Source: Muribaculaceae bacterium
Lineage (GTDB): Bacteria; Bacteroidota; Bacteroidia; Bacteroidales; Muribaculaceae
Length of the DNA stretch: 64,000 nucleotides
Direction of reading: 5' to 3'
Assembly (NCBI GenBank): GCA_016290325.1
Contig: JAEETL010000011.1
Location: 1-64,000 of the forward strand
Both the position numbers and the translations under genes were made by a program. Shown here in pieces: positions 1 to 64,000 of this stretch. The notes below the pieces were generated by a model, which was given only the letters and a program-made list of their open reading frames with translations, had not been told where the DNA came from and searched no databases. Every line of letters begins with the position of its first letter. The first letter of the stretch is position 1.

Positions 1-620
1 CACTGCTGGCCCGCAACAACAAGTTGACCACGCTTGAAGTAACCAACAAGAGCCAACTGACAAACCTGAGAGTTAGTGGTAATACGACGCTGACCACACT
101 CAAGTGCTTTAATAACGCCTTGACTTCTTTAGATGTAACCTCTTGCTCAGCAATGACTTGGATGAGTTGCTATGGCAATCAACTGAGCGAGCTCAGTGTG
201 GAGGGTTGCACCGCATTAAAAACTCTTTATTGCTACCAGAACAAGATCAGCGGCACGGGCATGACCACCCTGGTCAACAGCCTGCCCACGCGCTCGGCAT
301 CTGATAAGGGCGAATTGAATGTAATCTTCAATACGGACGAGAACAACTCGATGACTGCAGCCCAGATCACGACTGCCCGCAACAAGTACTGGCTGCCCAA
401 GAAGTACAACGGCAGCGCCTGGGTAGATATGACGGCCTCGACGCGTGGTGACGTGAACGCCGACGGCAGCGTCAACATCAGCGACGTGACGGCCCTGATT
501 GACCTGTTGCTGGGCAGCGGCACAGCAAGTCCAAGTGCCGACTGCAACCAGGACGGCAGTGTAAACATCAGCGACGTGACGGCCCTAATCGACTACCTGC
601 TGAGCGGCACTTGGAATTAA
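1..620 (+). CDS. Secreted LRR protein with C-terminal dockerin repeats (5' end outside window)
   Basis: The reading frame is open at the window edge, so the N-terminus and any signal peptide are missing. The visible ~200 residues begin with short leucine-rich repeats of the type LTTLKCFNNALTSLDV, in which Leu and Asn/Cys recur about every 21 residues. A ~60-residue linker follows, then two dockerin type I-like calcium loops (GDVNADGSVNISD and DCNQDGSVNISD, each followed by a hydrophobic helix ending LIDLLL or LIDYLL). In Bacteroidales such proteins are exported and thought to sit on the surface; the ligand is unknown. A terminator hairpin follows directly. The gene is confident, the exact role is not. 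Confidence 0.85.
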   Translation, partial: LLARNNKLTTLEVTNKSQLTNLRVSGNTTLTTLKCFNNALTSLDVTSCSAMTWMSCYGNQLSELSVEGCTALKTLYCYQNKISGTGMTTLVNSLPTRSASDKGELNVIFNTDENNSMTAAQITTARNKYWLPKKYNGSAWVDMTASTRGDVNADGSVNISDVTALIDLLLGSGTASPSADCNQDGSVNISDVTALIDYLLSGTWN

Positions 621-642
621 ACTTCATCAAAACCTAAGTTAT

Positions 643-678
643 ATCCCTCATGCTCATCGCGGGCGTGGGGGATTTTTC
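643..678 (+). terminator. Rho-independent terminator after the LRR/dockerin gene
   Basis: An 11-bp stem (ATCCCTCATGC with GCGTGGGGGAT, two G-U pairs) with a 9-nt loop is followed by a run of five T. It lies 23 nt past the stop codon. Confidence 0.7.
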
Positions 679-717
679 TATTCATGGAGCGAAAAAAAGC
701 CATCACCATTGTTTGAG

Positions 718-840
718 ATGCGGACGGTAGTTGCGGCAATCATACTAGAAGAGGGACTTGCTCCGTCGCTTTACAGGGTGAAGATTGAACATGAACAGCT
801 TGAAATGGGCAAACCGATGACGAGAATTGGAAATAATTGA
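718..840 (+). other. Possible 40-codon frame or gene remnant
   Basis: Between the terminator and the next promoter there is an ATG-initiated frame of 40 codons with ordinary-looking composition (Met-Arg-Thr-Val-Val... ending Arg-Ile-Gly-Asn-Asn). No family is recognised and no Shine-Dalgarno sequence is evident. It could be a small protein, the tail of a decayed gene or chance. The rest of the 621-907 spacer holds only the terminator and a promoter element. Confidence 0.15.
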
Positions 841-841
841 T

Positions 842-849
842 TACTTTTG
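842..849 (+). promoter_or_regulatory. Bacteroidales -7 element upstream of the BspA-like gene
   Basis: TACTTTTG matches the TAnnTTTG consensus and lies 58 nt before the start codon at 908. No clear TTTG -33 element is seen. Confidence 0.35.
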
Positions 850-907
850 TGGGTCAATTTAAACCAATGTTTTATCAACCGTTATTTAATTTCTAAACAT
901 TCTGATT

Positions 908-2038
908 ATGAGACAATTTATCAAAACCACCATCCTGTTGCTGGCCATCCTGTTTCCCGCACTCGCCGTGGCTCACGACTTCGAGGTCGATGGCATCTGT
1001 TACAACATCAACGGCAACGAGGCCACCGTGACTTCCAAAGGTCTATATTATGATATGTTTTTCGTTGGGTATTCAGGCTCTGTCGTCATCCCAGCCACGG
1101 TCACCCACAACGGAACCACCTACCCGGTAACTTCAATCGATGAAATTGCCTTCTACTGCTGTGATCGTCTGACCAGCATCGACATCCCCAACTCGATAAC
1201 TGAGATCGGTAACTTTACGTTCGGGTGCTGCCCTGAGCTGGCCAGCATCGTGATAGAAAGTGGCAATCCAAGATATGATTCGCGCAACAATTGCAATGCA
1301 ATTATAGAGACAGCCGATAATACTTTAATTGTTGGCTGCAAGAACACGATTATCCCCAACTCGGTAACCTCAATCGGTGGCTGGGCGTTCTCTTACTGCT
1401 ACGGCCTGACCAGCATCACTATTCCTAACTCGGTGACTGCTATCGGTAACGGAGCGTTCGAGGGCTGCATAGGACTGACCAGCGTCGACATCTCCAACTC
1501 GGTGACTTCTATCGGTAGATATGCGTTCTACAACTGCCAAGGTCTGACCAGTATCAATATTCCTAACTCGGTGACTTCAATCGGTAACTATGCGTTCTTT
1601 TGGTGCACTGGGCTGACCAGCATCGTCATCCCGAACTCGGTGACTTCAATTGGTAACGAGGTGTGCAAGAATTGCTGGGACCTGACGGATGTGTATTGCT
1701 ACATTGCAGACCTCTCGGGCGTATCGTGCGGGAATGAACTATTCGATAAGGATTTCAGTAGTGATTACTCTGGTCGTACGCTTCATGTGCTGAAGGGGAC
1801 GGCTGATGCCTACAGGGCTGATGAGAACTGGTATCCTTATTTCGGTCAGATTGTTGACGACTTGATGCCTGTGCATGGAGACGTTAATGGCGACCGTGAG
1901 GTCAATATTGCAGACGTCAATGCCGTCATAGATCTGATTTTAGCAGGCAATTATACAGCGATTGGTGACGTGAACGGTGATGGCGAAATCAACATTGCCG
2001 ACATCAATGCTGTCATCGACATCATCCTGGACAATTGA
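908..2038 (+). CDS. BspA-like leucine-rich repeat surface protein with dockerin tail
   Basis: The 376-residue protein starts with a clear signal peptide (to about residue 22, ...LFPALAVA). Residues 75-260 carry LRR_5/BspA-type repeats of 23 residues (for example LTSITIPNSVTAIGNGAF). The last ~53 residues hold two dockerin-type repeats, GDVNGDREVNIAD and GDVNGDGEINIAD. BspA-family proteins in Bacteroidetes and oral anaerobes bind host proteins or other bacteria; here that is inference. The repeats are also nearly identical at DNA level, so recombination could change their number. It is a single-gene unit with its own promoter and a strong terminator. It shares the dockerin tail with the preceding gene but not its LRR type. 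Confidence 0.9.
   Translation: MRQFIKTTILLLAILFPALAVAHDFEVDGICYNINGNEATVTSKGLYYDMFFVGYSGSVVIPATVTHNGTTYPVTSIDEIAFYCCDRLTSIDIPNSITEIGNFTFGCCPELASIVIESGNPRYDSRNNCNAIIETADNTLIVGCKNTIIPNSVTSIGGWAFSYCYGLTSITIPNSVTAIGNGAFEGCIGLTSVDISNSVTSIGRYAFYNCQGLTSINIPNSVTSIGNYAFFWCTGLTSIVIPNSVTSIGNEVCKNCWDLTDVYCYIADLSGVSCGNELFDKDFSSDYSGRTLHVLKGTADAYRADENWYPYFGQIVDDLMPVHGDVNGDREVNIADVNAVIDLILAGNYTAIGDVNGDGEINIADINAVIDIILDN
1349..1684 (+). repeat. In-frame ~69-bp tandem repeats encoding BspA LRR units
   Basis: About five consecutive 23-residue units (residues ~148-259) share the core IPNSVTSIG and are closely similar at DNA level. Units of 69 bp keep the frame when gained or lost. Confidence 0.85.
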
Positions 2039-2060
2039 TACTGGAATATATGTCTATAAG

Positions 2061-2091
2061 GAAAAGGCGGTCCTCTGACCGCCTTTTCTAT
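2061..2091. terminator. Perfect 12-bp terminator hairpin
   Basis: GAAAAGGCGGTC pairs perfectly with GACCGCCTTTTC around a CTCT loop. The A-run on one side and T-run on the other would let it work in both directions. It lies 23 nt after the BspA-like stop codon. Confidence 0.85.
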
Positions 2092-2154
2092 ATCTGCTCA
2101 TCACAAAGCGCATCATTATTAAACAAAGAAATGTTTAATTTTCCATGAATAATC

Positions 2155-2332
2155 GGGCTGTGTCATAATTAATCTGCTGGAATTATAACCGCCCTTCGGG
2201 CGGGAAATCAAAACAAATTTTGTATTAAAATTAAAATAATTATAATTTTATATCAATTTAGTAAATAATTTGTATTAATTTCCCGTGCGTAGCACGGTTA
2301 AAAATAGCGACATTGAATTATGACACACCCTC
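2155..2332. mobile_element. Candidate MITE (non-autonomous inverted-repeat element)
   Basis: The ends are inverted repeats sharing TGTGTCATAATT, preceded by GGGC on the left and AGGG on the right. Just inside each end is a small GC hairpin (CCGCCC/GGGCGG at 2189-2203; CCGTGC/GCACGG at 2282-2296), each adjoining GGGAAAT or its complement on the inner side. The interior is ~75 bp of almost pure A+T with no reading frame. The outer motif resembles the terminal repeats of several Bacteroidetes insertion sequences, which is from memory. No target-site duplication was identified with certainty. Confidence 0.55.
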
Positions 2333-2473
2333 AAATCTACTGTTGATTGCACCTGCTTACAGAAGCTTACATATTAGCTGTGTTGTAAATGGCTGATAAA
2401 TAGGGGACTATTATTTATGTTTTTGTAATGTGCTGTAATAAAATCAAACTTGTAGGGATTACTTAAAAGAAAA

Positions 2474-2506
2474 CCAATCGGTTGAAACTCAATCGGTTGG
2501 CTTTTG
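2474..2506 (+). terminator. Orphan terminator-like hairpin
   Basis: A 12-bp stem with two G-U pairs (CCAATCGGTTGA with TCAATCGGTTGG, loop AAC) is followed by CTTTTG. No complete gene lies upstream. The stretch 2333-2608 otherwise shows nothing recognisable and may be the 3' remnant of a gene displaced by the inverted-repeat element. Confidence 0.4.
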
Positions 2507-2608
2507 ATTTTATGGATGTGTATCACAACATTGTCACAATTCTTCTAATCATCTCAACTTTTCTGCTCGGTTATTGTGGCTTTTTCTATGGCTTTTCGTT
2601 TTTTTTGT

Positions 2609-2893
2609 TTAGTCATAGTAGGTGTTTATGATCTCTTGTTTTGGCTTTGCCACCTTGATGTACTCGTCAAGGGTATCTCTAAAGGTGTATGGGTCCCACT
2701 TGGATACATAGGCAAACACCATATTGTGCAAATCATCTTTGGGATTATCTTTGTTAATTGATTGAATGAAGTAGGTGCACGTCATCATCTCGGCAGCCCA
2801 GAGTCGCGCTTTGATAGTGTCACTGAATGGGCATTTATCCTCATCCTCGCCACGGTAGTAGTGGCATAGTGCAATCAGGTCTTCTTTTTTCAT
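2609..2893 (-). CDS. Small hypothetical protein, 94 aa
   Basis: I do not recognise a family. The ATG at 2893 is preferred over an upstream alternative because a good promoter lies just before it. The protein starts MKKEDLIALCHYY, has a charged patch (RGEDEDKCPF) and appears mostly helical, with several Trp, Tyr and Met residues and no signal peptide or membrane segment. A cytoplasmic location is inferred. It stands alone; the neighbouring operon to its right also points left but ends 200 nt away. Confidence 0.55.
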   Translation of the reverse strand: MKKEDLIALCHYYRGEDEDKCPFSDTIKARLWAAEMMTCTYFIQSINKDNPKDDLHNMVFAYVSKWDPYTFRDTLDEYIKVAKPKQEIINTYYD

Positions 2894-2919
2894 GTTTTCA
2901 GTTCTGTGGATTATCGTTG

Positions 2920-2951
2920 CAAAGATATAGCATCTGATTAAATCGCCAAAT
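2920..2951 (-). promoter_or_regulatory. Promoter TTTG-N20-TATCTTTG for the 94-aa gene
   Basis: On the minus strand TTTG (2951-2948) and TATCTTTG (2927-2920) are 20 nt apart, a full match to the Bacteroidetes primary-sigma consensus. The start codon is 27 nt downstream of the -7 element. Confidence 0.6.
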
Positions 2952-3091
2952 TCATGTATATATAAAAAGTGAGAGGCATCCTTTGAGGAAACCTCTCGGT
3001 TGAAGCACGGAGTCAATATACCGCTTTTAGCTTCGGGTGGTCAAAGACCTTTTTCTGTTCTCTCATGAGAGCGACCAATAGCGTTTCTTGA

Positions 3092-3277
3092 CTATTGCGG
3101 CTCTTTTAAGTCTAGTTTGTGCTTGGCCTTGCGGGTATAGGTCTTTTTGGACCGGTGCACACGGTTTGACGCGTGAAAGCCGGGACCGAGCAGTTCTTGT
3201 TCGCCCTCGCGGTTTCCGCGCCTCATGGCCTTAAGCGCGTCAAGGTTAATCGGCTGCTTTTTCTTCTTCTTTTTCAT
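3092..3277 (-). CDS. Small basic Lys-rich protein, 61 aa
   Basis: The protein begins with Met and six Lys and continues with a strongly basic body (about a third Lys+Arg), including HRSKKTYTRKAKHK near the C-terminus. No domain is recognised. The composition suits a nucleic-acid or ribosome-associated protein, but that is inference from charge only. It is the last gene of the asd operon, 15 nt after the macro-like gene. The run of AAG/AAA codons at the start is a likely slippage site. Confidence 0.5.
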   Translation of the reverse strand: MKKKKKKQPINLDALKAMRRGNREGEQELLGPGFHASNRVHRSKKTYTRKAKHKLDLKEPQ

Positions 3278-3292
3278 CGTCGATAGCGCGCC

Positions 3293-3685
3293 TTAGCCCT
3301 CAATGGCTTCGACAAACTCCTTGGGCAAGATGATATTTTCCTTGTCAATGGCCGTGGCAAACAGTGGGGCAATCTGCTCATCCCTGAAGCCGGCGATGCC
3401 ACAACCGATGCGGGTAACAAAGAACTTGAGTTCGGGATGTGTCTGGGCGAACTCGATGAATTCGTCAACATAGGGCTTGATGGTTTCCACACCGCCCTGC
3501 ATTGTGGGGATGGCATAACTCTGTCCCTGCAGCCCTACACCCTGGCCCCACACGGCCCCAAATCGGTTATAGGCGGCGCGGGCAGCACCGCCGCCGTGCA
3601 TTCCACCCAAGTTGCTGCCAAAGACAAAGATTTCGTTCTCTTTCAATGCCGAAATCATGCCCGGCGTGAATTCTCTATTATACAT
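3293..3685 (-). CDS. Macro-like ADP-ribose-binding domain protein, 130 aa
   Basis: The sequence MYNREFTPGMISALKENEIF followed by VFGSNLGGMHGGGAARAA is typical of the small A1S_2505-like family related to macro domains; later parts are GLQGQSYAIPT and the helix before RIGCGIAGF. Glycine-rich loops of this kind bind ADP-ribose phosphates. It probably binds or removes ADP-ribose in the cytoplasm; no catalysis can be read from the sequence. The ATG at 3685 is chosen because it fits the family start and leaves 19 nt to the upstream gene, whereas the longer frame would overlap it. Confidence 0.8.
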   Translation of the reverse strand: MYNREFTPGMISALKENEIFVFGSNLGGMHGGGAARAAYNRFGAVWGQGVGLQGQSYAIPTMQGGVETIKPYVDEFIEFAQTHPELKFFVTRIGCGIAGFRDEQIAPLFATAIDKENIILPKEFVEAIEG

Positions 3686-3704
3686 ATCAATTGTATAGCT
3701 GTCG

Positions 3705-4130
3705 TTATTTGTTGGTTGCGTTGCGGCCGGCCTCAAGGATAGGCAGGTTGCCCTCGGTGGGGATGTAGATGATGGTCTTGTTGTTGAGGTTGGTCTGCTG
3801 CCTTACCCACAGGTATTGGATGTAAGTGGGAGTGAGGCTGCCGTTTTCGATCTCAATGGCTTTGGCGGCACCCTTGGCGCGCTCGATTTCGGCTTGGGCA
3901 TTCAGCTTTTCGGCCTCAAGGTTGGCACGTGCTTCCTCGATTTTGATTTTTCGGTTTTGCTCCGCCTTGGCGAACTCGGCCTTGCCGTCCATTTCCTGCT
4001 GCCATACCTTGTACCTGGGATAGCCGAACATGATGGTGGCGATTAACGCCAAAATAAATATACCGATGGCACACGATGCGATGATCGTGGATTTGGTTTC
4101 TTCTTTAGTCATTTGATTTTTTTTAGTCAT
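3705..4130 (-). CDS. Single-pass membrane protein with stomatin-like coiled coil, 141 aa
   Basis: One membrane segment (residues ~14-36) is followed by a charged, Ala/Glu/Lys-rich coiled coil (~45-92, e.g. RANLEAEKLNAQAEIERA) and a C-terminal segment (IYIPTEGNLPILEAG). The tail resembles the end of SPFH/prohibitin-type proteins, but the globular SPFH core is absent, so this is a short relative or a look-alike. It lies 20 nt after asd and 19 nt before the macro-like gene. The doubled start (MTKKNQMTKEE, with ATGs at 4130 and 4112) reflects a small tandem repeat in the DNA. Confidence 0.7.
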   Translation of the reverse strand: MTKKNQMTKEETKSTIIASCAIGIFILALIATIMFGYPRYKVWQQEMDGKAEFAKAEQNRKIKIEEARANLEAEKLNAQAEIERAKGAAKAIEIENGSLTPTYIQYLWVRQQTNLNNKTIIYIPTEGNLPILEAGRNATNK

Positions 4131-4150
4131 TTGATTTTTCAGTTTATTGG

Positions 4151-5161
4151 CTATTTCTTCTTGTGGGCGATGAGGTATTGTCCGATCTGCACGGCATTGA
4201 GGGCAGCACCCTTCTTGATTTGGTCACCGCAGAGCCAGAACGTCAGGCCGTTGTCGCTACTGGTATCAACGCGGATGCGTCCTACATAAACGGGATCCTT
4301 GCCCGAGCAGTCGATGGGCATGGGGTAGCGGTTGCTGCGTGGGTCATCAACCACGACAACGCCGGGAGCAAGTTGCAGGGCGGCGCGGGCTTCCTCGGGG
4401 GTGATGGGATTTTCACACTCGATCCACACGGCCTCGCTGTGGGCACGCATGACGGGCACACGCACGCAGGTAGCGCTCACGCGGATATCGCTGTGCATGA
4501 TTTTGCAGGTCTCCTTGACCATCTTCATCTCCTCGCGGGTATAGTCATTTTCTTGGAAGATGTCGATGTGGGGGATGACATTGTAGGCCAGCTCATGCTG
4601 GAAGTGGCGCACGGTAAGTTCCTCTTTGCCCACGGCAATCTCACTGGTCTGCAGCGCGAGTTCATACATCGCCTCCATGCCGGCACCGCTAGCGGCCTGA
4701 TAGGTGGCTACCTGCACATTCTTGATGTGTGACAGGTTATCCAGCGGCTTGAGTGCCACAACCATGATGATGGTCGAGCAGTTGGGGTTGGCAATGATGT
4801 TGCGCGGGGTGTTCAAGGCGTCCTCGCCATTGACCTCGGGCACTACCAGGGGCACATCGTCGTCCATGCGGAAGGCGCTGCTGTTGTCAATCATGATGCA
4901 ACCATGCTTAGTGATGGTCGGGGCAAACTCGCGTGCCGGACCGGCACCCATAGCGACAAAGGCAATGTCGATGTCCTTGAAGTCATCGTTGTGTTGCAAG
5001 AGTTTGACCACATGGTCCTTACCGCGAAAAGTGAAAATGCGTCCGGCGCTGCGTTCCGAGCCAAACAGCACTAGTTCAGTAACGGGAAAATTCTGTTCAT
5101 CAAGGACACGCATGAATTCCTGTCCCACTGCGCCGCTGGCGCCAACAATCGCAACCTTCAT
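4151..5161 (-). CDS. asd: Aspartate-semialdehyde dehydrogenase
   Basis: It makes aspartate-semialdehyde from aspartyl phosphate with NADPH, the branch point to lysine/diaminopimelate, threonine and methionine. The N-terminus has the Rossmann motif [14 protein letters not shown]. The active-site Cys lies in NPNCSTI (C128) and the conserved His in [10 protein letters not shown]. At 336 residues it is full length. It is the first gene of a four-gene operon with three unrelated-looking small genes. The ATG at 5161 is the only sensible start. Confidence 0.97.
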
Positions 5162-5270
5162 TTTGTTGATAAATATTAGTTATTTTTGTTTAAGAATAAT
5201 ATACTGTGGCCACCTCTAGGGTGGAATATTATACACTAGATGAGTTGGTGCAAATCTCGTGCCAACATCA

Positions 5271-6041
5271 TCAGCCCTTGATGTGGGTGCCCTTGTCCGG
5301 GTTGCCCATCTGTGACGGGCAGGTGATGATGACCTCCTTCACGCCGTGGTCAATAGCTTGGAAAGCATTGTCCAGCTTGTTGACAAACCAGTCCTTGATG
5401 ATATCCATGTCACGAAGCGACTTGTACTGTGTGCGACGCAGATTGGCCACTACACTGTCGGGGTCGTCAGGGTTGAGCAACACGCCTTTTTTCTCAAAGC
5501 AGTAGATGAGCGTGATGTTATACCTGAGCGCTAGGGCCCGAGCGATTTCGGCTGCCATGGCGTCGGTTTCGTTAAAGAGCAGGTTGCCACGACCATCGTG
5601 GGTGATGGGGGCCAACACAGGAACGATGCCGTTATCGAGCAGACGGGCGATGCCCTCGGTGTTGACGTGGCGCACCTGTCCCGTGTCTCCCAGATTGCTG
5701 TTAGGCAGTTTGACACTGGTGATCAGGTTCATGTCGGCTCCGGTCACGCCTAGGGCGTTTACCTTGTTGCCCTGGAGCAGTGAGACGAACAGACGGCTCA
5801 CGAGTCCACCATAGACCATGGTAAGCAGTTTCAGCGTTCCAGCGTCCACCACGGGTCGGTCGTCGATGAGTTTGGTCTTAACTCCCAGCTTGTTGCCAAT
5901 TTCCTGGGCCATCATGTTGCCGCTGAAAAGAAGCATCTTTTTCCCTTTGATATTGGCAAATGCCTTGACAAAGGTTTTCAATTCGTCGGCTTTCTCGACA
6001 ATCTTTCCGCTGACCTTGACGATAGTAAAGTTCTCGTTCAT
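5271..6041 (-). CDS. Acetylglutamate-kinase-like protein with altered active site
   Basis: The 256-residue protein aligns along its length with ArgB of Bacteroidetes (shared blocks VYGGLV, NALGVTGADMN, VPVLAPITHDG, YCFEKKGVLL). ArgB phosphorylates N-acetylglutamate (N-succinylglutamate in Bacteroides) in arginine synthesis. Key parts are changed: KxGG is KVSG (K9-G12), the HGGG loop is FSGN (39-42), the substrate Arg after NG is replaced by Pro (DDRPVVD, 60-66), and the GGMxPK lysine loop reads DWFVNK. The reading frame is intact and the fold residues are kept. It may have lost or changed activity. No other arginine genes lie nearby. Confidence 0.8.
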   Translation of the reverse strand: MNENFTIVKVSGKIVEKADELKTFVKAFANIKGKKMLLFSGNMMAQEIGNKLGVKTKLIDDRPVVDAGTLKLLTMVYGGLVSRLFVSLLQGNKVNALGVTGADMNLITSVKLPNSNLGDTGQVRHVNTEGIARLLDNGIVPVLAPITHDGRGNLLFNETDAMAAEIARALALRYNITLIYCFEKKGVLLNPDDPDSVVANLRRTQYKSLRDMDIIKDWFVNKLDNAFQAIDHGVKEVIITCPSQMGNPDKGTHIKG

Positions 6042-6093
6042 CTTTCTCGATTATTTAGTCGCAAGTCGTTTGTACTACTACCTATTCTCTAAT

Positions 6094-6128
6094 CCTAAAA
6101 CCTAGAGCCTAAAGCCTAAATCCTACCT
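6094..6128 (-). repeat. 7-nt periodic tract after the prfB stop codon
   Basis: Five units of seven bases (plus-strand CCTAAAA, CCTAGAG, CCTAAAG, CCTAAAT, CCTACCT) abut the prfB stop. On the coding strand each unit carries a TAG, so stops appear in all three frames. Confidence 0.75.
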
Positions 6129-7237
6129 TAGCTCTCGGCAAACTCCATCAGGTAAGCCTTGATGAAGTCATCCAGGTCACCATCCATCACGCCGCCCACG
6201 TCACTGGTCTGGTGGTTGGTACGGTGGTCCTTAACACGGCGGTCGTCAAAGACGTAACTGCGTATTTGGCTGCCCCATTCGATTTTCTTCTTGCTGTCCT
6301 CGACCTTGCGTTGCTCCTCCTGGCGATGCTGCAACTCCTTGTTGTAAAGGATGGAGCGCAGGTTGCGCAGGGCGTTCTCGCGGTTCTTGGGTTGGTCGCG
6401 CGTCTCGGTGTTCTCGACCAGGATTTCCTCCTCCTCGCCGGTGTAGGGGTCCTTGTACTGGTAGCGCACGCGCACACCCGATTCCACCTTGTTCACGTTC
6501 TGGCCACCGGCACCACCGCTGCGGAAGGTGTCCCACGAAATTCTCGCGGGGTCGAGCGTGATCTCGATGGTGTCGTCAACGAGCGGTGTCACGAAAACCG
6601 AGGCAAACGAGGTCATGCGCTTGCCCTGGGCGTTATAGGGCGAGACGCGCACCAGGCGGTGCACGCCGTTCTCGCTCTTGAGATAGCCGTAGGCAAAATC
6701 GCCCTCGATGCTGATGGTGACGCTCTTGATACCAGCCTCGTCACCGTCGATAAGGTGCTCGATGGCTGTCTTGTAGCCATGGCGCTCACACCAGCGCAGG
6801 TACATACGCATGAGCATTGACGCCCAATCCTGGCTCTCGGTGCCACCGGCACCCGAGTTGATCTTGAGGATAGCATCCATCTTGTCCTCGTCGTGGCGCA
6901 GCATATTGCGCAACTCGAGTTTCTCGAGCAGGGCCATCGCCTTGCTGTACAAGGCATCAACCTCGGCTTCCTCGACGAGACCTTCCTTGACGAAGTCAAA
7001 TCCCGTGGCCACCTCATCGACAGCGAGCTCCACTTCCTCACAGCCGTTAATCCAGTTGCGCAGCGACTTGATTTTCTTCATCTGTGCCTCGGCGGCTTTT
7101 TGGTCTTGCCAAAAGTCGGGTACATGGGTGCGTAGTTCCTCCTCCTCGACCTCGATTTTCTTGCCGTCAATGTCCAGATAGCGCTTGAGGTCATCTTTGC
7201 GTTGTTGTAACTCTTTGAGTTGTTCTTGTGTTATCAT
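6128..7237 (-). CDS. prfB: Peptide chain release factor 2
   Basis: RF2 recognises UGA and UAA and triggers peptide release on the ribosome. The GGQ motif lies in SGGAGGQNVNKVESG. The stop-recognition tripeptide region reads RVSPYNAQ, as in other Bacteroidetes RF2 proteins as I recall them (SPF in E. coli). The C-terminus carries WGSQIRSYVFDD and DHRT. At 369 residues it is full length in a single frame: the place where many bacteria have an in-frame UGA with programmed +1 frameshift (YLD, residues 19-21) here reads CTG GAC. It therefore lacks that autoregulation. It lies 34 nt downstream of the acyl-CoA ligase stop and may be cotranscribed. Confidence 0.97.
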   Translation of the reverse strand: MITQEQLKELQQRKDDLKRYLDIDGKKIEVEEEELRTHVPDFWQDQKAAEAQMKKIKSLRNWINGCEEVELAVDEVATGFDFVKEGLVEEAEVDALYSKAMALLEKLELRNMLRHDEDKMDAILKINSGAGGTESQDWASMLMRMYLRWCERHGYKTAIEHLIDGDEAGIKSVTISIEGDFAYGYLKSENGVHRLVRVSPYNAQGKRMTSFASVFVTPLVDDTIEITLDPARISWDTFRSGGAGGQNVNKVESGVRVRYQYKDPYTGEEEEILVENTETRDQPKNRENALRNLRSILYNKELQHRQEEQRKVEDSKKKIEWGSQIRSYVFDDRRVKDHRTNHQTSDVGGVMDGDLDDFIKAYLMEFAES

Positions 7238-7250
7238 CTATATTTGGTCG

Positions 7251-7278
7251 CTTATCTCTAATCACTTATCATTAATCA
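7251..7278 (-). repeat. 7-nt periodic tract at the acyl-CoA ligase stop
   Basis: On the minus strand the units TGATTAA, TGATAAG, TGATTAG and AGATAAG follow one another; the first contains the gene's own TAA stop. Confidence 0.75.
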
Positions 7279-9128
7279 TCAGTCGATTTGTCGGCTGGTT
7301 TCTTTTTGCGGTAGTCGGCGGCGTACATGGCATCAATCAGTGGCCTGTAGCGCTTGCTGATGACGGCACGCTTGATTTTCAGGGTGTTGGTCAATTCACC
7401 ATTCTCCATGGTGAAAGCCTTGGGCAGCAGCACGAAACGCTTGATTTGCTCATAGCTGGCCAGGTCCTTTTGGTAGTCGTTGATGCGCTCTTCCATCATC
7501 TTGTGGATGTCGGAGTTGTTGACCAGTTCCTCGATATTGCGGTACTCGATGTGCTTCTTGTCGGCATAGGCCTTCAATTCCTCAAAAGCGGGCACAATGA
7601 GCGCCGACACATATTTTCGTCCATCACCAATGATGGTGACCTGCTCGATGAATTTATCCTGCCCCAGCATGGTCTCGAGCACTTGGGGTGCGATGTACTT
7701 GCCGTTGCTGGTTTTGAACAGGTCCTTGAGTCGTTCGGTGAGGATAAGTTCACCGGTGGGTGCGATTTCACCGCAGTCGCCGGTGTGGAACCACCCGTCG
7801 GCATCAATAGCCACGGCCGTTTCCTCGGGCTTGTTGTAATATCCCTTCATCACGGTCGGCCCCTTGACGAGAATCTCGTTCTTGTCGCCGATTTTCACCT
7901 GAATGCTCGAAATGGGCATGCCGATGGTTCCCAGTGTCCACTCACCGGGCTTGAAGAAGCTCACCGAGGCATTGGTCTCGCTCAGACCGTAACCAATGCA
8001 GATGTTGATGCCTATGGCATGCATGAACTCGGTAATGTTATCGCTCAGCATCGCGCCGGCAGTGGGGAACATTTTGCCGTCGATCACGCCAATGGCGCCG
8101 CGCAGCTTCTTGAAGACTTTCTTCTCAAAGTATTGGTATTGCTGCTCGATGAAAGCTGGCGCTTTCTTGCCCACGCGGGTATATTTCATGTTGCGCGCCT
8201 TGCCCACGCGGATGGCTTGCTTGACCAGCATGCGCACCACGGGCTTGGCATTGGCCAGGTTGTCATTGATGGCGGTATAGACCTTCTCCCAGAAACGGGG
8301 CACACTGCACATGTAGTTAGGTTGTACCTCCTTGACGGCGCGCTGGATTTCCTTGGGATTATAGTTGATGGCAACACGGATGCCGGTTGTGAGGCAAACC
8401 ATCGTCCAACCCAACTCAAACACATGGCTAAAGGGGAGGAAACTCAACGACACGTCGTTCTTGTCATCGATGATGGCATCAAAGCGCTCAACGTGGGCAT
8501 CCATCGCGGCGTTCATGTTGCTGTGCATGAGCATCACGCCCTTGGGCACGCCGGTGGTGCCCGACGTGTAGATCAAGTACATGATGTCAGAATCCACGCC
8601 CGACTGCTTGCGTTCTTCGATCTGATTGAGAACCTCCTTGCCTAACTTGTCGCCTGTAACGAGAAATTCTTCCCATGTGAGAGACGTCTTGTCGTCGGCA
8701 TCGTGCTTCACACTGGGGTGCAGGGTGACGATGAACTTGAGGGTAGGGCACTCGTCGATGATTTGGCGTGCGATATCATATTGACCTTGATCGCCTACAA
8801 ACAGGATTGTGGCACCTGAATCGTTCACGATATAGGCGGCCTCATCTTTGCTGCTGGTTGCATAGATGGGTACCGGGATGGCACGGTTATAAAATGCGGC
8901 AAAGTGGGTGATCAATATCTCGGGGCAGTTTTGGGTGAACAGGCACACCCGACCTTGAGGCTCAACGCCACCGGTGAAAAGTGCGCCCGCCGCGCGGTCA
9001 ATCAGCTCGGCAAAACCTTTCCAGGTAATGGATGACCACACCTGGGTCTCGTAGTCACGGAAACGTAGTGCCTCACGCTCGCCATATTTGACGCACTGTT
9101 TGGGGATAAGTTCTACAAATCTGTTCAT
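7272..9128 (-). CDS. Long-chain fatty acid-CoA ligase (AMP-forming)
   Basis: It activates fatty acids to acyl-CoA through an acyl-adenylate. The P-loop-like motif YTSGTTGVPKGV is at residues ~187-199, followed by GYGLSETNA and the hinge region WFHTGDCGE. At 618 residues it has the size of bacterial FadD/FACL15-type ligases. There is no signal peptide; it probably associates with the inner membrane. It appears to have its own promoter and may read through into prfB. The precise chain-length preference cannot be read from the sequence. Confidence 0.93.
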   Translation of the reverse strand: MNRFVELIPKQCVKYGEREALRFRDYETQVWSSITWKGFAELIDRAAGALFTGGVEPQGRVCLFTQNCPEILITHFAAFYNRAIPVPIYATSSKDEAAYIVNDSGATILFVGDQGQYDIARQIIDECPTLKFIVTLHPSVKHDADDKTSLTWEEFLVTGDKLGKEVLNQIEERKQSGVDSDIMYLIYTSGTTGVPKGVMLMHSNMNAAMDAHVERFDAIIDDKNDVSLSFLPFSHVFELGWTMVCLTTGIRVAINYNPKEIQRAVKEVQPNYMCSVPRFWEKVYTAINDNLANAKPVVRMLVKQAIRVGKARNMKYTRVGKKAPAFIEQQYQYFEKKVFKKLRGAIGVIDGKMFPTAGAMLSDNITEFMHAIGINICIGYGLSETNASVSFFKPGEWTLGTIGMPISSIQVKIGDKNEILVKGPTVMKGYYNKPEETAVAIDADGWFHTGDCGEIAPTGELILTERLKDLFKTSNGKYIAPQVLETMLGQDKFIEQVTIIGDGRKYVSALIVPAFEELKAYADKKHIEYRNIEELVNNSDIHKMMEERINDYQKDLASYEQIKRFVLLPKAFTMENGELTNTLKIKRAVISKRYRPLIDAMYAADYRKKKPADKSTDD

Positions 9129-9157
9129 ATCGCCATGTTGCTTTTGTTACTAATCGG

Positions 9158-9165
9158 CAAAGATA
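9158..9165 (-). promoter_or_regulatory. -7 element TATCTTTG upstream of the acyl-CoA ligase
   Basis: A match to TAnnTTTG on the minus strand, 30 nt before the ATG at 9128. No good -33 partner was found. Confidence 0.45.
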
Positions 9166-9289
9166 ATCAAAAATAGTGAAATGACCATAATGGAAAGCGG
9201 CAAAACTATGATATTCTTCTAAACATTTATACATTTTTAGGGCCGATTGGGGAGTTGGCTGAAATTGTTGATAAATATTTTTGCCGAAA

Positions 9290-9322
9290 TTTGTGTTATT
9301 AAATAATTAAGTATTAATTTTG
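9290..9322 (+). promoter_or_regulatory. Promoter TTTG-N21-TAATTTTG
   Basis: TTTG at 9290-9293 and TAATTTTG at 9315-9322 lie upstream of the secreted FGE-like gene, giving a ~85-nt 5' leader. Confidence 0.5.
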
Positions 9323-9412
9323 TAAGTTATATTAAATGGCAATGGCAGAACGATAGCAATCTGCATAATGTGTGGAATAACTAATATCAATAAATAAATT
9401 ACATTAGAAAAG

Positions 9413-11395
9413 ATGAAACTGACTACGCTTTTTTCGTTGATTTTATTATCAACAGCAGTGGCGCTGGCAGGACCGCGTCAGTATTCGAGCAACATCGTGG
9501 GCGATGTGAACGCCGACGGTGATGTGAATATCGCAGATATCAATGCGGTAATCAACGTGGTTTTAGGCGCACCCTATGACTCCAAGTGTGATGTGAACAA
9601 TGACGGTGATATTAATATCTCCGATATCAATTTCTTGATTGATATCATCTTGAGGGGTCCCGTGGTGCCCACTGTCGAGACCGGTATGTACATGGGCTTG
9701 ATGGGTTACAACCAGACATTAACCACTAAGGAGATTTCCTTGCTTGATTCTACAACGGTATTCCAGTTCAATGACTTTGTGGCATCGTTGACGACTCAGC
9801 CTGGTCGCCTGCTTTACTATTCGGTTGACAAGGCGCTCGACGCGCTCAATGCCGCCCAGTATCCCGAGAATTTGCAGAATGTGGCCATCGTTACTTTCAC
9901 CGAGGGCTTGGACCAGGGTTCACTGATGATGACCGACAAGTATGATACCGAGGCCGAATATGCTCAGGCTATCAAGACCCGCATCGCCGATGAACGCGTC
10001 TATGGCCGCTCCATCAAGGCCTACACCGTTGGTCTTCTCAACGATAACGTGATTGACGCCAACAAATTCCGCTCCAATCTGTATGCTCTGTCGAGCGATT
10101 CAACCAAGGCCATTGAGGTTAACAACATGACCGAGGTGAATACCCGTTTCCAGGAGATTGCCGACGACTTGGTAAGCCGCAACATGTCCGAGACCCTGAC
10201 CCTGATTTTCCCCGGTGTGGGTTCTGGTACCCGCATCCGTTTCACTTTGGATGAGGTGGATAATGAGACCGTGAACGATTCCCAGGTTTATATCGAGGGT
10301 ACCTTCTCGCTCAAGACACGCAGCTTGACCGACATCACTTATCAGGGCATGACATGCACCGCTGGCGACAGCGTGGCCGCATCAAGTGTCGATGGCATGT
10401 TTGTGACATTGGTATTCGACGGCATTCAGCTTGACAGCGAGGAGCGCATTGTGAAGAAGAACATCAAGGAGTGGTATTGGGTTGAAGACGCCCAGACATG
10501 GGCACTCAGCACCGAGTTCTCGGCTAGCATGCTTCCTGAGATCGAGAGCACCTATTCCAGCGCTCTGGTGATGCTGTTGATGGATTGCAGCTCGGTTATG
10601 GATGACAATTTCACCGATTTGCAGGCTGCTGCCAACTCATTTATTGAGCGCATGCAGAACTACAACACCATTCCTGGTGAATTCACCGTTAACGGCGTTT
10701 CGTTCCAGATGGTAGCCATCGAGGGCGGCACGTTTACTATGGGTGTTGACAGCGCTGCTGTTGAGAGCGGCATGGCCAACGTAGACGAGCTTCCCGCTCA
10801 CGAGGTGACCGTTTCGAGCTACTCAATCGGTCAAACCGAGGTGACTCAAGAGCTCTGGCAGGCTGTGATGGGTTCCAACCCGAGCAGCTTTACTGGCGAC
10901 CTGCAGCGACCTGTTGAGCAGGTGAGCTGGGAAGACTGCCAGGAGTTTATCGCTCGCCTCAATGCAATTACCGGCAAGAATTTCCGCCTGCCTACCGAGG
11001 CCGAGTGGGAATATGCTGCCCGTGGCGGTAACAAGAGCACTGGTACCATCTATGCTGGCAGCGATGAGCTGGAGGATGTGGCATGGTACTACGGCAACAG
11101 TTATGCTGTAGGTCCTTACAGCGCTGACTATGGTACTCACGCTGTTGGCACCAAGCACGCCAATGAGTTGGGTCTCTACGACATGTGCGGTAACGTGTTT
11201 GAGTGGTGCTCCGACTGGTATGGCGAGTACAATGAGGAAGCTCAGGAGAATCCTGTTGGTCCCGAAATGGGTGTACGCCGCGTGACCCGTGGTGGTAGCT
11301 GGTTCAGCGTTTCCCGCGACAGCCGCATCACCTTCCGCGGCAATGAGGCTCCCACAAGCCGCAGCTATTCTCTCGGCTTGCGTTTGGCACTGTAA
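9413..11395 (+). CDS. Secreted dockerin / vWA-like / formylglycine-enzyme-like protein
   Basis: The 660-residue protein has a signal peptide (~1-19) and, unusually, two dockerin-type repeats directly after it (GDVNADGDVNIAD, CDVNNDGDINISD; residues ~30-80). Residues ~85-430 resemble a von Willebrand A-type fold (LLYYSVDKALDAL, VAIVTFTEGLD, VMLLMDCSSVMDD), possibly interrupted by an inserted beta domain. The C-terminal ~215 residues are an FGE-sulfatase/SUMF1-type domain: MVAIEGGTFTMG, EVTQELWQAVMG, FRLPTEAEWEYAARGG, MCGNVFEWCSDW, RVTRGGSW. In many Bacteroidetes this domain has binding or unknown roles rather than sulfatase activation. It is followed by a strong terminator. The substrate or partner is unknown. 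Confidence 0.85.
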   Translation: MKLTTLFSLILLSTAVALAGPRQYSSNIVGDVNADGDVNIADINAVINVVLGAPYDSKCDVNNDGDINISDINFLIDIILRGPVVPTVETGMYMGLMGYNQTLTTKEISLLDSTTVFQFNDFVASLTTQPGRLLYYSVDKALDALNAAQYPENLQNVAIVTFTEGLDQGSLMMTDKYDTEAEYAQAIKTRIADERVYGRSIKAYTVGLLNDNVIDANKFRSNLYALSSDSTKAIEVNNMTEVNTRFQEIADDLVSRNMSETLTLIFPGVGSGTRIRFTLDEVDNETVNDSQVYIEGTFSLKTRSLTDITYQGMTCTAGDSVAASSVDGMFVTLVFDGIQLDSEERIVKKNIKEWYWVEDAQTWALSTEFSASMLPEIESTYSSALVMLLMDCSSVMDDNFTDLQAAANSFIERMQNYNTIPGEFTVNGVSFQMVAIEGGTFTMGVDSAAVESGMANVDELPAHEVTVSSYSIGQTEVTQELWQAVMGSNPSSFTGDLQRPVEQVSWEDCQEFIARLNAITGKNFRLPTEAEWEYAARGGNKSTGTIYAGSDELEDVAWYYGNSYAVGPYSADYGTHAVGTKHANELGLYDMCGNVFEWCSDWYGEYNEEAQENPVGPEMGVRRVTRGGSWFSVSRDSRITFRGNEAPTSRSYSLGLRLAL

Positions 11396-11423
11396 TTTGA
11401 TGGTGCTTGACCGATAACCTGAC

Positions 11424-11467
11424 AATGCATCCGATGAAGGTGGCTTTCCTTCGTCGGATGCATTTAC
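11424..11467 (+). terminator. 17-bp terminator hairpin
   Basis: AATGCATCCGATGAAGG pairs with CCTTCGTCGGATGCATT (one G-U) around a 7-nt loop, between the FGE-like gene and the PrsW gene. The T-run is short. Confidence 0.65.
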
Positions 11468-11490
11468 AATAACAATAAATGTAAAACATT

Positions 11491-12252
11491 ATGTTGCTTA
11501 TCCTTATCACGGCGCTCATACCAGCCGTTATCTTGGGCTGGTGGATCTACAAGAAGGACTCAGCGCAGCCCGAGCCTCCACAAATGCTAGCCAAGGCCTT
11601 CCTTTATGGCGTGGGCTCTACTTTTGTGACTTTAGTCATTACCTCGTTCATGTCTATGATGGGGGTGATGGTTTATGAACTGGGCTCATTTGCTGGAGCG
11701 GTCTCGACTGCCTTGTTTGCCGCCGCTCTGCCTGAGGAAATCGCCAAATTGCTCATGCTGTGGCTGTTCTTGCGCAAGAATCCTTTCTATGATGAGTACT
11801 TTGACGGCATCGTCTATGCTGCTTGTGTGGGATTGGGCTTTGCGGGTACCGAGAACGTCCTTTATCTACTCCAGAGCGAGGACTGGTTGGGCACCGGTAT
11901 CGTGCGAGGCATAACGGCTGTGCCTGCCCATTTCGCTATCGCTTGTGCCATGGGTTACTTCTACAGCAAGCGCCACTTTGGTGACCGCAGCAGGTTCACG
12001 GCCTGCTGTGTGCTGGCGGTGCCTGTTTTGATTCATTGGGTCTACGACGCACTGGCCTTTAGCGAGGGCATTTTCCCCGCGCTCTCGGTCGTTATCAATG
12101 TGCTGTTTGTCGTGCTCATTTGGATTGTGTATAAGCGAACCATGGGCCGAATCGATGACTTGCAGCGCATGGACAACGCCCGCCGCACTCCACCGCCTCT
12201 TCCCGGAAGCGGCCCAACCCTGCCTCCACCTCCACCGCCATTTCAGCAATAA
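11491..12252 (+). CDS. PrsW family intramembrane metalloprotease
   Basis: A 253-residue protein with about seven hydrophobic segments. The family motifs are visible: PEEIAKLLMLW (double Glu), GLGFAGTENVLYLL (Glu-Asn), and a His in VPAHFAIACAMGY plus a later His in LIHWVYDAL. PrsW-type proteases cut membrane-bound substrates such as anti-sigma factors; the substrate here is unknown. The C-terminus is a Pro-rich tail (PPPLPGSGPTLPPPPPPF) likely in the cytoplasm. The gene is convergent with the S41 peptidase gene, sharing a bidirectional terminator. It could relate to the ECF/anti-sigma pair 10 kb away, but nothing in the sequence shows this. Confidence 0.88.
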   Translation: MLLILITALIPAVILGWWIYKKDSAQPEPPQMLAKAFLYGVGSTFVTLVITSFMSMMGVMVYELGSFAGAVSTALFAAALPEEIAKLLMLWLFLRKNPFYDEYFDGIVYAACVGLGFAGTENVLYLLQSEDWLGTGIVRGITAVPAHFAIACAMGYFYSKRHFGDRSRFTACCVLAVPVLIHWVYDALAFSEGIFPALSVVINVLFVVLIWIVYKRTMGRIDDLQRMDNARRTPPPLPGSGPTLPPPPPPFQQ

Positions 12253-12271
12253 TCATGTGAAACCCAATATG

Positions 12272-12314
12272 TTTAGGGCTATAGGTCAATATTGAAGCGA
12301 CCTATAGCCCTAAA
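12272..12314. terminator. Bidirectional 16-bp terminator hairpin
   Basis: TTTAGGGCTATAGGTC pairs perfectly with GACCTATAGCCCTAAA around an 11-nt loop, between two convergent genes. Confidence 0.85.
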
Positions 12315-12346
12315 AATGTCTCGTTCAAGAAAAGCGGCTGTTACTG

Positions 12347-13984
12347 CTATTTGTCATTGCGCTTGACCAAGCGCTCATATTCGGGATTGCCCTCGCGCAG
12401 CAATCGGTCATAACGCTCACGGTCATTGAGCACCTCGATGGCGGCCTTGAGGTCGCGGTTGCGGTGGTTGATGACCACGCTATAGGCGCTAGCGCTGCTA
12501 TACACATCGCGGGCGATAAGTCCCTTGATGATGTCCTTGAGCAGAGACTCGCTCGTGCGGAATTTCTCCTCGTCATACTTCACGCTGTCTTTCTCGCCCA
12601 ATGCGATGAAATCACGCATCATCTCGTCGGTGACGATGAAGTTTTCGTCAAAGTCCTTTACGGTTTTGTATTTCTTGGCTATGGACTTGCGGTTCTTGTC
12701 CACATAGCTGATGGCAAACTGGTTGGTGATACCCTTGGCGACAAGGTCGCGGTAATAAATGGTGTACTCGGTCGTGTCGATGGGCACATACACGTCGGGC
12801 ATCACACCGCCGCCACCGTAGATGGTGCGGCCATTCAGCCGTGTTGTGTAGCGCAGGGTATCATTGAACTGGATGCTGTCCAGGCTGTAGTATTCACCCT
12901 CGTTGGCACGGTCGAGCAGCTCTTTCTCATAGGCTTTCTTGTCGCCACGGTCATAGGGCTTCTGGATGCAGCGTCCGCTAGGCGTATAATAGCGGGCTAC
13001 GGTCAAGCGCATCATTGAGCCGTCTTCAAAGCGGAACGGCCTTTGCACCAGCCCCTTGCCGAATGTGCGGCGGCCGACGACAACAGCGCGGTCCCAATCC
13101 TGCATCGCGCCGGCAAAAATTTCGGCGGCCGATGCCGAGTACTGGTTGACCATGACCACCATGTGCAGGTCTTTATAGTCGCCCCAGCCGTTGGCATTGG
13201 CCTCGTTGCGGGGTGAGTGCTCGCCCTCGGTGTAGACCATGAGTTGACCACGCTCCAGGAACTCATTGCACATGTCGATGGCGGCATTCAGGTAACCGCC
13301 TCCGTTATCGCTCAAATCCATGATGAGCTGGGTCATGCCTTGCCTTTTCAGGTCTTTCAAGGCATCGATCATTTCCTCGTGGGTTTTGGCACCGAAACGC
13401 GAGATGCGTAGGTAACCCGTCTGCTCGTCGAGCATGTAGCTGGCATCGATGCTGTTCAGCGGGATGTTGTCGCGCGTGATGCGGAAGGTGATCAACTCCT
13501 TCACGCCAGCGCGTTTCACCTGCACGGTGACGTTAGTCCCCTTCTTGCCGCGCAGCCGTTTCTGGATGTCGCTGTTTTTCATCTTCACGCCCGCTATGGT
13601 GGTGTCGTTTACCGTGATGATGCGGTCTCCGGCAATGATGCCCACGCGCTCACTGGGCCCGCCCGGAACGGTTTGGATGACATAGAGCGTGTCCTTGTTC
13701 ATGTTGAACTGGATGCCCACGCCACTGAACTCGCCCTGAAGGGGTTCCTCTAACTCCTTGGTCTCCTTTGCATCGGTATATGACGAGTGGGGGTCCAGGC
13801 TTTCCAGCATGCCCTTGATGGCTTCCTCGATGAGTTTATCCTCGTTGACTGTGTCCACATACAGGGTGCTGATGGCATACTCGGCGTTGAGCAGTTTCTG
13901 CATCGCCTGGGGCGAGGAACGCTGTGCGGTTGTAGTCAGCGAAATGGCTAAGCACAGAGGCAAAGCTAACAGTATCTTTTTCAT
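12347..13984 (-). CDS. S41 family C-terminal processing peptidase
   Basis: A periplasmic tail-specific serine protease of 545 residues. It has a signal peptide (to ~A20), an N-terminal helical part, a PDZ domain (~85-175, GVGIQF ... GDRIITVND), and the peptidase core with MDLSDNGGGYL (~222-232). The catalytic Ser is in QYSASAAEIF (~282-290) and the Lys in RTFGKGLVQ (K310). The long C-terminal region is typical of Bacteroidetes members. It is the last gene of the parE-coaD-S41 operon, 14 nt after coaD. Confidence 0.95.
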   Translation of the reverse strand: MKKILLALPLCLAISLTTTAQRSSPQAMQKLLNAEYAISTLYVDTVNEDKLIEEAIKGMLESLDPHSSYTDAKETKELEEPLQGEFSGVGIQFNMNKDTLYVIQTVPGGPSERVGIIAGDRIITVNDTTIAGVKMKNSDIQKRLRGKKGTNVTVQVKRAGVKELITFRITRDNIPLNSIDASYMLDEQTGYLRISRFGAKTHEEMIDALKDLKRQGMTQLIMDLSDNGGGYLNAAIDMCNEFLERGQLMVYTEGEHSPRNEANANGWGDYKDLHMVVMVNQYSASAAEIFAGAMQDWDRAVVVGRRTFGKGLVQRPFRFEDGSMMRLTVARYYTPSGRCIQKPYDRGDKKAYEKELLDRANEGEYYSLDSIQFNDTLRYTTRLNGRTIYGGGGVMPDVYVPIDTTEYTIYYRDLVAKGITNQFAISYVDKNRKSIAKKYKTVKDFDENFIVTDEMMRDFIALGEKDSVKYDEEKFRTSESLLKDIIKGLIARDVYSSASAYSVVINHRNRDLKAAIEVLNDRERYDRLLREGNPEYERLVKRNDK

Positions 13985-13998
13985 TCTCGGATTTGGAT

Positions 13999-14511
13999 TT
14001 ATTTATTGGTGGCCGGGAGCAGGGTGATATCGGCTCCCTTGGGTAAATATGAGCTCACGTCCTGACCATAGAGGTATAGCTCGCGAACGATGCTGCTGCT
14101 GATGTGGCTATACTCGGGCAGGGTGTAAAGCAGGATGGTCTCAATGCCGCTCAGGTCACGGTTGACCTCGGCCAGGTGTTTCTCGTTCTCAAAGTCCTGG
14201 ATGAGTCGCACGCCGCGCACGATAAACTGCGCACCGACGGCATGGGCGGCCTCGATCGTCATGCCGTTATAGGCGATGACCTCGACATTGGGGTCGTCCT
14301 TGAAGACTTTTTCAATCCACGCTTTGCGTTGCTCCATGCTCATGAACGACCGCTTGTCGGAGTTCACGCCGATGGCGATGACAAACCGGTCAAACAACGG
14401 CAGGGCACGCCTCACGATGGATTCGTGGCCACAAGTAAAAGGATCAAATGAACCGGGGAAAATCGCTACGCGCTCCCCTTTTTTATCATCAGTGCACTGT
14501 AATGTCTTCAT
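13999..14511 (-). CDS. coaD: Phosphopantetheine adenylyltransferase
   Basis: It transfers AMP to 4'-phosphopantetheine in coenzyme A synthesis. The nucleotidyltransferase motif is [18 protein letters not shown] (TxGH type) and the second signature is [13 protein letters not shown]. From the ATG at 14511 the protein has 170 residues, ~14 more than usual at the N-terminus, and overlaps the end of parE by 23 nt. A shorter GTG start near VAIFPG is possible. The overlap suggests translational coupling to parE. Confidence 0.95.
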
Positions 14512-16474
14512 CGTCTTCGTTCACTAGGTTGTCAATAATAAAGCCCTGGCGCTCCATCGTGTTCTTGCCCATAAAGAAGGCAAGCATCTGGTTCACCGAG
14601 TCCTCCTTGCGCAGCTGTACGCGGTCCAGACGCATCTCGGGGCCGATAAAGTCCTTGAACTCGTCGGGAGAAATCTCGCCCAGTCCTTTGAATCGTGTGA
14701 TCTCGGCATACTCGCCCAGCTTGTCGAGAGCGGCCATGCGCTCCTCATCATTGTAGCAGTAGTAGGTTTCCACTTTCTGAGGCTTGGCCTCGCGCTTGGT
14801 CGAGCGTGACTTGCGTTTGGCTTCCTTCTTATTGAGCACGCGGAAAAGCGGCGTTTGCAGGATATACAGGTGACCAGTCTTGATGAGCTCGGGACAGAAT
14901 TGCAGGAAATAGGTCAACAGCAACAAGCGGATGTGCATACCGTCAACATCGGCATCGGTGGCGATGATGACCTTGTTGTAGCGCAGGCCGTCGATGCCGT
15001 CCTCGATGTTCAGCGCGGCTTGCAGCAGGGCAAACTCGGTGTTGGTGATGACCTTTTTCGGGTCGAGCCCGTAGGTGTTCAGCGGCTTTCCGCGCAGCGA
15101 GAAGACTGCTTGGGTCTCCACGTCGCGTATCTTGGTGATGCTGCCGCTCGCGCTCAGACCCTCGGTGATGAAAATCGAGCTCTCGCTGCGACGGTCATTA
15201 TCCTTGGGAGCACGTGAGTCGTTGAAGTGGACACGGCAGTCGCGCAGCTTGTCGTTGTGCAAGGCCGCTTTCTTAACATTCTCGCGCACCTGCTTGCTCA
15301 CGCCGGCGATGGCCTTGCGCTCGCGCTCGTTGTCCTGGATTTTCTTCAACAGCACCTCGGCGGTCTCGGGCGCCTTGTGCAAGTAGTCGTCAAGTTCCTT
15401 CTTGATGAAGTCGTTGATGTACTTGTAGATGGTGGGGCCACCTTTCCACATGATGCTGCTGCCCAGCTTGATCTTGGTCTGGGACTCGAACACGGGTTCC
15501 TCAACCTTGATGCTGATGGCGGCAACGATACCGTTGCGTATGTCGCTGTACTCGAAGTTCTTGCCGTAGAATTCCTTGATGGTCCTCGACAACGCCTCGC
15601 GGAAGGCACTCTGGTGGGTGCCGCCTTGGGTGGTGTGCTGGCCGTTGACAAACGAGTAGAACTCCTCGCCCAGTTGGGCGGCATGAGTGATGACCACCTC
15701 GATGTCGTTGCCCGTGAAGTGCATCAGCGGGTAGAGCGGGTCATTGGTCATGTTCTCTTTTACCAAATCGCTCAAGCCGTTGCGTGAATGGTACTTCTTG
15801 CCGTTAAACGTGAGCGTGAGGCCCGTGTTCAGGTAGGAGTAGTTCTTGATCATCTGTTCGATGATCTCCTCGCGGAACTCATAGTTCTTGAAAATGCTCG
15901 CGTCGGGGGTGAAGCGCACCAGTGTGCCGTTCTCCTCGCCCTCATTGGCGGCGACAACGCCACTCTCCTCTTTGACCACGCCCTCGCTGTAGGTCACCGA
16001 GGCGCATTGACCGTCACGCACGCTACGGATGTAGAACTTGGTGGACAACGCGTTCACCGCCTTGATACCCACGCCGTTCAAACCCACCGACCGCTTATAG
16101 GTCTGGGTGTCATACTTCGCACCGGTGTTCATCTTTGACGAGGCGGCTTTGACCTGGTCCAAGGGGATGCCGCGACCGTAGTCACGGATTGAGACAGTGC
16201 CGTCGGCCACGTCAATGTCAATCGTCGGCTTGGCATAGCCCGTGTTGAACTCATCGATGCTGTTGTCGATTACCTCCTTGATGAGCACATAGATGCCGTC
16301 ATCGTTCTGTGAGCCGTCGCCCAGCTTGCCGATATACATGCCAGGGCGCAGGCGGATATGTTCGCGAGGGGTGAGGGTAATCAGCTGGTCATAACCGCCA
16401 AAGTCACTACCGCTTTGCTGCCCAGTGTTTACCTCAGGCTCCTCTATGATTTGATTCTCTTTGTCTTTTGACAT
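14489..16474 (-). CDS. parE: DNA topoisomerase IV subunit B
   Basis: The ATPase subunit of the type II topoisomerase that decatenates chromosomes. The GHKL ATP site shows [10 protein letters not shown] and DYGRGIPLD; the transducer domain follows; the TOPRIM domain has [11 protein letters not shown] instead of the EGDSAGG of GyrB, and [10 protein letters not shown]. The ASGSI variant is what I associate with Bacteroidetes ParE. At 661 residues it is full length. It is the first gene of the operon with coaD and the S41 peptidase. Confidence 0.95.
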
Positions 16475-16496
16475 ACTTTACCTTTGTTTTAACCTG

Positions 16497-16504
16497 CAAA
16501 GATA
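16497..16504 (-). promoter_or_regulatory. -7 element TATCTTTG upstream of parE
   Basis: A match to TAnnTTTG on the minus strand 23 nt before the parE ATG; the -33 position is A/T-rich without a TTTG. Confidence 0.5.
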
Positions 16505-16517
16505 GCATTTTTTTTTG

Positions 16518-16545
16518 AGTTAACAGTTAATAGTGAACAGATAAA
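16518..16545. repeat. 7-nt periodic tract upstream of the parE promoter
   Basis: Units AGTTAAC, AGTTAAT, AGTGAAC and AGATAAA in register. Unlike most other tracts of this kind here it is not at a stop codon. The rest of 16546-16664 holds an isolated TACCTTTG (16642-16649, plus strand) with no gene to serve. Confidence 0.6.
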
Positions 16546-16664
16546 AGATGCGGAGCTGAACTGGAACACTCAAACAAGATAGGAGAGTTCAGTTTTTGTG
16601 GCCGTCGAGGTTTGTTATTGACAGTCGATGATGGGGCGACTTACCTTTGCATGGGGAATGAGAT

Positions 16665-16723
16665 GGAAATAAAAAATAATCCCGCAAACTCCCCGTTGCT
16701 TTTCAACGGAAAGTGTGCGGGAT
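16665..16723 (-). terminator. Nested terminator hairpin after cdd
   Basis: The outer stem ATCCCGCA/TGCGGGAT (16679-16686 with 16716-16723) encloses the inner stem CCGTTG/CAACGG. On the minus strand it is followed by a T-rich run (ATTATTTTTTATTT). Confidence 0.75.
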
Positions 16724-16745
16724 CAATGCGTCAACGTGATAAGGG

Positions 16746-17210
16746 TCAGAACTCGGTAAAGGACAGCGGCATGGTGTCCTTGAAACTGTCGAGGATGTAG
16801 ATTTTTTCCTTGCCGGCGAGGATGAGCTCGATGGGATGCCCGTTTTTCTCAAACTCGAGGAAGGCCTGGCGGCACACGCCACAGGGGGCGGTGGGCTCCT
16901 CGACAAAGTCGCCGCGGGTGAAAGAAGTGATGGCGACGGTCTTGACGGCAACACCCGGGAAATTGGCACCGGCAGAGTAGAGCGCGGCTCGCTCGCCGCA
17001 TATGCCGGCAAAGGCCGCATTCTCCTGATTTGCACCGATAAACACCTCGCCGTTATCGAGCATCAGCGCGGCTCCAACCTTGAAATTACTATATGGAGAG
17101 TAGGAGTGTGAAGTGGCCTCGCGAGCAAGGTCAACTAATTTTTTTTGCTCCTCGGTGAGTTCATTATAAGAATAAACCCTTACCTTTGTGGTGATTTTCT
17201 TTTCGGTCAT
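16746..17210 (-). CDS. cdd: Cytidine deaminase
   Basis: It deaminates cytidine and deoxycytidine in pyrimidine salvage. Zinc ligands and the catalytic Glu are visible in AAFAGICGERAAL and PCGVCRQAFLEF. From the ATG at 17210 it has 154 residues, close to the ~130-150 of tetrameric enzymes. A longer frame upstream to 17345 exists but runs through the muramidase coding region and adds a non-family extension, so it is rejected. Its start codon is only 9 nt from the start codon of the oppositely oriented muramidase. Confidence 0.95.
   Translation of the reverse strand: MTEKKITTKVRVYSYNELTEEQKKLVDLAREATSHSYSPYSNFKVGAALMLDNGEVFIGANQENAAFAGICGERAALYSAGANFPGVAVKTVAITSFTRGDFVEEPTAPCGVCRQAFLEFEKNGHPIELILAGKEKIYILDSFKDTMPLSFTEF
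17181..17188 (+). promoter_or_regulatory. -7 element TACCTTTG for the muramidase, inside cdd
   Basis: Plus-strand TAnnTTTG match 31 nt before the muramidase ATG, within codons ~8-10 of cdd. No good TTTG is found at the right distance. Confidence 0.45.
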
Positions 17211-17219
17211 AACGAAATT

Positions 17220-17963
17220 ATGAGTTTGAACTTTGAACGCAAAATTATAGATTTTTTCTCGATAAACAAGCAAATCTCGCATTTTTGCTTGATTTTTATG
17301 GTGTTTTGCACCTTTTCGGCCGCTTCTCAGTCCCGTCAGGCGCAATATTTGGATTACATTGAGCGCTACAAGCAGGTGGCGCTGGAGCAGGAACGCGAGT
17401 TTGGCGTGCCGGCGAGCATTACCCTAGCCCAGGGCATCCTGGAAAGCAGCGTGGGACAAAGCAAGATGGCCCGCGAGGCGAACAACCACTTTGGCATCAA
17501 GGCCTACCACTGGAGTGGCGAGGTGTATGGCGGTGATTCGCTCGGTACAGTGGGCTATCGCAAGTATGGTGCCCCCGAAGACTCGTTCCTTGACCATGCC
17601 AAGTTCCTCAAGGGGCCGCGCTACAGCGTGCTCTATGAACTCGACGTCACCGACTATCGCAGTTGGGCTCAGGGCCTACGCGACTGTGGCTATGCCGAGG
17701 ATGTCAATTATCCGTCAAAGCTCATCAGCATCATCGAGAAGTATGAGCTATATGCCCTGAATGGCGGCAAGCGCCTTGATGGCCGACCCACCGAGCAGGT
17801 CGAGGAGGAGAGCGAGGACACGGGCAGCTCGCGCTGGTATCACCGCAAGCGCCGCAACCGTACCAACCAGCAGGAAGCACTAGTGGAGCACAGCACCGAG
17901 CATCAGGAGTCGTTCACTCCGTTGCGCCAGGGGCGCGTTTCGGCCAGTGCTGATAATGACTAG
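17220..17963 (+). CDS. Secreted N-acetylmuramidase/glucosaminidase (FlgJ/LYZ2-type)
   Basis: A peptidoglycan hydrolase of 247 residues. The start ATG at 17220 gives an 18-residue n-region followed by a hydrophobic stretch (ISHFCLIFMVFCTFSAASQS), a probable signal peptide. The catalytic domain (~65-195) carries PASITLAQGILESSVGQS, with the likely catalytic Glu in ILESS, and NNHFGIKAYHW. The last ~45 residues are charged and low in complexity (Glu, Arg, Gln). It faces away from cdd with the two starts 9 nt apart. Substrate bond (muramidase or glucosaminidase) cannot be decided from the sequence. Confidence 0.85.
   Translation: MSLNFERKIIDFFSINKQISHFCLIFMVFCTFSAASQSRQAQYLDYIERYKQVALEQEREFGVPASITLAQGILESSVGQSKMAREANNHFGIKAYHWSGEVYGGDSLGTVGYRKYGAPEDSFLDHAKFLKGPRYSVLYELDVTDYRSWAQGLRDCGYAEDVNYPSKLISIIEKYELYALNGGKRLDGRPTEQVEEESEDTGSSRWYHRKRRNRTNQQEALVEHSTEHQESFTPLRQGRVSASADND
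17240..17247 (-). promoter_or_regulatory. -7 element TAATTTTG for cdd, inside the muramidase gene
   Basis: Minus-strand TAnnTTTG match 29 nt before the cdd ATG, lying within the first ten codons of the muramidase. A TTTG lies 23 nt further upstream, slightly beyond the usual distance. Confidence 0.5.
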
Positions 17964-17980
17964 TCCTTAGTTGGCTACCG

Positions 17981-18015
17981 CTAAGCGCTAAAGCCTAACT
18001 AGTCACTAGTTGGCG
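17981..18015. repeat. Imperfect 7-nt periodic tract after the muramidase gene
   Basis: Units CTAAGCG, CTAAAGC, CTAACTA, GTCACTA and GTTGGCG are in register 17 nt beyond the stop codon. Confidence 0.5.
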
Positions 18016-18033
18016 AAAAAGCAAAAATAATTC

Positions 18034-18064
18034 TTGTTTTTTCTCTCGGCTTGCACTATCTTTG
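18034..18064 (+). promoter_or_regulatory. Promoter TTGT-N19-TATCTTTG for kbl
   Basis: TATCTTTG at 18057-18064 with TTGT at 18034-18037; the kbl ATG is 53 nt downstream of the -7 element. Confidence 0.55.
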
Positions 18065-18117
18065 CGGGCAATTAGAATATACTATTAATGTCAAACCTTT
18101 TAATATAGATTTTTATC

Positions 18118-19308
18118 ATGTTCGGAAAATTCCAAGAACACCTCCAGAAGGAGCTTGCCGACATCCAGGCTGCCGGTTTGTACAAGAATGAACGCATCAT
18201 CACCACCCCGCAACGCGCCGACATCAAGGTGAAGCCCAACGACGAGGTGCTGAACTTCTGTGCCAACAACTATCTGGGTCTGAGCGACAACAGCCGCTTG
18301 ATCAAGGCCGCTAACGAGACCATGTCCCACCACGGCTATGGTATGTCATCGGTTCGCTTCATCTGCGGTACCAGCGATATCCACAAGGAACTTGAGGCAG
18401 CTATTGCCGACTATTTCCACACCGAGGACGCTATCCTTTACGGCTCATGCTTCGATGCCAACGGCGGTCTGTTCGAGGCCCTGTTGACCGAGGAGGACGC
18501 CATCATCAGCGACTCGCTGAACCACGCATCGATCATCGACGGCGTGCGCCTGTGCAAGGCTAAACGCTACCGCTATGCTAACGCCGACATGGGCGAGCTC
18601 GAGGAGTGCCTCAAGCAGGCCCAGGAGCAGCGCTTCCGCATCATCGCAACGGACGGCGTCTTCTCGATGGACGGCAACGTGGCTCCCATGGACAAGATCT
18701 GTGACCTGGCCGAGAAATATGATGCCATGGTCATGGTCGATGAGTCGCACTCGGCAGGTGTCGTTGGCCCGACCGGCCACGGTGTAGCCGAGCAGTACAA
18801 CATCTACGGCCGCATCGACGTCTTCACCGGCACGCTGGGCAAGGCCTTCGGCGGTGCTATGGGCGGTTTCACCACCGGTCGCAAGGAGATCATCGACATG
18901 CTGCGTCAGCGCTCACGTCCTTACCTGTTCAGCAACAGTATCGCTCCCGGCATCGTGGGTGCCAGCATCGAGATGTTCAAGATGCTCAAGGAGAGCAACG
19001 CCCTGCACGACAAGCTGGTGGACAACGTGAACTATTTCCGCGACAAGATGATCGCTGCCGGCTTCGACATCAAGCCCACCCAGAGCGCCATCTGCGCCGT
19101 GATGCTCTATGACGCCAAGCTGTCGCAGGACTTCGCTGCCGAACTGCAGAAGGAAGGCATCTACGTTACCGGTTTCTACTATCCCGTTGTTCCCAAGGGC
19201 CAGGCCCGCATCCGCGTGCAGGTATCGGCCGGTCACGAGCGTGAGCACCTCGACAAGTGCATCAACGCCTTCATCAAGATCGGCAAGCAGATGGGAATCA
19301 TCAAGTGA
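18118..19308 (+). CDS. kbl: Glycine C-acetyltransferase (2-amino-3-ketobutyrate CoA ligase)
   Basis: A PLP enzyme that interconverts 2-amino-3-oxobutyrate plus CoA with glycine plus acetyl-CoA in threonine breakdown. The N-terminal AGLYKNERIITTPQ is typical of Kbl rather than of serine palmitoyltransferase. The PLP Lys is in FTGTLGKAFGG, and MVDESHSAGVVG provides the cofactor Asp/His region. At 396 residues it is full length. It stands alone between a promoter and a terminator; no threonine dehydrogenase gene is adjacent. High use of C-ending codons suggests good expression. Confidence 0.95.
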   Translation: MFGKFQEHLQKELADIQAAGLYKNERIITTPQRADIKVKPNDEVLNFCANNYLGLSDNSRLIKAANETMSHHGYGMSSVRFICGTSDIHKELEAAIADYFHTEDAILYGSCFDANGGLFEALLTEEDAIISDSLNHASIIDGVRLCKAKRYRYANADMGELEECLKQAQEQRFRIIATDGVFSMDGNVAPMDKICDLAEKYDAMVMVDESHSAGVVGPTGHGVAEQYNIYGRIDVFTGTLGKAFGGAMGGFTTGRKEIIDMLRQRSRPYLFSNSIAPGIVGASIEMFKMLKESNALHDKLVDNVNYFRDKMIAAGFDIKPTQSAICAVMLYDAKLSQDFAAELQKEGIYVTGFYYPVVPKGQARIRVQVSAGHEREHLDKCINAFIKIGKQMGIIK

Positions 19309-19335
19309 GTTAATAGTGAATAGTGAATAGTTGCA
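19308..19335 (+). repeat. 7-nt periodic tract overlapping the kbl stop codon
   Basis: Units AGTTAAT, AGTGAAT, AGTGAAT and AGTTGCA begin at the last base of the TGA stop, giving stops in all three frames. Confidence 0.75.
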
Positions 19336-19360
19336 TCCGCCAACTAAGAACTGAAGGACT

Positions 19361-19439
19361 AAAACAACAATAAATACAATAATGACAATGTCATTTAGCA
19401 ACACTTAGCAAATTGTATTTGTTGTACTTATTGTTTTCC
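19361..19439. repeat. Inverted repeat of 9-nt ACAATAAAT-type units without a gene
   Basis: The right arm (19412-19439) is, reversed, identical at 27 of 28 positions to the repeat at 34715-34742 next to the GxxExxY gene. The left arm (19361-19380) is an imperfect partner. Between them is a small palindrome (AATGAC-AAT-GTCATT, 19381-19395) and no reading frame. Confidence 0.65.
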
Positions 19440-19493
19440 TTTTTGAAATAAGAGACTAACAATCTTTTTTCACCCAGAGAAAAAACCTCATGT

Positions 19494-19532
19494 TGACGGT
19501 CGCTGGTGGATACACCAGCGACCGTCACTTTT
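19494..19532. terminator. Perfect 15-bp terminator hairpin between convergent genes
   Basis: TGACGGTCGCTGGTG pairs with CACCAGCGACCGTCA around GATA and is followed by CTTTTC. It separates kbl from the TonB-receptor gene. Confidence 0.85.
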
Positions 19533-19567
19533 CTGACCTATAGGTCTAAATAGATTACAAATATAAA

Positions 19568-22153
19568 CTAGAAACTGCCTGTATCAGAGTCCTTATTTCG
19601 GAGTTTACGATCTATCTTAATATTCTTTCCTGTAGAGAAATCGTAACTGAAACCGAGAACAAACATCGACTTATTGTCGTCAATCCAAGTTTTATATGTA
19701 TTTTGCAGAATGCTGGTCGGCATGCTGTAGCCTGAATAACGGGAGCAGGTGAAGAGCCAATAGTCAGTGGCAAAGATTCGCAAATTCTTCTTCTGCCAGT
19801 AAACCTGCAAGTGCGACTGGTTTTCCCCATCATCCAATGTAGAGCCGTTGAGGCGTTTTGAAACTATGCTCCCTACATAGGAGGCTCCCCAGTTACCCTT
19901 CCGGAACTGAACGGCATAGTAGAGCGGTGCCCACGTGTGATGGTAGTGCCCGATAATGGGGCTGCTGACGGTCTGATGAGACACATAACCTTGCAAAGTC
20001 AACGTCAGAATCTGACTCTTAAAGGGGCTAATGACCAGCAGGTATGACCCTCCCAGCTCACTGCTATAGTTGGCATTTTCGTTCGTGCCCACTATATATT
20101 GCTGGCCGTTAATCTCTTGCTGCGTGTAGTAGCGGTTAATAGGAGAATCGGAATATGAATAGTATAGTCCAACATGGGTCTGTAGCCAGCCGAGGTTCCA
20201 TTTGTGGATAAGTTCCGACCGATAAGTGTTATAACTCTTCAGATACGGGTTGCCAATGCTCAGCACTCCAGGAATGACGAGGCTGGCATTGTTGCTGAGT
20301 TGTGAGATGAGTGGTGTATAGGATTTTGACGAGGTAACCCACTGAAGGCTCATCGTCTTCGATAGATTAGTACTCAGGATGAGCTCTGGTGTGAAGAGCC
20401 AGTGGGAGTCGCGGGCATCGGTGTTGTCCTGTGTCACCTGTGTCGCCCCAGCCCCGATACGGTACATCAGTTTTCCAAGATTGCCACTATACTCGGCATA
20501 CATGTAATGCTGATAGCTGGCTGAAGAGTACTCATAGTCCTTATAGTCGGAGAGCACATTACTGATGGTGGCGTTCGAGCGTCCGAACGATCCGCGATAG
20601 CCCAAGCTTAGGTTGCTCTTTTCCCATTTCTTCGTATAAGCCAATTCACCAATAAATGAGTACTTGTTGTTCTGCTGCTCTTGGTTGTCTGCCAGCCATA
20701 CCTCACCATCGCTGACAGCAACCTCCTCAGCCCAGTTCTTGCTGCTGTTGTGATAATAGGTACCCACAAGGTCGATCGAAAGTTCCTGATTCTTAGGCAG
20801 CGTTTTCTGGACATACACATTTAGGTCTGGACCGAATGTGCTCATACGGCTTCCAAATTCACCTTTTCCTGCAATAGAAGTGTTAAGTGTTGATGTGTTT
20901 TGGATATCACTCTGCCCATCGCTATGACTATGATTGAAATGAGGTGTTGCCACAATCTGCACTACTATGTTGTCTTGTTTGTTGTAGGTGTATTTAATGA
21001 CGGGATCGTTCCAGGTATAGCCGAATTTGTCATGGGCTTTTTTTTGATAGTTGTAATGAACAGGATACGCTGGTGCAGTTTCGTTGGTAAGGTACCTTTG
21101 CAGTGTATAGTCGTAAGTCTGTTCGTAAAAACGTTTCGTATAGTCGCGCAAGCTAAACGAATAAGAGAGTGAAAGCTGATGGTTGCCTGAAGTCAGGTTC
21201 AGGTAGGCCTCATCGTCTGTGAAGCCTGTCGTGAAGGCTGTCCTTGCTTCGATGCCTGCGTTGATGCCAGTTTCCATCCGCTTGGTAATCACGTTGATGA
21301 GTGTTCCGGCATCGGCATAGCGGGCAGGAGGAATGTTGTAGTATTCTACCCTTGAGATCTTGTCTGCAGGAATGCCTTTTAAGTCAATGTCTGAAGCTGC
21401 TACGCCATTGATCAGTATTTTCACGCTGCCGCCGTCCATTCGCTGAATCTTATTGCTCACCGGATCGATTTTCAGGTCTTCAACATGCTCCAGCAGGTCA
21501 CGGACATCGCGGGCTTGCCTTATTTGCTCAATAGTGAAGGTATGGACCGACTTATCCACATAGTTCATGATACGGTTACCCTCTACTGTCACACCGTTGA
21601 TGATATACTCAGCAGGCCGCATCTGAATAGTGCCCATATCACCTGCCACGCAATTACGATAGTAGGTGCGATAGCCGACAAAACTGCACTTCACGATGAC
21701 GCGTTTGGCCTCAGTAGGAATCACGAAGCGGCCGCCCTCATTGCTGACGCCTCCTGTGAGCAGCGTTGAGTCGGCAGGATTAAGAAGAGTAATGGTTGCA
21801 TATGCCATGGGTTGGCCTTGTTCGTCGACGATGGTGCCCTTGTAGCGCGTGGAGGCCTTCTGCGGGCACTCGACGGCGATTTCCTTGCCCTGCACAGTCA
21901 TCTTGATGGGATAGAAACCGATCATCTGCTGGATGGCATCGGGCACCGACTTGTTCTTGACCGACGTCGTCACCCTGAAGTCCTCCAACTCATTATAGAG
22001 AAAACTGATGTTGTATTCACTGCTTTGCTCGTTGAGCCACCTTAACGCCTCGCTCATCGATACGTCATTGAACAACCGCGTCACCCGCTGCCCAAAGGCA
22101 GCCGTGGCGATGCAAAGGCACGCCACGAGAAAAATCATGCGCCTTGCCATCAT
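19568..22153 (-). CDS. Outer-membrane TonB-dependent receptor-type protein with STN domain
   Basis: 861 residues: signal peptide (to ~A19), a secretin/TonB short N-terminal (STN) domain (~24-96), a carboxypeptidase-regulatory-like domain (~103-183, YKGTIVDEQGQPMAYATITL), a plug (~200-300, GGSVKILINGV) and a beta-barrel ending in ...YDFSTGKNIKI plus a short tail. The STN domain is the part that signals to an anti-sigma factor. It is the third gene of a sigma/anti-sigma/receptor operon and overlaps the anti-sigma gene by 4 nt. No SusD partner is present, so it is unlike the starch SusC. The transported or sensed ligand is unknown; classification as a pure barrel (OMP_b-brl_3 type) is possible. 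Confidence 0.85.
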   Translation of the reverse strand: MMARRMIFLVACLCIATAAFGQRVTRLFNDVSMSEALRWLNEQSSEYNISFLYNELEDFRVTTSVKNKSVPDAIQQMIGFYPIKMTVQGKEIAVECPQKASTRYKGTIVDEQGQPMAYATITLLNPADSTLLTGGVSNEGGRFVIPTEAKRVIVKCSFVGYRTYYRNCVAGDMGTIQMRPAEYIINGVTVEGNRIMNYVDKSVHTFTIEQIRQARDVRDLLEHVEDLKIDPVSNKIQRMDGGSVKILINGVAASDIDLKGIPADKISRVEYYNIPPARYADAGTLINVITKRMETGINAGIEARTAFTTGFTDDEAYLNLTSGNHQLSLSYSFSLRDYTKRFYEQTYDYTLQRYLTNETAPAYPVHYNYQKKAHDKFGYTWNDPVIKYTYNKQDNIVVQIVATPHFNHSHSDGQSDIQNTSTLNTSIAGKGEFGSRMSTFGPDLNVYVQKTLPKNQELSIDLVGTYYHNSSKNWAEEVAVSDGEVWLADNQEQQNNKYSFIGELAYTKKWEKSNLSLGYRGSFGRSNATISNVLSDYKDYEYSSASYQHYMYAEYSGNLGKLMYRIGAGATQVTQDNTDARDSHWLFTPELILSTNLSKTMSLQWVTSSKSYTPLISQLSNNASLVIPGVLSIGNPYLKSYNTYRSELIHKWNLGWLQTHVGLYYSYSDSPINRYYTQQEINGQQYIVGTNENANYSSELGGSYLLVISPFKSQILTLTLQGYVSHQTVSSPIIGHYHHTWAPLYYAVQFRKGNWGASYVGSIVSKRLNGSTLDDGENQSHLQVYWQKKNLRIFATDYWLFTCSRYSGYSMPTSILQNTYKTWIDDNKSMFVLGFSYDFSTGKNIKIDRKLRNKDSDTGSF

Positions 22154-22773
22154 TCCACCACGATTGTATTGCCTTCTTTACTGATATTCACACTCTCGAA
22201 CAGGTTGAGGCGCTCCAGCACCGCATCCAAGGCCTCATCGGGCTGCCACACGAAGTAGAAGCGCAGCGCGCGGGCGTCCTCGTTGCGGAACTCGACCTGC
22301 ATGCTATAGTGGGGCGCAATCTTTTCCAGCATCTGGTCAAGGGGAAGATTGTCAAAGACAATCGGCTCCACGGCCACGGTTGCGGAGTCGGCCACGCCAA
22401 GGCGAGGCCCTACGGATGCTTCGGTTTGGGACGTTGTAGCGACTTTCTCGGTCGTTTCTATGGATTTCTCATTGGTGCTGTGGCGCACGGCATGGATGGC
22501 GGCATAGGTAAAGGCCGAGAGCATGAGCACGCCGGCAATCATCGCGGCAACCTTGAGCCAGCGGCGGTTGTTCACCGGGGCGAAATGTTGTTGCTCAAAG
22601 CGTTGCCACTCGCCATCGACATCGGGCTCGGGAATGTCGGTCATCGCGCGCTTGGCGGTGGCCAGTTGCTCCAGCATCTCGTCGTCGAGCATTGCGGCCA
22701 ACTGCTCGTCGGTGTAATTCTCGGGGTGCTCGTGCATTTCGAGCAAGAGACGGATTTTATCGTTCTGTTCCAT
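22150..22773 (-). CDS. Short anti-sigma factor with DUF4974 domain (FecR-like)
   Basis: 207 residues: a cytoplasmic part (~1-72) with acidic helices, one membrane segment (~74-96, VAAMIAGVLMLSAFTYAAIH), a short linker and a C-terminal DUF4974 domain (~138-207, VFDNLPLDQMLEKIAPHYSM). FecR-type anti-sigma factors of Bacteroidetes are usually ~300-350 residues with a FecR beta-helical domain between the membrane segment and DUF4974; here that domain is missing. The ORF lies 5 nt after the sigma gene and overlaps the receptor by 4 nt, so all three are coupled. Confidence 0.85.
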   Translation of the reverse strand: MEQNDKIRLLLEMHEHPENYTDEQLAAMLDDEMLEQLATAKRAMTDIPEPDVDGEWQRFEQQHFAPVNNRRWLKVAAMIAGVLMLSAFTYAAIHAVRHSTNEKSIETTEKVATTSQTEASVGPRLGVADSATVAVEPIVFDNLPLDQMLEKIAPHYSMQVEFRNEDARALRFYFVWQPDEALDAVLERLNLFESVNISKEGNTIVVE

Positions 22774-22778
22774 AACGT

Positions 22779-23267
22779 CTATTGTTTTGAATTGTTGAAA
22801 TAGGCATTGATTTTCTCCAATGACTGTGACAAGTGGTGATGGACTGTCGTGCGGCTCACACCCACGGCTTCTGCGACCTGCTGACAGGTCATGTCCTGCA
22901 GGTAGCGCAAAGTAAAAATGCGGCGCGACAGCGGTGGCAAGTGGTTGTCGATGTAATCACGCAATTCGGCAAGCATCATCGTGTCGTCGGGGCCATTGGC
23001 TAGCGGTTCGGCATTTGTTGAAAAGAGCCTGATGAATCGTTCCCGCATGTGCTTGTGACGGATCACGTTGATACAACTGTTGCGCACGCACGTCAGCAGG
23101 AAACCCTGAGCATTGTCGCTGCGAATGGTCATGCCGCCGAGCAGAGAGGCGAAAACGTCGCTCACGACATCGCGCGCCTCGTCGGCATCGTAGAGCAACG
23201 ACACCGCCAGGCGGAACATCGCCGTGTAATGCGTTCTGAACAGTATTTCCAATTCACTTTTTGTCAT
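22779..23267 (-). CDS. ECF-type RNA polymerase sigma factor
   Basis: 162 residues with sigma region 2 (~10-75, LAVSLLYDADEARDVVSDVF) and region 4 (~105-158, LPPLSRRIFTLRYLQDMTCQ followed by VAEAVGVSRTTVHHHL). It belongs to the Bacteroidetes ECF sigma-70 family that drives TonB-receptor operons. It leads an operon with the anti-sigma and receptor genes, and probably autoactivates it. The upstream 80 nt contain AAACGTCTATCA on the minus strand, which may be part of an ECF promoter, but this is a guess. Confidence 0.92.
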   Translation of the reverse strand: MTKSELEILFRTHYTAMFRLAVSLLYDADEARDVVSDVFASLLGGMTIRSDNAQGFLLTCVRNSCINVIRHKHMRERFIRLFSTNAEPLANGPDDTMMLAELRDYIDNHLPPLSRRIFTLRYLQDMTCQQVAEAVGVSRTTVHHHLSQSLEKINAYFNNSKQ

Positions 23268-23339
23268 AGTCTTGGGTCAATTACACTTGATAGACGTTTC
23301 AGACCAAGGAAATGTAAACCCGTTTTCTTTATTTTTCAA

Positions 23340-23384
23340 CATAAAAAAAGCGGCTGCGGGTAGCACAATCCACCCGCGGCCGCT
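23340..23384 (-). terminator. Terminator after the CotH-like gene pair
   Basis: AGCGGC-T-GCGGGT pairs with ACCCGC-G-GCCGCT. On the minus strand the hairpin is followed by seven T. It isolates the sigma operon from the CotH-like genes. Confidence 0.8.
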
Positions 23385-23408
23385 ATGGTTATGCATAGGT
23401 CTTAGAGG

Positions 23409-25343
23409 TTATTGAAGCGGTGCGATGGAGGCAGCCTTGACGGTAAAGAAGTTGTTACCGTCGGATTTTAACAGGTTATACTCGCTGTGGTTGCCCCAAG
23501 AGGCAGGCTTGTCCTCGATGGAGGTGTCCTCGCCCGTGTCGTTGTCGATATAGGGGGCAATCTTACGGTGCCAGGCGCGGATGCGCGCTTGTGCCGCTTG
23601 ACGATCCATCATGGCGTTACCAGTGGTGACCAGGAACTTAAGGTGCTTGATGTAGATGGCCTTGAAATCGTCAAAAGCAAGAATTCTGGAGATGAGCCTG
23701 TTGCTGCTTACGCCCCAGTTGAGGGGATCCTGACGCCCGGCGTCACTCTGGTTGCCGCAGCGCAGTGTCGTGCCCAGCGTGTTGTCGTAGTCGAATGGGA
23801 TGAGGAAGAACTTGTAGTCGTGCAAGTCCTTGCTGTTGAAATACAGGTAGTAGTTGTTAGCGTTATTCCAGTAATCATCCCACATGCCGACAGCGACGTT
23901 TACAGCATAGGTCTTGAGCAATAAATCGATGTCGGTAACCTGTTGAATCCAGGTGTAGAATTTGCTGTCGCTCAAGCCGTTGATCATGTTCATGAAGTTC
24001 TGAAGCTGCAACTTGGCCGTGTCAAATTCCTCGACCTGGGTCTGGAGCGTGTAGGCATGGCGGTCATCGCTATCGTCGTCATACCAGATATCGCCGTTAG
24101 GATTGTTGAGACCTGCGGCTGAGTTGCGGCATTTCCACAGGAAGCCGTTGTTGGAGCCGAAACGGGTCTTACGGTCCTTGAGGTAGCGCTTGTCGATGGG
24201 CTCCATCATCTCATAGACACCAAAATAGGCTTCCTGGCTATCGCCTTCGACATGGATCCACAGGCGGCAGTAATTATCTCGGACAGCCGTCCATACGCCA
24301 GCCCTGCGGAACAGCTCAAAGCAGAACATCTCGCGCACGTACATCGGATCATCCTTGAACCACTTGAGGTACAGTTTGCGCACGCCTTGAATGGTGTGGG
24401 CGTCATCCTCTTCATACTTGTACAGGTTGATGCCAAAGTGGGCATGGTGCCAGTCGGTGTTTCCCGCTTGATGCATCTCGCCTTTCCGTCCCTCGGGGCG
24501 TCGGCGCGATGTGTTGCCCTTGATGCGGATGCCGATATTGTCGATGACCGATGTCTCACCATCCTTGACAAAGGTGATAGCGCCCGTGATATACTGAGTG
24601 GTATAGATGTTGTCGTCATAAAGCGACAGCAGCCTGTTCCATTCGCTTAGGCTGACCTCCAGATGAATCTCGGGCAAAGCCTCGTCATCCCATACATAGT
24701 CATAACCTTCCTTGACATGCTCGGGGAACTGGCCGTTAAGGAGGTAGTCGATGAGCGTGCTTACATCCGCGATGTTGACTTCGCCGTCAAAGTTGACATC
24801 TGCGCGCTTGCGTGTATCATAGTTTGCCCAACTGCCCAAAATGATGTCGATGATGTCATTGAGGTCTGAGATGTTGATTTCGCCATCACCGTTGACATCG
24901 CCTATCTGTAAGGTCGAGGGGTCGGGCAGGGGCGGTTCCACATACTCCTGGATGTTGAAGGTGAGGTTGTTCAGGTTGAAGGTGAACTTGTAGGAGCCAT
25001 CGCCAGTGAACTTGTAGGAATGGTTGTTGTTGCTCTTGCGTGTCGAGTAATAGGCATTCAAAACGACGGTCATGGTGCCGTTCCCGCTTGGACCGTAACG
25101 ATAATTGGCGTTAAAGTCGGTCCAGTCGCTCGTGAGCCCGTCGGCAAAGACGAACCACACCGTGCCGTTGATATAGGTCGTGTAGGTGTAAACCCCATTA
25201 CCGTTATCGGCCATCTCGACACCGGCTGCGGGATTCCAGTTGCCAAAGGGGTCATTGCCCACGATATAGATTGACGCCTGTGCTGGCAACGTAGCCAGCA
25301 CTGACGTCATGAGCATCAATATGAGATGAAAACACTTCTTCAT
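23409..25343 (-). CDS. Secreted protein: starch-binding-like module, dockerin repeats, CotH kinase domain
   Basis: 644 residues: signal peptide (to ~A23); a beta module (~24-133, IYIVGNDPFGNWNPAAGVEM) almost the same as the first module of the starch-locus protein at 44313; two dockerin repeats (~147-203, GDVNGDGEINISD, ADVNFDGEVNIAD); and a CotH-family domain (~215-600) with the metal-binding-type motif FFLIPFDYDNTLG. CotH proteins of Bacillus are atypical kinases that phosphorylate coat proteins. The Bacteroidales homologues are secreted and their substrates are unknown. The second CotH paralogue lies 35 nt upstream, so the two probably form one operon. Confidence 0.85.
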   Translation of the reverse strand: MKKCFHLILMLMTSVLATLPAQASIYIVGNDPFGNWNPAAGVEMADNGNGVYTYTTYINGTVWFVFADGLTSDWTDFNANYRYGPSGNGTMTVVLNAYYSTRKSNNNHSYKFTGDGSYKFTFNLNNLTFNIQEYVEPPLPDPSTLQIGDVNGDGEINISDLNDIIDIILGSWANYDTRKRADVNFDGEVNIADVSTLIDYLLNGQFPEHVKEGYDYVWDDEALPEIHLEVSLSEWNRLLSLYDDNIYTTQYITGAITFVKDGETSVIDNIGIRIKGNTSRRRPEGRKGEMHQAGNTDWHHAHFGINLYKYEEDDAHTIQGVRKLYLKWFKDDPMYVREMFCFELFRRAGVWTAVRDNYCRLWIHVEGDSQEAYFGVYEMMEPIDKRYLKDRKTRFGSNNGFLWKCRNSAAGLNNPNGDIWYDDDSDDRHAYTLQTQVEEFDTAKLQLQNFMNMINGLSDSKFYTWIQQVTDIDLLLKTYAVNVAVGMWDDYWNNANNYYLYFNSKDLHDYKFFLIPFDYDNTLGTTLRCGNQSDAGRQDPLNWGVSSNRLISRILAFDDFKAIYIKHLKFLVTTGNAMMDRQAAQARIRAWHRKIAPYIDNDTGEDTSIEDKPASWGNHSEYNLLKSDGNNFFTVKAASIAPLQ

Positions 25344-25378
25344 TCTTATGAATTATGGTTATGGTGCATGATGGGATA

Positions 25379-27040
25379 TTATTCTGCAGTATTCCTCAAA
25401 CTGTTGATGGCTTGGGCCTTGACGTTGAAGAAGTTGTTGCTGTCATCGTTCATCAGGTTGTATTCTGGATGAGTGCCAAAAGCGGCGGGTTTGTCCTCGA
25501 TGGCCATCTCCCAGTTGGTGTCGTTGGTGATGAAGGGCGCGATGCGGGAATACCAGCCATTGATACGGGCCTGGGCCGATTTGCGGTCCATCAGGCCATG
25601 CTGTTCATCGACCGCTTCGAGAAGATACTTCACATAAATCTCCCTGAAATCCTCAAATTTAATGATTCGGTAAATGAGGGGATTTCTTGGCAGGCCCCAA
25701 TTAATCGGGTTTTGACGGCCGGCATCAGTTTGGGCACCGGCTGTTGTGCAGGTTCCCAACGTGCTATCGTAGTCATAGGGGATAAAGAAAAACTTGTAGT
25801 CATCTAATCCCTTGCCGCTGAAGTACAGGTAATAGTTGTTGGCATGGTTCCAATAATCGTCCCAACTGCCCAAAGCCACGCTGATGGCATAGGTGTGCAA
25901 CAGCAGGTCCACGTCGGTGACTTGCTGAATCCACACATAGAACTCCTCATCGTTCAAACTATTGAGTTTGTTCATGAAGTCAACGAGTTGCACCTTGGCG
26001 GTGTCAAATTCCTCGGTCTGAGTCTCGAGCGTGTAAGCGTGGCGGTCATCGGTGTCGTCATCATACCAGATGTCGCCGTTAGGGTTGGTGAGACTCGTGC
26101 CACTCCTACATTTCCACAGGTAGCTGTTGCTGGAGCCGAACTTATCCTTGCGGTCTTTAAGATAACGCTTGTCAATGGGCTCTAAAAGCTGATATACACC
26201 GAAATAGACTTCGTTGGCATCACCCTCGACATGTATCCACAGGCGGCAGTAGATGTCCCTGATGGCAGTCCAGATGCCCGCCCGGGTGAACAGATTGTAG
26301 CAGAACATTTCCCTCACATAGCTCGGGTCGGCGCTGCAGCACCTGAGGTGGATTTTGCGGATGCCGTCAATCGTGTGGTCATCATCATCGACATACTTGC
26401 GCAGGTTGACGCCGAAGTTGACACGCCGCCAGATTTTGGTATCGGTCTGATGGGGAACGCCATACTGGTTTCCTTCAGGACGGTGGCGGGAAGAGTTGCC
26501 CCTAAGCCTTAGTCCCACACTGTCGACCCTTGTGGTGTCACCCTCTTTGATGAAGATGATATTAGCCATGACATACTGGGCCGTGTATTTGTTGGCGTCA
26601 TAGAACGCAAGCAGCCTGTTCCATTCATCCACGCTCACATTCAGGTGGATTTCGGGTATTACCTGATCGTCCCATACGTAGTCATAGCCCTCCTTGACGG
26701 GCTGGGGTAGTTCTCCGCCAAGCAGGTAATCGATGAGCACTGTCACATCCCCGATAGTCACGTCGCCGTCATGATTAACATCGGCCCAGCGTCTCGTATC
26801 ATAATTGGCAAACTGGCCCAACAGGATATCTATCATCAAGGTAACATCGGCTATGCTGATTTGGCCGTCGGCATTCACGTCGCCAACCTGAATGCTGAAA
26901 GGATCCACAGCACTGGTTGATTTGAATTCAACCGCACTTGTGAATAAATCAGCCTCGGATTCACTCATGAAGTTGGCAGCTTGAGCTGGCACGAATGTCG
27001 ATGCTATGAAAGCGACAATCAAGTAATATACATTTTTCAT
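25379..27040 (-). CDS. Secreted dockerin/CotH kinase domain protein (paralogue)
   Basis: 553 residues, with signal peptide (to ~A21), a short linker, two dockerin repeats (~52-110, GDVNADGQISIAD, ADVNHDGDVTIGD) and a CotH domain closely matching its neighbour (shared EGYDYVWDD, YVREMFCYNLF, DAGRQNPINWG, FFIPYDYDSTLG). It lacks the N-terminal starch-binding-like module. The pair probably arose by tandem duplication followed by module gain or loss. The DYDxTLG motif is kept in both, so both may be active. Confidence 0.85.
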   Translation of the reverse strand: MKNVYYLIVAFIASTFVPAQAANFMSESEADLFTSAVEFKSTSAVDPFSIQVGDVNADGQISIADVTLMIDILLGQFANYDTRRWADVNHDGDVTIGDVTVLIDYLLGGELPQPVKEGYDYVWDDQVIPEIHLNVSVDEWNRLLAFYDANKYTAQYVMANIIFIKEGDTTRVDSVGLRLRGNSSRHRPEGNQYGVPHQTDTKIWRRVNFGVNLRKYVDDDDHTIDGIRKIHLRCCSADPSYVREMFCYNLFTRAGIWTAIRDIYCRLWIHVEGDANEVYFGVYQLLEPIDKRYLKDRKDKFGSSNSYLWKCRSGTSLTNPNGDIWYDDDTDDRHAYTLETQTEEFDTAKVQLVDFMNKLNSLNDEEFYVWIQQVTDVDLLLHTYAISVALGSWDDYWNHANNYYLYFSGKGLDDYKFFFIPYDYDSTLGTCTTAGAQTDAGRQNPINWGLPRNPLIYRIIKFEDFREIYVKYLLEAVDEQHGLMDRKSAQARINGWYSRIAPFITNDTNWEMAIEDKPAAFGTHPEYNLMNDDSNNFFNVKAQAINSLRNTAE

Positions 27041-27069
27041 ATCAAGTTGGATTAATTTACAGGGGTGGT

Positions 27070-27594
27070 TTATTCTTCATCCTGGTTGTACCAAGTGGAG
27101 TACATCAGGTAGTTCTTGGCAATTTTCACGTTGATTTCGCTGGCCTGTGAGGGGTCAACCATCTTTTTGAATTTTGCCGGACTGCCTGCCCACAACTCGT
27201 GGGGACCCACTTTGGTACCGCCCAGCACGACACTACCGGCGGCAATGATAGCGCCCTCGCCAATCTCGGCGTGGTCTAGGATGATGCTACCCATACCGAT
27301 GAGTGCCATGTCGCCTATTTTTGCGCCATGGACGACCACATTGTGACCGATAGACACGTCATTACCGATTTCGGTGACCGATTTCTCGTACAGGGTATGA
27401 ATGACACTATTGTCCTGAATATTGACGCGATTACCGATGGTGATTGTGTTCACGTCGCCGCGCAGGACAGCGTTGAACCAAATGCTGCAATCGTTACCCA
27501 TGGTAACATCGCCCACAACGACTGCGCTGTCAGCGAGGAAGCAGTTCTCTCCGATTTTGGGGTCAAATCCCCTTACTTTTTTTATGATAGCCAT
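27070..27594 (-). CDS. Gamma-carbonic anhydrase family hexapeptide protein
   Basis: 174 residues forming a left-handed beta-helix with hexapeptide repeats (e.g. AVVVGDVTMGNDCSIW, IGNDVSIGHNVVVHGAKIG). The zinc-type histidines are present in VIHTL and in GHNVVVHG. The family includes carbonic anhydrases and acetyl/acyl-binding proteins such as PaaY, and activity cannot be decided here. It is cytoplasmic and lies 23 nt downstream of the M24 aminopeptidase gene, likely one transcript. Confidence 0.9.
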   Translation of the reverse strand: MAIIKKVRGFDPKIGENCFLADSAVVVGDVTMGNDCSIWFNAVLRGDVNTITIGNRVNIQDNSVIHTLYEKSVTEIGNDVSIGHNVVVHGAKIGDMALIGMGSIILDHAEIGEGAIIAAGSVVLGGTKVGPHELWAGSPAKFKKMVDPSQASEINVKIAKNYLMYSTWYNQDEE

Positions 27595-27602
27595 ATATTA
27601 TT

Positions 27603-27623
27603 TTTAGAGTTTAAAGTTTAGAG
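27603..27623 (-). repeat. 7-nt periodic tract containing the aminopeptidase stop codon
   Basis: On the minus strand CTCTAAA, CTTTAAA, CTCTAAA; the first unit contains the gene's own TAA. Confidence 0.7.
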
Positions 27624-29399
27624 TTCTTGGGTTTTGGCGGCGAGCCATGCGGCATCGTCGGCATTGAGCAGCGGGGTGACGCGCTCGCGCACCATGCGGT
27701 GATAATCGTTGATTTGAGCCACTTCCTCGGCAGTGAGCATCGTGCGGTCGATGAGTTGTTTGTCATAGGGGAAGAGCGTTAACGGTTCAAAAGCAAGAAA
27801 ATCGCCGAATTCATCGGTTTTTTCGGCCTCGGTGACAAGCAGCAGGTTCTCGGTGCGGATGCCGTATTCACCCGTCTTGTACAGGCCAGGCTCGTTACTC
27901 AGGATCATGCCGGGAGCCAGCTTGACATCGACCAAGTTGGTGCGTATGCTTTGAGGTCCCTCATGGCAACCTAGGAAATGTCCCACGCCGTGACCTGTAC
28001 CGTGACCATAGGTCATGGCCTCCTGCCACAGCGGCAAGCGAGCGAGCACATCGAGTTGGCAGCCCGTGGTGCCCACGGGGAACTTGGCACGTTGCAAGGC
28101 GAGATGTCCCTTGAGTACAAGCGTGAAATCGTGTTTCTCTTGCGGGGTGGGGTTGCCTAGGGTGATGGTGCGGGTGATGTCGGTGGTTCCGTCAAGGTAT
28201 TGGGCGCCGCTGTCCACGAGCAGGATGCCCTCGCCGTGCAGTGTTGAGGCACTCTCGTCGGTTGCCTCATAATGCACTATCGCGCCGTGTTCCTTGTAGC
28301 CGCAAATCATGGCGAAGCTATCCTCGCGATACAAGTCCTGCTGGGCGCGGAATTCCTGCCCCTTGGTCCACACGTCTACCTCGTTGATGGAGCCCGAGGG
28401 GGCCTCCTGTTCAATCCATCGGAACAAGCGCACGAGGGCGGCGCCATCACGTTCCATGGCGTGACGGAAACCCTCAATCTGGACATCGTTCTTGATGCAT
28501 TTGAGGTCGGTGATGGGCGAGCGGAAGTAGACTTTGGCACAGGGTAGGGCATTGGCCATCGTGTCGCTCACGCGGTTGGGGTCGATGAGGACCACCTCGT
28601 GCTCGTTCACACGCTCCAGGAAATGGATGATGTCGTCATAGTCTCGTACCTTGATGTCGCAATCCTTGAAGTGCTGCCGCACCTCGTCGGTAACCTTGTT
28701 TTCATCGATGAAAACGACTTTTGTCTTGCGGGAAATATAGGCAAAGGCGATGGCGACGGGAGTGAATGGGATGTCGTTGCCGCGCAGGTTGAGCAGCCAG
28801 GCGATGTCGTCGAGTGCTGTGACCAGCATGGCGGTCGCCTCGTTGCGTTCCAGCACATTGAGCAAACGCTCAATCTTGTCATTGGCCTCTTCGCCCGCAT
28901 ATTGCACATCGTGCACAAAGGCAGGTTCGCTGGGCCTTTCAGGGCGATTGGTCCAGATGACGTCGGCAGGATAAAACTCGGTGGCGAGCATGAAGCCGTT
29001 CTCGCCGCAAAAACGCTCCAACAGGTTAGCCTCCTGGGCGCTATACAACCGTCCGTCGATGGCGATGACCGCGTCTTCCTCAAGGTTGTCGCGCAACCAC
29101 TCGTGGATAGTGGGGTCGTTACCCATGTTCTCTTTCATCATCACGAAACCACTGTCAGCCAGCTCGATGTTGGCTTGCAGGAAATAGCGGGAGTCGGTCC
29201 ACAGGGCAGCTTGATCGAGGGTCACAACGGCCGTGCCATTGCTGCCGGTGAAACCGCTGACCCAGTCGCGGAATTTCCAGTGGTCACAGATGTATTCACT
29301 CTGGTGGGGATCGGTGCCGGGAATAATCACCGCATCGACATTCAGGCGACGCATCTCATCGCGCAGTGCCTCAAGATGAGGATAAGTCTCTTTACTCAT
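27618..29399 (-). CDS. M24 family Xaa-Pro aminopeptidase
   Basis: It removes N-terminal residues next to proline. The 593-residue protein has two creatinase-like N-terminal domains and a C-terminal pita-bread catalytic domain. The metal ligands are visible: Asp in LLVDSGAQYLDGTTDITRTI, His in GHGTGHGVGHFLG, Glu in LSNEPGLYKTGEYG and Glu in IRTENLLLV. The length matches three-domain aminopeptidases P of the eukaryotic/Bacteroidetes type. No signal peptide, so cytoplasmic. Confidence 0.95.
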   Translation of the reverse strand: MSKETYPHLEALRDEMRRLNVDAVIIPGTDPHQSEYICDHWKFRDWVSGFTGSNGTAVVTLDQAALWTDSRYFLQANIELADSGFVMMKENMGNDPTIHEWLRDNLEEDAVIAIDGRLYSAQEANLLERFCGENGFMLATEFYPADVIWTNRPERPSEPAFVHDVQYAGEEANDKIERLLNVLERNEATAMLVTALDDIAWLLNLRGNDIPFTPVAIAFAYISRKTKVVFIDENKVTDEVRQHFKDCDIKVRDYDDIIHFLERVNEHEVVLIDPNRVSDTMANALPCAKVYFRSPITDLKCIKNDVQIEGFRHAMERDGAALVRLFRWIEQEAPSGSINEVDVWTKGQEFRAQQDLYREDSFAMICGYKEHGAIVHYEATDESASTLHGEGILLVDSGAQYLDGTTDITRTITLGNPTPQEKHDFTLVLKGHLALQRAKFPVGTTGCQLDVLARLPLWQEAMTYGHGTGHGVGHFLGCHEGPQSIRTNLVDVKLAPGMILSNEPGLYKTGEYGIRTENLLLVTEAEKTDEFGDFLAFEPLTLFPYDKQLIDRTMLTAEEVAQINDYHRMVRERVTPLLNADDAAWLAAKTQEL

Positions 29400-29443
29400 A
29401 AATCGTTATCTATTGTTTTGTTCGTTCTTGGATTACTGACCTG

Positions 29444-29451
29444 CAAAGTTA
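29444..29451 (-). promoter_or_regulatory. -7 element TAACTTTG upstream of the aminopeptidase
   Basis: Minus-strand TAnnTTTG match 45 nt before the ATG at 29399. Confidence 0.45.
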
Positions 29452-29519
29452 CAATTTTCTCTCATAAGAAATTGCAACACGAGGAATTTTTCATGCGAGT
29501 AAGGAGTGATAAAGAAAAA

Positions 29520-29538
29520 TGTAGAAAAATTTTCTACA
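29520..29538. promoter_or_regulatory. Palindrome TGTAGAAAA-A-TTTTCTACA, operator candidate
   Basis: Perfect 9-bp arms around one base, ending 8 nt before the -33 element of the next promoter. The two downstream genes code for small DNA-binding proteins, so autoregulation is plausible but unproven. Confidence 0.45.
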
Positions 29539-29546
29539 GTGAAGGG

Positions 29547-29578
29547 TTTGGTGATTCAGGAAGAAAAGTGTATTTTTG
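29547..29578 (+). promoter_or_regulatory. Promoter TTTG-N20-TATTTTTG
   Basis: TTTG at 29547-29550 and TATTTTTG at 29571-29578 match the Bacteroidetes consensus. The first large frame downstream starts at 29881, so the transcript would carry a ~300-nt leader. Confidence 0.65.
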
Positions 29579-29583
29579 CAACG

Positions 29584-29880
29584 TTGAAAAAGCTGATACA
29601 AGCATCACATGAGTTTTTGAAGGAAACATATTGGAATAGTATGAAAGACGATGTTGCAACAATGTCGAAAGATATGGTCGTAACGTATTGAAAATCTTAT
29701 CGCTGGAACAAAGTGTAGTAGGGTGAACTATGTCCTTACGGATCATCCGCCTCTGATGCTAAAAGGCATCAGAGGGAGGGGGAGAGGTAAGACCTCTAGA
29801 TAACCCACTGGGCTCCCACACTCAAGTGTAACCTAAAGGGTCGCTACAAGGGAGCCGTTGCGGCTGATGTTTGTACTGCT
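29584..29880 (+). promoter_or_regulatory. Long structured 5' leader or small RNA before the HTH gene
   Basis: The ~300-nt stretch has no sizeable reading frame; a 16-codon frame starts at 29641. Its second half folds into consecutive hairpins: CCTCTGATGC/GCATCAGAGG (29750-29775), AGAGGT/ACCTCT (29783-29797), and GGCTCCC/GGGAGCC (29811-29856) enclosing ACACT/AGTGT. No known riboswitch or RNA family is recognised. Confidence 0.4.
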
Positions 29881-30117
29881 ATGCCAATACACATCGGTAA
29901 AGAAATTGAAGCTGAGCTGCGCCGTCAAGGGCGTGGCGTGATGTGGTTTGCCCGTCGCCTCCACTGTGACCGTACTAATGTGTATAACATCTTCAAGCGC
30001 GAGGGAATCGACACGATACTGCTGCAGCGCATCAGTGACGTGTTAGGGCGTAACTTCTTTCTGCTCTATTGCCAGGAAGATTTTGGGTGTGTGGAAAAAG
30101 TTTCAACGGATGTGTAG
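29881..30117 (+). CDS. Small helix-turn-helix DNA-binding protein, copy 1
   Basis: 78 residues (MPIHIGKEIEAELRRQGRG...) of XRE-like type. The middle helix-turn-helix reads WFARRLHCDRTNVYNIFKRE, with the recognition helix rich in Asp, Arg, Thr and Asn. A similar copy lies 410 nt downstream (about 73% identical by eye). Such short Bacteroidales proteins are common near phage-like and accessory regions. The long structured leader, the strong promoter and the nearby palindrome suggest an autoregulator. The target is unknown. Confidence 0.75.
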   Translation: MPIHIGKEIEAELRRQGRGVMWFARRLHCDRTNVYNIFKREGIDTILLQRISDVLGRNFFLLYCQEDFGCVEKVSTDV

Positions 30118-30170
30118 TACTATATGCAATACTCCAGTATAACCCATGATTATGATAAGCAGTAATTTTG

Positions 30171-30488
30171 CATTTGCCAATTGAAACGGATCCATATCGG
30201 CTCAATGGCGTTAGCGTCTATCATTGTTCATACGACTATAATATAGAAGAAAATGAGTACAAGAAGAGGTGAAATGAACTGTTGGCAATATCCTCGTGAG
30301 CCGCCTGTGCAATCTTGACATCGCTGCATATTTCGAGTTTTTTATGATTTTATGTTTATTATACCCTAGCTAAGTATAGATGGGGCCCGGGGCCGCGAGA
30401 TTTAGAAAAGAGAATCAACACAACGTCGCTCCGGCAAATGCAAGAGCCCCCCTCTTGTCCGATTGACCTATGGAGGGGGGCATTTTTT
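30171..30488 (+). ncRNA. Candidate small RNA gene between the two HTH copies
   Basis: A -7 element (TAATTTTG, 30163-30170) and a strong terminator (30446-30488) delimit ~310 nt with no frame beyond a possible 21-codon peptide at 30253 (MSTRRGEMNCWQYPREPPVQ...). There is no good -33 box. It could be a small RNA, a peptide gene, or just the tail of the first HTH transcript. Confidence 0.35.
30446..30488 (+). terminator. Strong terminator hairpin
   Basis: GCCCCCCTC pairs with GAGGGGGGC (9 bp, GC-rich) across an 18-nt loop, followed by six T. Confidence 0.85.
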
Positions 30489-30527
30489 GATTAAAGAAGG
30501 CTCGCCATTAAGGGCGGTTACAGGGAA

Positions 30528-30764
30528 ATGCCAATACACATCGGTAAAGAAATAAAGGCGGAGTTGGAGCGTCAGGAGCGTGGAGTGACATGGCTCGCTG
30601 ACAAATTACATTGCGACCGCACCAATGTGTATAACATCTTCAAGCGCGAGGGAATAGATACCCGCCTGCTCGAGCGTATCAGCGTCATCCTTCACCGCAA
30701 TTTCTTCGCCTTGTATTGCCAGGAAGAGAGCATCAAAGATGAAAATATTTCTACAGATGTGTAG
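30528..30764 (+). CDS. Small helix-turn-helix DNA-binding protein, copy 2
   Basis: 78 residues, same start (MPIHIGKEIKAELERQERG) and the same HTH core (KLHCDRTNVYNIFKREGIDT) as copy 1; the C-terminal third differs most but both end STDV. The first 25 nt of both genes are nearly the same while the upstream regions differ, so only the coding part was duplicated or kept. It may serve as a related regulator with a different partner or effector end. It precedes four small secreted protein genes. Confidence 0.75.
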   Translation: MPIHIGKEIKAELERQERGVTWLADKLHCDRTNVYNIFKREGIDTRLLERISVILHRNFFALYCQEESIKDENISTDV

Positions 30765-30809
30765 AATAATGCACAACACACAAAGCCTATAGGTTTTGGC
30801 TTTAATTAA

Positions 30810-30817
30810 TACTTTTG
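30810..30817 (+). promoter_or_regulatory. -7 element TACTTTTG before the small secreted protein cluster
   Basis: TAnnTTTG match 80 nt before the start at 30897; no -33 box at the usual distance. Confidence 0.45.
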
Positions 30818-30896
30818 CGATTAGTTGCTATCTCAGTCATTCTGACTGGTGCTATCACGACAGCTGAACTGTTTATTAATTAAAAACTAAATACTT

Positions 30897-31424
30897 ATGA
30901 AGAAGTTATTATTATCAATTGTGCTTATTTTGTTGTCAAGTTTGAGTGCGAGTGCTATCTATTTTGACGATGATGGCATTCAGCAGGGGTATCGTGGTTT
31001 TGCCGATTTCTCTTATACGTTGGGTGTGGGAGACTGGGGCAAAAATCATGACCGCATTGGAATCATGACATCACATGGCTATCAGATTGCACCGCAATTC
31101 TTTGCCGGTGTAGGTGTGGGCTTCAATTACTATTTCAATGGGCACGATGAGTTGTGCAGCCTTCCTGTTTTCGCTCATTTCCGCAGTGATATCCTCGATG
31201 AGGAGATTACGCCCTACATCGACCTTAGGGTGGGTTACTCACTGATTGATGTCAAGGGAGTGTATATCAATCCTTCGGTCGGTTGCAGGTTTGAACTTAC
31301 AGATGACATCGGTCTCAACGTTGGCGTTGGATACACGATGCAACAGGCAGAGTATATTTTTTATTATGGCAGTGAAAAGAAGAACTGTGGCGGTATTGAC
31401 TTTAGGGTAGGTATCGATTTTTAA
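30897..31424 (+). CDS. Small outer-membrane beta-barrel-like protein
   Basis: 175 residues with a clear signal peptide (to ~A20, LSSLSASA) and alternating beta pattern ending in aromatic/hydrophobic FRVGIDF, as in eight-stranded OmpA/porin-like barrels (Outer membrane protein beta-barrel family). Strands such as FFAGVGVGFNYYF and IGLNVGVGYTMQ are visible. Function is unknown. It starts a run of four genes in the same direction with short gaps (27, 18 and 18 nt), likely an operon. Confidence 0.7.
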   Translation: MKKLLLSIVLILLSSLSASAIYFDDDGIQQGYRGFADFSYTLGVGDWGKNHDRIGIMTSHGYQIAPQFFAGVGVGFNYYFNGHDELCSLPVFAHFRSDILDEEITPYIDLRVGYSLIDVKGVYINPSVGCRFELTDDIGLNVGVGYTMQQAEYIFYYGSEKKNCGGIDFRVGIDF

Positions 31425-31450
31425 ATGATAGATTCAAGGAGATTGGTATA

Positions 31451-31774
31451 ATGAAAAGGAAGGTATTAAAACTGATAATTGCTGGCACACTAACAATGTT
31501 ATTTGCGTGCGTCTCACCCACTCGTCTTAATTTCTCGTGCGATGATCCCACTGTCGAGATTTATATTGATGGAGAGTATGCCGGTAAGGCATTGGTGAGT
31601 TATGTGTTTCCCAACTCAAAGCAAGATGTAGTGGTGAGTTGCTATGAAGACGGCAAGGAAGTGTATCACCGCACCTTCAGCAAGGAAGGTCGAGTCAATA
31701 ATGAGTTAATCGACTTGCAGATCGAGAGGAATCTGCAGTATTCATCAGGTGGTAGAAAAGCAAAGACTAACTAA
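31451..31774 (+). CDS. Small lipoprotein with PEGA-like domain
   Basis: 107 residues. The signal peptide ends in a lipobox-like TMLFAC, so it is probably a lipoprotein. The mature part has PEGA-type features (VEIYIDGEYAGKALVSY, then FPNSKQDVVVSC), a short beta domain found in cell-surface proteins. It has no recognised partner. Second gene of the small secreted-protein operon. Confidence 0.65.
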   Translation: MKRKVLKLIIAGTLTMLFACVSPTRLNFSCDDPTVEIYIDGEYAGKALVSYVFPNSKQDVVVSCYEDGKEVYHRTFSKEGRVNNELIDLQIERNLQYSSGGRKAKTN

Positions 31775-31792
31775 TTAAAATTGAAAATAGAC

Positions 31793-32506
31793 ATGAAAAA
31801 GAGAGTATTATTGACCATGTTACTAGTGCTGTGCACCGTTGTCTGTGCATCGGCATTTGGAAAGACTAAGATCGTCAAGATCTCGGTGGAACCACGTGAG
31901 GCAGCGATCTATGTGGATAACACTTTTGTGGGAAACGGCTATGGTGAGTTTCCTTGTCCCAAGAAGAAAAATTCAGTAGCTGTTATCCGCGTTGAGTGTG
32001 ATGGCTATCTTACTATCAACACCAAATTCTATGGTGGAGATAAGCGCGAGAGTTTACATCTAGTGATGCAGCCCGACGGTTTTATCAACGGAACCGAACC
32101 ATCGGGTGCGGTAAACAAGTTCTTCACGATAGAAGTTGATAAGAAGTTCTTTACCAAAAAAACTGACGGAACTTACGACACCAAGGCCGCTTGGAAGTTG
32201 CTGCACCAGGTCTTGCTGAATTATTTTGATGAAATCGAGACCACTGATTTTTATAGCGGTTATGTGCAGACCCCGTGGCACTACACTGATTTCACAATGA
32301 GTGATAAACAGTTGCGCAATCGAGTTATTATCAGGGATGTCTCTAATCCCGAGCTGGTGGCATTTCAAATCAAGGTGTTGAGCGAGGTGGCCGCTACTAA
32401 ACTGGGTAAACACGGCGAGTTTGTCGAGATTGATCGCATCCCTAGGGAACTGGCTCCCCTTATCCAAGAGCTGCAGACTCGAGTAGGTAAATTGTATAGT
32501 TTTTAA
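31793..32506 (+). CDS. Secreted protein with N-terminal PEGA-like domain, function unknown
   Basis: 237 residues from the ATG at 31793, with a signal peptide (to ~A21, VVCASAFG). Residues ~25-90 resemble a PEGA domain (ISVEPREAAIYVDNTFVGNG). The rest (~105-237) is a mixed alpha/beta region I do not recognise, including FFTIEVDKKFF and TPWHYTDFTMSD. The shared PEGA-type domain links it to the preceding lipoprotein. The two may act together at the envelope. Confidence 0.65.
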   Translation: MKKRVLLTMLLVLCTVVCASAFGKTKIVKISVEPREAAIYVDNTFVGNGYGEFPCPKKKNSVAVIRVECDGYLTINTKFYGGDKRESLHLVMQPDGFINGTEPSGAVNKFFTIEVDKKFFTKKTDGTYDTKAAWKLLHQVLLNYFDEIETTDFYSGYVQTPWHYTDFTMSDKQLRNRVIIRDVSNPELVAFQIKVLSEVAATKLGKHGEFVEIDRIPRELAPLIQELQTRVGKLYSF

Positions 32507-32524
32507 TCCAAGATAATCGGTCAG

Positions 32525-33121
32525 ATGAATAAAAAGATTTTATTTAATGTATTTTTGATGGCTGCATTAGCACTTGTTGCCAGGGCCAATGTGATTGTTG
32601 ATGATTTTAGCGCCAATATTTACAGCTGGAATGAAGGTGAGATAGACGGAGATATCGGCGCCATCGCTATTATCAATGGTCAGCTGGACATCAAGTCAAA
32701 GCACGATGAAGTCGCTCTTAAGACCCACTGTTATGCCCCAATAAATGTCGAAAAAGACTTCAGGATTACGGCTCATGTTGTAATTGATAAGCTCAAGGAC
32801 GACAAGCAGGTGGGACTCATCTTTAACTATCGTGATGACGGTAACTTCTATTGCTTCGCATTCAATGAGTATGCTGTTAGCTTCAGGCGCTATGAGAATA
32901 ACGTTGAAGTGGGGAGCTATCATCAAGGTATCAAGTGGAAAAAGAAGAAAAATCTTGAGCAGGACTGGACTCTGGTCAAGGAAGCCGATGAGTTGGCTTT
33001 TTGGGTCGATGGTCAGGAAATTATCCGCATCAGGTATATGCCTCTAGCCTATTGTGGCGTTGGCTTTTACACCATCAGCAAACAGAGGCTTATTGTGGAC
33101 AAAATAGAATATGAACAATAA
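32525..33121 (+). CDS. Secreted LamG/DUF1080-like beta-sandwich protein
   Basis: 198 residues with a signal peptide (to ~A21, LALVARA). The mature sequence has the pattern of a concanavalin-like jelly roll: FRITAHVVIDKLKDDKQVGL, FNYRDDGNFYCFAFN, and EADELAFWVDGQEIIRIRYM. Such domains often bind sugars or occur in 3-keto-glycoside hydrolases, but no catalytic residues can be named. Last gene of the four-gene run; a terminator follows. Confidence 0.65.
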   Translation: MNKKILFNVFLMAALALVARANVIVDDFSANIYSWNEGEIDGDIGAIAIINGQLDIKSKHDEVALKTHCYAPINVEKDFRITAHVVIDKLKDDKQVGLIFNYRDDGNFYCFAFNEYAVSFRRYENNVEVGSYHQGIKWKKKKNLEQDWTLVKEADELAFWVDGQEIIRIRYMPLAYCGVGFYTISKQRLIVDKIEYEQ

Positions 33122-33149
33122 CTTGTCCGCCACGTTTAGATAAATAGAA

Positions 33150-33188
33150 AAACGGGTCGATGCTTACCAGCTATCGGCCCGTTTTTTT
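33150..33188. terminator. Bidirectional terminator between convergent genes
   Basis: AAACGGGTCGAT pairs with ATCGGCCCGTTT (one G-U) and has A- and T-runs on its flanks. Confidence 0.8.
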
Positions 33189-33205
33189 CGATGGAATCAG
33201 GGTAT

Positions 33206-34669
33206 TTACTCGAAGATGGGGGTGCCGATGCAGGCGTTGGGTGCCTGGATGTGGAGCATGGCGCACACGGTGGCGGCGATGTCGGTCATGTGGGTGAGGC
33301 GTGAGGTCTCACCAGGGGTGATGTGCCATCCCATAAAGATGAGCGGGATATGGGAGTCGCTCTGGCTCCAGGTGCCGTGGTTGGAGCCGGCCCATTCGGT
33401 TTTTCCGGCATAGACTCCTGTGCGGGGTACAATGTATATCTCGCCGCTGCGACCGGGGAAATAGCCCAGCTTGATGCGTTCCTTGAGGATTGTAGGGATA
33501 GGATAAGAATCGAGGTGGGCAACGTCGAGGGCCCACTGGATTTCCTCGGGCACCTCCAGCGCAGCACATGCGGCACTCATCACTTGGTCATAGTCAAGTC
33601 TATTGGCTTTGATGACCTCGTGGTTGAGGTAGAAAGTGTACTCCATCTCGGCTTTGAGCAGGCTGTCGACGCCAAACTGTTGTTTGAGCAGTTTATTGGC
33701 CTCGATGAGAGCGTCGGGGTTGTGCCAGCAGCCGCTGGGCAATCCGTGGTCGGTCATTGTGGGATAGCTCCATGTGCCGCCGTGGTCGGCGCTAAGGAAC
33801 AGTAGGTAGTTGTCGCGCCCGATGCGTTGGTCGAGTACCTCGATGAAATGGGCCAGTTCCTTGTCCAGCTGCCAGTAAATGGAGTCCACCTTGGGCGAGT
33901 GCACACCATAAGAGTGGGCACACATATCGGTGTTGGAAACGCTGATGGTGAGCATGTCGGTTACCTCACCCTGGCCCAAATTCTCGTTCATGAGCGCCTG
34001 CTCGGCGAGGGCAAAAGTTAATGTGGTGCCAGTGGGCAGGTTATAGATGTCGCTGGCTAACTCGTTGCGATGGCCCTTGTTGAAATCGGCAACCCATTTG
34101 GGGAGTTTATTCATATAATAGGTGCTGGTGACGAATGACTTGCTGCTACCGTCATACCAATAGGCGCCGACGGGATGATGGCCCGCTGGAAGGACGGCAG
34201 CGCGGTCCTTGAGGGCAACACCCACGGTACGGCTCTTGAAGTTGGTGGCCAGTTGCAGTTGGTCGGCAATGGTGGTGGTGATGAGGTTGCGCGGTGATTT
34301 GCCGCGGGTCTTCTCATTACCGCCCACACCGCGCTCAGTATCGTCTTGGACGCTTGTCACGTTCTTGCCGTTAAGCATGAAATTGTTGCCGGCGATGCCA
34401 TGAAAGGCGGGTGTGGTGCCCGTGTAGATGCAGGAGTGTCCTATAGCGGTCACGGTGGGCACATAATCGATGATGGTGTTGTTGCAGGAGTAGCCATCGT
34501 TGAGTAGCGTTTTGAAACCGCCCTCGCCCCAAGTGTAGGTGTGAAGATAGTCCCACCTCATTTGGTCGACAACAATACCCACAACCAATTTGGGCCTCTC
34601 CACTTGGCTGCTGGCGCATAGCGCCACAACAGCCATCATAACAACCAATAATCTCTCCATTCTCTCCAT
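33206..34669 (-). CDS. PafA-like alkaline phosphatase, secreted
   Basis: A metal-dependent phosphomonoesterase of the alkaline phosphatase superfamily, 487 residues with a signal peptide (to ~S20). Metal and active-site parts are visible: VVDQMRWDYL, the Thr-type nucleophile region DYVPTVTAIGHS, the KDR motif (GVALKDRAAVL) that marks PafA-type monoesterases, SNTDMCAH, LSADHGG and AGSNHGTWS. It would release phosphate from organic compounds in the periplasm. Two ATGs (34669 and 34660) are possible. Confidence 0.88.
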   Translation of the reverse strand: MERMERLLVVMMAVVALCASSQVERPKLVVGIVVDQMRWDYLHTYTWGEGGFKTLLNDGYSCNNTIIDYVPTVTAIGHSCIYTGTTPAFHGIAGNNFMLNGKNVTSVQDDTERGVGGNEKTRGKSPRNLITTTIADQLQLATNFKSRTVGVALKDRAAVLPAGHHPVGAYWYDGSSKSFVTSTYYMNKLPKWVADFNKGHRNELASDIYNLPTGTTLTFALAEQALMNENLGQGEVTDMLTISVSNTDMCAHSYGVHSPKVDSIYWQLDKELAHFIEVLDQRIGRDNYLLFLSADHGGTWSYPTMTDHGLPSGCWHNPDALIEANKLLKQQFGVDSLLKAEMEYTFYLNHEVIKANRLDYDQVMSAACAALEVPEEIQWALDVAHLDSYPIPTILKERIKLGYFPGRSGEIYIVPRTGVYAGKTEWAGSNHGTWSQSDSHIPLIFMGWHITPGETSRLTHMTDIAATVCAMLHIQAPNACIGTPIFE

Positions 34670-34714
34670 ATCCTAAATTGTTAAAATACAATGCTTTATC
34701 TAATTATTATAAAA

Positions 34715-34742
34715 GGAAAACAATAAGTACAATAAATACAAT
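34715..34742. repeat. Left inverted repeat of the GxxExxY bracket
   Basis: 28 nt built from ACAATAAAT-type 9-nt units, ending two nt before the stop codon of the GxxExxY gene. It is repeated at 19412-19439 (reversed, 27 of 28) and, inverted, at 35191-35217. Confidence 0.8.
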
Positions 34743-34743
34743 A

Positions 34744-35181
34744 TTAATTTCTGTATTTATGGACAATTCGTCCATCAACAGTGAGGATATCGCGTTTCTC
34801 CTCATCATAAAAATATCTCTCCACTAAAGCTTTTTTTCCAGAGAAATTCACAATAATTCCGCTAGGACATTTAAGGAGCCTCATATAGTTAAATAGTTGA
34901 GCTCTCATATCTCCATTCAAATCATCAACAGATTTGCACTCGATGATAATGCTTTCTTTACATAAAAAGTCAATGCGGTAAATGGCATCCATCATCTTTC
35001 CGTGGTAAGAAGGGTGAATGGTTAATTCCTTTTTGAATGGAATTGATTGCTCTTCTAGTTGAAGCTTTAGTCCTTCTTGATAGCAAAACTCATTTAGCCC
35101 AGGCCCTAATTCACTGTGCACTTCATATATGGCACCCACGACATCAAAGACGTGCTCCTTTAACTTTTCTAGGTCAATCAT
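34744..35181 (-). CDS. GxxExxY family protein (PD-(D/E)XK nuclease-like)
   Basis: 145 residues from the ATG at 35181 (an upstream TTG is less likely). The family motif is GLNEFCY (G28-E31-Y34). A nuclease-type D...ExK constellation is visible: IDFLCKESIIIECKSV with D71, E81 and K83. Proteins of this family are widespread with no settled function, and the fold suggests DNA or RNA cleavage. The gene sits exactly between inverted repeats, one ending 2 nt past the stop and the other 9 nt before the start. Its A/T-rich codons differ from neighbours, which supports recent transfer. Confidence 0.85.
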   Translation of the reverse strand: MIDLEKLKEHVFDVVGAIYEVHSELGPGLNEFCYQEGLKLQLEEQSIPFKKELTIHPSYHGKMMDAIYRIDFLCKESIIIECKSVDDLNGDMRAQLFNYMRLLKCPSGIIVNFSGKKALVERYFYDEEKRDILTVDGRIVHKYRN

Positions 35182-35190
35182 TATCAATGA

Positions 35191-35217
35191 TTTGTATTTA
35201 TTGTATTTATTGTTTTC
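35191..35217. repeat. Right inverted repeat of the GxxExxY bracket
   Basis: Reverse complement of the left repeat with about two or three mismatches, 9 nt upstream of the GxxExxY start codon. Confidence 0.8.
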
Positions 35218-35265
35218 TTATTAGTTTATGATTTGATGATTGTAATAGTTGTATAATCGAGGGGG

Positions 35266-36297
35266 TTAGAGGTGGCGGGTGGTGCCGCGGACGACGAGGC
35301 GGGTCTTGACGATGCGTTTTTCGGCGTGGTCATGCGGTAGGGTACCCTCTACAAGTCCGATGAGGACATCGGCCGCCTCTTTTCCGACCTGGGTGCCGCG
35401 TTGCTCTACTGTCGTGAGCATAGGATCGCAAACGGTGGCGCGGAAGCCGTTAGTGAAGCCACAGATGCTCACCTCATCAGGGACGACATAGCCCAACCGT
35501 TTCACCACCGCAAGGATGCCGATTGCGGTCTCGTCGTTGACGGCAAAGAAAGCATCAGGACGGTCATCCATTTGCATCATCGCGGGCGTAATGCGTTCGG
35601 CATCAGCGCGGTTGTCACATATGCGCACGAGCGACTCGTCGAGTGTGAGGCCGTGCTTATACAACGCGTCACGGTAGCCGTTGAAGCGGTTCTTGCCGAT
35701 TTGGAGGTTCATGGATGTGCCATAGAAGGCGATGCGCTTGCAGCCAGTGGTGATGAGGTGGGAGACCGCATTGAACGTTCCCATATAGTCATCGACGACG
35801 ACGCGGCTGGCGTTGAGTGCGGGGCAGATGCGGTCATAGAAGACCAGTGGCACGCCCGACGCCGTGAGGTGCTCAAAGTGGTCATAGCGCTCGGTGTCCT
35901 TGGCCTGGGAGACAATGATGCCGCAGACCTTGTTCTTGAGCATCGACTCACAGATTTGTACCTCACGCTCATAGCTCTCGTTGCTTTTTGCCACGATGAT
36001 ATGGTAGCCACGCGCCGAGGCCTCGGCCTCGATGCCATCAAGAATTGACGAGAAATAGTAGTGTACCAGTTCGGGTACAATCACGCCAATGGCGCGTGAC
36101 GGGTTGCGACGGCTGTGCCTTAACTGCTCGGCAATGACGTTAGGGAAGTAATTGTGCTCACGGGCATATTGCTGGATAGCCTGCCTGCGTTCTTTGGAAA
36201 TACTCGGACTATCGCTTAAAGCTCTTGACACAGTGGCAACCGATACGCCCAATTCCCGGGCGATATCCTTCATCGTCATGTGTTGGTTATGATTCAT
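35266..36297 (-). CDS. LacI family transcriptional regulator of the starch locus
   Basis: 343 residues: N-terminal HTH (~8-32, TMKDIARELGVSVATVSRAL), hinge helix (FPNVIAEQLR) and a periplasmic-binding-type sensor domain (~65-343, IGVIVPELVHYYFS, VSICGFTNGF). It is divergent from susC with a 266-nt spacer holding a LacI-type palindrome. Bacteroides sus uses SusR, a different family; here a LacI type takes the place. By context it likely senses a maltodextrin. The same palindrome occurs upstream of the transporter-malQ-pullulanase operon. Confidence 0.92.
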   Translation of the reverse strand: MNHNQHMTMKDIARELGVSVATVSRALSDSPSISKERRQAIQQYAREHNYFPNVIAEQLRHSRRNPSRAIGVIVPELVHYYFSSILDGIEAEASARGYHIIVAKSNESYEREVQICESMLKNKVCGIIVSQAKDTERYDHFEHLTASGVPLVFYDRICPALNASRVVVDDYMGTFNAVSHLITTGCKRIAFYGTSMNLQIGKNRFNGYRDALYKHGLTLDESLVRICDNRADAERITPAMMQMDDRPDAFFAVNDETAIGILAVVKRLGYVVPDEVSICGFTNGFRATVCDPMLTTVEQRGTQVGKEAADVLIGLVEGTLPHDHAEKRIVKTRLVVRGTTRHL

Positions 36298-36358
36298 ACT
36301 GTTTGCTACATGAGATGGTTATTAATTAAGTGCGAAATTATAACAAAAAAACGGATTG

Positions 36359-36372
36359 CGCAAACGATTGCA
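36359..36372. promoter_or_regulatory. LacI-type operator upstream of susC
   Basis: CGCAAACGATTGCA matches TGCAAnCGnTTGCA at all but one fixed position. It ends 55 bp before the -7 element of susC. Confidence 0.65.
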
Positions 36373-36427
36373 TTTAATTAATTATAAAATTAACATTATA
36401 AAAAAAGAAAAGATTACTAAAAATATT

Positions 36428-36435
36428 TATTTTTG
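36428..36435 (+). promoter_or_regulatory. -7 element TATTTTTG of the susC operon
   Basis: TAnnTTTG match; the predicted leader to the ATG at 36564 is ~120 nt. No TTTG -33 box is seen, as expected if an activator is needed. Confidence 0.55.
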
Positions 36436-36563
36436 CCCTGTTTTAATTGCCTTAAAACGGCCATTTAGAACCATGCGGCCAAGTGCGGTCATCAACAAAT
36501 GATATTAATTGTTTGATTTAAATACTTAATTATCAACATAATATTAACTTTAAAAATTAAAAG

Positions 36564-39500
36564 ATGAAGCAGGTAAACTTCAGAATTCCTTTTAGGATTC
36601 TTACCCTTGTGATGGGACTGTTCCTGTCACTGGGAGCCTATGCACAGATTACTGTGAATGGCTTAGTGAAGGATGCAACTGACGAGCCTGTCATCGGCGC
36701 GAGTGTTCGTGTCGTTGGCACCCAGCAGGGTACTGTGACCGACTTTGACGGTCTGTTCACCCTCGAGGGCGTGCCCCAGGGCGCCAAGCTCCTGATCACT
36801 TCTGTAGGCTACGAGGACCACGAGGTCACCGCAGCTAGTGACTTAGTTATCACCTTGGCCGAGAGCACCCAGATGCTTGAAAATCTGGTGGTCATCGGTT
36901 ATGGTGTAGTAAAGAAAAACGACTTGACTGGTTCGGTAACGGCACTTAAGCCCGATGCCAAGAACAAGGGTGTCGTTGTCAGCGCTCAGGACATGCTCGG
37001 CGGTAAGGTAGCCGGTGTGAGCGTGACCAGCAACAGTGGTGAGCCTGGTGGCGGTGCAACCATCCGCGTGCGTGGTGGTTCGTCACTGAACGCCAGCAAC
37101 AACCCCCTCATCGTTATCGATGGTATCGCCATGGATAACAACGGCGTGAGCGGTCTGTCCAACTCCCTGTCACTGGTTAACCCCCAGGACATCGAGAGCT
37201 TCAACGTGTTGAAGGACGCTTCGGCCACTGCTATCTATGGTAGCCGTGGTTCTAACGGTGTCATCATCATCACCACCAAGAAGGGTCGCCGTGGCCAGAG
37301 CCCCAGCGTATCCTACAATGGTAGTGTGACCTGGAGTATGAAGAAGAAGACCATCGACGTGATGGACGGTGACGAGTATCGCGCATTTGTGAAGGAGATC
37401 TTCGCTGGTAACACCCGTGAGGAGAACGCCCTGTCGCTGCTCGGCAACGCTAACACCGACTGGCAGAACGAGATCTACCGCACGGCCCTCAGTCATGACC
37501 ACAACCTGACGGTTGCTGGTTCGCTGGGCACTTTCTTGCCCTACCGTGTATCGGCAGGTTACACCGATCAGGAAGGTATCTTGAAGACTTCAGACTTCAA
37601 GCGCTACACCGTTGCTTTGAACTTGAACCCCTCGTTGTTTGACGATCATCTGACCTTCAACCTGAACGGAAAGATGGCTTGGACCAAGTCACGTTGGGCC
37701 GACACCGGTGCTGTGGGTAATGCCGTTCGCATGGACCCGACCCAGCCCATCTACAGCAATGACCCGAAGCATGCGGGCGTGGGTGGCTACTTTGACTGGA
37801 TGCAGGTGAATGGTTCTGATGATGCTTGGCCCTACACCAAGAACACCAACGCTCCTTACAACCCCGTGGCTATGCTCGACAACCATGACAACAGTGGTAA
37901 GACCCACTCGTTCATCGGCAGTGCTGACATCGATTACAAGATCCACGGTTTTGAGGACTTGAGGCTCCACCTCACCTTGGGTGGTGACTTCACTAGTGGT
38001 CATGGCCACAACATCAGTGCCAACATCTCCAATACCTCGAACTACTGGGGTAACACCAGCTACTATCGTCAGACCAAGGAGAACTTGCAGTTGAGTACCT
38101 ATGCTCAGTACTACAAGGACTTCAACGATAAGCATCACTTTGATATCATGGCTGGTTACGAGTGGTCACACAACTGGCGCAAGGAGTATAACGAGTCATG
38201 GGGTACTTATCCTGCAAACTCTGCTCTCGTCTTCATCGAAGCCGACAGGGGCGTTCCTGGTGCACTTAATGTGACTCCTGGTGAGTGGGTTCCTGGTGCC
38301 ACTTACAATGTGGGCGACAGCAAGGCTGGCGCTATCCGTGGCGAGGCTGCTTATTACCAGCAGAATGGTTTGGGTTACCGCACCGAGAACTATCTGGTAT
38401 CGTTCTTTGGTCGTATGAACTACACCTATGCTGACCGCTACTTGTTCACCTTCACCATCCGTGATGATGGTTCATCACGCTTCAAGAAGCACTGGGCATT
38501 GTTCCCCTCTGCAGCATTTGCATGGAAGATCAAAGAAGAGGCTTTCATGAACGAGAGCGCCTTCAGCGACCTCAAGTTGCGTCTCGGTTGGGGTAAGACC
38601 GGTCAGCAGGAAGGCATTGGCGACTATAACTACTTTGCCACCTACGTAATGAGCAACGGTAGTGCAGGTTCATTCTATGACATTACCGGTGACGGCTCCA
38701 AGGCTAAGCCCAACGTTTACAATCCCGACCTCACTTGGGAGACCACCACAACGACCAACATCGGTTTGGACTGGGGTATCATGAACCAGCGCCTGAGCGG
38801 TAGCATCGACTGGTACTATCGCAAGACCACCGACCTATTGAACTGGGCCACCTTCTCGGCCATGACCAACTTCCGCAACGCGTTCTACAAGAACATCGGT
38901 TCGTTGCGTAACACTGGTATCGAGTTCTCGTTGAACTGGAAGGCCATCTCGACGACCGACCTGTTGTGGACCATCGACTATAACTTGACCTACAACAGCA
39001 ACAAGGTTACTGAGCTCATCAGCGAGGATCCCAGCTACTTTGTAACCACTGGTAGCATCGGTATCAATGGTCCTGCCCAGGCACACGTTGTGGGTTATCC
39101 CTCTAACAGCTTCTATGTATACCAGCAGGTATATGACCAGGCAGGTAAGCCCATCGAGGGCCAGGTGGTTGACCGCAATGGTGACGGTATGATCAGCGAG
39201 TCTGACAAGTACCTCTACAAGTCACCTTGGGCTCCCGTGACCATGGGCCTGGCTTCACGCCTGGATTGGAAGAACTGGGACTTCGGCTTCAGCCTGCGTG
39301 CCAGCATTGGCAACTACATGTTCAACAACGTGATGCAGGGCTATCACAACGTGAGTCCCGCCGCAGTGTTTGAGGAGGTTTCAGGTTTCTATCTGAACAA
39401 CCGTCCCCGCAAGTCGGTCGAGATGGGTTGGCAGACCTATGACAACGAGACCATCTTCAGCGACTATTGGGTACAGAACGCTTCGTTCCTGAAGTGTGAC

Positions 39501-39704
39501 AACATCACCCTGGGTTACAGCTTCAACAACCTGTTCAAGCATGGCAACTACCACGGTGTTGGTGGCCGTCTCTATGGTACGGTGAGCAACGTGTTCTGCA
39601 TTACCAAGTATGATGGCATTGATCCTGAGGTCTTCGGTGGTATCGGTGGCGACATTTTCCCGCGTCCCATCTCATTCATCCTAGGTCTGAGCCTGAACTT
39701 CTAA
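36564..39704 (+). CDS. SusC-family TonB-dependent outer-membrane transporter
   Basis: 1046 residues: signal peptide (to ~A27, LGAYAQ), carboxypeptidase-regulatory-like domain (~28-110, VNGLVKDATDEPVIGASVRV), plug (~125-235, GGATIRVRGGSSLNASNNP, KDASATAIYGSRGSNGVI) and a 22-strand barrel ending ILGLSLNF. It would import malto-oligosaccharides with SusD as a lid. It is the first gene of a four-gene operon (susC, susD, two SusE/F-like) that ends at the terminator at 44204. The plug and barrel are complete with no frameshift. The gene is rich in C-ending codons, as for highly expressed genes here. Confidence 0.95.
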   Translation: MKQVNFRIPFRILTLVMGLFLSLGAYAQITVNGLVKDATDEPVIGASVRVVGTQQGTVTDFDGLFTLEGVPQGAKLLITSVGYEDHEVTAASDLVITLAESTQMLENLVVIGYGVVKKNDLTGSVTALKPDAKNKGVVVSAQDMLGGKVAGVSVTSNSGEPGGGATIRVRGGSSLNASNNPLIVIDGIAMDNNGVSGLSNSLSLVNPQDIESFNVLKDASATAIYGSRGSNGVIIITTKKGRRGQSPSVSYNGSVTWSMKKKTIDVMDGDEYRAFVKEIFAGNTREENALSLLGNANTDWQNEIYRTALSHDHNLTVAGSLGTFLPYRVSAGYTDQEGILKTSDFKRYTVALNLNPSLFDDHLTFNLNGKMAWTKSRWADTGAVGNAVRMDPTQPIYSNDPKHAGVGGYFDWMQVNGSDDAWPYTKNTNAPYNPVAMLDNHDNSGKTHSFIGSADIDYKIHGFEDLRLHLTLGGDFTSGHGHNISANISNTSNYWGNTSYYRQTKENLQLSTYAQYYKDFNDKHHFDIMAGYEWSHNWRKEYNESWGTYPANSALVFIEADRGVPGALNVTPGEWVPGATYNVGDSKAGAIRGEAAYYQQNGLGYRTENYLVSFFGRMNYTYADRYLFTFTIRDDGSSRFKKHWALFPSAAFAWKIKEEAFMNESAFSDLKLRLGWGKTGQQEGIGDYNYFATYVMSNGSAGSFYDITGDGSKAKPNVYNPDLTWETTTTTNIGLDWGIMNQRLSGSIDWYYRKTTDLLNWATFSAMTNFRNAFYKNIGSLRNTGIEFSLNWKAISTTDLLWTIDYNLTYNSNKVTELISEDPSYFVTTGSIGINGPAQAHVVGYPSNSFYVYQQVYDQAGKPIEGQVVDRNGDGMISESDKYLYKSPWAPVTMGLASRLDWKNWDFGFSLRASIGNYMFNNVMQGYHNVSPAAVFEEVSGFYLNNRPRKSVEMGWQTYDNETIFSDYWVQNASFLKCDNITLGYSFNNLFKHGNYHGVGGRLYGTVSNVFCITKYDGIDPEVFGGIGGDIFPRPISFILGLSLNF

Positions 39705-39734
39705 TTATCGACACATTTAATCTATATTGGAACT

Positions 39735-41405
39735 ATGAATAAGTTTTTCAAATATATACAATTTGCTGCTGTGGCTCTGTTGATTGCGGGCGGATTCACG
39801 TCATGTGTCAACGACCTGGATGTGGAGCCTATCGATCCTGCATTGCAGAGCGATGTCACTCCCGAGCAGTTGTTCAACAAGTGCTATTCGGTGTTTGCCA
39901 CCTCGGGTAACAACGGTGGTGACGACAACGTTGACGTTGACGGTCTGGACGGAGGTTTCCAGCACAAGTACCGTCAGATGTGGAACTCTAACGAGTTGAC
40001 CACCGACGAGGCCATCTGCGGTTGGGGTGATGAGGGTATTGCATCCTATTGCCACAATTCCTATGATGCTAGCCACCCGATGCTGCGCGGTTACTACTAT
40101 GGCCTTTGTATCGGCATTACCTTCTGTAACCACTATCTGGACGTGTTCCCCGACTATGATGCTACGATGACTGCTGAGGTTCGCTTCCTGCGCGCCTTCC
40201 AGTTCTACCTGTTGACCGATGCATTCGGCAACATCCCCTTCACCACTACCATCTCGGGCGAGAATCCTGAGCAGTACACCCGTGCTCAGGTGTGTGAGTT
40301 CATCGAGAGCGAGCTTAAGGCTATCGTTGGTGAGAATGACGCCGACAATGCCTATGTCCTGAATGATCCTAGGCCCAAGAAATATGGTGAGACCGGTTAT
40401 GGCCGCATCGACAAGGCTGCTGCCTGGATGCTGCTGTCACGTCTGTACCTGAACAGCGAGGTTTACACTGGTACTCCCCGCTGGCAAGAGGCTGCCAATT
40501 ATGCCAAGAAGGTGATGGATTCTGGTTACAAGCTGCACACCGAGGGCTATGCTGCCGAGGGTAAAGATGGCGTTTACCGCGAGTTCACCGCTTACCAGAT
40601 GCTGTTCATGGGTGACAACGGTACGACCGACGCCGCCTATGAGGCTGTCTTCCCCGTCATCCAAGACGGTTTGCGCACCACCTCGTGGGGGGGCACCAAC
40701 TTCCTGATTTGCTCGACCGTTGACGCCGATGTTCATCCTTATCCCTATGATGAGACTGAGGTGAACGGCCTGTACAACAACAGCACTTGGGGTGGTAATC
40801 GTGCCCGTCCCGAGTTGATCCGTTTGTTCTTCCCCAACGATGACGCTCCGTCAGAGCACGCCTATGCCGTGGCTATGGCCGCTGGTGATGACCGTGCCCT
40901 GTTTGAGACCGAGGGCCGCTTCCTGAACGTGGAGGATGAGTCTAACTTCAAGTATGGTTATGCCGCTGCCAAGTTCAACAACTTCAAGTGTGATGGATCA
41001 AAGGGTAGTGACAACACGTTTGCCGACTCACACCTGTTCTACATGCGTGTGGCTGAGGCTTACCTGAACTATGCTGAGGCACTCACCCGCATGAATGGTG
41101 GCACCGCACCTGCTGAAGCTGTTGCAGCCATCAACGCCATCCGTGGCCGTGCACACGCCACGCAGCGCACGTCTTACACCATCAACCAGATCCTGGACGA
41201 GTGGGGCCGTGAGTTCTACTTCGAGGGCCGTCGTCGTGTCGACCTGATCCGCTTTGGCAAGTTTGGTGGCACCACCGACTACAAGTGGCAATGGAAGGGC
41301 GGTTCCTATGCTGGCCGTGACTTTGAGGCCTTCCGCAATGTGTTCGCCATCCCCACCGATGACCTGATTGCTAACTCCAAGCTGCAACAGAATCCCGGTT
41401 ATTGA
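39735..41405 (+). CDS. SusD/RagB-family starch-binding lipoprotein
   Basis: 556 residues with a lipobox (GGFTSC, Cys24). It has the TPR-rich SusD fold with typical pieces VRFLRAFQFYLLTDAFGNIP, AAWMLLSRLYLNSEVYTG, and EWGREFYFEGRRRVDLIRFG near the C-terminus. It caps the SusC barrel and captures oligosaccharides at the outer face. It lies 30 nt after susC. Specificity for starch is inferred from the neighbouring amylases. Confidence 0.95.
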   Translation: MNKFFKYIQFAAVALLIAGGFTSCVNDLDVEPIDPALQSDVTPEQLFNKCYSVFATSGNNGGDDNVDVDGLDGGFQHKYRQMWNSNELTTDEAICGWGDEGIASYCHNSYDASHPMLRGYYYGLCIGITFCNHYLDVFPDYDATMTAEVRFLRAFQFYLLTDAFGNIPFTTTISGENPEQYTRAQVCEFIESELKAIVGENDADNAYVLNDPRPKKYGETGYGRIDKAAAWMLLSRLYLNSEVYTGTPRWQEAANYAKKVMDSGYKLHTEGYAAEGKDGVYREFTAYQMLFMGDNGTTDAAYEAVFPVIQDGLRTTSWGGTNFLICSTVDADVHPYPYDETEVNGLYNNSTWGGNRARPELIRLFFPNDDAPSEHAYAVAMAAGDDRALFETEGRFLNVEDESNFKYGYAAAKFNNFKCDGSKGSDNTFADSHLFYMRVAEAYLNYAEALTRMNGGTAPAEAVAAINAIRGRAHATQRTSYTINQILDEWGREFYFEGRRRVDLIRFGKFGGTTDYKWQWKGGSYAGRDFEAFRNVFAIPTDDLIANSKLQQNPGY

Positions 41406-41446
41406 TGCTACAGTAATGTCTAACATTTAATAATGACAATAAGAAA

Positions 41447-42634
41447 ATGAAAAAGATATTTTTATCATCACTGATGCTGCTGAGCATGGCACTCGTGTTC
41501 ACGGCATGCGAGGATGACCGCGATTCTAACCCCACGCTGGTGCAGCCTACCACATTCACGCTCAACAACCCCGTGAACACGCTGGTTGACCTGGCTGAGT
41601 CTGTTGGTATCCCCTTTGCTTGGTCACAGCCCGATTATGGTGGCTGGCCCGCAGCGGTAGAGTATCAGCTCGAGGTTTCTCCCTACAGCGACAGATGGAG
41701 TGTATCCACTGATGAGGCCGCTCTCGACGAGACTGGCGCCACCATCGCCGACTATGCTATCCTGCCCACGGTGTATGGATCGTGCTCGGGTAATATGTCG
41801 GCCGTTGAATTGGCCAAGGCCCTGATCAACATTTGCCATTGGGGCGAGGGTGAAGTTCCCGAGAAGCAGACTGTTTATGTTCGTTGTAAGGCTTCCACTC
41901 CCGGTGCCGAGACCATCGTCTCTAACGTGGTTTCCCTGGAGGTAAATCCTTACTACATCGAGCTCGCCGACGCTCCCATCGAGATCTGGTACCTCGTTGG
42001 TAACGAGATCGGTTCTGCTAGCTGGGACAACAGCGCTGGTGGCGTTGCTACCGGTGGCTTGATCCCGATGTATCCCATCATGGGCAATGAGTATGACGCA
42101 CGCACCGGCCAGGGTGAGATCCAGTACATTGGCTACTTCCACGCCGACCAGGGCTTCAAGCTCATTAAGGTGCCCGGCAGCTGGGATGACCAGTGGGGTA
42201 TGGGCAGCGATGGCGCTCCCGTGAAGAATGATGGCGGTAGCAGTGACTTTAAGCTTGAGGCTGACGGTTACTACCGCATCACGCTCAACACCGCTACCGA
42301 TGAGCTCCTTATCGAGCCCTATGACGGTGCTGTTGGTGTTTACACCATGATTGCTATGCCTGGTGCATATCAGGATTGGAACACTGGCGAGAACGTGATG
42401 AACGCCATGAGCACCGCCGTCGAGAACCATGACTGGTACTTGATGAGAGTGACCTATGACGACACAGAGCTCAAGTTCGCAGCCGACAATGCTTGGGATG
42501 TGAACTGGGGTGCAACAGACTTCCCCTATGGCGTTGGTACTAATGGAGGTCCCAACATTCCCGTCAGGGCCGGTACCTACAATGTGTTCTTCAACGATAT
42601 CCTTGGTATCTACAACTTTGTTGCGGTAGAGTAA
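41447..42634 (+). CDS. SusE/SusF-like surface lipoprotein
   Basis: 395 residues with lipobox (FTAC, Cys21) followed by acidic EDDRD, a likely surface-export signal. An Ig-like N-terminal domain (~25-170, PTTFTLNNPVNTLVDLA) is followed by two starch-binding-type modules (~185-290, EIWYLVGNEIGSASW; ~295-395, YTMIAMPGAYQDWNTGENVM). It presumably binds starch at the cell surface. The second and third genes after susC share this architecture. A 10-bp GC hairpin lies just downstream. Confidence 0.9.
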   Translation: MKKIFLSSLMLLSMALVFTACEDDRDSNPTLVQPTTFTLNNPVNTLVDLAESVGIPFAWSQPDYGGWPAAVEYQLEVSPYSDRWSVSTDEAALDETGATIADYAILPTVYGSCSGNMSAVELAKALINICHWGEGEVPEKQTVYVRCKASTPGAETIVSNVVSLEVNPYYIELADAPIEIWYLVGNEIGSASWDNSAGGVATGGLIPMYPIMGNEYDARTGQGEIQYIGYFHADQGFKLIKVPGSWDDQWGMGSDGAPVKNDGGSSDFKLEADGYYRITLNTATDELLIEPYDGAVGVYTMIAMPGAYQDWNTGENVMNAMSTAVENHDWYLMRVTYDDTELKFAADNAWDVNWGATDFPYGVGTNGGPNIPVRAGTYNVFFNDILGIYNFVAVE

Positions 42635-42651
42635 TTATCAACCATTCGACC

Positions 42652-42685
42652 GGGCGGGCTAGAACCCGCAGGCAATAGCCCGCCC
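42652..42685. promoter_or_regulatory. Intercistronic hairpin between the two SusE/F-like genes
   Basis: GGGCGGGCTA pairs with TAGCCCGCCC across 14 nt; no T-run follows, so it is more likely an mRNA stability or partial-termination element than a full terminator. Confidence 0.6.
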
Positions 42686-42715
42686 TATTAGATATAACAA
42701 CGACAAACAGTTATT

Positions 42716-44182
42716 ATGAAGAAGTTTTTATATATTGCCGCAATGACCATGTTGCTGGCAAGTTGTACCGAGGATTTCAAGGACTGGGCTAACCCCCAGA
42801 GTAATCCTCAGGGCGAAGCTGTGACATTTGGCACGGGCTCGGTGGCTCCTGTTGATGTGATTGACTTCACTCAATTGCCCGCTGACATTGAGATGGTCAA
42901 GGTGTGTGACATCACCGCTCCCGCTTCCAATGACACGACCTACAAACCCGAGTATATCATCTACTTGAATGACCAACCCTTCGTGCTGAACATGGATGGC
43001 ACTATGGATGCCAAAGAGTTGCAGTTGTTCGTGGTTCAGCAGTTTGGCCAGGCACCCGAGGTGCGTGAGCTCACTGCCCGCGTGAAGAGCGTGATGTCAA
43101 ACGGCACCACCGCTACTACCATTATGAGCGGCGAGTTCCCCGTGAAGGTGATTCCCAATGCTCCTAAGATCTCGAGCGCTTACTACTATGTGGGCACCAG
43201 CAATGGCTGGACTCCCTGTGATGAGACTTACAAGTTGGATAACGGCGGCGGCGACGTTTACGCTAACCCCGTGTTCACCGTTGTAGTTCCCGCCACTGGT
43301 GAGGATAACTGGTTCAAGATCTATTCTCAGGAAACCATGGACCTTGGTGTTGATGGTTTCTGGGGTGGTGACTTCATCGGTTATGCCGTGAACGGTGAGA
43401 ACGAGTTGACGGGTAACTTTGTTGAGGGTGCCAACGACCAGGTGGCCTTCGCCTTCATGATTCCCGCCAGCATTCGTGCCGACAAGTATCGTCTGACCTT
43501 CGACATGATGAACCGTACGTTTGAGTTCGAGCCCATCAAGGAACTGGGTACTCCCGACCTGTGGTATCTCGTTGGCTCATGCATCGGTGACGGTTCGTGG
43601 GGCAATGCTGCCGACGCCCTTGGCACGGCACTCATTCCCATGTATCCCGCATCGGACAATTACTCGATCCTGTCTTACATTGGCTACTTCCCCGCTGGCC
43701 AGGGCTTCAAGCTCATCCACACCCCGGGCAACTGGGATGAGCAGTGGGGTATGGGCGATGGTGCCCTCGTCAAGAATGACGGTGGCAGCAGCGACATTAA
43801 GATGGACGAGGACGGTTACTATGAGATCGTCTATGACATGGAGTATGACGTTGTGACCATCACCAAGTACACTGGTGCTGTTGGTGTATTCAACATCATG
43901 GGTATGCCTGGTGACTATCAGGATTGGAACCCCGGTGGCACACTCATGTCGCGCATGAGCAGCGTGGTTGAGAACCACGACTGGATCATCAAGGGTGCGA
44001 CCTATGCTACCGATACCGAGCTGAAGTTTGCTGCCGATGCAGGCTGGAACAATAACTGGGGCTCATCAACGTTCCCCGTGGGTGCTGGTGTGAACAACGG
44101 TCCTAACATTCCCGTTGCTGCAGGCACCTACAACGTGATCTTCAACGACATTTTGGGCAGGTACTATTTCATTGCTCAGTAA
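42716..44182 (+). CDS. Second SusE/SusF-like surface lipoprotein
   Basis: 488 residues with lipobox (LLASC, Cys17) followed by TEDFKDW. The N-terminal Ig-like region (~30-150) is followed by three starch-binding-type modules: YYYVGTSNGWTPCDETYKL, LWYLVGSCIGDGSWG, and FNIMGMPGDYQDWNPGG. The last two closely resemble modules of the preceding gene, pointing to duplication. One extra module compared with the neighbour parallels the SusE (two sites) and SusF (three sites) pair of Bacteroides. Last gene before a strong terminator. Confidence 0.9.
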   Translation: MKKFLYIAAMTMLLASCTEDFKDWANPQSNPQGEAVTFGTGSVAPVDVIDFTQLPADIEMVKVCDITAPASNDTTYKPEYIIYLNDQPFVLNMDGTMDAKELQLFVVQQFGQAPEVRELTARVKSVMSNGTTATTIMSGEFPVKVIPNAPKISSAYYYVGTSNGWTPCDETYKLDNGGGDVYANPVFTVVVPATGEDNWFKIYSQETMDLGVDGFWGGDFIGYAVNGENELTGNFVEGANDQVAFAFMIPASIRADKYRLTFDMMNRTFEFEPIKELGTPDLWYLVGSCIGDGSWGNAADALGTALIPMYPASDNYSILSYIGYFPAGQGFKLIHTPGNWDEQWGMGDGALVKNDGGSSDIKMDEDGYYEIVYDMEYDVVTITKYTGAVGVFNIMGMPGDYQDWNPGGTLMSRMSSVVENHDWIIKGATYATDTELKFAADAGWNNNWGSSTFPVGAGVNNGPNIPVAAGTYNVIFNDILGRYYFIAQ

Positions 44183-44203
44183 TGCCTATCGATTGAACAT
44201 AAG

Positions 44204-44252
44204 ACGACTGGTTGCTGCCCACCGATTGGCGGACGGCAATCAGTCGTTTTTT
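44204..44252 (+). terminator. Terminator of the susC operon
   Basis: ACGACTGGTTGC pairs with GCAATCAGTCGT (one G-U), followed by seven T. Confidence 0.85.
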
Positions 44253-44312
44253 TCAAAATTGGAAAGTTTCACATTATTATATTAGTTATTAACCAATTTA
44301 TTTAATTAAGGT

Positions 44313-45569
44313 ATGAAAAAATTCTTTACTCTTTTTGCAATGGTTGTAATGTTCGCCTTCTCATCCCAGGCGGCTTACTACATCGTGGGAAACGATCCCT
44401 TTGGAAACTGGGATCCGGGAAACGGTGTCGAGATGACCGACAATGGTAACGGTACTTACAGCTATAGTGCTACCATCAACGGTTCTGTTTGGTTTGTGTT
44501 TGCCAGTGGCCTTGACTCAAACTGGGACGTGTTCAATGCTAACTATCGCTATGGCCCCTCGGGCAGCGATGTTGAGGTTGGTGTTGACCAGTGGGTATCT
44601 ACCCCTCAGGGTGGTGACAAGTCCTACAAGTTCACCGGTACCGGTAGCGTGTATGTATTTACTTTCAACCCCGCTATCCTTAAGTTCAAGATTGAGGGTC
44701 ATCAGGATCCCATCATCATCGACACCTATACCGTAGCAGGTACTCCCGCATCGGTATTTGGTACCGAGTGGGATCCCAGCAATGCTGACAATGACATGGT
44801 TAAGTTGGCCGATGGCACCTTCGCACTGACCAAGTATGGCTGCCAGCTTGCAGGAAATGAATTGGCATTCAAGGTGGTTGGTAACCGCGACTGGGGTAAT
44901 GCATGGCCCAACGACAACGTAGTTGTTGAGGTTGAAGAGGCTGGCCTCTATGATGTGACCTTCACCTTCAATCCCGAGGGCAACGAGGTTGGTTACAGCT
45001 ATGTGAAGAGCGGCAGCTTCGACCCCCGCACCGGTGAGTTGTATGTACTGGGTGAGGCTAACGGCAACGGTTGGGCTCCCAACGTGGGCGTGCCCATGGA
45101 GACTGAGGACGAGAACGTCTTCACCGCAACCATCACTACCGATGGCGCTAACATCGACGAGGCCGACGGTATTGGCTACAGCTACTTTGCTTTCACCTCC
45201 AAGCTTGCTGAGAACGCCGACGATTGGTCAGGCATCGCAGCTTATCGCCTGGGTGCTCTTGAGAACGACTACCTCCTGAGTGAGGATCAGTTCGGCATCG
45301 AAATTGGTCTGGCTCCCTTCGGTCAGCAGAACAGCTTTAAGATTCCCGCCGGTACCTATAACCTGGAGGTGAATCTTGAGGCTAACACGCTGGTTGTGAC
45401 CAAGGATAATGGTGGCGTTGATGAGCTGAGCAACGACGTTAAGAAGATTGCTTCTAGCGTTCGCTACTACAACATCATGGGCCAGGAGGTGAACGAGATC
45501 AATGGTCTCACCCTCATTGTGACCACCTACACCGACGGTAGCCGCAGCGCTGCAAAGGTGATCAAGTAA
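44313..45569 (+). CDS. Secreted multi-module starch-binding-like protein with C-terminal sorting-type tail
   Basis: 418 residues: signal peptide (to ~A20, FSSQAAY, no lipobox) and three beta modules: ~21-133 (YYIVGNDPFGNWDPGNGVEM), ~137-240 (TYTVAGTPASVFGTEW) and ~245-365 (LYVLGEANGNGWAPNVGVPM). The last ~35 residues (VRYYNIMGQEV...SRSAAKVIK) look like a short type IX secretion sorting domain. The first module is nearly the same as the N-terminus of the CotH protein at 23409. It stands between two terminators, so it is a separate unit from susCD. Starch binding is inferred from context and module type. Confidence 0.8.
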   Translation: MKKFFTLFAMVVMFAFSSQAAYYIVGNDPFGNWDPGNGVEMTDNGNGTYSYSATINGSVWFVFASGLDSNWDVFNANYRYGPSGSDVEVGVDQWVSTPQGGDKSYKFTGTGSVYVFTFNPAILKFKIEGHQDPIIIDTYTVAGTPASVFGTEWDPSNADNDMVKLADGTFALTKYGCQLAGNELAFKVVGNRDWGNAWPNDNVVVEVEEAGLYDVTFTFNPEGNEVGYSYVKSGSFDPRTGELYVLGEANGNGWAPNVGVPMETEDENVFTATITTDGANIDEADGIGYSYFAFTSKLAENADDWSGIAAYRLGALENDYLLSEDQFGIEIGLAPFGQQNSFKIPAGTYNLEVNLEANTLVVTKDNGGVDELSNDVKKIASSVRYYNIMGQEVNEINGLTLIVTTYTDGSRSAAKVIK

Positions 45570-45604
45570 TGAAAATTACTCTTGCTGAAATCAGCAGATG
45601 AATC

Positions 45605-45640
45605 AAGGCGGTTCCCATACTCTTGGGAGCCGCCTTTTTA
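45605..45640 (+). terminator. Terminator after the starch-binding-like gene
   Basis: AAGGCGGTTCCCA pairs with TGGGAGCCGCCTT (one G-U), followed by five T. Confidence 0.85.
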
Positions 45641-45781
45641 ATTGCTCTACCAGGTTATCATGTAGTTGTAAGCGATTACACGTAATTATTCTATGCATTA
45701 TGGCGGTAGCGCTGTTGACGCTGAGGATATATGGCTAAATTTGCATAAATTAGGTAGCGATTCAACAAAATCAACTTTTTT

Positions 45782-45813
45782 TTTGCTTTTGTGCTTGACT
45801 TGCACTAATTTTG
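45782..45813 (+). promoter_or_regulatory. Promoter TTTG-N20-TAATTTTG for the amylase/galactanase operon
   Basis: TTTG at 45782-45785 and TAATTTTG at 45806-45813; ATG 31 nt downstream. No LacI-type palindrome was found near it. Confidence 0.6.
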
Positions 45814-45844
45814 TGAGGAAAATAACCACTAAAATATACTGACT

Positions 45845-47920
45845 ATGAAAAAGATTGTTACTAGTGCACTTGTAGTGATGTTGCCATTGCTGATGCTGGC
45901 TCAAGGCTGGCCTTCACGCTATGATGGCGTGATGTTGCAAGGCTTTTATTGGAATTCCTATTCCGATTCCCGTTGGACCAAACTCGAATCACAAGCCGAT
46001 GAGCTGGCCGAGTTTTTCAAGCTCGTGTGGATTCCCCAGAGCGCCAACACTGGTGGCGGAACGTCAATGGGCTATGATGACCTGTACTGGTTCACCGACT
46101 ATAACAGCTCGTTTGGCAATGAGTCACAGCTGCGCTCAATGATCAACACCTTCAAGAATAAGAACATCGGTACCATCGCCGATGTGGTGGTCAATCACCG
46201 CAAGACTATCAACGACTGGGTGACCTTCCCCACCGAGGTGTATAAAGGGGTGACCTACAAAATGCTTTCTACCGATATCTGCAAGAACGATGACGGCGGA
46301 GCCACGCTGAACTGGGCCAACCAGAACGGCAAGTCGCTGAGCAACAATAACGACACCGGTGAGGACTGGGGCGGCATGCGTGACTTGGACCATAAGAGCA
46401 CTAATGTGCAGAACATCGTTAAAGCCTACTTGAGAATGTTGCTCGACGACCTGGGTTACACGGGTTTCCGTTATGATATGACTAAGGGTTATGCCGCTTC
46501 TTTTACTGGTATGTATAATTCTGATGTCAATGCACAATACTCGGTAGGCGAGTTCTGGGATGGCAATCAGACGACAGTGAAAAACTGGATCGACGGCACT
46601 AAGGTGGATGGCGTTGTGCAAAGTGCCGCCTTTGACTTCCCCTTCCGTTACGTCATCCGCGATGCGGCTAACAACAACCGATGGACTAACCTGGGCACCA
46701 GTGCCAATAAGGGCCTGTGCAGGGAAACGAACTATTGCCGCTATGCGGTTACCTTTATCGAGAACCACGATACCGAATACCGCGATGCCGGTAATCAGCA
46801 AGACCCCATCCGCAACAACGTGGAGGCCGCTAACGCTTACCTGCTCTCGATGCCCGGCACACCCTGTGTGTTCCTCAAGCACTGGATTGAATATAAGGAG
46901 CCCATTAAGCAGATGATTTATGCCCGCCAACTGGCCGGTATCCACAACCAGAGCACCAGCTTCAACCAGGCCAATAATGCATCGAGCAACTACTATGTGC
47001 AACGTACCGTGGGTACCCGTGGCACGCTGATGGCCGCTATGGGTAGCACCGCCTATGAAATCCCTGCCACCTATGTTGTGGTGCTTAGCGGCACCAATTA
47101 TCGTCTGGCCTTGAGCAAGAACACCGAGACGGCTTGGGCCAGCGTTCCCAGTGGCGAGTATAACGAGGCATTTGACGTGAAACTTACTGCCGTGAGCCAG
47201 ACCGATGGCGCCCGCCTGGTCTATACCCTTGATGGCAGCGAGCCCACCGCTAGCAATGGTACCAAGGTCAACGATGGTGCCACTATCAATATTAACGGCA
47301 CCAGGACCCTCAAGGTGGGTCTGCTTATCAACGGCGCCGTGAGTGGAGTGATTACCCGCAACTATATCATCGACACCAGCGTGTTTGAGCCCTATGAGAT
47401 TACTGTATACCTCAAGGATCCCACCGTGGCTCCCAACAACTGGTCGGTAGTGAACTTCTACACCTGGGATTCGCCTACCAACAGGCAGTTCAACGGTAAT
47501 TGGCCAGGCCAGAGCATCACCGATTACAAGACGGTAAATGGCGTGAAGTTCTACTACTGCAAGTACATGATTACGGGCAAGGACTATTGCATGAACTTTG
47601 TGTTTAATCAAGGCCCTAGCAACATGCAGACGGTTGACGTGACCGACGTGAGACACTCGTCAGTGTTTGAGGTGACCACACAGACTAACAAGTACAATGT
47701 GAATGATGTGACCGAAACCTATCTGGCCAGTCTCGAGGGTGGTACTGACATTGTAGGTGACGTCAATGGCGATGGCGAGGTGAACATCTCGGATATCAAT
47801 GCGATTATTGACGCTATCCTCATGGGATCCACGACTAATCCCAGGTGTGATGTGAATCGCGACGGCGAAATCAACATCAGTGACGTGACTGCCGTGATTG
47901 AAGCCATGTTGGCCTCATAA
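45845..47920 (+). CDS. Secreted GH13 alpha-amylase with CBM26-like module and dockerin repeats
   Basis: 691 residues with signal peptide (to ~Q20). The (beta/alpha)8 amylase domain (~21-440) has IADVVVNHR, the nucleophile D211 in GFRYDMTKGYA, acid/base E236 in SVGEFWDG and D309 in FIENHDTEYRD. It resembles the liquefying/plant-type subfamilies (MLQGFYWNSY). A CHB_HEX-like or Fn3-like segment (~440-525) and a CBM26-type starch-binding module (~530-615, ITVYLKDPTVAPNNW) follow. The C-terminus has two dockerin repeats (GDVNGDGEVNISD, CDVNRDGEINISD). It cuts alpha-1,4 bonds in starch. It is the first gene of a two-gene unit with GH53. Confidence 0.93.
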   Translation: MKKIVTSALVVMLPLLMLAQGWPSRYDGVMLQGFYWNSYSDSRWTKLESQADELAEFFKLVWIPQSANTGGGTSMGYDDLYWFTDYNSSFGNESQLRSMINTFKNKNIGTIADVVVNHRKTINDWVTFPTEVYKGVTYKMLSTDICKNDDGGATLNWANQNGKSLSNNNDTGEDWGGMRDLDHKSTNVQNIVKAYLRMLLDDLGYTGFRYDMTKGYAASFTGMYNSDVNAQYSVGEFWDGNQTTVKNWIDGTKVDGVVQSAAFDFPFRYVIRDAANNNRWTNLGTSANKGLCRETNYCRYAVTFIENHDTEYRDAGNQQDPIRNNVEAANAYLLSMPGTPCVFLKHWIEYKEPIKQMIYARQLAGIHNQSTSFNQANNASSNYYVQRTVGTRGTLMAAMGSTAYEIPATYVVVLSGTNYRLALSKNTETAWASVPSGEYNEAFDVKLTAVSQTDGARLVYTLDGSEPTASNGTKVNDGATININGTRTLKVGLLINGAVSGVITRNYIIDTSVFEPYEITVYLKDPTVAPNNWSVVNFYTWDSPTNRQFNGNWPGQSITDYKTVNGVKFYYCKYMITGKDYCMNFVFNQGPSNMQTVDVTDVRHSSVFEVTTQTNKYNVNDVTETYLASLEGGTDIVGDVNGDGEVNISDINAIIDAILMGSTTNPRCDVNRDGEINISDVTAVIEAMLAS

Positions 47921-47931
47921 GCATCTAGACG

Positions 47932-49290
47932 ATGAGAAGGATTGTTTTAAGTATTAGCATGGCGCTTGCGATGGTTTTGACCAATGTGAGCGCAATCGCT
48001 GCTGTGCGTGGCGATGTGAATAACGATGGTGAGGTCACAATCAGCGACATTAACATGGTCATTGATTTTATCTTGTCGGACAGCGCCGACCTAACTGGCG
48101 ATGTGGATGGTGATGGCGAGATCAATATCAACGATATAAATACCGTGATAGACATCATCCTGAGGGGCGGTGAGGAGCCTGATGGCCCAGTTGTGGGTGG
48201 CGACATCTCCATGTTGACCAAATATGAGGCCCACCAGCGCATGGCGCTGGGCTACGGCGTGACCTCGGCCTATTACCGTGACATCAATAACCAGCGCATC
48301 AATGACGTGATCACTTGGGTCAAACAACAGGGTTGGAACGCTGCTCGTGTGCGACTGTTCGTCAATCCCGAGAACGCCTCTAATACCGATAGAGGCCAGG
48401 GCGTGATTCAGAATTTGGACACTGTAAAGGTGCTGGGTCGCCGCATCAAGGCTGCCGGCATGAAGTTTATGCTCGATTTCCATTATAGCGACAGTTGGGC
48501 CGATCCGGTCAAGCAGTATACGCCTGCCGAGTGGGCCAACCTGGATGACGAGGCATTGACACAAAAGGTGTATGAATACACCCGTGACTGCCTGCGTGAA
48601 CTCAAGGCAGCGGGTGCGACACCCGATTATATCCAAACGGGTAACGAGATCAGTTACGGTATGTTGTGGGGACCAGTGGGCACTCCGGCTGCCAATCTCA
48701 AGAAATGCTACATGGGCAGTGATGACAACTGGGACCGTTTCACCAACTTGCTTAAAGCCGCTGGTCGCGCTTGCCGTGAGGAATGCCCCAATGCTAAGAT
48801 TATCTTACACACCGAGCGCGTAGCCAAGGTCAACATCCTGCTCAATTTCTATAACAAGATGAGGAACAAGCAGGTGGACTATGACATCATCGGGTTGAGT
48901 TACTATCCCTACTTCCATGGCGATTTGGCAACTTTGGCCAATGCCCTCAACAGCGTGTCCAACGCTTATCAGGACAAGGACATCATGATTGTGGAGACGG
49001 GTTACTGTTACCATTATGCCATTTCGGGTGACTATGACCTATCGTCAACATGGCCCATCACTTATGAGGGACAGCGCAAGTTCACGTCTGACCTCATCGC
49101 GAAACTCAAGCCGTACGACAAGGTGAAAGGCCTGTTCTGGTGGTTCCCCGAGGCCAACGAGTATGGGTTGGGCGGTAACTATTGGAGCGTCCTGCACGTG
49201 AATGATAACTGGTACAACGCGGGCTTGTGGGATCATGCGACAGGAAAGGCCTTGCCGGCCCTGTATGAGCTTAAACACTTCGTCGAATAA
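47932..49290 (+). CDS. Secreted GH53 endo-beta-1,4-galactanase with N-terminal dockerin repeats
   Basis: 452 residues: signal peptide (to ~A24), two dockerin repeats directly after it (~27-79, GDVNNDGEVTISD, GDVDGDGEININD) and a GH53 domain (~95-452). Catalytic residues fit the family: acid/base E239 in IQTGNEISYGML and nucleophile E355 in IMIVETGY. GH53 enzymes cut beta-1,4-galactan of pectic arabinogalactan, not starch. It lies 11 nt after the amylase and is probably cotranscribed, so this locus combines starch and pectic galactan degradation. The dockerin is at the N-terminus here but at the C-terminus in the amylase. Confidence 0.93.
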   Translation: MRRIVLSISMALAMVLTNVSAIAAVRGDVNNDGEVTISDINMVIDFILSDSADLTGDVDGDGEININDINTVIDIILRGGEEPDGPVVGGDISMLTKYEAHQRMALGYGVTSAYYRDINNQRINDVITWVKQQGWNAARVRLFVNPENASNTDRGQGVIQNLDTVKVLGRRIKAAGMKFMLDFHYSDSWADPVKQYTPAEWANLDDEALTQKVYEYTRDCLRELKAAGATPDYIQTGNEISYGMLWGPVGTPAANLKKCYMGSDDNWDRFTNLLKAAGRACREECPNAKIILHTERVAKVNILLNFYNKMRNKQVDYDIIGLSYYPYFHGDLATLANALNSVSNAYQDKDIMIVETGYCYHYAISGDYDLSSTWPITYEGQRKFTSDLIAKLKPYDKVKGLFWWFPEANEYGLGGNYWSVLHVNDNWYNAGLWDHATGKALPALYELKHFVE

Positions 49291-49314
49291 CCACAACAAG
49301 GGTAAGTGTTAAAG

Positions 49315-49354
49315 AAAACGTGGCAACAGAGAATGATCTCCGTTGCCACGTTTT
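49315..49354. terminator. Bidirectional terminator after GH53
   Basis: AAAACGTGGCAAC pairs perfectly with GTTGCCACGTTTT; it separates GH53 from the convergent methyltransferase. Confidence 0.85.
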
Positions 49355-49381
49355 AATTTGTTCTGATACCTTGTTGCTGGG

Positions 49382-50020
49382 TTAATCCTTGTTTGGCTTT
49401 TTTGCCATGACGCAGATGAAGCGACGCTTCTCGTCGTGGCGGGAGTTGATATCGGTAAATCCCAGTTCTTTGAGTTCCTGTTCGATATCGTCGATAGTAT
49501 AAATGCGAATGCCACCGATGCGTCTCTCCATATCGCGGTATTCTTGGCCCTCGCCGTCAAGCTCATTTGCAACTATAAATGTTCCGCCAGGTTTCAGCAC
49601 CCTCAAGGCCTCAGAAAAGCCCATTTTTATGGTGGGCCAATAGTAGATGGTCTCAAAGGCCATCACGATGTTATAACTGTCCTTGGCAAGCGGTAATTGA
49701 GTCGCGCTGCCGCCAATGACGAAACATTGTCCATCCTTGACGGCTCTATAATTCAATTCGGTGGTGTATTCCAGCGACTTCTTTGATAAATCGATGCCTC
49801 TGACCGTGCATTTGGGGCATTTGGTCAATATGCGGTCAATATTTGCACCGCCACCACAACCGATGTCCAGCACATGGTCTCCAGGGTTGACTTCAAGTTC
49901 GGCCAAAGCCCATTCAGGCATGGCGGCATGTTCCTTGCCGTTCATGGCCGTTAAGACTCGTCCGCCCCAGAATCCCTTTGGGTGGCGTCCACGTCGATAA
50001 TATCTGTATAGTTTATTCAT
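49382..50020 (-). CDS. Class I SAM-dependent methyltransferase
   Basis: 212 residues with the SAM-binding motif HVLDIGCGGGANIDRIL (~49-65), the acidic end of strand 2 (VRGIDLSKKSLEY), and a motif IV region MAFETIYYWP. The start MNKLYRYYRRGRHPKGFWG is typical of a small Bacteroidales group whose substrate is unknown. It appears to be a single gene and unrelated to the starch functions around it. Confidence 0.85.
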   Translation of the reverse strand: MNKLYRYYRRGRHPKGFWGGRVLTAMNGKEHAAMPEWALAELEVNPGDHVLDIGCGGGANIDRILTKCPKCTVRGIDLSKKSLEYTTELNYRAVKDGQCFVIGGSATQLPLAKDSYNIVMAFETIYYWPTIKMGFSEALRVLKPGGTFIVANELDGEGQEYRDMERRIGGIRIYTIDDIEQELKELGFTDINSRHDEKRRFICVMAKKPNKD

Positions 50021-50048
50021 TCCCTAGGACGTTTTCTCTTATTGACTG

Positions 50049-50056
50049 CAAAGTTA
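50049..50056 (-). promoter_or_regulatory. -7 element TAACTTTG upstream of the methyltransferase
   Basis: Minus-strand TAnnTTTG match 29 nt before the ATG at 50020. Confidence 0.45.
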
Positions 50057-50163
50057 ATTCTTAAACCACAGTTTTGCAAGAGAACAATGATTAAATTCTG
50101 GATAATATATGTTCCTACAGGATATATCTTTTTGTTCTTGATGACGACAATTTCAAGGTTTTA

Positions 50164-52026
50164 TCAGAATTCCAGCACGAGCGTTGCGCGTGGCTCTAAC
50201 GGCACGTTGCTGGACAGGTCATACTGCTTGCCGGTGATGACGTCGGTGGCCATGCGATTGTCGCCCTCAAACAGCTCGGCATAGCGGTTTACTTCGAGCG
50301 TGGCGGGTTTTGTGGTACCATTGATGATAGTCATCACGGTATTGCGGTGCCAGCGGCGGGTAACTACATACACGCCCTTCCAGGGGATGAACTGGGTTTG
50401 ATAGCCTCGTATGATGGTCTCGTTGCCGTTGCGCCAGTGCAGCAGGGCACTCAGCCAGTTGAACATTTCATTCTGTTCGGGAGTGCGCCCCTCGGCGGTG
50501 AACGCGTTTTGCTTGTCGCCAGGGAAACCACCAGGGAAGTCCTTGCGCACGTTGCCGTCGGTGATTTCTTTAGTGCCGTTCATGAGCACTTCGGTACCGT
50601 AATAAAGCTGCGGAATGCGCTTGATGGTCAGCAGCAGGGCTAGCGCCTGCTTGAGGGCTGCCATGTCCTTGCCGTTGCCCAGGAAGCGGTCGGTGTCGTG
50701 GTTTTCGATAAACGCCATCACGCTCGACGGGTTGGGGTAGAGGTAGTCAAAGCACAGGCTGTTGTAAACGCGGTTGTAGCCACGCCACCAGCCGTCGGTT
50801 TCCTCCTTCTTGGCGCTATCGACTTTCTCATAGAATGAGAAATCCATCACCGTGGGCAGGTAGCTCTCGGGCTTACCTACCTTGTTTCCTTTTTGCCAAG
50901 CGGCGGTATAGGCAGGATGCTCCACCCAGGTCTCACCCACGACGTTGAAGTTGGGGTACTCGGCATCGAGGGTCTTCATCCAACGTGCCATCGCGTCGGC
51001 GTAGGCATAGGGGTAGGTGTCCATGCGGATGCCGTCAATTCCCACGGTCTCAATCCACCAGATGCTGTTCTGGATCAGATAGTTCATCACGTGGACGTTA
51101 TGGTGGTTCAAGTCGGGCATCGAGGGAACGAACCAGCCTTCGACTGTCTCCTTGAGGTCAATCTCGCTGGCATAGGGATCCATGACGGGTGTGAGCTTAT
51201 AACTCGTCTGCAGGTAGTTGTTCTTGTAGTCGGGCTGATTGAACCAGTCATGGCTAGGCATATCTTTTAGCCAGGGATGGTGAGCGCCGCAGTGGTTAAA
51301 AATCATGTCCATCACCACCTTAAGGCCATGAGCATGGGCCTCATCGACCAGGCGACGGTATTCCTCGTTGGTGCCAAAGCGCGGGTCCACTTTATAGTAG
51401 TTGGTGGTGGCATAGCCGTGATAGGTCGAGTGGCCATGGCCGTCAGGCGAATTGTTCTCCAGCACGGGGGTGAACCACAGGGCCGTGACGCCCAATTGGT
51501 TAAAATAATCCAGGTGCTGGCGAATGCCCTCAATGTCGCCACCGTGGCGCAGGCTGGGCTGCGTGCGGTCGTTCTTGTAGGCTTCCATCCCAGCTAGCTG
51601 GTTGTTGGCAGGGTTGCCGTCGGCAAAACGGTCGGGCATGAGCATGTAGAGCACATCGGCGTTAGTGAAGCCCTGTCGCTTGTCGCCACTCATCTCGCGT
51701 GCCAGCAGGTCATATTTCACTTTTTTCTTGCTGCGGCCCTGCTTGAATGTGATGTCCATCGTGCCGGGTTGTGCGCCACGGGTGTTCAGATATATGAGCA
51801 GGTAGTTAGGTGAGTCAAGGCGCACCAGGCTGTCGATGGTGACGCCAGCGTAGTCGATTGTTACCTCGGCGTCACGGATGCCCTCACCATAGACCATAAG
51901 TTGCACACTGGGATTTTTCATGCCCACATACCAGTTGGTGGGCTCGATGCGGTCAATCTTGACTGCAGCTTGGACGGTGAGCATTCCGGTGAGCACCACC
52001 GCTATCATCAACAATAGTTTTTTCAT
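50164..52026 (-). CDS. SusA-like GH13 neopullulanase/cyclomaltodextrinase, exported
   Basis: 620 residues from the ATG at 52026, with a signal peptide (to ~A20, MLTVQAA). An N-terminal cyclomaltodextrinase-type beta domain (~21-110) precedes the amylase domain with MDMIFNHCG, nucleophile D336 in GIRMDTYPYA, E365 in VVGETWVEH and D444 in FIENHDTDRF. It would break down imported maltodextrins in the periplasm, like SusA of Bacteroides. It follows murF by 30 nt in the same direction. No dockerin is present. Confidence 0.92.
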   Translation of the reverse strand: MKKLLLMIAVVLTGMLTVQAAVKIDRIEPTNWYVGMKNPSVQLMVYGEGIRDAEVTIDYAGVTIDSLVRLDSPNYLLIYLNTRGAQPGTMDITFKQGRSKKKVKYDLLAREMSGDKRQGFTNADVLYMLMPDRFADGNPANNQLAGMEAYKNDRTQPSLRHGGDIEGIRQHLDYFNQLGVTALWFTPVLENNSPDGHGHSTYHGYATTNYYKVDPRFGTNEEYRRLVDEAHAHGLKVVMDMIFNHCGAHHPWLKDMPSHDWFNQPDYKNNYLQTSYKLTPVMDPYASEIDLKETVEGWFVPSMPDLNHHNVHVMNYLIQNSIWWIETVGIDGIRMDTYPYAYADAMARWMKTLDAEYPNFNVVGETWVEHPAYTAAWQKGNKVGKPESYLPTVMDFSFYEKVDSAKKEETDGWWRGYNRVYNSLCFDYLYPNPSSVMAFIENHDTDRFLGNGKDMAALKQALALLLTIKRIPQLYYGTEVLMNGTKEITDGNVRKDFPGGFPGDKQNAFTAEGRTPEQNEMFNWLSALLHWRNGNETIIRGYQTQFIPWKGVYVVTRRWHRNTVMTIINGTTKPATLEVNRYAELFEGDNRMATDVITGKQYDLSSNVPLEPRATLVLEF

Positions 52027-52056
52027 TATTTCGGTCGTTTTTAAGTGGTTATTCAA

Positions 52057-53370
52057 TTATAATAGTTCGGGAAGTTGGAACAACTTAGTGCCGTTAGAGC
52101 CCTTGATGAGGATGTAGTAGCCCTCGGGGCGGTTGGCGGTAATGGCAGCTTTGACCTGTTCGACATCGGCAAATTTGCGGTAGGGGCAGTCAATGTCGGC
52201 AAACTCTTTGCCCACGAGCCATACCGTGTCAAAGGGGCATTGTTTCAATTTCTCCACCACGCGGACGTGTTCCTCGTGGCTGCTGTCACCCAACTCGCGC
52301 ATCTCACCCAGGATAGCCATCTTGGGGGCGACCTGCATCACGCTGAAGTTGTCGAGCGCTGCTGCCATCGAAGTGGGGTTGGCATTGTAGGCATCGACGA
52401 TGAGGTGGTTGTGAGTTGTCTCGGTGAGTTGTGAACGGTTATTGGAGGGCACGTAGTTTTCGAGCGCATAACAGATTTGCTCGGGTGCCACGCCGAAGTG
52501 CAGTCCCACGGTGACGGCGGCGAGCGCGTTGTCAAGGTTGTAGCTGCCGATGAGGTGGGTCGTCACTTCGTGCCAGTTGTCGTCGCCTTCTCGCCAGCGC
52601 AACCTCAGGAAAGGATCACAAGCGATGACCTCGCCACAAACGCGTGCCTTGTTGTTACCCGTTTGGCGGGTGTAGAGCTCGGCGCGCTGACCTTGGGGCA
52701 GGATGCCCATCAGATGCTCGTTATCGGCGTTGATGAAGATGATGCTTCCCTCACGGCTGGCGAGGTTGTCATAGAGTTCGCCCTTAGTATGGATGACGCC
52801 TTCCAACGAGCCAAAGCCTTGAAGGTGTGCTTTGCCCACATTGGTAATCAATCCGCAGGTAGGCTCAGCGGTTTCGACAAGCGTCTTAATGTCACCCGGG
52901 TGGCTGGCGCCCATCTCAACGACGGCGATCTCGTGCTCGGGGGCGAGACGCAGCAGTGTCTTGGGTACACCTACGTCATTATTGAAGTTACCCTCGGTCG
53001 CCATCACGTTATATTTCTCGGCGAGGACGGCACGCAGCAGTTCCTTAGTCGTGGTCTTGCCGTTGGTGCCGGTGATACCGATGACGGGGATGTCAAACTG
53101 GCGCCGATGCTCCCTCGCCAGGTCTTTATAGGCTTGCAAGGCGTTGGGTGCGAGCACCATTTGCTTGTCACCATGATAGTTGTTAAATACCTGCTCGTCG
53201 TCGACCACGGCTAGGGCACAGCCCTTTTCGAGTGCCTGGACTGCAAATTTGTTGCCGTCAAACAGGTCACCTTTTAATGCGATGAAAATGCTGCCCTCGG
53301 GGCAATCACGGCTGTCGGTAGTGACGACAGGATGTTGCTGATAAAAAGCGTAAAGTTTTTTAATATCCAT
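52057..53370 (-). CDS. murF: UDP-N-acetylmuramoyl-tripeptide-D-alanyl-D-alanine ligase
   Basis: It adds D-Ala-D-Ala to the peptidoglycan precursor. 437 residues from the ATG at 53370, chosen because the -7 element lies 20 nt upstream. The P-loop GITGTNGKTTTKE and the downstream EGNFNNDVGVP and EMGASHPGDI are typical of MurF. It is divergent from ddl, whose product is its substrate, and the two share a compact promoter region. The SusA-like amylase follows in the same direction with a 30-nt gap. Confidence 0.96.
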   Translation of the reverse strand: MDIKKLYAFYQQHPVVTTDSRDCPEGSIFIALKGDLFDGNKFAVQALEKGCALAVVDDEQVFNNYHGDKQMVLAPNALQAYKDLAREHRRQFDIPVIGITGTNGKTTTKELLRAVLAEKYNVMATEGNFNNDVGVPKTLLRLAPEHEIAVVEMGASHPGDIKTLVETAEPTCGLITNVGKAHLQGFGSLEGVIHTKGELYDNLASREGSIIFINADNEHLMGILPQGQRAELYTRQTGNNKARVCGEVIACDPFLRLRWREGDDNWHEVTTHLIGSYNLDNALAAVTVGLHFGVAPEQICYALENYVPSNNRSQLTETTHNHLIVDAYNANPTSMAAALDNFSVMQVAPKMAILGEMRELGDSSHEEHVRVVEKLKQCPFDTVWLVGKEFADIDCPYRKFADVEQVKAAITANRPEGYYILIKGSNGTKLFQLPELL

Positions 53371-53389
53371 AACGATTGAGATTTTGCCA

Positions 53390-53397
53390 CAAAAGTA
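53390..53397 (-). promoter_or_regulatory. -7 element TACTTTTG of murF
   Basis: Minus-strand match, 20 nt before the ATG. It is the mirror image of the ddl element 23 bp away. Confidence 0.55.
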
Positions 53398-53420
53398 CAC
53401 AAAAAATCCACTATTTTATG

Positions 53421-53428
53421 TACTTTTG
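53421..53428 (+). promoter_or_regulatory. -7 element TACTTTTG of ddl
   Basis: Plus-strand match 43 nt before the ddl ATG; with the murF element it forms an inverted pair. Confidence 0.55.
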
Positions 53429-53470
53429 TCCCCGATTTTTGGGCTATGTCCTATATAAACGAAATTGATA

Positions 53471-54472
53471 ATGAACTCAGAGAGAAAAACCATAGCCATC
53501 GTGTGTGGTGGCGACTCATCAGAGCACGAGGTGTCCTTGCGCTCGGCTCAAGGCCTTTATAAAGCCTTCGATCACAACCGTTACAACGTATTTATCGCCG
53601 TTCTGCGATTCCAGGACTGGCATGTGAATCTTCCTGAGGGCGGAACTGCCCCCATCGACCGTAACGACTTCTCGTTTATGTACCAGGGAGAGAAAGTGCG
53701 TTTTGACTACGCCTACATCACTATCCATGGCACCCCTGGCGAGAACGGTATCCTGCAAGGCTACTTTGACCTCATCAACCTGCCTTACTCGACCTGTAAT
53801 GTGCTAGTCGAGGCGCTGACGTTCCACAAGTTCGCGTTGAACAACTACCTGAAGGCATTCGGTTGCTCGGTGCCCGATAGCATTCAAGTGCGTCGCGGTG
53901 TGCCTCATGGCTGGACCGCCGAGAAGGTGGAAGCCTATCTGGGCATGCCCTGTTTTGTTAAGCCAACTGCCGACGGCTCGAGTTTCGGCGTGACTAAGGT
54001 GAAAAGTTGTGACCAGTTGGACGAAGCCATGGAGTTTGCATTCAAGCAGTGTGATAACGTGATGATAGAGCGTTTCCTTGATGGCACCGAGGTCACCGTG
54101 GGTTGCTACAAGACACGCGACAAGTCGGTTGTGTTCCCCGTTACCGAAGTGGTGACCGATAATGAGTTCTTTGACTATGATGCCAAGTATAACGGTCAGG
54201 TCGATGAGATTACACCGGCGCGAATCAGCGATGAGTTGACAACAGCGCTGCAAGAGGAAACATCGCGCATCTATGACATCCTGCACTGCAACGGCATCAT
54301 CCGCATTGACTACATTATTACAAAGAACCCTGATGGTACTGACCACATCAACCTGCTGGAGATCAATACTACTCCCGGTATGACCGAGACGAGTTTCATT
54401 CCTCAGCAAGTGCGTGCCGCGGGCCTCTCACTTACCGATGTCCTTACCGACATCGTCGAGAACCAGTTTTAA
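53471..54472 (+). CDS. ddl: D-alanine-D-alanine ligase
   Basis: It makes D-Ala-D-Ala for MurF. 333 residues from the ATG at 53471, preferred over a TTG two codons upstream. ATP-grasp features are visible: IAIVCGGDSSEHEVSLRSAQ, FVKPTADGSSFGVTKV, ERFLDGTEVTVGCY, RIDYIITKN and LLEINTTPGMTETSF. A perfect 17-bp palindromic terminator starts right after the stop. Confidence 0.96.
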   Translation: MNSERKTIAIVCGGDSSEHEVSLRSAQGLYKAFDHNRYNVFIAVLRFQDWHVNLPEGGTAPIDRNDFSFMYQGEKVRFDYAYITIHGTPGENGILQGYFDLINLPYSTCNVLVEALTFHKFALNNYLKAFGCSVPDSIQVRRGVPHGWTAEKVEAYLGMPCFVKPTADGSSFGVTKVKSCDQLDEAMEFAFKQCDNVMIERFLDGTEVTVGCYKTRDKSVVFPVTEVVTDNEFFDYDAKYNGQVDEITPARISDELTTALQEETSRIYDILHCNGIIRIDYIITKNPDGTDHINLLEINTTPGMTETSFIPQQVRAAGLSLTDVLTDIVENQF

Positions 54473-54473
54473 A

Positions 54474-54507
54474 ACAAAAAAGGAGAGCAGCTGCTCTCCT
54501 TTTTTGT
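54474..54507. terminator. Perfect 17-bp palindromic terminator after ddl
   Basis: ACAAAAAAGGAGAGCAG is followed directly by its reverse complement with no spacer, so the loop forms from the stem tip. A- and T-runs allow both directions. Confidence 0.85.
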
Positions 54508-54508
54508 T

Positions 54509-54536
54509 GATTAGTGATTAGAGGTTATAGATTAGT
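54509..54536 (-). repeat. 7-nt periodic tract containing the four-helix-bundle stop; left arm of an inverted repeat
   Basis: Plus-strand units GATTAGT, GATTAGA, GGTTATA and GATTAGT. Its first 15 bases (54509-54523) are the exact reverse complement of 54918-54932 on the other side of the gene. Confidence 0.8.
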
Positions 54537-54900
54537 GGGGTAGTTGATTGGTTTTGCTTGAACGCAAACCGCTAATCAATTTTGATGTGTTGTAAATGAG
54601 GGGCTTTATTTCCCTGAAATCCTCATCTGAAATATAACCGAGATCAAGAGCTAGTTGCAGATTGCAATAAACCTCCATTACAGATCCATAAGCTATTTCA
54701 ATGAAATGGATTTGTTCCTTAATGGCTATCCTACCATTGCCTTCAGCAATATTAGATGGTACTGAAATCGCAGCACGGCGCAACTGGTCACAAAGCGCAA
54801 ATCGCTCCTCATTTGGGAACTTCTTTAAAAGCTGATAGATAGCAATTACCATCTTTCTGGATTCTTGCCATGCATTTAATTTCTCAAATTGATATTCCAT
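54532..54900 (-). CDS. Four-helix-bundle (23S rRNA intervening-sequence type) protein
   Basis: 122 residues from the ATG at 54900. The sequence matches the four-helix-bundle family: FEKLNAWQESRKMVIAIYQL, the signature QLRRAAISVPSNIAEG and a helical C-terminal half ending SKLISGLRSS. Relatives lie in intervening sequences of 23S rRNA genes and as accessory proteins of diversity-generating retroelements; others stand free between genes. Here it is free-standing between ddl and the pullulanase gene, held between perfect 15-bp inverted repeats. No reverse transcriptase is nearby. Its A/T-rich codons differ from the neighbours. Confidence 0.9.
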   Translation of the reverse strand: MEYQFEKLNAWQESRKMVIAIYQLLKKFPNEERFALCDQLRRAAISVPSNIAEGNGRIAIKEQIHFIEIAYGSVMEVYCNLQLALDLGYISDEDFREIKPLIYNTSKLISGLRSSKTNQLPH

Positions 54901-54917
54901 CTGAAGAAGTAATATTT

Positions 54918-54938
54918 CTCTAATCACTAATCACTAAT
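54918..54938 (-). repeat. 7-nt periodic tract after the pullulanase stop; right arm of the inverted repeat
   Basis: On the minus strand TGATTAG-type units occur 12 nt after the TAA stop at 54951-54953. Confidence 0.8.
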
Positions 54939-54950
54939 CACACGCATGTG

Positions 54951-56861
54951 TTAATTGTGGAGGATGAGGGCGCTTTGGGCGGGGATGGTGACCTTGCCGC
55001 CCTTGACAGTGGCTAAGCCATCTGCGTTGCAAGCGATGTTGCGGCACACGACGGTATAGGTGCCCTCGGGAATTTCGATGGTGCGGGCGCGCTTGTGGGA
55101 ATTGAAGGCCACATAGATGTCGCCCCACTGTTCACCGGGCACACCATGGCCATTAATGTGGTAGGCCACGAGGCAGTTTTCGGTGGGCAGGAAGTCGAGG
55201 TTGCGGCGCACCATGTCAGCACTACCCATGTGGAAGGCGGGATGTGCCTTACGCAGGACAATCAGATTCTTGTAATACTCCATCACTTGAGGATAGCGTT
55301 CCAAGTTGTCCCAATCCAGGTGATTGATGCAGTCGGGACTCTCATAACTGTTGTGGACACCCTTCTTGTCACGCAGCATCTCCTCGCCGCTGAGCATGAA
55401 TGGTACACCCTGTGAAGTCATGACTACGGTCTGAGCCAGCAGGTCAAGGCGAATGAGCTCCTCGGTGGTGACCCCCTTGACGCTTGCGCGCAGGCGGTCA
55501 ACAAGGCACATGTCGTCATGGCAGCTGACGTAGGCAATCATCTGGGTGGGCTCATTAGCGTAGGGTGCCTTGCTGTAGTTCACCTTGCTGTAGTCCACAC
55601 CCGGGTGCTGGATAGCGCCCACGATACCAAACTTGAGGCTCTCCTCGTTGCCCTTCACACCGCCCAGGAAGGCAGCCTTGCTATTGCTGTCCCACGGGCC
55701 GCGCAACGCGTCGCGCATCTCGTCGCTGAAGGCGGCGATACCCGGCATCTTGTTGATGTTGGCCTTCATGGCCAGCTCTCCTGAGTAAGCGCAACTGCCG
55801 GCGCTCCATCCCTCGCCATAGATGAAGATGTCTTGAGGAACGGCTGTTCGGATGGCATTCATCGTCTCGATGTCATGCACACCCATCAGGTCAAATCGGA
55901 AGCCGTCGATGTGGTATTCATCCACCCAATATTTCACGCTTTCAACCATGAAATTGCGCATACCTTCACGCTCGCTGGCCGTCTCGTTACCGCAACCGCT
56001 GCCGTTACTGTAAGAGCCGTCGGCGTTCTTGCGGTAGAAGTAGTCGGGACGTGTCAGCTGGAAGTTGCTCTCGTCAATATTCCAAGTGTGGTTGTACACC
56101 ACGTCGAGGATAATTTTAATTCCAGCATTATGGAGTGCCTGAACCATCTGTTTGAACTCGTTGATACGCACCTCGGGCTTGTAAGGGTCGGTAGAGTAGC
56201 CGCCCTCGGGCACGTTGTAGTTCACCGGGTCATAGCCCCAGTTGTACTGCGGTTCATTCAGTCGGGTCTCATTCACCGAGGCATAATCAAACGACGGCAG
56301 GATGTGCACCGCGTTCACGCCTAGCGCCTTCAGGTGCTCGATGGCGCGAGGCTCGGTCAAGGCAAGGAATTTTCCCTTGTTGATAAATCCACCCGACTCA
56401 TCTATCGAGAAATCACGGTGGTGCATCTCGTAAAGGATCAGGTCCTTGGCTGCAATGCTGGGCCGCTTGTCGGCTTGCCAGCCGGCAGGATTGGTTGCCC
56501 CCATATCGATGATGGCGCCTCGCTTGCCATTCACGCCCACGGCAGTGGCCCAAATACCCGGACACTCGCCACGGAACTTGCCGCCATATTTCACGTCAAA
56601 GGTGTAGAACTTGCCTTTCAGGTCGCCCTTGACGGTAGCCTGCCACATGCCAGCCTTGTCGCGCTTCATGTTGACGGTCTTGACGGGTTTGCCGCCCAGT
56701 CCGTCCTTGTAGATGCGCAGTTTTACTTGCTGGGCATCATCGTTGGTCTCAACAGAAAAAGCGCTCGCGCTGGGGCTATAGTTGACCCCAGTGCGTGCGC
56801 TGATGGATTGTGGTACGAGTAATGCCATGATTATCGTGACCAGTAAAATGAGTTTTTTCAT
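54951..56861 (-). CDS. pulA: Type I pullulanase (GH13), exported
   Basis: 636 residues with a signal peptide (to ~A22). The type I pullulanase signature YNWGYDP is present, with an N-terminal beta domain (~25-120), the catalytic domain (DVVYNHTWN, nucleophile Asp in GFRFDLMGVHD, Glu in IYGEGWSAG, Asp in SCHDDMC) and a C-terminal beta domain. It debranches alpha-1,6 bonds, probably in the periplasm. Its ATG overlaps the malQ stop by one base (TAATG), so the two are translationally coupled. Confidence 0.93.
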   Translation of the reverse strand: MKKLILLVTIIMALLVPQSISARTGVNYSPSASAFSVETNDDAQQVKLRIYKDGLGGKPVKTVNMKRDKAGMWQATVKGDLKGKFYTFDVKYGGKFRGECPGIWATAVGVNGKRGAIIDMGATNPAGWQADKRPSIAAKDLILYEMHHRDFSIDESGGFINKGKFLALTEPRAIEHLKALGVNAVHILPSFDYASVNETRLNEPQYNWGYDPVNYNVPEGGYSTDPYKPEVRINEFKQMVQALHNAGIKIILDVVYNHTWNIDESNFQLTRPDYFYRKNADGSYSNGSGCGNETASEREGMRNFMVESVKYWVDEYHIDGFRFDLMGVHDIETMNAIRTAVPQDIFIYGEGWSAGSCAYSGELAMKANINKMPGIAAFSDEMRDALRGPWDSNSKAAFLGGVKGNEESLKFGIVGAIQHPGVDYSKVNYSKAPYANEPTQMIAYVSCHDDMCLVDRLRASVKGVTTEELIRLDLLAQTVVMTSQGVPFMLSGEEMLRDKKGVHNSYESPDCINHLDWDNLERYPQVMEYYKNLIVLRKAHPAFHMGSADMVRRNLDFLPTENCLVAYHINGHGVPGEQWGDIYVAFNSHKRARTIEIPEGTYTVVCRNIACNADGLATVKGGKVTIPAQSALILHN

Positions 56862-59542
56862 TATCGTCCGCTTTGAGAGATAAGGTCTTTCAGGCGGCCG
56901 TTGAACTCGTCGGCCTTCATCAGTTGCTCGATGGTCATGTGCATGCGGTAGCGCCAGTAGTGGCGGGGATTGGCGGGGATGTTGATGCGCTCGGCATCAG
57001 CATCGGCCAGGCGCAGTTTCTCATCGATAGCGAGCCAATCCTGCAATGAGAGCAGGCAAAGCATCGACGGACAGGTGAGATGGGCGCGCACGATGTCGTC
57101 GGCCAACCAACCGGGCAGCGGATGAGGAGCGGCGTCTCCTCTCCACAGTGCCGAGTTGTAGTACTCCTGGGTGCGGTCCCAGTCCTCGTCCCACCATTGC
57201 CTCAACGTGGGCATATCGTGGGTCGAGATGGTGGCCACGCTGCGATAAGGATTGGCGTTCAGGTTGCCGAACTTGATGTGGTTGTCCTTGGGCATCGACT
57301 GGATCTCGAGGCTCAGGATACGTAACTCGTTCATTACCCATGCCACACAATCGGGCACCATGCCCAAGTCCTCGGCACACACGAGCATGCGGGTTGCCTG
57401 CACCAGTTTGGGCAGTTTCTTCATCGCCTCGTGGTACCAGAAGTCGTTGTTGCGGTGGTAGAAATACTCGTTATAGAGCTTGTTGAAGGCAGCCTTGTCG
57501 TTATCGTAGAGTGCCTCATAGACAAAGTCGAACTGCACCGAGATGCGCGGGTGGTACAGGGCGGGATTCTTGCGGTCACGCACGAATAGCACGTCGCTGA
57601 TGAGGGCATACAAGCCATCGCGTATCCACAGGTCATCCTCGCTGTTCTTACCAAGGAAAGCTGCTTCCACCTTGCGCTGGGTGTCATACTCGGGTTTCAT
57701 GCGGTAGATGTCGTCATGCACGCGCTCGACATATTTCTCACGCACGGTGTCGGCCCACTTGCCAAAGACGCGGTCCAGTACCCAGTCGGCAATGAAGGGC
57801 TTGGTCATCAGCTCTTCCTGGAAATTCAGGCCGTAGCTCCGGATTTCCTGGGCGCTCATACCCTGTGAGGGAGAGAACTGGCCAAGCAATCCATGTACGG
57901 CGTCGATGGGAATCTCCCAAATGCGGAAGAAGCCTAGCACGTGGTCGATGCGGTAAGCGTCAAAGTACTGTGACATCTTGCGGAAACGCTTTACCCACCA
58001 CTGGCAGCCATCAGCAAGCATCACGTCCCAGTTATAGGTTGGGAAGCCCCAATTCTGGCCGTTGGTCGAGAATGCATCGGGTGGAGCACCCGCCTGGCCA
58101 TTGAGGTTGAAGTACTTGGGCTCTACCCATGCCTCAACGCTGTCGCGGCTGATGCCGATGGGGATGTCACCCTTGAGGATGACGTGCTTGCCCTGGGCAT
58201 ACTCATGGGCACCACGCATCTGTTTGTCGAGGTAGAACTGCACATAGTACCACAGGCTTGCCTCCTTGTACAGCTTGGTGCGGGGATTGGCCATGGCAGC
58301 GCGCTCCTCTTTATCGAGCGTGTGGTGGTCGGGCCACTGGCTGAAACTTGCCGTGCCATACAGGTCGCGGTAGTGGCTGAAGGCAGCATAGGGTACCAGC
58401 CAATCCTCGTTGGCGGTAAAGAATGCCTTGAACTCATCGCTCTTGAGCACCTGAGAGCCCTCCTGCTCAAACAACAGCTTCATGTACTCGCGCTTGGCGT
58501 TGTTCACACGCTCATAGTCGATCTGCGGCAGCGCGTTCAGTTCCTTGCGCAATTTCTCAAACTCGGCGGCACGTTTCTTGTCGGCCAGTTTGGGAAGCTG
58601 ACGCAAATCCATGTATTGCGGATGCAGGGCATAAATGCTGATGCTGTTGTAAGGGTAGCTGTCGCTCCAGGTGTGGGTGATGGTGGTGTCGTTAATGGGC
58701 AACACCTGCAGGGCGCGCTGTCCCGTGCTGGCTACCCAGTCCACCATGAGCTTGAGGTCGCCAAAGTCGCCCACGCCGAAGCTGCCCTCGCTGCGCAACG
58801 AGAAGATGGGAACCACAGTTCCGGCCAACTTGATGGGGTAGAGCGGGAAATAAGCCTGCTGCAGCTCATAGACGATGTGCTCTCCGTCCTTGACAACGGG
58901 TAGCAGAACCGTGCGGTTGTCGCCTGTCTCCCAAATGACGGGTTTACCCTTGCCGCCCACAATGACAAACTTAAACTCAATCATCGCTTTCTTGAATGCG
59001 TTAGCATCAAGAGTGATGACCCACTCGTTGTGGTTGTGCTCGGTCATCTTGAGGGCCTTGGCCTCGTTCCAGTCGCCTAAGGCGGGCTCGTTGCCTACAA
59101 CGCCCAGAGTCTCGCCCGTGCCTAGCTGCGGTGCACGCACCTTGAGTTGAACGCAAGTCGCAAATTTGGCCTTGGCCATCGCCTGATGCTTGCGCAGGGC
59201 TACACAGTCGGTAAATGCCGAACTGTAGAGGTAGCTGTCGTCGGGCAGGTCGTTCCAATGGTCATAGGTGATGTATTTTGTTGCCTTGGAGGCATTTAGG
59301 TCCAGACGATGGGGAATGACCATCCACTCGTGTCGCACCTCCTTGCCGTCACGCTCAATGTTATAGTAATAATCGATTTGTCCTGCTTTGGCAGGAACAT
59401 CGATGTCGCATTTCCATGATTTGTCGTTAGCGGGCTTCATGGCTTGGCGGACCACCTTGTCGGGTGCCGCACCGTCGATAATATTGAGCACGACGTTTTC
59501 ACCGTAAACGGTGCTGTACTCTAGATTGAATCTTACTTTCAT
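56861..59542 (-). CDS. malQ: 4-alpha-glucanotransferase (GH77) with tandem CBM20 domains
   Basis: It moves glucan chains between maltodextrins in the cytoplasm. 893 residues from the ATG at 59542; the frame continues upstream but into the transporter gene. Two CBM20-type starch-binding modules (~1-115 and ~125-240, e.g. GETLGVVGNEPALGDWNEAK) precede the GH77 domain. Catalytic parts are visible: YRIDHVLGFFRIWEIP, CAEDLGMVPDC and ISTHDMPTLRQWW. The layout is that of plant DPE2 disproportionating enzymes. No signal peptide, so cytoplasmic. It is between the transporter (28 nt) and pulA (overlap). Confidence 0.94.
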   Translation of the reverse strand: MKVRFNLEYSTVYGENVVLNIIDGAAPDKVVRQAMKPANDKSWKCDIDVPAKAGQIDYYYNIERDGKEVRHEWMVIPHRLDLNASKATKYITYDHWNDLPDDSYLYSSAFTDCVALRKHQAMAKAKFATCVQLKVRAPQLGTGETLGVVGNEPALGDWNEAKALKMTEHNHNEWVITLDANAFKKAMIEFKFVIVGGKGKPVIWETGDNRTVLLPVVKDGEHIVYELQQAYFPLYPIKLAGTVVPIFSLRSEGSFGVGDFGDLKLMVDWVASTGQRALQVLPINDTTITHTWSDSYPYNSISIYALHPQYMDLRQLPKLADKKRAAEFEKLRKELNALPQIDYERVNNAKREYMKLLFEQEGSQVLKSDEFKAFFTANEDWLVPYAAFSHYRDLYGTASFSQWPDHHTLDKEERAAMANPRTKLYKEASLWYYVQFYLDKQMRGAHEYAQGKHVILKGDIPIGISRDSVEAWVEPKYFNLNGQAGAPPDAFSTNGQNWGFPTYNWDVMLADGCQWWVKRFRKMSQYFDAYRIDHVLGFFRIWEIPIDAVHGLLGQFSPSQGMSAQEIRSYGLNFQEELMTKPFIADWVLDRVFGKWADTVREKYVERVHDDIYRMKPEYDTQRKVEAAFLGKNSEDDLWIRDGLYALISDVLFVRDRKNPALYHPRISVQFDFVYEALYDNDKAAFNKLYNEYFYHRNNDFWYHEAMKKLPKLVQATRMLVCAEDLGMVPDCVAWVMNELRILSLEIQSMPKDNHIKFGNLNANPYRSVATISTHDMPTLRQWWDEDWDRTQEYYNSALWRGDAAPHPLPGWLADDIVRAHLTCPSMLCLLSLQDWLAIDEKLRLADADAERINIPANPRHYWRYRMHMTIEQLMKADEFNGRLKDLISQSGR

Positions 59543-59570
59543 AGTCTCTAGTATTATATTTAGGGGATTT

Positions 59571-60902
59571 TTAGTTCTTGTGTTTCTTGTCCTCGATAAT
59601 GAACACGCAAGCGGCACCCACGACGAGCAGGATACCTGCAAGGATAAGCATGTTGCCCTGAACGCTGTCCATGACATACTTCAGCAGGACGCCACCCAGT
59701 GCGGCAGCGACGATCTGCGGTATGCAGATGGTGCAGTTGAACAGACCCAACGCTGTGCCCATGCGGCTGCTGCCCTCAAAGGCGTTGGTCACCAGCGTGA
59801 AGGGCATGGCCAGCATGGCAGCCCAAGCGAAACCGATGAGGAAGTAGGGCACGAACAGCATGTACTGGTTGTGGATGTAGGGAACCATGGCAAAGCCGAT
59901 ACCACCAATGACAAGGCTCAAGGCGTAAGCCACCTTGAGATTCTTGAACTGAGGAAGAACGACGGCCCACAGCACACTGCCGATAGCTTGAACGGCGAAG
60001 AGGATGCCTACCCAGTTACCGGCAAGCTGATAACCCTCGCTAGACGCGTCGGTAGTGTTCCATACGGTATCAGCGATGGTGCCGTTGGTATAGGTCCACA
60101 TGTACATGAAGGCAGCCCAGCAGAAGAACTGTACCAAGCCCACCTCAAAGAATACCTTGTAAGCGTGCTTTTTCTGAGCCGAGCTCATCTCGGTGCCAGT
60201 CTGCTCGCCTTGACCCTCAGCATTGGCGGCAGCGTTGAACTCGGCCATCTGCTGCGGGGTATATTCCTTCACATGGCTAATGGTGTAGATGACGCACAGG
60301 ATAAGGATGGCTGCTCCCACATAGAAGGACCACTTCACGCTATCGGGAACGACGCCCTCGGGGGCCACATTGGCAATGCCGATGGCTGTGAACAGGAACG
60401 GGAAGATGTAGCCTACCAGCGAGCCTGCGTTGCACAGGAACGACTGGATTGAGTAGGCCTTGGCCTTCTGTTTCTCGTTGACCATATCGCCCACCATCAT
60501 TTTGAAAGGCTGCATGGCCATGTTGATGCTCGTGTCGAGGAACATCAAGGCAATTAGGCCGAAAATCATTGCGCCAGAGATGGTCAGACCTAATGATCCA
60601 GCGTTAGGTAACAGGCACATCACGATGATTGCTGCCAGTGCACCAATCAGCAGATAAGGGATGCGGCGGCCCCATCGGCCCAGCCACGTCTTGTCACTGA
60701 AGTAGCCTACCAACGGCTGAACAACCATGCCCATCAATGGGGGCAGGATCCAAAAATAACTCAGGTTGTGCGGGTCGGCGCCCAATGTCGCGAAAATGCG
60801 GCTAATGTTTGCACTCTGCAGTGCATAAGCGATTTGCACTCCAAAGAATCCAAAGCTGATGTTCCACAGCTGGTTGAATTTCAAATCCGGTTTAGTTCTC
60901 AT
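59571..60902 (-). CDS. MFS maltose/maltodextrin-type transporter (SLC45/GPH-like)
   Basis: 443 residues with about 12 membrane segments and a charged cytoplasmic loop in the middle (~225-250, QQMAEFNAAANAEGQG). The RWGRRIPYLLIG loop after segment 2-3 and the N-terminal FGFFGVQIAYALQSANISRI are typical of inner-membrane sugar-proton symporters of the GPH/SLC45 type found next to maltose genes. It would bring maltose into the cell for MalQ. It is the first gene of the transporter-malQ-pulA operon and has a LacI-type operator upstream. Substrate is inferred from context. Confidence 0.9.
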   Translation of the reverse strand: MRTKPDLKFNQLWNISFGFFGVQIAYALQSANISRIFATLGADPHNLSYFWILPPLMGMVVQPLVGYFSDKTWLGRWGRRIPYLLIGALAAIIVMCLLPNAGSLGLTISGAMIFGLIALMFLDTSINMAMQPFKMMVGDMVNEKQKAKAYSIQSFLCNAGSLVGYIFPFLFTAIGIANVAPEGVVPDSVKWSFYVGAAILILCVIYTISHVKEYTPQQMAEFNAAANAEGQGEQTGTEMSSAQKKHAYKVFFEVGLVQFFCWAAFMYMWTYTNGTIADTVWNTTDASSEGYQLAGNWVGILFAVQAIGSVLWAVVLPQFKNLKVAYALSLVIGGIGFAMVPYIHNQYMLFVPYFLIGFAWAAMLAMPFTLVTNAFEGSSRMGTALGLFNCTICIPQIVAAALGGVLLKYVMDSVQGNMLILAGILLVVGAACVFIIEDKKHKN

Positions 60903-60911
60903 AATGATATA

Positions 60912-60932
60912 TTTTTAAGTGTTAAGTGATAA
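60912..60932. repeat. 7-nt periodic tract in the transporter leader
   Basis: Units TTTTTAA, GTGTTAA and GTGATAA lie in the 5' leader of the minus-strand operon, not next to a stop codon. Confidence 0.5.
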
Positions 60933-60960
60933 TTTCGTCGGTAAATTGGGTTAGCACCTA

Positions 60961-60968
60961 CAAAAATA
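60961..60968 (-). promoter_or_regulatory. -7 element TATTTTTG of the transporter-malQ-pulA operon
   Basis: Identical to the susC -7 element, 58 nt before the ATG at 60902. Confidence 0.55.
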
Positions 60969-61023
60969 ACAAAATATCTCCCAAAATTATTATGAATAAT
61001 GTATTAAGGGCTGAAAAAATCAA

Positions 61024-61037
61024 TGCAACCGATTGCA
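61024..61037. promoter_or_regulatory. LacI-type operator upstream of the transporter operon
   Basis: TGCAACCGATTGCA fits TGCAAnCGnTTGCA perfectly and lies 55 bp upstream of the -7 element, the same distance as at susC. Confidence 0.7.
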
Positions 61038-61114
61038 TTACTAAGCATGAGGCACTAGTGGGCAGCCAATCTTGTGTTGAGATGTGAGTATGTGAATAAT
61101 TGGTCCGATGGGAT

Positions 61115-61146
61115 TTTGGTGGTGTGGAAGTAAATATGTACCTTTG
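61115..61146 (+). promoter_or_regulatory. Promoter TTTG-N20-TACCTTTG of ychF
   Basis: TTTG at 61115-61118 and TACCTTTG at 61139-61146; ATG 32 nt downstream. Confidence 0.65.
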
Positions 61147-61178
61147 CGGGCTGAAAATAATTAAAACTAGATAAAGAC

Positions 61179-62282
61179 ATGTCATTACAATGCGGAATCG
61201 TGGGCCTGCCCAATGTGGGTAAATCCACTCTGTTTAACTGTCTGTCGAATGCCAAGGCGCAGTCGGCCAACTTCCCGTTCTGCACCATCGAACCCAACGT
61301 GGGAGTGATTACGGTACCCGACGAGCGCCTCAATGAGCTCGCCAAACTGGTGAACCCGGCGCGCATTGTGCCCACTACGGTCGAGATTGTTGATATCGCA
61401 GGACTGGTCAAGGGCGCGAGCCGAGGCGAAGGCTTGGGTAACAAGTTCTTGGGGAACATCCGCGAGACCGATGCCATCATTCACGTGTTGCGCTGCTTTG
61501 ACGATGACAACGTGACCCACGTTGACGGCACCGTCGATCCCGTGCGCGACAAGGAGGTCATCGACTTGGAGTTGCAGTTGCGCGACCTGGAAACCATCGA
61601 GAGCCGCATCAACCGCGTGCAGAAACAGGCCCAGACTGGAGGCGACCGCGAGGCCAAGGCCCAATATGAGGTCTTAAAGCGCTACAAGGAAGCCTTGGAG
61701 CAGGGTCGCAGTGCCCGCACGGTTGAACTCGTTAACAAGGACGAGGAGAAAATCGCTCACGAGCTGTTCCTGTTGACCAACAAGCCGGTGCTGTATGTGT
61801 GCAACGTCGATGACAAGAGTGCTGTGAACGGTAACGCCTATGTTGACGCCGTGCGCGAGGCCGTGAAGGACGAGAATGCCCAAATCCTGGTGGTTGCTGC
61901 CCAAACCGAGAGCGAGATCGCCGAGTTGGAGGATTATGAGGAGCGTCAGATGTTCTTGAGCGAGATCGGACTTGAGGAGAGTGGTGTGAACCGCATCATC
62001 AAGGCTGCTTATGCGCTGTTGAACCTGGAGACCTTCCTCACGGCTGGTCCCAAGGAGGTTCGCGCGTGGACTTTCCGTCGTGGCAGCAAGGCACCGCAGT
62101 GTGCTGGTGTCATCCACAGTGATTTTGAGCGTGGATTCATCCGTGCCGAGATTATCAAGTATGACGACTATATCCATTATGGCAGTGAAGCCGCTGTGAA
62201 AGAGGCTGGCAAGATGCACATCGAGGGTAAGGAGTATGTCATGCAGGACGGCGACATTGTGGTCTTCCGTTTCAATGTCTAA
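61179..62282 (+). CDS. ychF: Obg-like ribosome-associated ATPase YchF
   Basis: 367 residues with the P-loop GLPNVGKSTLFN, the switch region DIAGLVKGASRGEGLGNKFL, the coiled-coil insertion (~130-200) and the C-terminal TGS domain (AWTFRRGSKAPQCAGVIHSD). YchF binds ATP rather than GTP and associates with ribosomes; it is linked to stress and redox responses. Full length. It lies 42 nt before a glycosyltransferase. Confidence 0.95.
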   Translation: MSLQCGIVGLPNVGKSTLFNCLSNAKAQSANFPFCTIEPNVGVITVPDERLNELAKLVNPARIVPTTVEIVDIAGLVKGASRGEGLGNKFLGNIRETDAIIHVLRCFDDDNVTHVDGTVDPVRDKEVIDLELQLRDLETIESRINRVQKQAQTGGDREAKAQYEVLKRYKEALEQGRSARTVELVNKDEEKIAHELFLLTNKPVLYVCNVDDKSAVNGNAYVDAVREAVKDENAQILVVAAQTESEIAELEDYEERQMFLSEIGLEESGVNRIIKAAYALLNLETFLTAGPKEVRAWTFRRGSKAPQCAGVIHSDFERGFIRAEIIKYDDYIHYGSEAAVKEAGKMHIEGKEYVMQDGDIVVFRFNV

Positions 62283-62324
62283 TGACTGACTCCCTTTTGA
62301 AGTAGTTGGGTAAGCATCTGAAAA

Positions 62325-63530
62325 ATGGCTAAACGAGTACTCCTGGTCAATAAGTTCTATTATCCTCGTGGCGGCGATTGCATCGTTGTCATGAATACCG
62401 AGGCGCTGCTCCGTGAAAACGGTGTGGATGCCCAGGTGTTTGCTATGGAGTATTCCCAAAATCGTCCTGCCAAGTTCAAGGAGCAGTTTGCCAGCCGAGT
62501 GGACTTTAGCGGCAGTTTTGCCAACCTGTGGCGTGCTTTGAGGCGCACCCTAGGCATGGACGATGTGCGCCAGAGCTTTGCGGCCGTTCTCGACGAGTTC
62601 CGTCCCGATGTGGTTCATCTGCACAACATTCACAGCTATCTCTCGCCCGTGGTGGGCCAGATCGCTCATCAACGCGGCATCCGCGTCGTGTGGACCCTGC
62701 ACGATTACAAGCTGTTGTGTCCCCGATATGACTGCCTGTTGAATGGCAAGCCCTGTGAGCAATGTATCACAGGTAGCAAGAATGGTGTCCTTGAACACCG
62801 ATGCATGAAGGGGTCGTTCCCTGCCAGCGCAGTGGCAAAGATGGAGGCGCTGAAATGGAATCGCCGTGTCCTGGAGCAAAACACCGATCTTTTCGTCTGC
62901 CCCAGCCAGTTCATGGCCAGCATGATGAAAAAGGGTGGATTTGACCCTTCAAAAACGGTTGTGCTCAACAATTTCCTTGATCCTGTCAAACTTCAACAAT
63001 ACCAGTCGTTGAGCGATGGCGTTCAGCGTGAGGACTATTACTGCTATGTGGGCAGGCTGTCATCTGAGAAAGGTATTGAAGACTTGTTGGCGGTTGCGTC
63101 GCGTCTGCCTTACAAACTCAAGGTCGCAGGCGGTGGACCCTTGGAGCCAAGTTTGCGCATCAAGTATGCTGGCAATGCAAATATCGAGTTCCTGGGCATC
63201 ATCGACGCTGTCGATGTCGCTAAATTGCTTGCCGGAGCGCGTTTCAGCATTGCTCCGTCGCAGTGCTACGATAACAATCCGTTGAGTGTGGTAGAGTCGT
63301 TGTGCGCCGGCACCCCAGTCGCCGGTTCTCACATCGGTGGCATCCCCGAGTTGATTGCCGATGGCTGCGGCCTCACTTTCACACCTTTTGATCAAGATGC
63401 GATAGCAACAGCCATTGAACAGGCGATGTCCCGTGAATGGAATCATGCCGAGGTAGCCCGTCAAGCCCTCGACAAGTTCGGTCCCCAGACCCACTTGAAC
63501 GTGCTGACCAAGGAAATCTATGGTTTTTGA
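62325..63530 (+). CDS. Glycosyltransferase family 4 protein
   Basis: 401 residues with a GT-B fold. N-terminal domain: VLLVNKFYYPRGGDCIVVMN; acceptor-side motif VVWTLHDYKLLCPRYDCL with a Cys-rich CEQCITGSKNG; C-terminal nucleotide-sugar domain: YVGRLSSEKGIEDLL, LKVAGGGPLEP and the E-x7-E motif area SVVESLCAGTPVAGS. It transfers a sugar to a lipid or polysaccharide, probably at the inner face of the membrane. The gene after it is a radical SAM protein, so the window may end at the edge of a cell-surface glycan locus. Confidence 0.9.
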   Translation: MAKRVLLVNKFYYPRGGDCIVVMNTEALLRENGVDAQVFAMEYSQNRPAKFKEQFASRVDFSGSFANLWRALRRTLGMDDVRQSFAAVLDEFRPDVVHLHNIHSYLSPVVGQIAHQRGIRVVWTLHDYKLLCPRYDCLLNGKPCEQCITGSKNGVLEHRCMKGSFPASAVAKMEALKWNRRVLEQNTDLFVCPSQFMASMMKKGGFDPSKTVVLNNFLDPVKLQQYQSLSDGVQREDYYCYVGRLSSEKGIEDLLAVASRLPYKLKVAGGGPLEPSLRIKYAGNANIEFLGIIDAVDVAKLLAGARFSIAPSQCYDNNPLSVVESLCAGTPVAGSHIGGIPELIADGCGLTFTPFDQDAIATAIEQAMSREWNHAEVARQALDKFGPQTHLNVLTKEIYGF

Positions 63531-63618
63531 TTTCATTTTTCGTTTTTTTTTGTCATGTTTGCACAATATTTCACAACTCATCTAGTTTATTAGTTGTAAT
63601 AGCTTATTGACGATAGCG

Positions 63619-64000
63619 ATGAAGAACGTGATTCAGGGTAGTCTGATCACGACTTTCAGGTGCAATGCCCAGTGTAACATGTGCAACATCTGGAAGTTCC
63701 AGACAAACCCGAATGAAGAAATAGATGCCTCCTACTATGAGAAACTGCCCGCGGGGTTGAGAATCAACATCACGGGTGGTGAGCCTACGTTGCGTAAGGA
63801 CATCGACAAAATTTTTGAAATTCTTTATCCTAAATCTCGACTTCTTGAGCTCAGCACCAACGGTTACAACACCCAAAAGATCGTTGAGCTGGCTAACAAA
63901 TATCCTAACATTCTCATTCGCGTCAGTGTCGAGGGTCTGCCCAAGATCAATGATGCCAAGCGCGGCATCAAGGACGGTTTTGACCATGCCCTGCGCACCA
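63619..64000 (+). CDS. Radical SAM protein (3' end outside window)
   Basis: The first 127 residues are visible. The 4Fe-4S motif is CNAQCNMCN (CxxxCxxC) at ~15-22, followed by NITGGEPTLRKDIDKIF and the SAM-binding part ELSTNGYN. This resembles MoaA/PqqE-like or SPASM-type radical SAM enzymes found in Bacteroidales surface-glycan or tailoring clusters. The type cannot be named from this part. The ATG at 63619 is the first good start. Confidence 0.88.
   Translation, partial: MKNVIQGSLITTFRCNAQCNMCNIWKFQTNPNEEIDASYYEKLPAGLRINITGGEPTLRKDIDKIFEILYPKSRLLELSTNGYNTQKIVELANKYPNILIRVSVEGLPKINDAKRGIKDGFDHALRT

What the first reader, a model, noticed from the sequence alone, without database searches (positions are those of the whole stretch)
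34715..35218. GxxExxY nuclease-like gene held exactly between inverted repeats, with a gene-less similar bracket at 19361-19439
Seen: a 28-nt repeat made of 9-nt ACAATAAAT-type units ends 2 nt after the gene's stop codon, and its inverted copy begins 9 nt before the start codon. The right arm of an inverted repeat downstream of kbl matches the left one at 27 of 28 positions, yet has no gene between its arms. Known: GxxExxY proteins are widespread and unexplained; here D71, E81 and K83 fit a PD-(D/E)XK nuclease. Inference: a minimal mobile or homing cassette, or an RNA whose ends pair and whose ORF is cargo. The transcript would form a ~26-bp stem closing over the ORF.
Basis: partly seen in the sequence, partly recalled or inferred. 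Interest (0 to 1): 0.72.

Follow-up and report, generated by a model that had tools for sequence, protein, structure and literature searches.

The report
Swappable nuclease cassette between 9-letter repeats
A small nuclease gene sits between mirrored arms built of nine-letter DNA units, and in related bacteria the gene and its arms have been swapped together at the same chromosomal spot, so the whole block looks like an undescribed mobile element found in several bacterial phyla.

Summary
The window's GxxExxY (PF13366) gene lies between 32-nt inverted arms of 9-nt units; a gene-less hairpin of the same unit lies at 19366-19435. It is general: 107 of 143 GxxExxY loci tested (99 of 134 distinct), from several phyla, have inverted arms (shifted-position controls 0 of 274, shuffles 4 of 286), mostly of 9-10 nt period with many unit sequences. 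The unrelated S23 family, known from 23S rRNA intervening sequences, has inverted arms of 7-nt period (18 of 33 loci); one is in this window. Period follows protein family.

Key result: at two fixed sites in one genus, unit type follows the GxxExxY protein (nearest protein neighbour has the same unit in 24 of 24 and 26 of 26 genomes), not the flanking genes (5 of 24, 10 of 26). Gene plus arms are replaced as a block, with no donor flank seen; some relatives hold only a hairpin or nothing. Arm mismatches show no sense-strand G-U bias; the gene is under strong purifying selection.

Best reading: a mobile, homing-like cassette whose nuclease recognises its own arms. Exchange as a unit rests on sequence comparison; catalysis by the nuclease is inferred. 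My searches found no description in print.

The parts
34744..35187 (-). GxxExxY (TIGR04256 / PF13366 PDDEXK_3) ORF; TTG start 35187 or ATG start 35181; stop 34744-34746
   Evidence: TIGR04256 113.7 bits, PF13366 106.3 bits; D71, E81, K83 invariant in 54 aligned proteins
34710..34741 (+). 3' arm (downstream of the gene), 9-nt units ACAATAAGT ACAATAAAT ACAA preceded by AAAAGGAAA
35192..35223 (-). 5' arm (upstream of the gene), 9-nt units ACAATAAAT ACAATAAAT ACAA read on the - strand
   Evidence: DNA fold z -4.1
35266..36297 (-). flanking gene, LacI-like by reading its translation (not HMM-tested); conserved neighbour of site 1 on the 5' side of the cassette
33206..34669 (-). flanking gene, alkaline-phosphatase-like by reading its translation (not HMM-tested); conserved neighbour of site 1 on the 3' side of the cassette
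54532..54927 (-). S23/IVP four-helix-bundle gene (TIGR02436), a 7-nt-period counterpart element
   Evidence: TIGR02436 112.9 bits; PHROG Avd match E 3.6e-7
54508..54531 (+). arm of the S23 element, 7-nt units TGATTAG
54917..54940 (-). inverted arm of the S23 element, 7-nt units TGATTAG (score 16.5, lag-7 match 0.85)

Best explanation
The gene and its two arms are one mobile element: a small PD-(D/E)XK-type nuclease gene bounded by inverted arrays of about 9-nt units. SHOWN by sequence comparison: arms and gene travel together, are replaced as a block at fixed intergenic sites with no donor coding flank detected, and unit sequence is matched to protein type; gene-less hairpins occupy some of the same sites in relatives and other intergenic places. 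INFERRED: the GxxExxY protein recognises its own unit array in a hairpin or cruciform formed by the arms, cuts there, and so drives excision, or homing into sites that hold a hairpin. Gene-less hairpins would then be remnants or non-autonomous copies, much as REPINs relate to RAYTs. The S23 family would be a parallel class using a 7-nt period.
For: Arms (score 13 or more) at 107 of 143 GxxExxY loci, controls 0 of 274 shifted positions and 4 of 286 shuffles; 99 of 134 after removing near-duplicates. Neighbour-gene controls 2 of 54, one of the two being another GxxExxY gene. Best lag 9 or 10 at 87 of those 107 loci; lag 9 autocorrelation 0.464 against 0.282 shuffled; S23 lag 7 0.585 against 0.292. 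Units point inward at 80 of 107 loci, outward at 10, unclear at 17. Site 1: unit-protein r 0.84, unit-flank -0.06, partial Mantel p 0.0005; same unit in nearest protein neighbour 24 of 24, in nearest flank neighbour 5 of 24. Site 2: r 0.95 and 0.06; 26 of 26 and 10 of 26. Close pairs carry different cassettes, e.g. flanks 3.8% apart but gene DNA 35.9% apart, with coding flanks about as similar near the cassette as far away. Two pairs show the reverse (gene 1.6% and flank 9.7%; 1.1% and 5.6%), the first with a near-identical tract roughly from arm to arm. Hairpin-only and naked alleles at both sites. dN/dS about 0.05 (28 unsaturated of 351 pairs).
Against: No binding or cutting was tested and no structure could be predicted (queue busy). 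Unit and protein would also co-segregate if the block were swapped by other machinery. Dispersed arm type follows resident site type only weakly (p 0.007 by counts, 0.015 by fractions), and ACAATA arms are common in genomes whose site-1 cassette is another type; G006 has 58 arm matches (up to 2 mismatches) although its site 1 holds no gene. 36 of 143 loci (35 of 134 distinct) have no arms scoring 13. Of the gene-less alleles read, only 3 of 14 at site 1 and 4 of 15 at site 2 hold a hairpin scoring 13. No target-site duplication could be read; the filled/empty pairs are too diverged. One GxxExxY query found 8 of 72,556 plasmid and 0 of 50,697 phage records (diverged members could be missed), so the route between species is unknown. 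The same sites stay occupied across a genus, so free hopping must be rare.
Confidence: 0.6

Rival explanations
1. Allele swapping by ordinary homologous recombination after DNA uptake, kept diverse by balancing or frequency-dependent selection; the arms regulate the gene (terminator or translation control) and coevolve with it.
For: Several divergent cassette types (A, B, C; D, E, F) recur across species at one site, as for trans-species polymorphisms; strong purifying selection on the protein.
Against: In the 4 close pairs examined, coding flanks within 90 nt of the cassette are as similar as distant flanks on 6 of 8 sides and only 1.8 and 2.8 points lower on the other two, so no donor flank tract is seen. 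Regulation does not explain gene-less hairpins dispersed over the genome or a period that follows protein family.
Confidence: 0.2
2. An RNA element of the 23S rRNA intervening-sequence kind: the arms pair in the transcript and are cut by RNase III, and the ORF is cargo.
For: S23, the ORF of the known IVS elements, has the same architecture with 7-nt units, and the Coxiella IVS paper reports tandem heptamers GACAGAT beside S23p and a 28-bp terminal stem, with RNase III excision (PMC4990558, abstract and passages seen). The window transcript folds with a closing stem, z -3.1.
Against: No sense-strand G-U bias in arm mismatches (97 against 93). The cassette is intergenic and the window has no Rfam match at gathering thresholds. 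The ORF is under strong selection.
Confidence: 0.1
3. A self-limiting nuclease module (addiction or defence): the arms are the operator or antidote and the cassette spreads by killing or excluding rivals.
For: Cassette types replace one another at the same site, as competing selfish modules would. Weak similarity to Cas4-type nucleases (PADLOC E 0.0027; Pfam E 0.058).
Against: No second gene inside the window cassette; few plasmid and no phage records found with one query; PADLOC matches are weak (15.9 bits at best).
Confidence: 0.07
4. The repeats are chance or ordinary terminators unrelated to the gene.
For: Single hairpins between genes can act as terminators (general knowledge, no call).
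Against: Controls 0 of 274 and 4 of 286 against 107 of 143; co-segregation of arm type with protein.
Confidence: 0.02

Closest known systems
23S rRNA intervening sequences (IVS) with the S23p ORF (e.g. Coxiella, Leptospira)
   Same: One small ORF held between inverted repeats that form a long stem; short-period tandem units in the arm (heptamers in Coxiella, PMC4990558, passages); persistence with some decay.
   Different: Protein unrelated (nuclease-like instead of four-helix bundle), period 9-10 instead of 7 nt, intergenic instead of inside 23S rRNA, and no sign of RNA-level selection.
REPIN-RAYT systems (recalled; papers seen only in the search listing)
   Same: A persistent gene flanked by inverted copies of a repeat that is also dispersed as gene-less hairpins.
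   Different: PD-(D/E)XK-type protein (PF13366) instead of an HUH tyrosine transposase; unit is a 9-nt tandem array; several differently matched gene/unit types in one genome.
Homing endonuclease cassettes, e.g. the PD-(D/E)XK enzyme I-Ssp6803I (recalled)
   Same: Nuclease ORF with empty and filled alleles at fixed sites and horizontal replacement.
   Different: Intergenic, bounded by inverted repeats, not in an intron or intein; no co-conversion of flanks seen.
T7 endonuclease I (Holliday-junction resolving PD-(D/E)XK enzyme; function recalled)
   Same: Weak profile similarity over the catalytic stretch that aligns D and ExK (3cae E 0.24, 1m0d E 0.37).
   Different: Not significant; fold and junction preference untested.
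7-nt TAACTGA direct repeats of Beggiatoaceae (PMC4679880, passages seen)
   Same: Intergenic 7-nt tandem units shared between distant phyla.
   Different: Nearly all direct, not inverted; the terms S23 and nuclease do not occur in that paper's main text.

Membership tests
GxxExxY / PDDEXK_3 (TIGR04256, PF13366) | HMM score above the curated cut-off | tested here: met
   113.7 bits against 35; 106.3 against 22
GxxExxY / PDDEXK_3 (TIGR04256, PF13366) | GxxExxY motif and D...ExK catalytic residues | tested here: met
   G28, E31, Y34, D71, E81, K83 invariant in 54 aligned proteins
PD-(D/E)XK nuclease | fold and metal-dependent DNA cleavage | not testable with these tools
   17 structure requests met a full queue (first, last); no bench assay; sequence similarity to solved nucleases weak
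REPIN-RAYT | gene encodes an HUH/Y1 transposase | tested here: not met
   best Pfam match is PF13366 and no Y1_Tnp match is listed at E up to 10
REPIN-RAYT | gene flanked by inverted copies of a dispersed palindromic repeat | tested here: met
REPIN-RAYT | dispersed repeat population depends on or matches the resident gene | tested here: inconclusive
   matched excess p 0.007 by counts, 0.015 by fractions, n = 25 genomes, phylogeny not controlled; ACAATA arms also common in genomes with other site types
REPIN-RAYT | GTAG/CGTC foot next to the hairpin (recalled) | not tested
   -
23S rRNA IVS element | inserted in 23S rRNA | tested here: not met
   lies between two protein-coding ORFs; no Rfam match in the window at gathering thresholds
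23S rRNA IVS element | S23p ORF | tested here: not met
   ORF is GxxExxY; the S23 gene at 54532-54927 is a separate element
23S rRNA IVS element | terminal inverted repeats forming a stem around the ORF | tested here: met
Homing endonuclease cassette | empty and filled alleles at the same site, horizontal replacement | tested here: met
Homing endonuclease cassette | co-conversion of flanking DNA from the donor | tested here: not met
   near flanks about as similar as far flanks in 4 close pairs (the first 15 nt on the phosphatase side were left out)
Homing endonuclease cassette | enzyme cuts the empty allele | not testable with these tools
   needs a cleavage assay
DDE-type insertion sequence or MITE | target-site duplication | tested here: inconclusive
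   no filled/empty pair close enough to read a junction

The most novel reading that the evidence does not exclude
Bacteria of several phyla carry a previously unrecognised class of mobile cassettes in which a single small protein drives the spread of periodic inverted repeats, and the repeat period is a signature of the protein: 9-10 nt for the GxxExxY nuclease, 7 nt for S23, of which the 23S rRNA intervening sequences would be only the best-known members. The protein reads its own tandem units in a DNA hairpin, and unit and protein change together, giving many mutually distinct specificities within one genome.
Probability: 0.4. Interest if true: 0.92.

Novelty: new variant of a known kind. 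Interest (0 to 1): 0.82.

Why it matters
GxxExxY proteins occur in half of the sampled genomes of this phylum (99 of 198 over the curated cut-off) and in other phyla, with no function that I found in print; S23 proteins are likewise said to have no known function (PMC4990558, passage). Tying each family to its own repeat period, and showing that gene plus repeats are exchanged as a block, turns two unexplained families into testable mobile systems and may explain part of the intergenic palindromes of these genomes. If unit and protein truly coevolve, the family is a natural collection of matched nuclease and target-unit pairs.

Tried and rejected
RNA-stem reading: tested by G-U asymmetry, 97 against 93; not favoured. 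Chance or terminator: rejected. One ORF with one universal repeat: rejected, because the five own-genome copies have five units. Host-specific artefact: rejected, because 16 of 25 non-Bacteroidota loci have arms (phylum assigned by me from record titles, with L170, L141 and L143 of unclear phylum left out and L184 untestable). Tight REPIN-like dependence of dispersed hairpins on the resident gene: only weakly supported. Same-type cassettes at two sites as proof of hopping between sites: the single type-F copy at site 1 (L122) is not clearly sister to the type-F copies at site 2, so not claimed; at clade level the site-1 type C groups with site-2 types D and E (support 0.97). Protein positions that separate unit types were listed but follow the tree, so nothing is built on them.

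Rows dropped. L043 (duplicate of L001) was left out before counting; one of 144 loci was untestable; nine near-duplicates were removed (143 to 134). Controls and the polarity count were made on the set before de-duplication. mis-picked the ORF at some truncated loci, so only searches are used for counts. One search used 24 of 27 filled sites: L093 (mixed arms) and L122 (singleton type) were excluded, and one type-A site lacked a left flank. Site 2: of 30 loci fetched, L291 (truncated gene, no arms), L296 and L297 (no gene) and one lacking a flank were not used, leaving 26. L089 and L096-L098 had no gene in the stretch fetched. One search compared 26 filled with 9 empty genomes; G059 (mixed arms) was left out and the sites' own arms were included in that comparison. 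The S23 set (33 loci) was not de-duplicated; L261/L262 and L247/L249 look like near-copies. The fourth S23 match in the own genome (L039, 30.8 bits, partial) was not counted. Loci are the best-scoring hits per search and many match lists were capped, so the loci are not a random sample. Literature searches; PMC open-licence papers only.

Full report
Observation. The GxxExxY gene at 34744-35187 (-) is real (TIGR04256 113.7 bits; PF13366 106.3 bits) and lies between arms 34710-34741 and 35192-35223, 32 nt and 91% complementary, built of ACAATAAAT-type 9-nt units. Of 46 ORFs of at least 100 aa in the window, two have flanking inverted repeats scoring 13 or more: this one (24.5) and the S23-type gene at 54532-54927 (16.5); the third best is 10.5.

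Own genome. Five PF13366 genes are present. All five lie between inverted repeats of about 9-nt units, but each has another unit: GAATT-type, CTGATT-type, CGAATTA-type, GACAAC-type and ACAATA-type. The GACAAC copy (L004) is the weakest, with a score of 12.5. The ACAATA arm pattern (up to 3 mismatches) matches 36 times in the genome, the reversed control 0 times. Eighteen of the 36 hits form 9 close inverted pairs, i.e. gene-less hairpins of about 55-70 nt; others are single arms, some in chains with other units.

Generality. I collected GxxExxY loci from the genus, from named genomes of several phyla, one viral contig and the phylum. Of 143 testable loci, 107 have flanking inverted repeats scoring 13 or more, against 4 of 286 dinucleotide shuffles and 0 of 274 shifted positions. 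After removing near-duplicates it is 99 of 134: genus 30 of 32, named genomes 48 of 73, phylum 20 of 28, viral 1 of 1; of 25 loci that I assign to other phyla than Bacteroidota, 16. Among 54 neighbouring-gene controls two reach 13, and one of these is itself another GxxExxY gene. So 35 of 134 distinct loci lack clear arms; decayed copies or a different biology are both possible. Arms repeat with period 9 (autocorrelation 0.464 against 0.282 shuffled; lag 18 0.382 against 0.267; lag 10 0.349; lag 7 0.250); the best lag is 9 at 64 and 10 at 23 of the 107 loci. Units of other phyla are of the kinds CACGAATTx and CGCAGATTx, and CACAGAGxx-type units appear within the phylum set. Units point inward at 80 loci, outward at 10, unclear at 17; the unit motif was chosen after seeing the arms but applied to both directions.

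A second family with a second period. Three full S23/IVP four-helix-bundle genes (TIGR02436) occur in the own genome, and all three have inverted arms, but of 7-nt units. In 33 S23 loci (3 own plus 30), 18 have arms scoring 13 or more (shuffles 2 of 132, shifted positions 2 of 66), with lag 7 at 0.585 against 0.292, lag 14 at 0.634, lag 21 at 0.662 and lag 9 at 0.275. The period therefore follows the protein family. Independently, the Coxiella IVS paper describes tandem heptamers GACAGAT next to S23p and a 28-bp terminal stem (PMC4990558, abstract and passages seen).

Cassette swapping at site 1. Of 101 genomes of the genus, 99 match the 3-kb stretch around the window gene in one or both flanks. 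At filled sites both arms agree within a genome, but the unit differs between genomes: ACAATA (A), ACAAGA (B), ACAACT (C), GACAAG (F); one genome (L093) has mixed arms. For 24 typed sites, unit type correlates with GxxExxY protein distance (r 0.84; partial Mantel given flanks 0.84, p 0.0005) and not with the flanking genes (r -0.06); protein and flank distances are themselves uncorrelated (r 0.02). The nearest protein neighbour has the same unit in 24 of 24 genomes, the nearest flank neighbour in 5 of 24. Pairs with very similar flanks carry different cassettes, e.g. L076/L084: flank 3.8%, gene DNA 35.9%. In four such pairs coding flanks within 90 nt of the cassette are as similar as distant ones on 6 of 8 sides and 1.8 and 2.8 points lower on the other two, so no donor flank is seen. 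The spacers between arms and neighbouring genes also differ between such pairs, so the exact ends of the swapped block cannot be read there.

Site 2. The own-genome locus L004 gives a second site with types D, E and F. For 26 typed sites: unit-protein r 0.95, unit-flank 0.06, partial 0.95 with p 0.0005; nearest protein neighbour same unit 26 of 26, nearest flank neighbour 10 of 26. Two pairs show recent transfer: gene 1.6% and flank 9.7%, gene 1.1% and flank 5.6%; in the first the near-identical tract roughly spans arm to arm, with a few internal differences and with edges blurred by conserved neighbouring gene ends.

Empty alleles. Fourteen gene-less relatives were read at site 1: hairpins scoring 13 or more in G006 (GACAAC unit), G087 (AACAAC unit) and the distant G069 (CGTGAATT unit, 10-nt period); a weaker one in G053 (11.5, ACAAGAAGT unit); by eye single arms in G041 and G002 and, in G052, arms with a remnant of the gene start; no hairpin scoring 13 and none seen by eye in G083, G023, G072, G005, G029 and G012, while G016 has a short 9-bp one. 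Fifteen gene-less alleles at site 2: ACAATA hairpins in G081, G089, G032 and a second contig of the window's own assembly (16.5-19.0), in G081 and G089 beside a single arm of another type; partial forms in G055, G052, G041 and G018; nothing in G003, G079, G014, G027, G029 and G012; G063 has 10-nt direct repeats.

Tests of mechanism. Mismatches between arms are as often wobble on the sense strand as on the antisense strand (97 and 93, p 0.83; 335 transversions), so there is no sign of selection for an RNA stem, although the RNA would fold that way (z -3.1). The ORF at site 1 is under strong purifying selection (dN/dS about 0.05; only 28 of 351 pairs unsaturated). Catalytic residues are invariant in 54 aligned proteins. 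Similarity to T7 endonuclease I is weak (E 0.24) but aligns the D and ExK residues; Cas4-type similarities are weak too. Structure prediction could not be run. Dispersed arms match the resident type at site 1 more than expected (p 0.007 by counts, 0.015 by fractions, 25 genomes), but the effect is modest and phylogeny is not controlled; 26 genomes with a filled site 1 have more arms than 9 with an empty one (medians 11.5 and 4, p 0.004, same caveat), yet G006, empty at site 1, has 58 arm matches. One GxxExxY protein as query found 8 of 72,556 plasmid records, at least one of which carries radA and may be chromosomal, and 0 of 50,697 phage records; diverged members could be missed.

Interpretation. 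Shown by comparison: a cassette of gene plus arms, exchanged as a unit at fixed intergenic sites, with matched unit and protein, present in several phyla, with gene-less hairpin forms. Inferred: the protein recognises the unit array in a hairpin or cruciform of its own arms and cuts there, which drives loss, gain and replacement. The architecture is closest to the S23 intervening sequences and, in population behaviour, to REPIN-RAYT, but the protein, the period and the genomic context differ, so I file it as a new variant of a known kind and give the bolder reading separately.

Print. GxxExxY is named in two held papers (search listing only). PF13366 occurs in one held paper, TIGR04256 and PDDEXK_3 in none. 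One of six typical arm strings occurs, in two papers whose titles and abstracts are on animal biology (listing only). No paper on these cassettes was found; subscription journals and preprints are mostly not held, and the free text of the NCBIfam record was not available.

Noticed in passing
window 54508-54940: S23/IVP four-helix-bundle gene between inverted arms of 7-nt units (TGATTAG), the 7-nt counterpart of the finding.
   Followed up: yes
window 2156-2330: Long imperfect inverted repeat (74-nt arms, score 21.5) with an inner GC-rich hairpin ACCGCCCTTCGGGCGG; a similar stretch occurs in relative G058 (L119). Another dispersed intergenic element, not 9-nt periodic.
   Followed up: no
L013, L014, L018, L019, L020, L023, L024, L025: Single ACAATA arms in own-genome intergenic regions, several in chains with other unit types (GGACAACxx, GCGAATTxx) and next to GGCATCCGCG-like separators that also occur inside arms of some filled cassettes (L047, L061, L063).
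   Followed up: no
   Followed up: no
G000 contigs C63 (L306) and C68 (L004/L269): The window's own assembly holds two diverged copies (73-84% identical) of the site-2 region, one with the gene and one with a gene-less hairpin: perhaps a mixed bin (3.5% contamination) or a paralogous region.
   Followed up: partly
L137 1486-1860 and 2510-2899; G130:C1:1593381-1594196; G192:C4:68683-69764: Two GxxExxY genes close together in tandem; both L137 copies have their own arms. The other two pairs were seen only in the match list.
   Followed up: partly
window 54532-54927: The S23 protein matches the PHROG family for the DGR accessory protein Avd (E 3.6e-7), linking the 7-nt elements to diversity-generating retroelement accessory proteins.
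   Followed up: no
window 19494-19527: Perfect 15-bp hairpin with a 4-nt loop (TGACGGTCGCTGGTG...), probably a terminator between genes.
   Followed up: no
L124 (distant relative G069, site 1): A distant relative carries at site 1 a gene-less hairpin of a quite different unit (CGTGAATT, 10-nt period, score 23.5), so this intergenic place may have received such elements more than once.
   Followed up: no
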